32,355 bases of DNA from Deltaproteobacteria bacterium (GTDB lineage Bacteria; Desulfobacterota; Binatia; UBA9968). Both the position numbers and the translations under genes were made by a program. Position 1 is the stretch's first letter. Each line of letters opens with the position of its first letter. This document shows positions 1 through 32,355 of this stretch, in pieces. The stretch covers positions 1 through 32,355 of the forward strand of contig JAUYJC010000208.1 in assembly GCA_030688735.1 (NCBI GenBank), read 5' to 3'. Under the pieces are notes generated by a model that saw only the letters and a program-made list of their open reading frames with translations, was not told the DNA's origin and did no database searches.

Positions 1-2474
1 GGGCATACGAAAGCGGCGAGAGGTTGGCCTTGGGGAGCGATGAGCGATTTTTCAAACGCGATGCGCTCGTAACGCATTTGCACGGGCGCGCCAACGCCAA
101 TCAGGCGATCGCGGTTGCGGATCGGCGCCGGGACGTGTGTCACTTCATAGCGACGGTGCTCACGTTGTTTGGCTGAACCGCCGAGCCCTTGAAAGGCCTC
201 CAGAAAAAATGACTCTATATAATGGGGTTGCAAGCGCCGCGCTTCGGCCCGCTCCATATCCTCACGCACACGCCGCACGCGGCTGGCGTCCATCGCATCG
301 TGCGCGAGCGCTCGCTCTTCCAGTAAATCCTCCATCTGTTTACGGTCCACCGCATGGGCAATGGCTTCCGTTAGCCGTGCCCGCACCTCAGGTTGTTCGC
401 CGTAGCGGATGGCGTCGATCAACAGGTCGCGCAAAGACTTACCGTCGAACTGTAGCTTACCGAGAACATCAAAGACTTGGCCACCAAGCGCCTTCCGGGC
501 CTCTTCGAGCTTCACAAGGAGAGTCCGGTATACGTCACCCTCGCGAGTTTCGCCCGCCACGAGATTCCAAAGGTGGCAGACCTCGGTCTGTCCGATACGG
601 TGAATGCGCCCAAAGCGTTGCTCGATCCGGTTTGGGTTCCACGGCAAATCGTAATTGACCATCAGATGGGCACGCTGAAGATTGATACCCTCTCCTGCAG
701 CGTCGGTGGCGGCGAGAATTTGTACTTCTGGATCATGAAGAAAAGCTTCCTGGGCTTTTTTCCGCTCCTCACGTCCCATTCCCCCGTGGATAACCACCAC
801 GGATTCTTTACGCCCGAGCACAGTGGCGATCTGTTGCTCCAAATAATTCAAGGTGTCTTTGTGCTCGGTAAATACGACGAGTTTTTGCCGAGGAGACGGC
901 ATCGGCTTAGGCAAATTCCCGGCTCCATAAGGCGCTGATTCTTCGGCCACGCGGTCCCCAACGGAAGCGCGCGTAAAGATATGAGAGAGCAGGTTCGCGA
1001 GTTCACGCCATTTGCGGTCCTCGCCGCTACGCCGCACCGAATTTGCCAACCCCTCGAGGCGCTGGAGCGTCGCGATCTCAGCCTTAAGTTCATCGATCGT
1101 TCGCGCGGCAGTAGCCTGGTCTAAGATCTGTTCTTCGGCGTCCTTAACCTCGTTATCTGGGGCATCCTCTAGATCGTCAACGTCCTCGTCATCGAGCACT
1201 GGAACATCAGCCACAATCGCTTCAGCGACAGCTCCTCGTTGGAGAAGTTCCAATTCGCGCAGCTTTTTCTCAAGTCTCTCGCGACGACGACGTAAAGACT
1301 GGTAGATGGCCTCGGGAGACGAGGCAAGGCGGCGCTGCAGGATCGTAAGCGCGAAGCCAACGGTTCCAGCGCGCTTGTCGTTTTGGAGCGCCTCTGCTCT
1401 GTTAAACTCCTCGCGCACGTAATCGGTAACTTCTTTGTAGAGTCGTGCCTCAGCATCAGAGAGCTTGTAGGAAACGGTGTATGCAATCCGCTCCGGAAAA
1501 AGGTGTGTACCATCGAACTTAAGCAACTTCTCTTTGACCATCCGGCGCATGAGGTCGGAAACATCCGCGGCGTGCGCACCGTCACGGAAGCGCCCTTCAA
1601 AGCGATCGCCGTCGAGCAGCGCCATGAAAAGCTGAAAGTCCGCCTCTTTGCCATTGTGGGGCGTCGCCGTCATAAGAAGGAAGTGACGAGTCAGAGTCGA
1701 GAGCAGCTGGCCGAGCCTGTGGCGTTTTGTGTATTTGATTTCGCCGCCGAAGAAAGTGGCCGACATCTTGTGCGCTTCATCGCTAACGATGAGATCCCAG
1801 CGAGAGTCTGGAGCTTTGAGTTTTTCCTGAACATTTTCGTCGCGGGAGAGCTTATCGAGCCGGGCAATAACAAGGTTGTTCTCGACAAACCAGTTGCCCG
1901 TACGAGCGGATTCGAGCTTGTCATTGGTCAGAATATCGAAAGGGAGTTGAAAGCGGTGGTAAAGCTCGTCTTGCCACTGCTCAGCGAGACTACCGGGGCA
2001 AACCACTAAGCAACGCTGAAGGTCTCCACGCACGATTAATTCCTTCATGAGAAGCCCCGCCATAATGGTTTTACCGGCGCCGGGGTCGTCGGCAAGAAGG
2101 AACCGCAGCGGTTGGCGCGGTAGCATTTCCTCATACACTGCGATGATCTGATGCGGTAGCGGGTCAACTTGCGAAGTGTGGACAGCCAGCACTGGGTCGA
2201 ACAGGTGCGCCAGACGGATGCGGTGTGCTTCGGATACGAGTCGAAAGAGGCTGCCGTCGCCGTCGAAGCTCCAGGGCCTGCCTTGCTCTACAATCTCCAG
2301 CCGGGGCTCATCATCACGGTATAGTAGTCGGTTGGCGACGCGCCCGCCGGGATCTTTATAAGTCAGTTCGAGCGCCTCCGAACCGAACCATTGCACGTTA
2401 ACAACCGTGACGAGGGTATCGGGCAGAATGCCTCGGACGGATGCGTTAGGGGTAAGGTCTTCAAGTTTGAGCAT
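1..2474 (-). CDS. SNF2/DEAH-family helicase-related protein, C-terminus truncated by window edge
   Basis: Manual translation of the minus strand from ATG at 2474 (MLKLEDLTPNASVRGILPDTLV...). Walker A LLADDPGAGKTIMAGLLMKE (~2099-2040), DEAH box WDLIVSDEAHKMSATFFGGE (~1799-1740), helicase C motif VNYDLPWNPNRIEQRFGRIHRIGQ (~659-590). The frame is open at every segment checked through position 1 (...RYERIAFEKSLIAPQGQPLAAFVCP). Absent from the ORF track because it runs off the edge. Confidence 0.93.
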   Translation of the reverse strand, partial: MLKLEDLTPNASVRGILPDTLVTVVNVQWFGSEALELTYKDPGGRVANRLLYRDDEPRLEIVEQGRPWSFDGDGSLFRLVSEAHRIRLAHLFDPVLAVHTSQVDPLPHQIIAVYEEMLPRQPLRFLLADDPGAGKTIMAGLLMKELIVRGDLQRCLVVCPGSLAEQWQDELYHRFQLPFDILTNDKLESARTGNWFVENNLVIARLDKLSRDENVQEKLKAPDSRWDLIVSDEAHKMSATFFGGEIKYTKRHRLGQLLSTLTRHFLLMTATPHNGKEADFQLFMALLDGDRFEGRFRDGAHAADVSDLMRRMVKEKLLKFDGTHLFPERIAYTVSYKLSDAEARLYKEVTDYVREEFNRAEALQNDKRAGTVGFALTILQRRLASSPEAIYQSLRRRRERLEKKLRELELLQRGAVAEAIVADVPVLDDEDVDDLEDAPDNEVKDAEEQILDQATAARTIDELKAEIATLQRLEGLANSVRRSGEDRKWRELANLLSHIFTRASVGDRVAEESAPYGAGNLPKPMPSPRQKLVVFTEHKDTLNYLEQQIATVLGRKESVVVIHGGMGREERKKAQEAFLHDPEVQILAATDAAGEGINLQRAHLMVNYDLPWNPNRIEQRFGRIHRIGQTEVCHLWNLVAGETREGDVYRTLLVKLEEARKALGGQVFDVLGKLQFDGKSLRDLLIDAIRYGEQPEVRARLTEAIAHAVDRKQMEDLLEERALAHDAMDASRVRRVREDMERAEARRLQPHYIESFFLEAFQGLGGSAKQREHRRYEVTHVPAPIRNRDRLIGVGAPVQMRYERIAFEKSLIAPQGQPLAAFVC

Positions 2475-2623
2475 GCAGTCAACTACCGACCGAGAAGTGA
2501 CGAACTATGGCGGATTCTACGCGAACTGGCGCCGGGAGAGCAAGGACGATGTTTGACGGGGAACCTTTGATGAGACTTCTCGGTGACGAAAAATTGGCGG
2601 GATCGGTTGGCTACACTTCAATT

Positions 2624-2717
2624 CAGTTCCAGTCGTTCAACTTGCCCAACACCACCTCAACCCCGCCTGTTCCAATCGTTCCAGCAGTTCCAGCCGTTCC
2701 AGTCGTTCAAAACGTTA
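2624..2717. repeat. Degenerate short tandem repeat, (C/A)GTTCCA(G/A)-type units
   Basis: CAGTTCCAGTCGTTCAACTTG at 2624, then TGTTCCAATCGTTCCAGCAGTTCCAGCCGTTCCAGTCGTTCAAAACGTT at about 2669-2717. Confidence 0.6.
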
Positions 2718-2761
2718 CGGACGAAAGCCGATTCAAGAGAAAGCAACTTCGGCGGGACGTT

Positions 2762-2815
2762 TCCACGTTTCGGCAGTTCCCGAAACGTGGAGCCCCATGG
2801 GCGAGCCCGTGGGGC
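2762..2815. repeat. Two adjacent perfect or near-perfect hairpins downstream of ahcY
   Basis: TCCACGTTTCGG-cagttc-CCGAAACGTGGA (2762-2791), immediately followed by GCCCCATGGGC-ga-GCCCGTGGGGC (2792-2815). Confidence 0.7.
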
Positions 2816-2909
2816 GGAATCCTGACTGAGAGCGCGCGGCTAAGGGCCGGTGCTCCGGTCGAAGGGCCTGTCGTGAGCGCAGTCGAAGGGTCGAAATGAT
2901 CGATTAGAG

Positions 2910-4331
<1,422 letters not shown>

Positions 4332-4341
4332 CTGCGCGTGC

Positions 4342-5520
4342 CTAAGCGCGCGCCGCCAATTTCTTTAGATCCGCCGCCCGATCGGTCTTTTCCCAGGTGA
4401 ATAGGCCGTCTTCAGGCGTACGCCCGAAATGACCGTAGGAGGCTGTGGCACGGTAGATCGGCCGTTTGAGGTCAAGAGTTTGAATGATCCCCTTCGGACT
4501 GAGATCAAAGTTATCCTGGACGATCTTGGCGATTTTCGCCTCGGGAATAACGCCGGTGCCGAAGGTGTCGACGAGGACCGACACCGGCTGCGCCACGCCG
4601 ATAACATAGGCGACCTGCACTTCGCATCTCGCTGCCAGCTCGGCGGCGACGATGTTTTTGGCCACGTAGCGCGCCATATACGCTCCGCTGCGGTCCACTT
4701 TTGACGGATCCTTGCCTGAGAACGCGCCGCCGCCGTGGCGTCCCATGCCGCCGTAGGTGTCGACAATGATTTTACGCCCGGTGAGACCGCAATCTCCTTG
4801 AGGCCCGCCGACCACGAAGCGGCCGGTCGGATTGACGTGATAGACCGTGTCTTTGTCGAGGTACTCGGCGGGAATGACGGCTTTGATGACTCCGTCGATG
4901 ATCGTTTCTCGCAATTTTCCGTATTCGACGTCGGCACTATGTTGAGTGGAGATCACGACGTTTTTGACTTTCACCGGCCTGCCGTCGCGGTATTCCACGG
5001 TGACTTGGGATTTGCTGTCGGGTCTCAGGAAATACGCCTCACCGCCTTTGCGAATTTTGGCCAGGTACTTGACCAGGCTATGCGCCATCTGGATCGGGAA
5101 CGGCATCAACTCCGGTGTCTCATCGCAAGCGTACCCGAACATCATCCCCTGATCGCCCGCGCCTTGGTCCTTATGCAGCCCCTCGCCCTCGGTAACGCCT
5201 TGCGAGATATCCGGCGACTGCTGCTCGACCGCGATCAGGATGGCGCAGGTGTTGCCGTCAAAGCCCATGGAGGAATCGGTGTAGCCGATATCGCGCACCA
5301 CCTCCCGAACGACCTCGCCGTAACTCACCTTGGCCTTACTGGTGATCTCTCCCGCCACCACCACCATGCCGGTTTTCGCCAGGCTCTCGCAGGCGACGCG
5401 GCTGTCGGGATCGCCGGTCAAGTGCGCATCCAAAATTGCGTCGGACACCTGATCGCAAAGCTTATCGGGATGACCTTCCGACACCGACTCCGAAGTGAAT
5501 AAGAAATCTTTCCCTGCCAT
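4342..5520 (-). CDS. metK: S-adenosylmethionine synthetase
   Basis: 392 aa; [67 protein letters not shown]. Confidence 0.97.
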
Positions 5521-5593
5521 GGGGCTACCTCCGGGGAGTTTCGAAGCGAAAAGAATCTATTTTGTATAACGGATCAGAGGGGGGGATTCAACC

Positions 5594-5869
5594 TTACTCG
5601 GCTTCGTTGAAGCGGTTGTCGATCAACTTTTCGATCGCTTTAACCACCTTTTCGGCGTCTTCCCCAATCGCTTCGACTTGAATTTTGCTTCCTTGAGTCC
5701 CGGCCAGGGTCAGCACCCCCATAATGCTTCTGCCGTCGGCCGTCTGGCCGTCTTTGGAAACCATCACTTGCGCGCTGAATTTATTCACGGTCTGAACCAA
5801 CAGCGCGGCGGCGCGCGCGTGCAAACCGAGCTTGTTCTTGATCTCGAGTTTCTTGACGACTTTGCTCAT
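5594..5869 (-). CDS. ptsH: Phosphocarrier protein HPr
   Basis: 91 aa; phospho-His motif GLHARAAALLVQ; Ser46-type motif DGRSIMGVLTLA. Confidence 0.93.
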   Translation of the reverse strand: MSKVVKKLEIKNKLGLHARAAALLVQTVNKFSAQVMVSKDGQTADGRSIMGVLTLAGTQGSKIQVEAIGEDAEKVVKAIEKLIDNRFNEAE

Positions 5870-5873
5870 GCAG

Positions 5874-6740
5874 CTATTTGTCGACGTCCCGGTGCTTGAC
5901 GTGGATCTGATAATTCTCGCCGCCGAATCGTTTGCGCAATTCCTCGACTAAGACCACGGAACGGTGCCGGCCGCCGGTGCAACCGAGGGCCAAGGTCAGG
6001 GTGCTTTTTCCCTCGCGCTCGTAGAGCGGTAACGAATACTCGAGCAGCCCATAAAGCCGGTCGAGATAGACCCGGGTCTCCTGGTCTTTTAACACGTACT
6101 CCTCCACTTCCCGGTCCAGTCCGCTCCTGGCGCGCAGTTCGTTGACAAAATAAGGGTTGGGAAGAAAACGCACGTCCAATATCATGTCCGTATCGTGGGG
6201 AATGCCGTATTTGTAACCAAAGGAAGTGAGAAAGATACTCATGCGACGCGCGTTGGAGACCTGGCAAAACTGCTGCTCCATCTCGCGCTTGAGCTGGTGC
6301 ACGTTGAATTCGCCGGTATCGATGACTTTGTCGGCCAACGCGCGCATCGCTTCCAACGCCTTGCGCTCGCGCGATATTCCGTCTTGAATCGACCCCTTCC
6401 CCGCCAACGGATGCGGCCGGCGGGTTTCGCTAAAGCGCCTCAGCAGCACGTCATCGGAGGCGTCGAGGTAAAGGACCTGGACATAGTGGCCGGCCGCGCG
6501 CATGTCGGCCAGCACCTGCGGCCAAGACTGCAAGAAGTGCCCGCTGCGCAGGTCCACGCCGAGGGCGATGCGCATGATTTCCTCCTGGTAGCCCTGGCAC
6601 AGCTCGATAAACCGAGGAATCAGCAGCGGAGGGAGATTGTCAACGCAAAAAAAACCGTTGTCCTCGAAGACACGAATGGCGAAGCTCTTACCGGAGCCGG
6701 AAAGCCCCGTGATGACGATGATATCCAGCCCTGCGGCCAT
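5874..6740 (-). CDS. rapZ: RapZ/YvcJ family nucleotide-binding RNase adapter
   Basis: 288 aa; N-terminal IVITGLSGSGKSFAIRVFEDNGFFCVDNLPP; C-terminal LALGCTGGRHRSVVLVEEL..VKHRDVDK. Confidence 0.94.
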   Translation of the reverse strand: MAAGLDIIVITGLSGSGKSFAIRVFEDNGFFCVDNLPPLLIPRFIELCQGYQEEIMRIALGVDLRSGHFLQSWPQVLADMRAAGHYVQVLYLDASDDVLLRRFSETRRPHPLAGKGSIQDGISRERKALEAMRALADKVIDTGEFNVHQLKREMEQQFCQVSNARRMSIFLTSFGYKYGIPHDTDMILDVRFLPNPYFVNELRARSGLDREVEEYVLKDQETRVYLDRLYGLLEYSLPLYEREGKSTLTLALGCTGGRHRSVVLVEELRKRFGGENYQIHVKHRDVDK

Positions 6741-6746
6741 AAGAAT

Positions 6747-6903
6747 CTAGCAGTTTGCTGAAGAACTCGGTCGCAGGCTGCTCAAAAAGATCTCAGAGGC
6801 GAGGCGCGCGAAAAATCGACGAGCGGAGGCGTACTTAGCGAGTACGTTGTAGCGAGGCGATTGAGCGCAACGAAGCATATGGTCTTTTTCAGCAGCCTGC
6901 TAG
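6747..6903. mobile_element. MITE-like palindromic element between ptsN and rapZ
   Basis: Termini CTAGCAGTTTGCTGAAGAAC and rc CTAGCAGGCTGCTGAAAAAG (16/20 identical). Internal GCAGGCTGCTCAAAAAGATC segment. AAT on both flanks (6744-6746, 6904-6906). Confidence 0.75.
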
Positions 6904-7361
6904 AATTTTTGGTCCTCTTCGGTGATGATCTGGTAAAGCTCCTGGCTCGTCTTTCCCTCCATCAACCGGCGCCGAAAGGTTTCGTCCTTGAGCAATCGGG
7001 ATATCCTGGCCAGGGCTTTGAGATGATCGGCCGCCGCATTCTCGGGGGCGATAAGAACGAAAAATAAATGGGTCCGCCCACCATCTAAAGATGCGAAATC
7101 GACTCCGTCGCAACTGCGCGCGAAAATCCCCAACACCCGATCGACGCCAGCAAGTTTTCCGTGGGGAATGGCCACGCCTTCGCCGATCGCCGTGGTGCAA
7201 TCCTTTTCCCTTTTTAAAAGTACCTGGAAGACTTGCTCCCGGTCCAAGACCTCATGGTTCGAAGCCAGCCAATCCGCCATCTCTTGGAGCACGGCTTTTT
7301 TCTCCTGGCCGGCGAGGGCGGGTATAATGGATTGCACGTTTAGAAAATCGGTAATTCTCAC
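6900..7361 (-). CDS. ptsN: PTS IIA-like nitrogen regulatory protein PtsN (GTG start)
   Basis: VRITDFLNVQSIIPALAGQEKKAVLQEMADWL...REKDCTTAIGEGVAIPHGKL...LFFVLIAPENAAADHLKALARISRLLKDETFRRRL. The track start at 7526 overlaps hpf, so the GTG at 7361 is preferred. Confidence 0.9.
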   Translation of the reverse strand: MRITDFLNVQSIIPALAGQEKKAVLQEMADWLASNHEVLDREQVFQVLLKREKDCTTAIGEGVAIPHGKLAGVDRVLGIFARSCDGVDFASLDGGRTHLFFVLIAPENAAADHLKALARISRLLKDETFRRRLMEGKTSQELYQIITEEDQKF

Positions 7362-7402
7362 GCTTTTGCCCTTCTGCGGTTGACTTTGATCTTTTCCTTG
7401 CG

Positions 7403-7675
7403 CTACTTGATCTGCCGCTCGATTTTGTCCATGACCAAATCGATGGCCGAATAAAGATCCAACGTTTGCTCCTTCCCGTGGATAATGGTTCCGTGGGTAT
7501 GCAGCTCGACTTCGGCAATTTGGCACTCCTTGGACTCCACCGCCAGCACGACGTGCGCTTCCAAGGGCCGGGAAAAATACTTGCCGAGACGGTGGATTTT
7601 TTCCTGCGCGTAATCTTTCAACGCCTCGGTGGGTTGGGTATGACGAAAGGGCACGGAAACTTTGACCTCGCTCAT
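7403..7675 (-). CDS. hpf: Ribosome hibernation promoting factor, short form
   Basis: 90 aa; VPFRHTQPTEALKDYAQEKIHRLGKYFSRPLEAHVVLAVESKECQIAEVELHTHGTIIHGKEQTLDLYSAIDLVMDKIERQIK. Confidence 0.92.
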   Translation of the reverse strand: MSEVKVSVPFRHTQPTEALKDYAQEKIHRLGKYFSRPLEAHVVLAVESKECQIAEVELHTHGTIIHGKEQTLDLYSAIDLVMDKIERQIK

Positions 7676-7698
7676 GTCGCTATTGATCCTTCCGTGTT

Positions 7699-9174
7699 TT
7701 ATTTTCGGAAAAATGGCTGGCGGCGCTTGGAGGACGGGAGGATTCCCATCGCCTCGCGGTATTTGGCCACGGTTCGCCGTGCGATCTCGACCGAATCGTC
7801 CGACAAAAGGGCGGCGATGTGTTGGTCGCTATAGGGCTTGCGTTTATCCTCGCTGTCCACGATGCCGCGAATCTTTTCTTTCACGCTTTCACTCGCGACG
7901 TCCTCTCCATTGCGAACGGTGAGACCACTTTGAAAAAAGAACTTGAGCTCATGCAGGCCCTGGGGAGTGTGCACGTATTTGTTCGCCGTGGCCCGGCTTA
8001 CCGTCGACTCATGCATGTGAATGTCCTCGGCCACGTCCCGGAGCACCATCGGCTTGAGACGGCTCACGCCGTGGTCAAGAAATTCCATCTGAAATTTAAA
8101 AATGCTTTGGGTGACGCGAAAGAGGGTCTGTTGCCGTTGTTGAATGCTCTTGATCAACCAGGCGGCCGCGCGCACTTTCTCCTGCAAGTATTGTCGTGCT
8201 TGCTCCTCTTCAGCACCACCCTGCCCTGACATACGTCGATACAGCGAGCTCACCCGTAATCGCGGCACACCGTCGTCATTGAGATAGATCTGGTACTCGT
8301 CACCCACCTTCTCGACGAAAACATCCGGCAGAACCGTGCGAATTTCGTCCTGATCGAAACCGCGCGAGGGCTTCGGCTCGAGGGAGGCGATCAAATGGGC
8401 CGCGGCCGCTATTTCATCGATGGTTGCGCCCAAATCCCGCGCCATTTTTTCGTAACGCCGAGATTCCAAATGACCTAGATGATCGCTGACGATGCGCGCC
8501 GCCAAGGTGTCGCCAAGACCTAAGTTCTCCAGTTGTGCGAGCAAGCATTCCCGCAGATCCCGCGCCGCCACTCCTACCGGATCGAAGAAATGAATCCGCT
8601 TTAACACCGCTTCGAATTCTTCCGGCGTACGGTCTGTCGCCTTGCAAACTTCCTCCGAGGAGAGCGTGAGGTAGCCGTTTTCGCTGAGGTTTTGGATGAC
8701 GTAGAGACCGATCGCCGCTTCACGGTCGGCGATTTTAGAGAGGCGTAGCTGCCAGATGAGATGATCTTCCAAGGAGATTTTCTTGGTCAGGCTGTTTTCC
8801 CACGAGGGCGGACCATCGCCGTCCTCCGACATCGCCTCTGCCGTAAGCGAGCTGTGCATGGCGTTGGAGTGGGTGTCGAGGTATTCCTGAAATTCCATCG
8901 TCCCCATTTTATCGACGGCGGACAGTTCCCGGTTGATAACGGGCTCGACGGTCGGCTCCGAGCTAACCGCTTTTAACTCCGGCCCCGCCTGCTCGCCTGT
9001 TTCGGATTCATCTGAAACACCTTCCTCAAGGGCGGGATTCTCCTGTAGCTCCTTGGTAACCATTTCCTGTAATTCGAGGCGGGAAAGCTGCAGCAGTTTG
9101 ATCGCCTGCTGCAGCTGGGGCGTCATGACCAACTGTTGGACGAGTTTTTGCACCTGGCGAAGCTCAATAGCCAT
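7699..9174 (-). CDS. rpoN: RNA polymerase sigma-54 factor
   Basis: 491 aa; MTPQLQQAIKLLQLSRLELQ, KPMVLRDVAEDIHMHESTVSRATANKYVHTPQGLHELKFFF; RpoN-box-like ARRTVAKYREAMGILPSSKRR. Confidence 0.96.
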   Translation of the reverse strand: MAIELRQVQKLVQQLVMTPQLQQAIKLLQLSRLELQEMVTKELQENPALEEGVSDESETGEQAGPELKAVSSEPTVEPVINRELSAVDKMGTMEFQEYLDTHSNAMHSSLTAEAMSEDGDGPPSWENSLTKKISLEDHLIWQLRLSKIADREAAIGLYVIQNLSENGYLTLSSEEVCKATDRTPEEFEAVLKRIHFFDPVGVAARDLRECLLAQLENLGLGDTLAARIVSDHLGHLESRRYEKMARDLGATIDEIAAAAHLIASLEPKPSRGFDQDEIRTVLPDVFVEKVGDEYQIYLNDDGVPRLRVSSLYRRMSGQGGAEEEQARQYLQEKVRAAAWLIKSIQQRQQTLFRVTQSIFKFQMEFLDHGVSRLKPMVLRDVAEDIHMHESTVSRATANKYVHTPQGLHELKFFFQSGLTVRNGEDVASESVKEKIRGIVDSEDKRKPYSDQHIAALLSDDSVEIARRTVAKYREAMGILPSSKRRQPFFRK

Positions 9175-9176
9175 GG

Positions 9177-9899
9177 CTAGAACCTAAAACTTTCTCCCAA
9201 GTAGAATTTCCGCGCTTTCGGGCTGGCGGCGATTTTTTCCGGCGTGCCTTCTTCCAGAATAGATCCTTCGTTGACGATGTACGCGCGGTCGCAAATGCCC
9301 AAAGTTTCGCGCACGTTGTGGTCCGTTATGAGAATGCCGATGCCGCTGGTTATGAGCTGCCGAATGATTTTTTGAATTTCGCTCACCGCGATCGGATCGA
9401 TGCCTGTGAACGGTTCGTCGAGGAGCAAAAAATACGGCGACAGGACCAGTGCGCGGGCAATCTCCACGCGGCGGCGCTCACCCCCTGAAAGAGTGAAAGC
9501 TTTATGAGTTGCCAGATGACTGATGCCCAGCATCTTTAGTAGCACCACAGATCGATTGCGTTGCTCTTCTGCGCTCAGATCAAGGGTTTGTAAGATTGCG
9601 AGCAGATTCGATTCCACCGTGAGCCGCCTAAAAACCGAGGATTCCTGGGGCAAGTAACTGATCCCCGCTCGCGCCCTTCGATAAATGGGTGCCTTAGTCA
9701 GGTCCTCGCCGTTAAGCATCACCTTGCCTTCGTCTGGTTGAACCAAGCCGACCATCATGTGGAAAGTGGTTGTTTTCCCCGCCCCATTGGGACCCAGCAG
9801 GCCGACGACCTCGCCCCCATTGACGTCGAGACCCACTCCATTGACGACCCGGCGACCGCCATAAGATTTTGACACTGCCACCGCTTTGAGCGTGCTCAT
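9177..9899 (-). CDS. lptB: LPS export ABC transporter ATP-binding protein
   Basis: 240 aa; [66 protein letters not shown]. Confidence 0.95.
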
Positions 9900-10474
9900 T
9901 TCTGCTTGCCAGCGCCGTCCCCCTTATCCTGACTTTGAAGATCTTCAGGAAAGATCGTGGCCTGGACTCTGACTTTGCCATCCCCTTCGGCCACTGCGCG
10001 GTCTTGCTCCATAAAGTAAACGACCTTTGTACCGGTCACTTGGCTGTTCCCTTGGCGCATGACCGGGTTGCCGGTGAGCGTCATCGTCTTGGCCTTGTCG
10101 TCGAATACCGCTTTTTCTCCCGTCGCCATCCGATTGCCCTGGACGGCATTCACCTTGCCCTCCAGCACGATCTGCTTCATCTGCTTCATCCCAACGTCGT
10201 AATAGGCAATGAGTGTTTCACTCCTCATGGTCATGTCGGCTTGAACTGTCACGACGCGGCCCTTATAGGTGATGGTGTTTTTGACCTGATCGACTTCCAT
10301 CCAATCCGAGGTGATGTAAATAGGGTCTTTTTTGTTGAGCTCGAAGGCCGGGGTGCCACTTTTCTTTCCCCCTTTTTCCTTCGCTTCAGCCCCCGCATCC
10401 GCGGCAAATACAACCGTAGATCGCAGAAACAAAAACCAAGCAAAGAAAAACCAGCGAATCGGCGAGTTGCGCAT
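9896..10474 (-). CDS. lptA: LPS transport periplasmic protein LptA (OstA-like)
   Basis: 192 aa with signal peptide; [43 protein letters not shown]; 4-nt overlap with lptB. Confidence 0.88.
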
Positions 10475-11104
10475 TTAGCCCCCGACGACCCGGTTCCGGT
10501 TATTGTTCAAGTTATTCTTTTCCATCTTATCTGGTTCCAATTTAGTCTTAACGTCGCGCACCAAGCGGAATTTCTTGTCTTCAAGCTCCACTTCCATGCT
10601 TGAGCCGTGCAACTCAATACCGTTGGTAATGATCGTGGTTTTGGTCGGCAAGGTGATCCGCTGCGTAGCCGGGAAATAAATCGCTTCTTCGGACTTTAGA
10701 ACGTAACCTTGGTAAGTTAACTGAATCGCGCCTTGCAACTGCATCTTTTCCAACTCATTTTCGTTGAGAAAAATGCGCGCGACCTCCGCCGTGGTTTCTG
10801 CGGTCTCGCCCTTCTTGTCGTAATAATAGAAGCGCGGTTTTTTGATGATCGCTTCCTTTTGCTCTTTTAAATAATTCGCCTCGTCGCCGAAGATCTCCCA
10901 CACCTTTCGGCCATCTTCAATCTTCGCTCGATGGAAATCTTTCATTTTCAGGGCAGCCTCGGGAAGATAATCTAGTGCCTTAAGTGGGTTATTTCTTATT
11001 TCTCGAAGTTTTTGCATCCAGATCGTCTGAGCTACCTTATAGCCCACCCCACCGAGGGAAAGAAAAATGGCCAAGAGCAATATGAATCTTCGATGTTTGC
11101 GCAT
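10475..11104 (-). CDS. lptC: LPS export system protein LptC
   Basis: 209 aa; N-terminal TM helix; GRKVWEIFGDEANYLKEQKEAIIKKPRFYYYDKKGETAETTAEVARIFLNENELEKMQLQGAIQLTYQGYVLKSEEAIYFPATQRI; sits directly upstream of lptA. Confidence 0.85.
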   Translation of the reverse strand: MRKHRRFILLLAIFLSLGGVGYKVAQTIWMQKLREIRNNPLKALDYLPEAALKMKDFHRAKIEDGRKVWEIFGDEANYLKEQKEAIIKKPRFYYYDKKGETAETTAEVARIFLNENELEKMQLQGAIQLTYQGYVLKSEEAIYFPATQRITLPTKTTIITNGIELHGSSMEVELEDKKFRLVRDVKTKLEPDKMEKNNLNNNRNRVVGG

Positions 11105-11224
11105 AACGGGTACTACAAATCAGGTGTAAAATAGCATTCTTTCAAAAGGCTGTAAAGTAACGGGCATGAAACTTGCTTAAAAACATTCAATTCCTCTTCA
11201 AATCTAGCGATTAACAATTGGCGG

Positions 11225-11740
11225 TCAAATCCTTCGGCGATCTTGCGTGCTGATGATTAGTTCCGAAATCTCTCGCACGGCTCCACGTCCACCCTTGGCT
11301 TCTGTCACGTAATCGACGAGGGGGCGAACCCCTGGCCAGCCGTTTGGCACCGTAATTGCTAACCCCACTGCACGCAATATCGGGATATCCATGATATCGT
11401 CTCCGACGTAGGCGATATTCTCATTTTTTAGTCCGGTTCTTCTCTTGATCCGTTCATAGGTCTCCGCCTTTTCCCCGACTCCCTGATAGACCAATTTGAC
11501 GCCGAGCTCTCGGGCGCGTTGACGCACCGCGCCGGATGAGCGGCCGCTCACGAACCCAACTTCGACACCCGCGCGTCGCAAGAGCGTGATGCCCTGGCCG
11601 TCGCGCACGTCAAATCGTTTGCTCTCGACCCCTCGATCATCGATATAGATACCGCCGTCGGTGAGGACGCCGTCGACATCGAGCAAAAGGAGTTTGATCT
11701 CTTGGGCTTTTTTGCGCAGGCCCGCGGAAATAGCTTTCAC
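11225..11740 (-). CDS. kdsC: 3-deoxy-D-manno-octulosonate 8-phosphate phosphatase (GTG start preferred)
   Basis: IKLLLLDVDGVLTDGGIYIDDRGVESKRFDVRDGQGI...NIAYVGDDIMDIPIL. The GTG at 11740 avoids overlap with kdsD; the track's longer start is 11791. Confidence 0.92.
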   Translation of the reverse strand: MKAISAGLRKKAQEIKLLLLDVDGVLTDGGIYIDDRGVESKRFDVRDGQGITLLRRAGVEVGFVSGRSSGAVRQRARELGVKLVYQGVGEKAETYERIKRRTGLKNENIAYVGDDIMDIPILRAVGLAITVPNGWPGVRPLVDYVTEAKGGRGAVREISELIISTQDRRRI

Positions 11741-11747
11741 GGGGAAA

Positions 11748-12722
11748 TCATACAAGCCCGGATTTGACCAGATCGTGGAGATGGATAACACCCAGAGGCG
11801 ATCGAGTTCCGTTCTTCAAAACAAAGAGCGATGTTATCGCGTACTGTTCCATGACGGCGACCGCTTCCGTCGCCAATTTTGTCGCCGGGATGGTTTTCGG
11901 GTCGCAGGTCATCAGATCTCTTGCTTTCAGATTGAAGATATCGCGATGGCGCTCAAGGGCGCGCCGCAAATCTCCGTCGGTGATGATACCGACAAATTTT
12001 CCCTGAGAATCGACGACGCCGGTCACTCCCAACCGCTTGGCGGTGATCTCAAAGAGAGCTTCTTTCATCGGCGCATCCTGGTTCACGAGCGGCAATTGAT
12101 CTCCGCGGTGCATCAAGTCTTCCACGAGCAGCAGCAGCTTGCGCCCCAAGATCCCACCGGGATGGCGCATCGCAAAGTCCTCTTCCTTAAATCCCCTTTT
12201 CTCCAGTAGCACCACCGCCAAGGCGTCGCCCATCGCCAACGCCGCTGTTGTGCTCGCGGTCGGCGCCAGGCCGAGCGGACAGGCCTCTTCGGCGACGCCC
12301 ACATCGAGAACCACGTCGCCGGCCTGAGCCAACGTCGAGTCCGGCTTGCCGGTCATTACGATCAGCTTGAATTCATGCCGCTTGAAGTGCGGCAGCAGCT
12401 TCAGGATCTCGTCGGTGTCACCGCTATTGGAAACCGCCAGGATCAAGTCCCCCTTCATGACCATGCCGATGTCGCCATGCACGGCGTCGCCCGAATGGAG
12501 AAAGAAAGACGGTGTGCCGGTGCTCGCCAGGGTCGCCGAGATCTTTCGGCCGATCAACCCCGACTTTCCCATTCCGGTTACGACCACTTTACCCTGGCAG
12601 CTGTGGAGCAATTCGATGGCCCGGGCGAAATTGTCGTCAAGCCGATCGATCATCGACGTAATGCCCCGCGCTTCGATTTCGAGGACAGTTTTGGCCCGCT
12701 GCAGAAGAACGGATTTACTCAC
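11748..12722 (-). CDS. kdsD: Arabinose-5-phosphate isomerase (KdsD/KpsF family, SIS plus CBS domains)
   Basis: 324 aa; KVVVTGMGKSGLIGRKISATLASTGTPSFFLHSGDAVHGDIGMV; tandem CBS domains at the C-terminus. Confidence 0.94.
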   Translation of the reverse strand: MSKSVLLQRAKTVLEIEARGITSMIDRLDDNFARAIELLHSCQGKVVVTGMGKSGLIGRKISATLASTGTPSFFLHSGDAVHGDIGMVMKGDLILAVSNSGDTDEILKLLPHFKRHEFKLIVMTGKPDSTLAQAGDVVLDVGVAEEACPLGLAPTASTTAALAMGDALAVVLLEKRGFKEEDFAMRHPGGILGRKLLLLVEDLMHRGDQLPLVNQDAPMKEALFEITAKRLGVTGVVDSQGKFVGIITDGDLRRALERHRDIFNLKARDLMTCDPKTIPATKLATEAVAVMEQYAITSLFVLKNGTRSPLGVIHLHDLVKSGLV

Positions 12723-12731
12723 GGAGTCGAA

Positions 12732-13571
12732 TTACCCTTTCTGAATTTCGTCAAGCCGTTTGACGACCCGGAGAAGCCCTTCGAATTGCCCAAGCGGTAA
12801 CGAGTTCGGTCCGTCGCTCAACGCATGATCCGGATCTTCATGGACTTCCATAAAAAGCGCATCGACACCGGCAGCGACACCCGCCCGCGCCAGCGGTGCG
12901 ATGTATTTCCTATCACCGCCGGAAGCCTTTCCCAAGCCGCCGGGAAGCTGCAAGCTATGCGTGGCATCGAAGACCACGGGATAGCCAAGCTCGCGCATGA
13001 TCACGAGCGAGCGCATGTCGGAGACTAAATTGTTATAGCCGAACGAGACCCCACGCTCCGTCAGCAACACTTGCTGGTTACCCGTCGCAAGAATTTTTTC
13101 AAGGACGTTGCCGATATCCCAGGGGGCGAGAAACTGCCCTTTTTTGACGTTGACCACCCGCCCCGACTGCGCCACGGCGGTCACGAAGTCGGTTTGCCGG
13201 CAAAGAAACGCGGGAATCTGCAGCACATCCGCGATTTCCTTCACGGCGCCCACTTGTTCGATTTCATGAACGTCGGTGAGAATCGGCACGCCGACCTGCT
13301 TTTTTACCTCCGCGAGGATCTTGAGCCCCGCTTCCAGCCCAGGTCCACGGTAGGATTCCCCCGAGGAGCGGTTAGCCTTGTCATAGGATGACTTGAAGAT
13401 GAAGGGAACGCCGGCGCGCTCGGCGGCTTGTTTGAGCAGCGTAGCGTGCTTCAAAGCCGAATCCCGGCTCTCGATCACGCAGGGGCCGGCGATGATCGCC
13501 AGGGGGTTGCCCCCGCCGATCTCAATATTCCCGACTTTCACTTTCTTGGTGACCATGGGCGGGAGAGTCAA
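12732..13571 (-). CDS. kdsA: 2-dehydro-3-deoxyphosphooctonate aldolase (KDO-8-P synthase)
   Basis: 279 aa; IIAGPCVIESRDSALKHA, IFKSSYDKANRSSGESYRGPGLEAGL, DATHSLQLPGG. Confidence 0.95.
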   Translation of the reverse strand: MTLPPMVTKKVKVGNIEIGGGNPLAIIAGPCVIESRDSALKHATLLKQAAERAGVPFIFKSSYDKANRSSGESYRGPGLEAGLKILAEVKKQVGVPILTDVHEIEQVGAVKEIADVLQIPAFLCRQTDFVTAVAQSGRVVNVKKGQFLAPWDIGNVLEKILATGNQQVLLTERGVSFGYNNLVSDMRSLVIMRELGYPVVFDATHSLQLPGGLGKASGGDRKYIAPLARAGVAAGVDALFMEVHEDPDHALSDGPNSLPLGQFEGLLRVVKRLDEIQKG

Positions 13572-13584
13572 GCTTGCGGAATCT

Positions 13585-15988
<2,404 letters not shown>

Positions 15989-16253
15989 CAGTTCACAGTT
16001 TCGGACGCGCCAGGACTGGTGAGAGAGGACTCAAAGTTGCGTTCTCGTCCCCAAAAATAGAAAACCGCAATGGCTCTCCGGGAAAGCGCATCACGGAATT
16101 TGAATATACGCCCACAGGCAAAGTGTGTCAATGAGATTCATCCAAGATCGCGCATTGCCGAGCAACTTTTTCTCCTTCGACAACCTGGTCCGCGTCACCA
16201 TCACTGCCGCTTGACTTTCCGCGTCGGTATCGTGATAGGAGTTAAATCAACTG

Positions 16254-17231
16254 TTGGCGCTGAGAACGCGCGACTTTGAATTTTCGCAAAAGCCTGTGAG
16301 GGATAACTTGATCAAGATTAACGCCGGGTTCGCCACCATCGGCCAGGGCGCGGGGCCAATGATGGTGACGTGGAAAGCCGGGCTGTTTCAGAAACATGGA
16401 CTGGATATCGACCGGCCGCGCATCATGGGCGGCGCGAAGGGAGTCGTCCGCGGCTTGATGTCGAGTGAAATTCAATTCGGCAACATGGCCGCGCCGGCGC
16501 CGCTGCGCGCGAACTTGAAGAGCGAAGCGGACATCGTTTTTCTTACCGGCGGCATCAATCAGCAGTTCATCATGGGGAGACCGGGCATCAATAGCCGCGA
16601 GGAGTTGGCGGGGAAAAGAATCGGCTTTGTCGGCGACGGCGGCTTGAATGACGCGCTGGTGAGATTCATCATCGAGAAGTTGGCAGCGGCGGGGACCAAA
16701 GGCTTGCGTGAGGAACCGATTGCGGGCGGCAGCGACGTCCAGTTATTGCTAAACGGCGATTGCGATGCCGTCGTCATCACGCCGCCGGAGTCCATCGACG
16801 CCCAAAGAAAAGGTTGCAAGGTCCTCGTGGACTTCGCCGAATACGGCTTGAACTATGCCCTCGGCGGCATCGCCGCGCGCCGCGACTACGTCGAGCGAAA
16901 CCCTGAAATTACGAGGAAATTCATCAAAGCTTACGTCGAAGGCATGCACCGTTATCGCACCGACCGCGAGTTCACCGTTGGCGTTCAGGCCGAGTATAGC
17001 GGCATCGCGGACCGAACCGTTGCCGAGGAAACCTACGACCTGACTCAGCCGGGGATGCCGCAGGTACCTTACCCCGTGGTCTCGGCTCTGCAGACACTGC
17101 TCGATTTCATGTCCAAGGATCTTGCCGAGGCGAAAGACGCCGACGCGCGGCGATTTGTCGACGACCGGTTTGTCCGCGAGCTGGACGACAGCGGCTTTAT
17201 CGCCGCGCTTCCCGACCGCAATCACTCATAG
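16254..17231 (+). CDS. ABC-type nitrate/sulfonate/taurine-like (NMT1/THI5-type) substrate-binding protein, no obvious signal peptide
   Basis: GFATIGQGAGPMMVTWKAGLFQKHGLDIDRPRIMGGAKGVVRGLMSSEIQFGNMAAPA...LAGKRIGFVGDGGLNDALVRFII. The start may instead be GTG at 16296. Confidence 0.8.
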   Translation: MALRTRDFEFSQKPVRDNLIKINAGFATIGQGAGPMMVTWKAGLFQKHGLDIDRPRIMGGAKGVVRGLMSSEIQFGNMAAPAPLRANLKSEADIVFLTGGINQQFIMGRPGINSREELAGKRIGFVGDGGLNDALVRFIIEKLAAAGTKGLREEPIAGGSDVQLLLNGDCDAVVITPPESIDAQRKGCKVLVDFAEYGLNYALGGIAARRDYVERNPEITRKFIKAYVEGMHRYRTDREFTVGVQAEYSGIADRTVAEETYDLTQPGMPQVPYPVVSALQTLLDFMSKDLAEAKDADARRFVDDRFVRELDDSGFIAALPDRNHS

Positions 17232-17237
17232 AGAAGC

Positions 17238-18263
17238 ATGGCACCCTCAACGATCACTACGGCGCAAACCTGGCTGGCCTTCGCACTGCCGTTGCTTCTC
17301 GCCAGCTCCTTTTCACCCACCCTGGCCGCCACGACGGACGCGGTAATCGACGCGGCGAAGCGTGAAGGCGAGGTTGTCTATTACGCGTCGATGAATTTGA
17401 GCGAAGCCAACGCCCTCATCAGCGAATTTGAGAAGCGCCACCCGTATGTCAAGGTCAAGCTTCAGCGCAGCGGCAGCGAGAAGCTCCTGACCCGAGTCCT
17501 GACCGAAGCCCGCGCTAAGAAATCCTTCGCCGACGTGATCCAGACCGTCGAATTCAGCATGCATATCTTTAGCCGCGGCGGCCTGCTGGCGCGTTACATC
17601 CCGCAAGCGAATTCTTTCTACCCGAGGGATTTTAAGGAAGAGGGGTTCTGGACGACGGTCTACTACAATGCCTATGTCACCGCCTACAACACCCGGCTCG
17701 TGCCGTCGCGCCTGCTGCCCAAAACCTACGACGATCTGCTCGATGCCAAGTGGAAAGGCAAGATGATGATGGAAGGAACCAAGGCGGAATGGTTCGCCGG
17801 TCTGCTGCAAATCATGGGACAGGAGCGCGGGTTAAAGTACATGCGCGATCTCGCCAGACAGCAGCCGAGCCCGCGCGAGGGGCATGAACTCTTGGCTCAA
17901 CTCGTCGCCGCCGGTGAAGGGGTCATGGACATCAATATTCCCGCCTCCTCCGCAGAACGGATGAAGGAAAGAGGCGCGCCCATCGATTGGATAGCTCTAG
18001 GTCCCGCCCCTGCCGTCATGGTCGGCATCGGATTATCGGCGCAAGCGGCGCATCCCAACGCGGCCAAATTGTTCTTGGACTTTGTACTCTCCCGCGAGGG
18101 GCAGAAACTAGCGCAAACCCCAGGGCGATTCGTCGCCCGCGCCGACCTAGCCGCGGAAGCATCGAGCGCGACAAGAGAGATCAAGATGGTGCCCGTCAAC
18201 CCGGCCCTGGCAGAGAGGTTAGACGAATACGCCAAACAACTGCGATCAATTTTTGGCACCTAA
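17238..18263 (+). CDS. Extracellular solute-binding protein family 1 (Fe3+-type) with signal peptide
   Basis: LAFALPLLLASSFSPTLAA signal; AKREGEVVYYASMNLSEANALISEFEKRHPYVKVKLQRSGSEKLLTRVLTEARAKKSFADVI. Confidence 0.85.
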   Translation: MAPSTITTAQTWLAFALPLLLASSFSPTLAATTDAVIDAAKREGEVVYYASMNLSEANALISEFEKRHPYVKVKLQRSGSEKLLTRVLTEARAKKSFADVIQTVEFSMHIFSRGGLLARYIPQANSFYPRDFKEEGFWTTVYYNAYVTAYNTRLVPSRLLPKTYDDLLDAKWKGKMMMEGTKAEWFAGLLQIMGQERGLKYMRDLARQQPSPREGHELLAQLVAAGEGVMDINIPASSAERMKERGAPIDWIALGPAPAVMVGIGLSAQAAHPNAAKLFLDFVLSREGQKLAQTPGRFVARADLAAEASSATREIKMVPVNPALAERLDEYAKQLRSIFGT

Positions 18264-18326
18264 GATATCCTCTTTGCATTGGTCATATTAGTCCTATAGG
18301 ACCTATTCTGAACTGAGGAGAAAACC

Positions 18327-19100
18327 ATGCGCATCATGTTTTTGAACCACTCGTTTCGCCGTCATTCGCCCGAGCTGGAAGCTCACATCATTGAGCTGCT
18401 CAAGAGCTACGCCTCGCCTGATACCGTCTTCGAGCTCGGCTATCCAGAAGATCTCGGCGGCGGCGAAGTGCTAGCATTGCTCGAACAGCGCAAGGCGCTG
18501 TCGGGCCTGCACCATATTCTAGAAACGCCGGCGCTGGTCAAGAAAGCCATCGAGGCCGAGCGTCTCGGTTTCGACGCGGTGATTCAGAGCAACACCTTCG
18601 ATCCCGGGGTCGAAGCGAGCCGCTTGGCCGTGCGCATGCCGGTGATCGGTCTATTGCGCGCGTCGCTCCACTTCGCGGCCAGTATCTGCGACCGCTTCGG
18701 CCTCATCGTGCCGCTGGAAACGCACATGCCGCACACCATGAGATTGGTGCAGACCTACGGTATGGCACCGTTTGTCTGCGGCATCAGAACCGTTGGCCTG
18801 TACGATACCGGCGATCTCTCCGGCTACCATGATGTCGTCATCGAGCGCACCCTGGCGGTCGGCAAGGAGCTAGTCCAGCAAGGCGCCCAGGCGATCATTC
18901 CCTTGGGCGGGAAAATCTATCCCTATGTCGTCACGCCGCAAGAGCTAGAACCCCATCTCGGCGTTCCCGTCATCAACACCAAGGCCGTCGGCGTCAGCCA
19001 CGCCGAATTGATGGTGCGCTCAAAGATCAGTCACAGCGCAAATGCCTATCCTTGCCCCACGGGATTAAATCCAGAGTTGGTGTCGCAGCGCTCAAAGTAG
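18327..19100 (+). CDS. Aspartate/glutamate/hydantoin racemase-fold family protein
   Basis: 257 aa; LGFDAVIQSNTFDPGVEASRLAVRMPVIGLLRASLHFAASICDRFGLI; GAQAIIPLGGKIYPYV; good SD (GAGGAG) upstream. Confidence 0.75.
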   Translation: MRIMFLNHSFRRHSPELEAHIIELLKSYASPDTVFELGYPEDLGGGEVLALLEQRKALSGLHHILETPALVKKAIEAERLGFDAVIQSNTFDPGVEASRLAVRMPVIGLLRASLHFAASICDRFGLIVPLETHMPHTMRLVQTYGMAPFVCGIRTVGLYDTGDLSGYHDVVIERTLAVGKELVQQGAQAIIPLGGKIYPYVVTPQELEPHLGVPVINTKAVGVSHAELMVRSKISHSANAYPCPTGLNPELVSQRSK

Positions 19101-19151
19101 GATTCAGTCGCCGCTGTGATATGGAGCGCGAACTGATTCGCACACGAGGAT

Positions 19152-20252
19152 ATGACCATGATCATCGACGCCGACGGCCATTTTTTCGAGACCGAAGAGA
19201 TCTATGAAAAATACATGGAACCGCCGCTCAGAAATTATCGCCCGCGGCTGCTATCCGACGACCAGGGATTCAACTTCTGGGTGGTTGACGGCCAAACCCC
19301 CTACAAAAGGCCATCGATCAGAGGCGCCGGCGCCCCCGGCACCGCCGCCCCTCCCGGCAAAGCGATCCAATCGGCCCGTCGGGCTTCCGTCGGCAGTCAG
19401 ACGTTGACGAACCTCAAAGAACGACTCGACGATCTCGACAAAGAAGGTATCGACCTGCAATTCATCTACCCGAGTTTCCTCCTCCACGTTAATGCGTGGC
19501 CGGATGGAATCTTGGCTAACGGAGTCTGCCGCGCCTATAACACGTGGCTCGCCGAAGTCTGCAAAATGGCGCCGGACCGGCTCCAAGGGGTTGGCGTGGT
19601 CTCCCTGCAAGACCCCGAAGGAGCGGCCAAGGAGCTGGCGCGCATCAAAGAACTGGGAATGAAATCTGTCATGATCAACGGCACCGTCGGGGCGAAACGG
19701 CTGGATCATCCCGATCACGATCCGTTTTTTGCCGAAGCGAACCGCTTGAAAATGCCGATCGCGGTCCATTTCAGCCTCCAATTTCCCGTCGTCGACCAAA
19801 TGTTCGAGCACCACTTTCCCAACCGGGTGCTGGCCGGCATCTTTCCGATCATGGCCGGCCTCACCAGCGTGCTTTGTTCAGGATTGTTGGATCGTTATGA
19901 GAACCTGACCTTCGCCTTCCTCGAGGGCGGCATCAGCTGGGTGCCGGCACATGTGGAACGGATGGATGATCATTTCGCGAATCCGCGTTATGGCGCCAGG
20001 GATCTGATCAGCCATCCGCCCAGCGATTATTTAAAGTCAGGCCGAATCTTTTTCGGCTGTGAGGGGAACGAATCTTTCCTCGGTCGCGTCGTGGACGAGA
20101 TCGGCGAGGATCTTTTCATGTTCTCGTCCGACTATCCGCACGCGGACCGGACGGAAGGAACGGCTAAATACCTGAAAGAGCGCGACGATATCTCTGCAAC
20201 CGTTCGAGCAAAACTGCTGGAAGATAACGCTCGAAGTTTCTACGGATTTTGA
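19152..20252 (+). CDS. Amidohydrolase family protein (COG2159 type)
   Basis: 366 aa; MIIDADGHFFE; RLDDLDKEGIDLQFIYPSF; FAFLEGGISWVPAHVERMDDHF; MFSSDYPHAD; LLEDNARSFYGF. Confidence 0.88.
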   Translation: MTMIIDADGHFFETEEIYEKYMEPPLRNYRPRLLSDDQGFNFWVVDGQTPYKRPSIRGAGAPGTAAPPGKAIQSARRASVGSQTLTNLKERLDDLDKEGIDLQFIYPSFLLHVNAWPDGILANGVCRAYNTWLAEVCKMAPDRLQGVGVVSLQDPEGAAKELARIKELGMKSVMINGTVGAKRLDHPDHDPFFAEANRLKMPIAVHFSLQFPVVDQMFEHHFPNRVLAGIFPIMAGLTSVLCSGLLDRYENLTFAFLEGGISWVPAHVERMDDHFANPRYGARDLISHPPSDYLKSGRIFFGCEGNESFLGRVVDEIGEDLFMFSSDYPHADRTEGTAKYLKERDDISATVRAKLLEDNARSFYGF

Positions 20253-20396
20253 TCTGGCATTTTTGCTCTTTTTCGCTGGACAGGAAAATCCTAATTTAAA
20301 ATTGGATTCTAAATTTGCGTGCTTTTATTCAGTTTCATGGTCATTTGAAGCAATTCTGAGTTTCTACGTCTAAATGGCACGAGAGGAGGTGATACT

Positions 20397-20774
20397 GTGA
20401 AAAACATGCTTAAGGTTTTAGTTATCGCATTAACTGCCCTAGCTTTTAGCGGTGCCAGCTTTGCAGCCGATACGGCAACGAAGACAACCACAAAGTCCGA
20501 AAAGCCGACGGCGATGAGCGCCACGGGTGCGGTTACAGCGATGGATGCCAAGGCGGGTACGCTGACCGTCAAGACAGATGATAAAGCCCTCGACCTGACC
20601 GCTAGTTCCAAAGCGAAAAAAGCTCTGGGGAAGGTCAAGGTAGGTGATACGGTTAAGGTTTCCTACACCGAGAAAGATGGAAAGATGAACGCCAGCTCCA
20701 TCTCTGTCGTTAAGGCCCCAGCCACGGCTAAGGCGGCAGGTGACATGATGGGAAAAAAGCCTGCAACGAAGTAG
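20397..20774 (+). CDS. Small Ala/Lys-rich secreted protein, DUF5666-like OB-fold (GTG start)
   Basis: Strong SD GAGGAGGT at 20383-20390; signal peptide VKNMLKVLVIALTALAFSGASFAA; TGAVTAMDAKAGTLTVKTDDKALDLTAS...VGDTVKVSYTEKDGKMNASSI. Confidence 0.75.
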   Translation: MKNMLKVLVIALTALAFSGASFAADTATKTTTKSEKPTAMSATGAVTAMDAKAGTLTVKTDDKALDLTASSKAKKALGKVKVGDTVKVSYTEKDGKMNASSISVVKAPATAKAAGDMMGKKPATK

Positions 20775-20800
20775 CCATTATTCGTGAGACTTTAAAAGAG

Positions 20801-20835
20801 GGATAGTAGCACAATCTGCTATCCTTCTTTTTTTT
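20801..20835 (+). terminator. Rho-independent terminator
   Basis: GGATAGtaGCA...TGCTATCC stem-loop followed by TTCTTTTTTTT, just after the 20397..20774 CDS. Confidence 0.75.
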
Positions 20836-21020
20836 GGCTTATTCTGCATCCCTCCAATAGCTAGATCAGTCTTCTTTGCCCAAAAGACGCGAAGCCCTGT
20901 CAACTCTTATAAGAATGTAACCCAGGGGTAAGTCTTGCTTTAACCCCACTCAATATTATAAAATTTCTGCATCTGGCGTAGGGTTCCTTGTTGATTGGTG
21001 CGCTGAAAGGAGGAGTGGAG

Positions 21021-21203
21021 ATGGACCTGCCGAAATGCCAAAAGTGCAATGACGGGGTGCTTATCCCCCTATCAGACTACGGGCAGGATGGGGCTTCAGT
21101 GATATTCAAGGCCTGGGCCTGTACGAATCCGGACTGCGGCTTTTCACTCCGGGTAGATAAAGGCGAAGTCACTTACGGCAGGAGGATCGAGCCCAAGCAC
21201 TAA
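21021..21203 (+). CDS. Small zinc-ribbon-like protein
   Basis: MDLPKCQKCNDGVLIPLSDYGQDGASVIFKAWACTNPDCGFSLRVDKGEVTYGRRIEPKH. CxxC plus CxxxxC; AAAGGAGGAG SD upstream of ATG 21021. The track's 20988 start is less likely. Confidence 0.7.
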   Translation: MDLPKCQKCNDGVLIPLSDYGQDGASVIFKAWACTNPDCGFSLRVDKGEVTYGRRIEPKH

Positions 21204-21377
21204 GTCAATCGTCGAAATTTGCCCTTCCTAATTTTCCTTGCGCAGCGATCGCATCGATGGCGACCGGCGACCTTCATCGCTCATCGGTAGTAACCGTTAT
21301 GAGGGCATGCTCCGGTTAAAACTCTGAATCGCCCGCCCGAACAGCTCACAGCCTTTTTTCAACGCTTCTAAACATTT

Positions 21378-21953
21378 TTATTGCGTTGCTGCGTCGGTGG
21401 CGTAGCGTCTGAGAATTTCCGGCGCGATCCACTCATGTCCGGCCTCGTCGGCCAGCAACGTGTCGCGATAAATGGAAGCGGTTTTCGGATCGATGGGCGC
21501 TACCCTTTCGATGAAAGACCTGGAGGTTCTCGGAAAGAACTCCTCATGTCCGAATTGCACGCTGGCGATCAACTCGCAGAGCGAAGTCAACGACGCGTGA
21601 AAATCCCACAGCTCTTTCAATTCCGGCAGCGGTTGGTTCCACAGCGCATCGGGATCGCCGTTTAGCTCCTTGATTCTTTGGCGCAGAATCGAGGTATGCT
21701 TGAGCTCGTTGGCGACATACTCCGACATCGGCTGTTGCAGATCCAGATCGGGGATTTGACCGACCCATCTCACCGTGACTTCCGCCGCCTTTCGTTCCAT
21801 CACCACGCCGAACTGAAGCCGGCGCAAGACGATTGCCGGGCTAAGCGGCTTCTCGGCTCCATAGCTTTTTCTCTCGGCGTTCAGCTTTTCCCAAAACGCT
21901 TCACGGTACTCGGCCAATCGATTGAGGAACTCCGCCGCATTCAGAGCTTCCAT
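21378..21953 (-). CDS. Ferritin-like/di-metal helical-bundle protein
   Basis: Start at ATG 21953 (MEALNAAEFLNRL). E/ExxH pattern: VVMERKAAEV..YVANELKHTSIL..FGHEEFF..LLADEAGHEWIAPE. Confidence 0.6.
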   Translation of the reverse strand: MEALNAAEFLNRLAEYREAFWEKLNAERKSYGAEKPLSPAIVLRRLQFGVVMERKAAEVTVRWVGQIPDLDLQQPMSEYVANELKHTSILRQRIKELNGDPDALWNQPLPELKELWDFHASLTSLCELIASVQFGHEEFFPRTSRSFIERVAPIDPKTASIYRDTLLADEAGHEWIAPEILRRYATDAATQ

Positions 21954-22080
21954 TTTTAACCTCCCACGAACAACACCAGGGTGATTGACTTGGGAAATCT
22001 TTTGGGTTTTAACAATACAGGATTTTTCTTTTTCGTAAAACCGCTTCGACTGATTGCCGTCGGCTCGAAGATACCTTCCC

Positions 22081-22812
22081 ATGAATACTGCCGAGGCTAA
22101 AGCCTACGTCGACAATCTCTACGCCCACTGGGAGCGTAAGATCAATCAAGGCCAGTTCATGGGCCAGTTGCGAGATGGAAGTCTCCCCGTAGCGAGCGCG
22201 CGGCGCTTTTTTAAAGACTGGGGGATCTTCTCCATCGAAGTAGTCGCGCTCAACGCCGTTTCCTATTACGTGCATCTGCCGTTTTTCGTCAGCAACTTTG
22301 ATCTGCTGCCGGCCTTCTCGGAAAAGATCGCCGAGGAGCTGATCTCGCCCAAACCTCCCGGCCATATTCTGATCCTCATGGAGACCGCCAAGGCGCTCGG
22401 CCTTTCGAAAGAAGAATTGTTCGAACAGCCGGCGTCGGCGCCGGGGCGGGCGATCAGCGACTACTGCCGGCGGATTTTTCAGGACGGGTCGATCATCGAA
22501 CTCTGGGGCCTGCATGTCTACGAGGAGAGCCTCGGCCACTGGGCGAAACAATGGGGTGACGCGCTGGTGGCGCATTACGGCCTGCGCAAGCAAGAGACGA
22601 TCTATTTTACCGCCCACGCCGAAGCGGATCTGGTGCAGCATAATGACCGCATGGGGCATGGGCCACTCAATCGCATGATCCTGCAGCGCATCCTGGAACA
22701 GGGACTGACGGCGCGCAAGCTCGGTTATGATCCAAAGTACTGCGCCCTGACGATGGTCGATCTGCACGCGCTGATGGAAACTCACGCGCTGGAAAATCCT
22801 TATCGTTCTTAA
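22081..22812 (+). CDS. TenA/PqqC-like protein of the heme-oxygenase-like fold (possible HDO di-metal oxidase)
   Basis: MNTAEAKAYVDNLYAHWERKINQGQFMGQL...HVYEESLGHWAKQW...HAEADLVQHNDRMGHG (DxxxH in the C-terminal helix region). ATG at 22081 preferred over the track's 22054. Confidence 0.7.
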   Translation: MNTAEAKAYVDNLYAHWERKINQGQFMGQLRDGSLPVASARRFFKDWGIFSIEVVALNAVSYYVHLPFFVSNFDLLPAFSEKIAEELISPKPPGHILILMETAKALGLSKEELFEQPASAPGRAISDYCRRIFQDGSIIELWGLHVYEESLGHWAKQWGDALVAHYGLRKQETIYFTAHAEADLVQHNDRMGHGPLNRMILQRILEQGLTARKLGYDPKYCALTMVDLHALMETHALENPYRS

Positions 22813-22854
22813 ACCGGCCGTGATTCACCCACTCGTGTCTTCAAATCCCAATCT

Positions 22855-23238
22855 ATGACCCACAACGATTACGCCAAGCTCAGCAGATTTGCTTCCGCGA
22901 TTGTCATAACCGCGCTCGCTCATTCAACGCTCAGTGCGGGCGAGCCTGCACCGGGAAAGTGGGAAATCCTCGCGCCGCTGCCGTCGGCGCGCACCGAAGT
23001 TGCCGCGGTGGAACTGGGCGGACATATCTATGTGATGGGCGGCTACGAAAAGAACGGTGACCTGGTCGAAGCCTATGATCCCGTGAACAACAGTTGGCAA
23101 GGTTGGGCGCCCATGCCCACCGCGAGACATGGGCTCGGCGCAGCGATTGTCGGCAGCTCGATATATGTCATCTCGGGCGGCCCCAAACCGGGAGCGACGT
23201 TTTCTTCGGTCAATGAAGTATTCGCACCGGCGAATTAG
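22855..23238 (+). CDS. Short Kelch-repeat protein with signal peptide (about two Kelch motifs)
   Basis: GKWEILAPLPSARTEVAAVELGGHIYVMGGYEKNGDLVEAYDPVNNSWQGWAPMPTARHGLGAAIVGSSIYVISGG; 127 aa in total. Confidence 0.75.
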   Translation: MTHNDYAKLSRFASAIVITALAHSTLSAGEPAPGKWEILAPLPSARTEVAAVELGGHIYVMGGYEKNGDLVEAYDPVNNSWQGWAPMPTARHGLGAAIVGSSIYVISGGPKPGATFSSVNEVFAPAN

Positions 23239-23273
23239 CGAATGGTTCTTGCGGCTTTAATTTGAAGGAGTAT

Positions 23274-23365
23274 TCACCACAGAGACGCAGAGTTCGCAGA
23301 GGGTTTGTTCAAAAAAATCTTCGTTTGATTTCTTCTCAGCGTACTCAGCGCCTCCGCGGTGAACC
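23274..23365. repeat. Imperfect palindromic intergenic repeat
   Basis: TTCACCACAGAGACGCAGAG ... CTCAGCGTACTCAGCGCCTCCGCGGTGAA; the arms are imperfect inverted repeats. Confidence 0.6.
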
Positions 23366-23413
23366 AGACCGGAGTTCACGACCCGAAAAATAGACCTCGG
23401 AAGGAGCAAAAAC

Positions 23414-24313
23414 ATGGTGCCCGAAAATCTTCGCACTGCGTACCAATGGAACTACCGTCCGCAAACTCCGCGTCGTCCCGCATGGTTCACCGAGTGGCCG
23501 GGAGGGAACCGGATCGCCGTTACGATCAACGTGATGCATGAATGGGAGTCGCGCCCACGCGCAGGTACTGCCAGAAAGGGCCCCATGACCACCGGGAATC
23601 AAGTTCTCGATTTTCTCGGACTCGGCGCGCGCGAGTATGGCGCCAACTTCGGGTTTACCCGCCTGCTCGATGTTTTCGACCGCTGCGGCGTCAAGGCAAC
23701 GGTGTTCGCCAGCGGTCTCACGGCGGAGCTTTATCCCGAGTCGCTCAAAGAAGCCCGGCTCCGAGGACATGAGGTGGCCAGCCATCACTGGGACCAAACC
23801 AAGCACCCCTACGAGTATCAAAACGAAGATGAAGAGCGGGAGGACATGGTCAAGACGGTGGCGGCCATTGAACTCGCCACGGGAGAGCGCCCGCTCGGCT
23901 ACATGTCTCCCGGACCGCGCCCGAGTCCCTACACGTTAGCAATATCCGCGGCGCTCGGCTTCAAATGGAACGGCGACTACTGCGACTCGGATATCCCGTA
24001 CATGATCGACGTCAACGGCAAGCGATTAGTCTCCGTCGGTTACGTGCGCCCCGCGCATTCGGATAACGACATCATGGCTCTCGGACTGGCCGGCGCCCTG
24101 CAACATTTGAAGGACGACTTCGACGCCCATTATGAGGAAGCCGCGCGCCAGCCGATGAAGTTTCGCCTGGCGGTGCATAATTTTACCGGCGGCAGGCCGG
24201 GCTTAGCGAAGGTCGTGGAAAATTTCCTCCAATACGTGAAAGGCCACCCCGGTGTTTGGTTCTGCCGCTGTATCGACATGGCCGAATTCTGGGCAGAGCG
24301 GGAGAAAATCTAA
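23414..24313 (+). CDS. Polysaccharide deacetylase family protein (PuuE/allantoinase-like subgroup)
   Basis: 299 aa; RIAVTINVMHEWE; LLDVFDRCGVKATVFASGLTAELYPESLKEARLRGHEVASHHWDQ; PLGYMSPGPRPSPYTLAI; SD GGAAGGAG upstream. Confidence 0.83.
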   Translation: MVPENLRTAYQWNYRPQTPRRPAWFTEWPGGNRIAVTINVMHEWESRPRAGTARKGPMTTGNQVLDFLGLGAREYGANFGFTRLLDVFDRCGVKATVFASGLTAELYPESLKEARLRGHEVASHHWDQTKHPYEYQNEDEEREDMVKTVAAIELATGERPLGYMSPGPRPSPYTLAISAALGFKWNGDYCDSDIPYMIDVNGKRLVSVGYVRPAHSDNDIMALGLAGALQHLKDDFDAHYEEAARQPMKFRLAVHNFTGGRPGLAKVVENFLQYVKGHPGVWFCRCIDMAEFWAEREKI

Positions 24314-24349
24314 CGGTTGTGCGCCGGTTAGCCTTCGGCAACCCCCCGA

Positions 24350-25342
24350 CTATTCGACCGCCTGCGCAAAGAATTGGAGGATGCGCGACGGGAGCCAGCT
24401 TAGATCACCGGGAAATTTTCCCGTAACAAATCCGACATGGCCGCCGGTCTGTGAAAACTCCAGGGCGACGCGGTCGGATACTTCCGCTGGAGTCGGCAAC
24501 GCGTCGCCTGGAAAGAAGGGGTCGTTGTGCGCGCTGATCAAGAGCGTCGGTACTCTGATCTGCCGAAGCCAGGGTTTGCTGCTAGAGCGCTGCCAGTAAT
24601 CAGGGGCGTCTTTGAATCCGTGAATCGGCGCGGTGTAAAGATCGTCGATCTCCCGAAATGTGGAAATGGCACGTAGAGCGCGCCCATCAATGGGAAGACC
24701 ATGGGCCGAGATCTTGGCCAGCACTTTTGGTTTCATCGACCCGAGAAACCGGCTCGTATAGATCAGCTTGCTCCAGCCGTAGTCGAGCCGTTGCGCCCCG
24801 ATCCTGAGATCCACCGGAACTGAGATCGCCGCGGCGCGGTCGACTACGCGCAATGCGTTTTCTCCTTGCTCACCCAACCATTTAAGCAGCATGTTCCCGC
24901 CGATCGAAACTCCGACCGCATAGAGGCGGAGATTCGGCTCCCGTTCTCTAAATCTGCGCAGAATCCCGTCGATCTCCGATGAGTCGCCGGAATGATACGC
25001 CCGCGCCAAGCGATTCACTTCGCCGCTGCAGCCACGAAAATGAACCACGACGCCGCGCATCCCACGGCGCTGGATCTCGTTCATCACGCAGATTGCATAG
25101 TGGCTGCGCGAAGAGCCTTCCAAGCCGTGGAAGAGAACGACCAAGCTGGAGCCCGGCGAGGAAGGCTCGATCCAATCGAGATCGATGAAGTCTCCGTCCG
25201 GGGTTTGCCAACGTTCCCGCCGATAACTGAAATTCATCGGCTGCCTGAGCGAGTAGGCGTAGATCGTTTGCAAATGGCCCCCCGGCAGCCAGCCGGGGGC
25301 CGTGTAAGGGGAAAGAGTCGTGCAGCCTGATCGATTTTTCAT
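24350..25342 (-). CDS. Alpha/beta hydrolase, YheT family
   Basis: 330 aa; GGHLQTIYAYSLR, LVVLFHGLEGSSRSHYA, RGMRGVVVHFRGCSGEVNRLARAYHSGDSSEID, YAVGVSIGGNMLLKWLGEQGE. Confidence 0.9.
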   Translation of the reverse strand: MKNRSGCTTLSPYTAPGWLPGGHLQTIYAYSLRQPMNFSYRRERWQTPDGDFIDLDWIEPSSPGSSLVVLFHGLEGSSRSHYAICVMNEIQRRGMRGVVVHFRGCSGEVNRLARAYHSGDSSEIDGILRRFREREPNLRLYAVGVSIGGNMLLKWLGEQGENALRVVDRAAAISVPVDLRIGAQRLDYGWSKLIYTSRFLGSMKPKVLAKISAHGLPIDGRALRAISTFREIDDLYTAPIHGFKDAPDYWQRSSSKPWLRQIRVPTLLISAHNDPFFPGDALPTPAEVSDRVALEFSQTGGHVGFVTGKFPGDLSWLPSRILQFFAQAVE

Positions 25343-25587
25343 GAACGTAGGGGGCGACGCAGCCGGCTACTAGCGCGAGTCCTTTATTCCTTCAATTCTC
25401 CGGGCGCGACGATAAAAGGATCGGGCCAACTGCTGAACCTGCCGCTCGGTGCTGTTGATAGCGGAACTCATGCCCGCGGACTCAAGGCAATCATGTTTGT
25501 ATTCCCGCCCTGCATCATAATACGATCCGGCACAGGGATAAATGCCGGCCCGTGACAAGCCGGCAGTCAAACGAGGACAAGGTAACC

Positions 25588-27291
25588 ATGAGCCAACCAG
25601 TTAAGGACCCAAGCGACACCATCACCGGCGCCGAGGCCGTCGTCGAGATGCTCAAGGCGCACGGCGTCGAAATTATCTTCGGCCTATGCGGCGACACGAG
25701 CCTGCCGTTCTACGACGCGCTGGCGCGGCTGCCTCACGGCATGCGCCATATTCTCACCCGCGACGAGCGCTCGGCGGCCTATATGGCCGACGGCTACGCG
25801 CGCGTCTCGGGCAAAGTCGGCGTGTGCGAAGGGCCGAGCGGCGGCGGCGCGACTTATATTCTTCCGGGTCTCGCCGAAGCGAATGAATCATCCGTGCCGG
25901 TGCTCGCGATCAATTCGGATATTTCCGTCGCCTCCCGCGGCCGTTATGCGCTGACCGAACTCGATCAGGGTGCGCTGATGCGCCCGGTTACGAAGTGGAA
26001 CGCCGTCCTCGACCGCGCCCAGGACATCCCGCAGGTCTTTCGAACGGCCTTTAAGCAAATGACCACCGGCCGCCCGGGGGCGGCCCATGTTGCGCTCCCC
26101 TTCGATGTGCAAAACGGCGCCGTCGACCGCGCCGATGTCTATGGCGATGCGGCTTTCGGCAGCTATCCGGCCGAGCGTGTCGCGCCCGACCCGAATTGCG
26201 TTGAGCGGGCAGCGAAACTCTTGCGCGAGGCGGCGCGGCCGCTGTTTATCTGCGGCGGCGGCGCCGTGATCGCGAGCGCGGAGCCGGAGCTGCTGGAGCT
26301 TGCCGAGCGGCTGTCGGCTCCGGTGGCGACCACCATCAGCGGCAAGGGGGCGATCAATGAAGAACATCCGCTCGCCGTCGGCGTGGTGGGCTCCAACGGC
26401 GGCACGCCGGAGACGCGCGCGATAGTCGATCAAGCGGACCTGATCATCTTCGTCGGCTGCCGCGCCGGCTCGGTGACCACCGAACGCTGGCGCCATCCGG
26501 TGCCCGACAAGGTAAAGGTGATTCATCTGGACGTCGACCCGGCGGTGATGGGCATCAATTATGCGGCGGAGGTAGCGCTGGTAAGCGACGCGAAGCTTAC
26601 GCTGGCGGCGCTGAACGCCGCGCTCGCGACGGTGCAGCGACCCCTTGAGGCATCGGCGGTGGAGCGGGCCCAGGAGCAGAAGTTCGCCAAGTTCCACGCC
26701 CTCGCCGAGTCCGGCGACAAGCCGATCAAACCTGAGCGCGTGATCGTGGCGCTGTCACAGGCGCTTGATCCGGACGCGCTTGTCGCCGCCGACGCGGGAA
26801 CTCCTTGCCCGTATCTTTCAGCCTATTATCAACTGCGCGGCACGGGCCGCCGCTTTTTTTCCAACCGCGCCCACGGCGCCCTCGGCTACTCGTTGCCGGC
26901 GGCCATCGGCGCGCATTTCGCCCGGCCGCAAGTCAAATGCGTTTCAGTGATGGGCGACGGCAGCTTCGGTTTTACCTGCGGCGAGCTTGAGACCGCGGCG
27001 CGCTACCGGCTGCCGATCACTTTTATTGTAATCTCGAACGCGACCTACGGCTGGATCAAGGCTGGGCAGAAGTCGGGCTACGGCCGGCGTTACTTCGCAG
27101 TGGACTTCGACCGTACCGACCACGCCGCCGTGGCCGCCGCTTTCGGCGTGAAAAGCTGGCGCGTCACCGAGCCCGAAGACCTCGGCAAGACGCTCAAACA
27201 AGCACTGGCCCACGGTGGACCGAGCCTGGTCGATATCGTCTGCCAGCCGCTCCATGAAGCGAAAGCGCCGGTCTCCGAATGGATCGCGTGA
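25588..27291 (+). CDS. Thiamine diphosphate-dependent enzyme (acetolactate synthase-like)
   Basis: ATG 25588; LTRDERSAAYMADGYARVSGKVGVCEGPSGGGATYILPGLAEA; ThDP motif MGDGSFGFTCGELETAARYRLPITFIVISNATYGWIK. Confidence 0.9.
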   Translation: MSQPVKDPSDTITGAEAVVEMLKAHGVEIIFGLCGDTSLPFYDALARLPHGMRHILTRDERSAAYMADGYARVSGKVGVCEGPSGGGATYILPGLAEANESSVPVLAINSDISVASRGRYALTELDQGALMRPVTKWNAVLDRAQDIPQVFRTAFKQMTTGRPGAAHVALPFDVQNGAVDRADVYGDAAFGSYPAERVAPDPNCVERAAKLLREAARPLFICGGGAVIASAEPELLELAERLSAPVATTISGKGAINEEHPLAVGVVGSNGGTPETRAIVDQADLIIFVGCRAGSVTTERWRHPVPDKVKVIHLDVDPAVMGINYAAEVALVSDAKLTLAALNAALATVQRPLEASAVERAQEQKFAKFHALAESGDKPIKPERVIVALSQALDPDALVAADAGTPCPYLSAYYQLRGTGRRFFSNRAHGALGYSLPAAIGAHFARPQVKCVSVMGDGSFGFTCGELETAARYRLPITFIVISNATYGWIKAGQKSGYGRRYFAVDFDRTDHAAVAAAFGVKSWRVTEPEDLGKTLKQALAHGGPSLVDIVCQPLHEAKAPVSEWIA

Positions 27292-27300
27292 GACGTGGAC

Positions 27301-27382
27301 TCACCACCAAGGCCCAGCGCGGCTACGCCGCAAGCAAAAAGAAAATGCAACTTTTACCACGAAGGTCACGAAGAGCACGAAG
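27301..27382 (+). repeat. Dispersed intergenic repeat, copy A
   Basis: TCACCACCAAGGCCCAGCGCGGCTACGCCGCAAGCAAAAAG...TTTTACCACGAAGGTCACGAAGAGCACGAAG; matches the reverse complement of 29066-29142. Confidence 0.7.
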
Positions 27383-27493
27383 TTAAGAAGTTTAAAAATA
27401 TCAATGTCCGAAACCTTCGTGTCCGGAGTCTACCCTGAGCCCGGTCGAAGGGCGTGCTTCGTGGTGAGAATATTTTCTTTGACCTCGCCAAGT

Positions 27494-27961
27494 TCAGTTT
27501 TGCAATCGCACCTTCGATCCCAGGCTCGCGCAATCCTCGTCGGTCTTGAGGCTGGCGGCGCGGATGCCGTAGGCGGCCAGCTCCTCGTCGCGCTCCTGGG
27601 TGTCGCCCGTCACGCCGACGGCGCCGATGACCTCGCCGTCGTCGTCGCGAATCAACCTGCCGCCCCCTTCGGGGAAGATCTGATCGTCCGACGCTTTGAT
27701 CAAATACTGCATGAACAGCGGCCGCTCTTCGGTGCGCGCGCGCACGAGGGAAGAGGAGCGGCCCAGGGCGAGCGCCGCGTACGCCTTTCCGAAAGCCATC
27801 TCGAAGCGCATCATCGCCGAGCCGTCTTCTTTTTGGAACGCCTTCACCTTCGCGCCGGGCTCGACGATCACGACGCTGAGCGGCCGGCAGCCCAACTCCC
27901 GCCCGCGGGCGAAAATAGCCTCGATGATGCGATTGGACTGCGCCAGGGTGATCATGCTCAT
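27494..27961 (-). CDS. GlcG/HbpS (DUF336) family heme-binding-like protein
   Basis: MSMITLAQSNRIIEAIFARGRELGCRPLSVVIVEPGAKVKAFQKEDGSAMMRFEMAFGKAYAALALGRSS..GEVIGAVGVTGDTQERDEELAAYGI. Confidence 0.87.
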   Translation of the reverse strand: MSMITLAQSNRIIEAIFARGRELGCRPLSVVIVEPGAKVKAFQKEDGSAMMRFEMAFGKAYAALALGRSSSLVRARTEERPLFMQYLIKASDDQIFPEGGGRLIRDDDGEVIGAVGVTGDTQERDEELAAYGIRAASLKTDEDCASLGSKVRLQN

Positions 27962-28063
27962 AGGGGCCCCCGTTCTGTCGGGAAGACGTGTTCGTTGCTC
28001 GTGCTCGTGGCTCGACGGGAAATCCTCACCCTGACGATCACGAACACGATCCACGAGCACGAT

Positions 28064-28918
28064 TTAGCGAAAAAGCGCCGCCGCCAGCTCGGAGCGGAAT
28101 CGATCCGTGAGCGCATGGTCCGATCCCAGCACTTCGAAAATTTGCACCATGGCCTTGCGCGCCCCGTCGCCTTGAAACCCGCGGTCGGTCTTGACGACGG
28201 TGAGAAACTCCGCGAGCGCTTCTTCGTAATTTTCCCTGGCGGCCAAGCCTTGGGCGAGATTGAACCTCGCTTCGAGGTCATCCGGATTCGCCTTGACCGC
28301 GGCTCTGAGCGCCGCCACGTTCTGATCCCCGCCCTCCTGAAGTTTCAGTCTTGCGATCAGAGGATCGGCTTCTTTTCGCTCTTCGGCGACGAGAGAAATT
28401 TTATCCAGATAACTCAATGCGGTTTCGGGGTCGCCTTCGTTCATCAGAAGGCGGCCGATACCCAGGAGCGCCTTGGCGTGATTCGGATCGGAATCTAGAA
28501 TAGTCTGGTAAATCGTTTTCGCTTGATCGCTTTTGCCTTCCCGTTCAAGTAGCGCCGCCTGTTGTGCCCGCTTATCGGCGTCCGAAGGCAGGAAACGGGA
28601 AAGAAACTCGCGCACCGCGGGTTCCGGCAAGGCGCCGGTGAACTCCGATGTGATCTGGCCATCGCGGAAAAGTTTTACCGCCGGTATCCCCTGGATGCCC
28701 AGGGCACCCGCCAGCGAAGGACTCTCGTCGACGTTGACTTTGGCGAGAACGAAATCGCCCGCGTACTCTTCCGCGAGTTTTTCCAAAACCGGACCGAGGA
28801 CGCGGCAGGGCGCGCACCAGGGCGCCCAGAAATCCACCAGCACTGGAACTTCCAGCGAGCGGCCCAAAACCGCCGCTTCGAATTCCGCCTCGCTGACCTC
28901 GATCGTCCACTGATTCAT
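28064..28918 (-). CDS. YbbN/CnoX-type thioredoxin-TPR protein
   Basis: VLVDFWAPWCAPCRVLGPVLEKLAEEY, GIQGIPAVKLFRDGQ, followed by a TPR-like C-terminal region. ATG at 28918 preferred over the track's 28933. Confidence 0.9.
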   Translation of the reverse strand: MNQWTIEVSEAEFEAAVLGRSLEVPVLVDFWAPWCAPCRVLGPVLEKLAEEYAGDFVLAKVNVDESPSLAGALGIQGIPAVKLFRDGQITSEFTGALPEPAVREFLSRFLPSDADKRAQQAALLEREGKSDQAKTIYQTILDSDPNHAKALLGIGRLLMNEGDPETALSYLDKISLVAEERKEADPLIARLKLQEGGDQNVAALRAAVKANPDDLEARFNLAQGLAARENYEEALAEFLTVVKTDRGFQGDGARKAMVQIFEVLGSDHALTDRFRSELAAALFR

Positions 28919-28940
28919 ATCTGGTCCACGCAACTATTCT

Positions 28941-29142
28941 TTTACCACGAAGCTCCTAGCGTCGCATAGCCGCAACCGAAAGCCGGAAGATCTCCCGCAA
29001 AGACGCCAAGGCGCAAAGGTAAAAACTAAGAATTTCCGAACTTGGCGACTTGGCGCGAAAAATCTTCCTTCGTGACCTTCGTGCCTTCGTGGTGAAAACT
29101 GTCTTTTGGTTGCGGCTTTGCCGCGCTGGGCCTTCGTGGCGA
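28941..29142. repeat. Nested palindromic intergenic element; right half is dispersed-repeat copy B
   Basis: TTTACCACGAAG (28941) and AGCCGCAACCGAAAG (28968) versus CTTTTGGTTGCGGCT (29103) and CTTCGTGG (29131). Confidence 0.65.
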
Positions 29143-29145
29143 GAC

Positions 29146-29643
29146 TTATTTCCGTTTTGCAAACGAGTCCGGATCGAACGGCGCGCCGTTGAGCGTGAAC
29201 GTCCGCTCGACGGGCGTCGGTTTGAGAATCGTCTGCATCACGTAGCAGCCCGCTTCGGCGTTGCGCACGACCATGGCGACCTTATCCGCGGGCTCCTTGG
29301 ACGTGAGTTCGCACCGGGTCTCGAAGCCCACCCCTTCCGCTTGAACCGTTTCGCGCAGCACCGAGCCTTCGCTCTTGAAGCGCGCGGTGACGAAGACCTT
29401 GGCCTTATCGATGTGGGTCTTGAGCATTTCCCCGTACCGGGAAATTTGCGTGAGCAGTCAAAACGCCAGCGACAAGCCGAAGTAGGCCAGCGGCGGCGGC
29501 GCCGAATTATCCCCGCCGACGCGCTCCCCTTCATCGCAGTAAACCGTGAAGCCGCGAGCGTGCCCTTCCTTGCGCATCCGCTCCAGCGTCTCTGCATCCG
29601 CCTCTAAAACGATTTCCCGCTTTACCTGGATGTCTTCCGCCAT
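29146..29643 (-). CDS. OsmC-family protein with an in-frame TGA at codon 62; candidate selenoprotein
   Basis: The two track ORFs (29458..29643 and 29146..29427) are in the same frame, separated only by TGA (29460-29458) plus ten open codons. Readthrough: MAEDIQVKREIVLEADAETLERMRKEGHARGFTVYCDEGERVGGDNSAPPPLAYFGLSLAF[U]LLTQISRYGEMLKTHIDKAKVFVTARFKSEGSVLRETVQAEGVGFETRCELTSKEPADKVAMVVRNAEAGCYVMQTILKPTPVERTFTLNGAPFDPDSFAKRK. GAGGGGGG SD upstream of the ATG. Confidence 0.8.
29426..29449 (-). promoter_or_regulatory. Candidate bacterial SECIS element
   Basis: Minus strand: TGA-CTGCTCACGCAA-ATTTCCC-GGTACG-GGGAAAT-GC. Perfect 7-bp stem, 6-nt loop starting GGU, loop 19 nt after the UGA, plus a possible GC/GC extension past a 2-nt A bulge. 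Confidence 0.7.
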
Positions 29644-29699
29644 ATACCCCCCTCAAATCGGTTTTCCATTTTCATAGCCGAGACCGAAGCGATAGGCAA

Positions 29700-30782
29700 T
29701 CAACCGCGCTGTTCTTTCCGGTTCGCCGCATATCCCTCCATGTAGAGATCGAGAAGCGCCGCGAGCAAGGCGAACAAAACCGGGCCGAGCACGAATCCCA
29801 ACGCGCCAAATACCGCCAAGCCGCCGAGAATGCCGAAGAACAAAAACATGATGGGAAGTTTAAGCCGAGCGCCGATAAACATTGGCTTTAAAACATTATC
29901 CACCGTGCCCACCACGCCGATGGACCATACCAACAACAGGATTCCACTGAGCGTGTCCCCGTGGAGAAAAAGGAAGATCGAGGCCGGCACCGAGACAAGG
30001 GTCGTTCCACCCACCGGCAAGAGCGCGGCAAACGCCGTGACCACGCCCCAGAGAATGGAGTAGGGAACCCCAAAAAACCAATAAGCCAGGCCAGCCAGCA
30101 GTCCTTGAACCATGGCGACCACCAGGCAGCCATGCACCACCCCGGAAATGGAATTGGCGATATTACGGAACAGCCGTTCTTGATGCTCCTGGTCCATGGG
30201 CAGCAATCGCCGCAGCCGAAGCGAAAACTCCGCCCCATCGCGCAAAAAGAAAAACATCGTAATGAGCACGATGACGAAATTGGCGACAAACAGAAAAATG
30301 TTTTGCGCCACACCGGTTACCTGCGACAGCAAAACGCCCGAAGAAACCTTCGCGCCTTGAACCACCAGTTCTTTCCAATTGATTTGGAACTCAAAACCGG
30401 CGAGCCTCACTCCCAACAGGCCCCACCAACTAAGTAATTTCTGAACCCAGGGTTTCTGTTGCCAGATTTCCACGCCTTCAGCGCTTACCAAAGTGCCCAC
30501 GGATTTCACCACCTCGACGATTTCCTCCGATAAGAAACCGACGAGCCGCAAACCCGGCAAAATGATGATCAGGGCGATAACTACAGTGATGATCAGCGCC
30601 GTCACAGTCGCTTTACCGCGCAAAATCTTGAGGAGCCAGGAGTAGACTGGATACACCAAGACAGCGAAAATCGCCGCCCAAGTGATCGCTTTAAGGAACG
30701 GACTCAAAATCAAAAACGCGCCGTAGAGGATGACGGCCAAGAGCGCAAAGAAAAATGCGGTCACGAGCCAGTTCTGGTTCAA
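29700..30782 (-). CDS. AI-2E family transporter (UPF0118/PerM)
   Basis: 360 aa; multiple TM helices; AITWAAIFAVLVYPVYSWLLKI; ALLPVGGTTLVSVPASIFLFLHGD; LKPMFIGARLKLPIMFLFFGILGGLAVFGALGFVLGPVLFAL. Confidence 0.9.
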   Translation of the reverse strand: MNQNWLVTAFFFALLAVILYGAFLILSPFLKAITWAAIFAVLVYPVYSWLLKILRGKATVTALIITVVIALIIILPGLRLVGFLSEEIVEVVKSVGTLVSAEGVEIWQQKPWVQKLLSWWGLLGVRLAGFEFQINWKELVVQGAKVSSGVLLSQVTGVAQNIFLFVANFVIVLITMFFFLRDGAEFSLRLRRLLPMDQEHQERLFRNIANSISGVVHGCLVVAMVQGLLAGLAYWFFGVPYSILWGVVTAFAALLPVGGTTLVSVPASIFLFLHGDTLSGILLLVWSIGVVGTVDNVLKPMFIGARLKLPIMFLFFGILGGLAVFGALGFVLGPVLFALLAALLDLYMEGYAANRKEQRG

Positions 30783-31065
30783 CTGTTATCCCCCCCTTTT
30801 CACCTGCAACTGTACGCAGAAGGTTCCCCGGCCGCAAGCGTTCCTCTATAAAGACCTCGCCCCCCCCCCGGTAGCAGCCGCATTGATACCTCCCTGTAGC
30901 AAAATCGCTAACCATACCTCACTTGACGACGACTTCTAGTCTCAACCTACTTAGGAGCTTACTTACCTTGGAAAAGTTGAACAGGACGACGCCAGGGAAA
31001 TTTATCCCGCCAAGCATGTCCTGAGCTTCGCCGAAGGGGCGCGAAGGCACAAAGTGACGCTCCGT

Positions 31066-31123
31066 GTCATTTCGACCGAAGGGAGAAATCTTTCTTAGAT
31101 CCCTTGCATTCGCTCGGGATGAC
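31066..31123. repeat. Palindromic intergenic repeat
   Basis: GTCATTTCGACCGAAGG...GCATTCGCTCGGGATGAC imperfect inverted repeat. Confidence 0.6.
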
Positions 31124-31378
31124 GGGCCGAGGGCACGTCACTTCGCGTCTTTGCGAGAGACATGGTTTTTCCGATCTCTTCTTAGTTTCCGAATTTGAAA
31201 TACCTTTGGCTAGACTTCGGATACAATTTCAAAAACTTAATTCGCGTGAAACCGCGCATTGAAACGTGGTATAGCCTTTCCGCTGGACAAGCCTTGGTGT
31301 AGTCTACCGACAACCTTGGATAACGCCAAAAACACCTGGACAGGAAAGGCTAGGCAGCGTTCAGTTGCCAACGAACCG

Positions 31379-32355
31379 ATGACCGCGAAAACCTCGACCC
31401 TACTTGTCATTGCTTTGATTCTACTCTACTCCCAGTTCGCCGGTGCCCAGCAGCCAAAAGTCCACCGCCTGGGTGTCCTGATGATCGGCGATCCTACGCA
31501 GCCCATGCTGAAAGGGCTGCGCGACGGCCTTAAGGATTCCGGCTACATCGAGGGGAAAAATCTCATCCTGGAGATCCCGGCCAAGGAAACCTTCGACGAG
31601 CTCCGTCCACTGGCCAAGTCGTACAAGGAAAAGAAGCTTGATGTGATCGTCACCATCGGCGGCACGGCGGCCGCCATTGCGAAAGAAGTCACGCGCGAGA
31701 TTCCGATCGTCTTCGTCTCCGTCAACGACCCCGTGCAGTTGGGGCTGGTCAAGTTGCTGGCGCGCCCCGAAAACAACGTCACCGGGGTCGCCCTGCACGC
31801 CGACGCGGAGATGCAGGGCAAGCGCCTGGGGATTCTTAAAGAAGCGGCGCCGACGCTACGCCGCCTGGCGGTCTTGTACAACGCGCGCGGCGAAAATCCC
31901 AATCACGCAAAGAATCTCACGTTCATCCGTAAGCTCGCGCCAAACCTCGGGCTTACGTTGACCGAAAAGCCGGTCAAGTCCGATGCGGATATCGATCAGG
32001 CCCTCTCTTCTGTCTCCAAGCAACGAACCGATGGAATCTTCATCCTTTGCACTAGCCTGTTGAGGGCGCCGTTCAAAAAGATCGCCGCGGCAGCGATTCA
32101 GAAGCGCCTGGTATTGATCGGTTGCGACGCCGAGCAGGTTAGCGAGCAAGGCGCGCTCTTGTCCTATGATTCTGATAGATATCGCATGGGCCAGCGCGGC
32201 GCATGGTATGTGGACCGAATTCTCAAGGGCGCCAAGCCCCAGGACCTGCCCATTGAGACGCCGATGTATTTTGAGCTGGTGATCAGCCTTAAAACCGCGA
32301 AGCAGATCGGCGTGGCGATCCCGCCGAATGTCTTGGCGAGGGCGGTCAAGGTGAT
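31379..32355 (+). CDS. ABC transporter substrate-binding protein (ABC_sub_bind / TrpX-like family), C-terminus truncated by window edge
   Basis: Manual translation from ATG 31379: MTAKTSTLLVIALILLYSQFAGAQQPKVHRLGVLMIGDPTQPMLKGLRDGLKDSGYIEGKNLILE...DVIVTIGGTAAAIAKEVTREIPIVFVSVNDPVQLGLVKLLARPENNVTGVALHA...VISLKTAKQIGVAIPPNVLARAVKV. Not in the track because it is open-ended. Confidence 0.9.
   Translation, partial: MTAKTSTLLVIALILLYSQFAGAQQPKVHRLGVLMIGDPTQPMLKGLRDGLKDSGYIEGKNLILEIPAKETFDELRPLAKSYKEKKLDVIVTIGGTAAAIAKEVTREIPIVFVSVNDPVQLGLVKLLARPENNVTGVALHADAEMQGKRLGILKEAAPTLRRLAVLYNARGENPNHAKNLTFIRKLAPNLGLTLTEKPVKSDADIDQALSSVSKQRTDGIFILCTSLLRAPFKKIAAAAIQKRLVLIGCDAEQVSEQGALLSYDSDRYRMGQRGAWYVDRILKGAKPQDLPIETPMYFELVISLKTAKQIGVAIPPNVLARAVKV

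Follow-up and report, generated by a model that had tools for sequence, protein, structure and literature searches.

The locus studied here raises the question of whether an in-frame TGA inside an OsmC-type gene of an uncultured bacterium marks the end of the protein or is read as an amino acid. The window, that is, the whole stretch of DNA analysed, is 32,355 nucleotides long and comes from a genome labelled Deltaproteobacteria bacterium. It contains 23 places in which a TGA is flanked by at least 60 open codons on each side (the OsmC gene and 22 others), so a TGA with open flanks is commonplace here and an in-frame TGA alone means little; five other in-frame TGA candidates of the window were screened and gave no Pfam match. 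What chance does not explain in the OsmC gene is that homology extends on both sides of the TGA and that the TGA is kept in every close relative. The gene and its two redox codons are as follows:

29146 to 29643, minus strand: predicted OsmC-like selenoprotein gene, 165 aa, coordinates including the stop codon
29458 to 29460, minus strand: in-frame TGA (U62), at the alignment position of the peroxidatic Cys in OsmC/Ohr
29245 to 29247, minus strand: codon of C133, the conserved second redox position (AEAGCYVMQ) and proposed resolving Cys, identical in 23/23 aligned proteins

When TGA is translated as U, the gene yields a single protein with zero further internal stops, and a Shine-Dalgarno-like stretch, TTTGAGGGGGGTATATG, precedes the start ATG at 29643. 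The TGA (29460-29458 in the direction of the gene) is codon 62, in the context APPPLAYFGLSLAF-U-LLTQISRYGEML, and U62-L-L-T65 forms a UxxT motif at the catalytic position. The readthrough protein matches the Pfam family OsmC (PF02566, 7.1e-11) over residues 44-146, spanning the TGA, and the NCBIfam family NF041052 (8.4e-51, 171.7 bits against a cut-off of 95) over positions 2-144 of the 144 in the profile, which is a full-length match. A first-pass annotation, made from the sequence alone, had described a single in-frame TGA in an otherwise intact OsmC-like gene, and this description holds.

The AlphaFold model of the window protein has a pLDDT of 88.8, and its top PDB fold matches are all OsmC/Ohr proteins. 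In the model, residue 62 lies within the helix of residues 51-73, and C133 is located between two helices. U62 had been placed at the start of the central helix; the predicted structure agrees on the helix, but puts the residue about a dozen positions into it. The first-pass annotation had also pointed to a second Cys retained downstream, which would form with U a pair mirroring the two-Cys redox pair of the family. Position 62 (U or C), C133, D37, P51, Y54 and N152 are invariant in an alignment of 23 proteins, and 3cje, the nearest solved OsmC-like structure by sequence, has Cys at both aligned positions (62 and 133). The OsmC fold and the two redox positions by which OsmC/Ohr hydroperoxide reductases are recognised are present, with the putative Sec at the first of them.

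By analogy with the OsmC/Ohr family, we infer a peroxidase activity for the protein, together with its substrate and its reductant. A selenoprotein of this fold might instead perform another thiol or selenol redox job, for example in persulphide or disulphide metabolism. Many OsmC-like proteins, including 3cje, are named solely from structure or homology, and the published accounts of the UxxT family report no tested function. However, the protein retains both redox positions of the OsmC/Ohr peroxidases and its fold matches belong to OsmC/Ohr; we consider a non-peroxidase role less likely, though a serious possibility. A selenium-dependent thiol peroxidase is the reading that we prefer.

Conservation of the TGA was followed at two scales. 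In 85,462 species genomes scanned, 19 relatives were recovered, and in 19/19 the codon corresponding to U62 is a TGA. Three of these relatives come from Chloroflexi MAGs and are 55-60% identical to the window protein, the others being labelled Deltaproteobacteria or Candidatus Binatia; the Chloroflexi sequences hint at horizontal transfer or at a wide distribution. Among 145 genomes of the class, 63 matches lie above the NF041052 cut-off, 58 with the TGA and 5 without it, and the latter carry Cys at the aligned position, in the context GFCM(F/L)(S/T)Q. The exchange of Sec and Cys at this position was seen in a paralogous clade, termed clade B, where Sec predominates and Cys occurs in five genomes. 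In the window gene's own (UxxT) clade, the class-level matches that span the site all carry TGA, and a Cys member was not found among them. An aligned Cys in homologues and the recurrence of the TGA elsewhere had been proposed as checks; homologues and 3cje do have the Cys, and the TGA is found again in other, independent MAGs as well as in a single-contig genome. Comparison of these sequences shows the TGA to behave as a retained sense codon that exchanges with Cys.

A second element that would be needed for recoding lies just after the TGA:

29427 to 29445, minus strand: SECIS-like hairpin, beginning 12 nt after the TGA, with a stem of at most 8 pairs and the apical loop GUA, of which GU is invariant

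Across 52 distinct Sec sequences, the stem, 13-31 nt after the TGA, has up to 8 pairs and closes a loop of three bases that always starts with GU. Pairing of the stem is kept despite clade-specific sequences (UUUCCC/GGGGAA, UGACGC/GCGUCG and GUCC/GGAC). Standard pairs occupy 85.3% of cells, compared with 66.8% in shuffles; the stem has 61 two-sided changes (20.6 in shuffles) and a covariation of 0.423 (0.138 in shuffles; 0/500). Since shuffles do not preserve relatedness, more weight is given to registers slid by 1-3 columns, in which covariation is at most 0.176, and to a synonymous-codon null with the protein fixed, in which 6.8 pairs were observed and 4.6 expected (p = 0.007 for the window sequence alone). 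Folded by itself, the window hairpin has a stability only slightly above that of shuffles (z = -1.45); the folding of a single sequence is weak evidence, and the alignment and codon-null tests were used for this reason. In the Cys homologues the GU loop is absent at this position or the stem is eroded, even when the surrounding amino acids are near-identical. An alternative register of the hairpin (offsets summing to 43) suits the UxxT clade but not clade B, and was discarded in favour of register 42, which suits all. A search of 29100-29700 against Rfam returned no SECIS family, only two sub-threshold chance matches to snoRNAs. The first-pass annotation had suggested looking for a bacterial SECIS, and the hairpin found here has the features of one: it is a stem-loop that closely follows the UGA, and its small apical loop contains a G. 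The comparison across Sec sequences shows a SECIS-like hairpin that is under selection.

These results bear on the possibility that the TGA is a nonsense mutation, real or artefactual, in an ordinary Cys-type OsmC gene. The window belongs to a fragmented MAG, TGA is one base away from TGC and TGT, and some of the relatives' paralogues bear extra TAG stops or frameshifts, all of which would fit a pseudogene or a sequencing error. The recurrence of the TGA contradicts this explanation: it stands at the same codon in every one of the independent public relatives and in most members of the family in the class, the downstream frame is intact, the second Cys is conserved and the hairpin covaries. 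We therefore reject a pseudogene or sequencing error as very improbable.

The host genome (634 contigs, 90% complete) carries the genes for selenocysteine synthesis and insertion:

C482:1372-2709: selA, 608 bits, above the curated cut-off
C482:2902-4788: selB, 420 bits, above the curated cut-off
C482:5001-5927: selD, 387 bits, above the curated cut-off
C271:3886-3976: tRNA-Sec with UCA anticodon, 74.2 bits against a cut-off of 47

The first three are clustered on one contig and, with the tRNA-Sec as selC, all four genes that the first-pass annotation had proposed to search for are present. In the host SelD, too, an in-frame TGA occupies the catalytic site (VKAAG-U-AAK), which is a second, independent case of recoding in this genome. 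More widely, selA occurs in 120/145 class genomes, and a genome assembled as a single contig of 4.2 Mb (G072) contains two Sec-OsmC genes together with selA, tRNA-Sec and a TGA-bearing selD. In four carriers of the TGA gene (G001, G099, G114 and G127), selB above the cut-off was not found; a strong selA match was not found in G001, G099 and G127, and G114 has a partial selA. tRNA-Sec was not found in G001, G114 and G127, and is present in G099. Thus G001 and G127 have an intact TGA gene, with selA, over-cut-off selB and tRNA-Sec all not found. Missing contigs fit these absences, and one missing contig could explain most of them because the sel genes are clustered; they could also reflect a recent loss of Sec use. 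A genome-wide reassignment of TGA, for example to Trp or Gly, would make codon 62 an ordinary residue and would also keep the frame open, but it is rejected as having a negligible probability, given that the other window genes read intact with table 11, none of them requiring a sense TGA, that the genome has complete Sec machinery, and that the aligned residue in TGA-less homologues is Cys, never Trp or Gly.

The sel machinery, the conservation of the TGA, the covarying hairpin and the aligned Cys in homologues all favour the selenoprotein reading first proposed for this gene. UGA recoding is strongly supported by these sequence comparisons, and the TGA almost certainly encodes selenocysteine at the active site. 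We are highly confident that the product of the gene is a thiol peroxidase with the OsmC fold, in which Sec (U62), inserted at UGA through SelB and the hairpin, serves as the peroxidatic residue. SelB with Sec-tRNA-Sec would recognise the hairpin, with its GUA loop, immediately 3' of the UGA, and Sec would be inserted at this codon in place of termination. In the protein, the selenolate of U62 would attack and reduce a peroxide, probably an organic hydroperoxide, C133 would resolve the resulting selenenic acid to a selenenylsulphide, and a dithiol donor would reduce the latter, regenerating the enzyme. The gene is a clean case of UGA recoding, in which standard annotation would truncate the protein at codon 61.

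A candidate for the dithiol donor is encoded next to the OsmC gene:

28064 to 28933, minus strand: thioredoxin (WCAPC)-TPR gene, downstream on the same strand, a conserved neighbour

In the window, the two genes lie about 210 bases apart. In the class search, the thioredoxin-TPR gene lies downstream in at least 22/29 relatives' loci, a lower bound because these loci are short. It is possible that the thioredoxin-TPR protein is the reductant of the OsmC selenoprotein. On the upstream side of the OsmC gene there is an AI-2E transporter gene.

The window gene is not the only one of its kind in the host genome, which has a second Sec-OsmC gene, of clade B and with the motif UMFS, at C270:4044-4475. 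This gene has its own SECIS-like hairpin. At least two Sec-OsmC paralogues occur in many genomes of the lineage, and in G114 (C205) and G118 (C581) two Sec-OsmC genes are adjacent on the same strand, the second copy being about 36-38% identical to the window protein. In some Sec-OsmC paralogues a frameshift or a further stop (TAG or TAA) accompanies the conserved TGA, which suggests decaying copies or assembly errors. We propose, tentatively and with rather more doubt than assurance, that the OsmC selenoproteins have expanded in this lineage to form two or more clades (UxxT and UxxS), that switches between Sec and Cys in clade B were accompanied by loss of its SECIS, and that the UxxT clade and the thioredoxin-TPR protein form a Sec-dependent peroxide-detoxifying pair. 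Clade B, with Sec in some close relatives and Cys in others, offers a natural comparison of what Sec adds to OsmC enzymes.

The first-pass annotation regarded OsmC-like selenoproteins as precedented, which is true and even understated, as there is a curated NCBIfam family and a published UxxT motif. Zhang et al. (2005; PMC1088965) described three such sequences from the Sargasso Sea (COG1765, UxxT), the Global Ocean Sampling yielded five, reported in 2008 (PMC2398784), and the family is listed in reviews (PMC9312934, PMC13188914). A search of the literature combining Binatota and selenocysteine gave only a methane-cycling study of sponge microbiomes. The window gene belongs to the family known since 2005, with which, as far as the published descriptions of the Sargasso sequences go, it shares the OsmC domain, a Sec in place of the catalytic Cys, the U-x-x-T motif (here U-L-L-T) and a bacterial SECIS directly after the UGA with a G in the small apical loop. 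No defining feature distinguishes it from NF041052 (OsmC_like_Se, 'OsmC-related (seleno)protein'), which it matches over its full length. In relation to OsmC and Ohr of E. coli, the fold (Foldseek prob 1.00) and the two redox positions are the same, whereas identity is about 13-16% by structural alignment, Sec replaces the peroxidatic Cys and the context is UxxT. The first published OsmC-like selenoproteins came from marine metagenomes, while the window gene belongs to a lineage known mostly from groundwater, soil and sediment MAGs (Deltaproteobacteria/Candidatus Binatia), in which many genomes have at least two Sec-OsmC genes. Less familiar are these multiple paralogues, the Sec/Cys exchange inside one paralogue clade and the thioredoxin-TPR gene conserved on the downstream side. 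With the window gene, a family whose first known members were marine metagenome sequences extends to a groundwater, soil and sediment lineage with complete Sec machinery.
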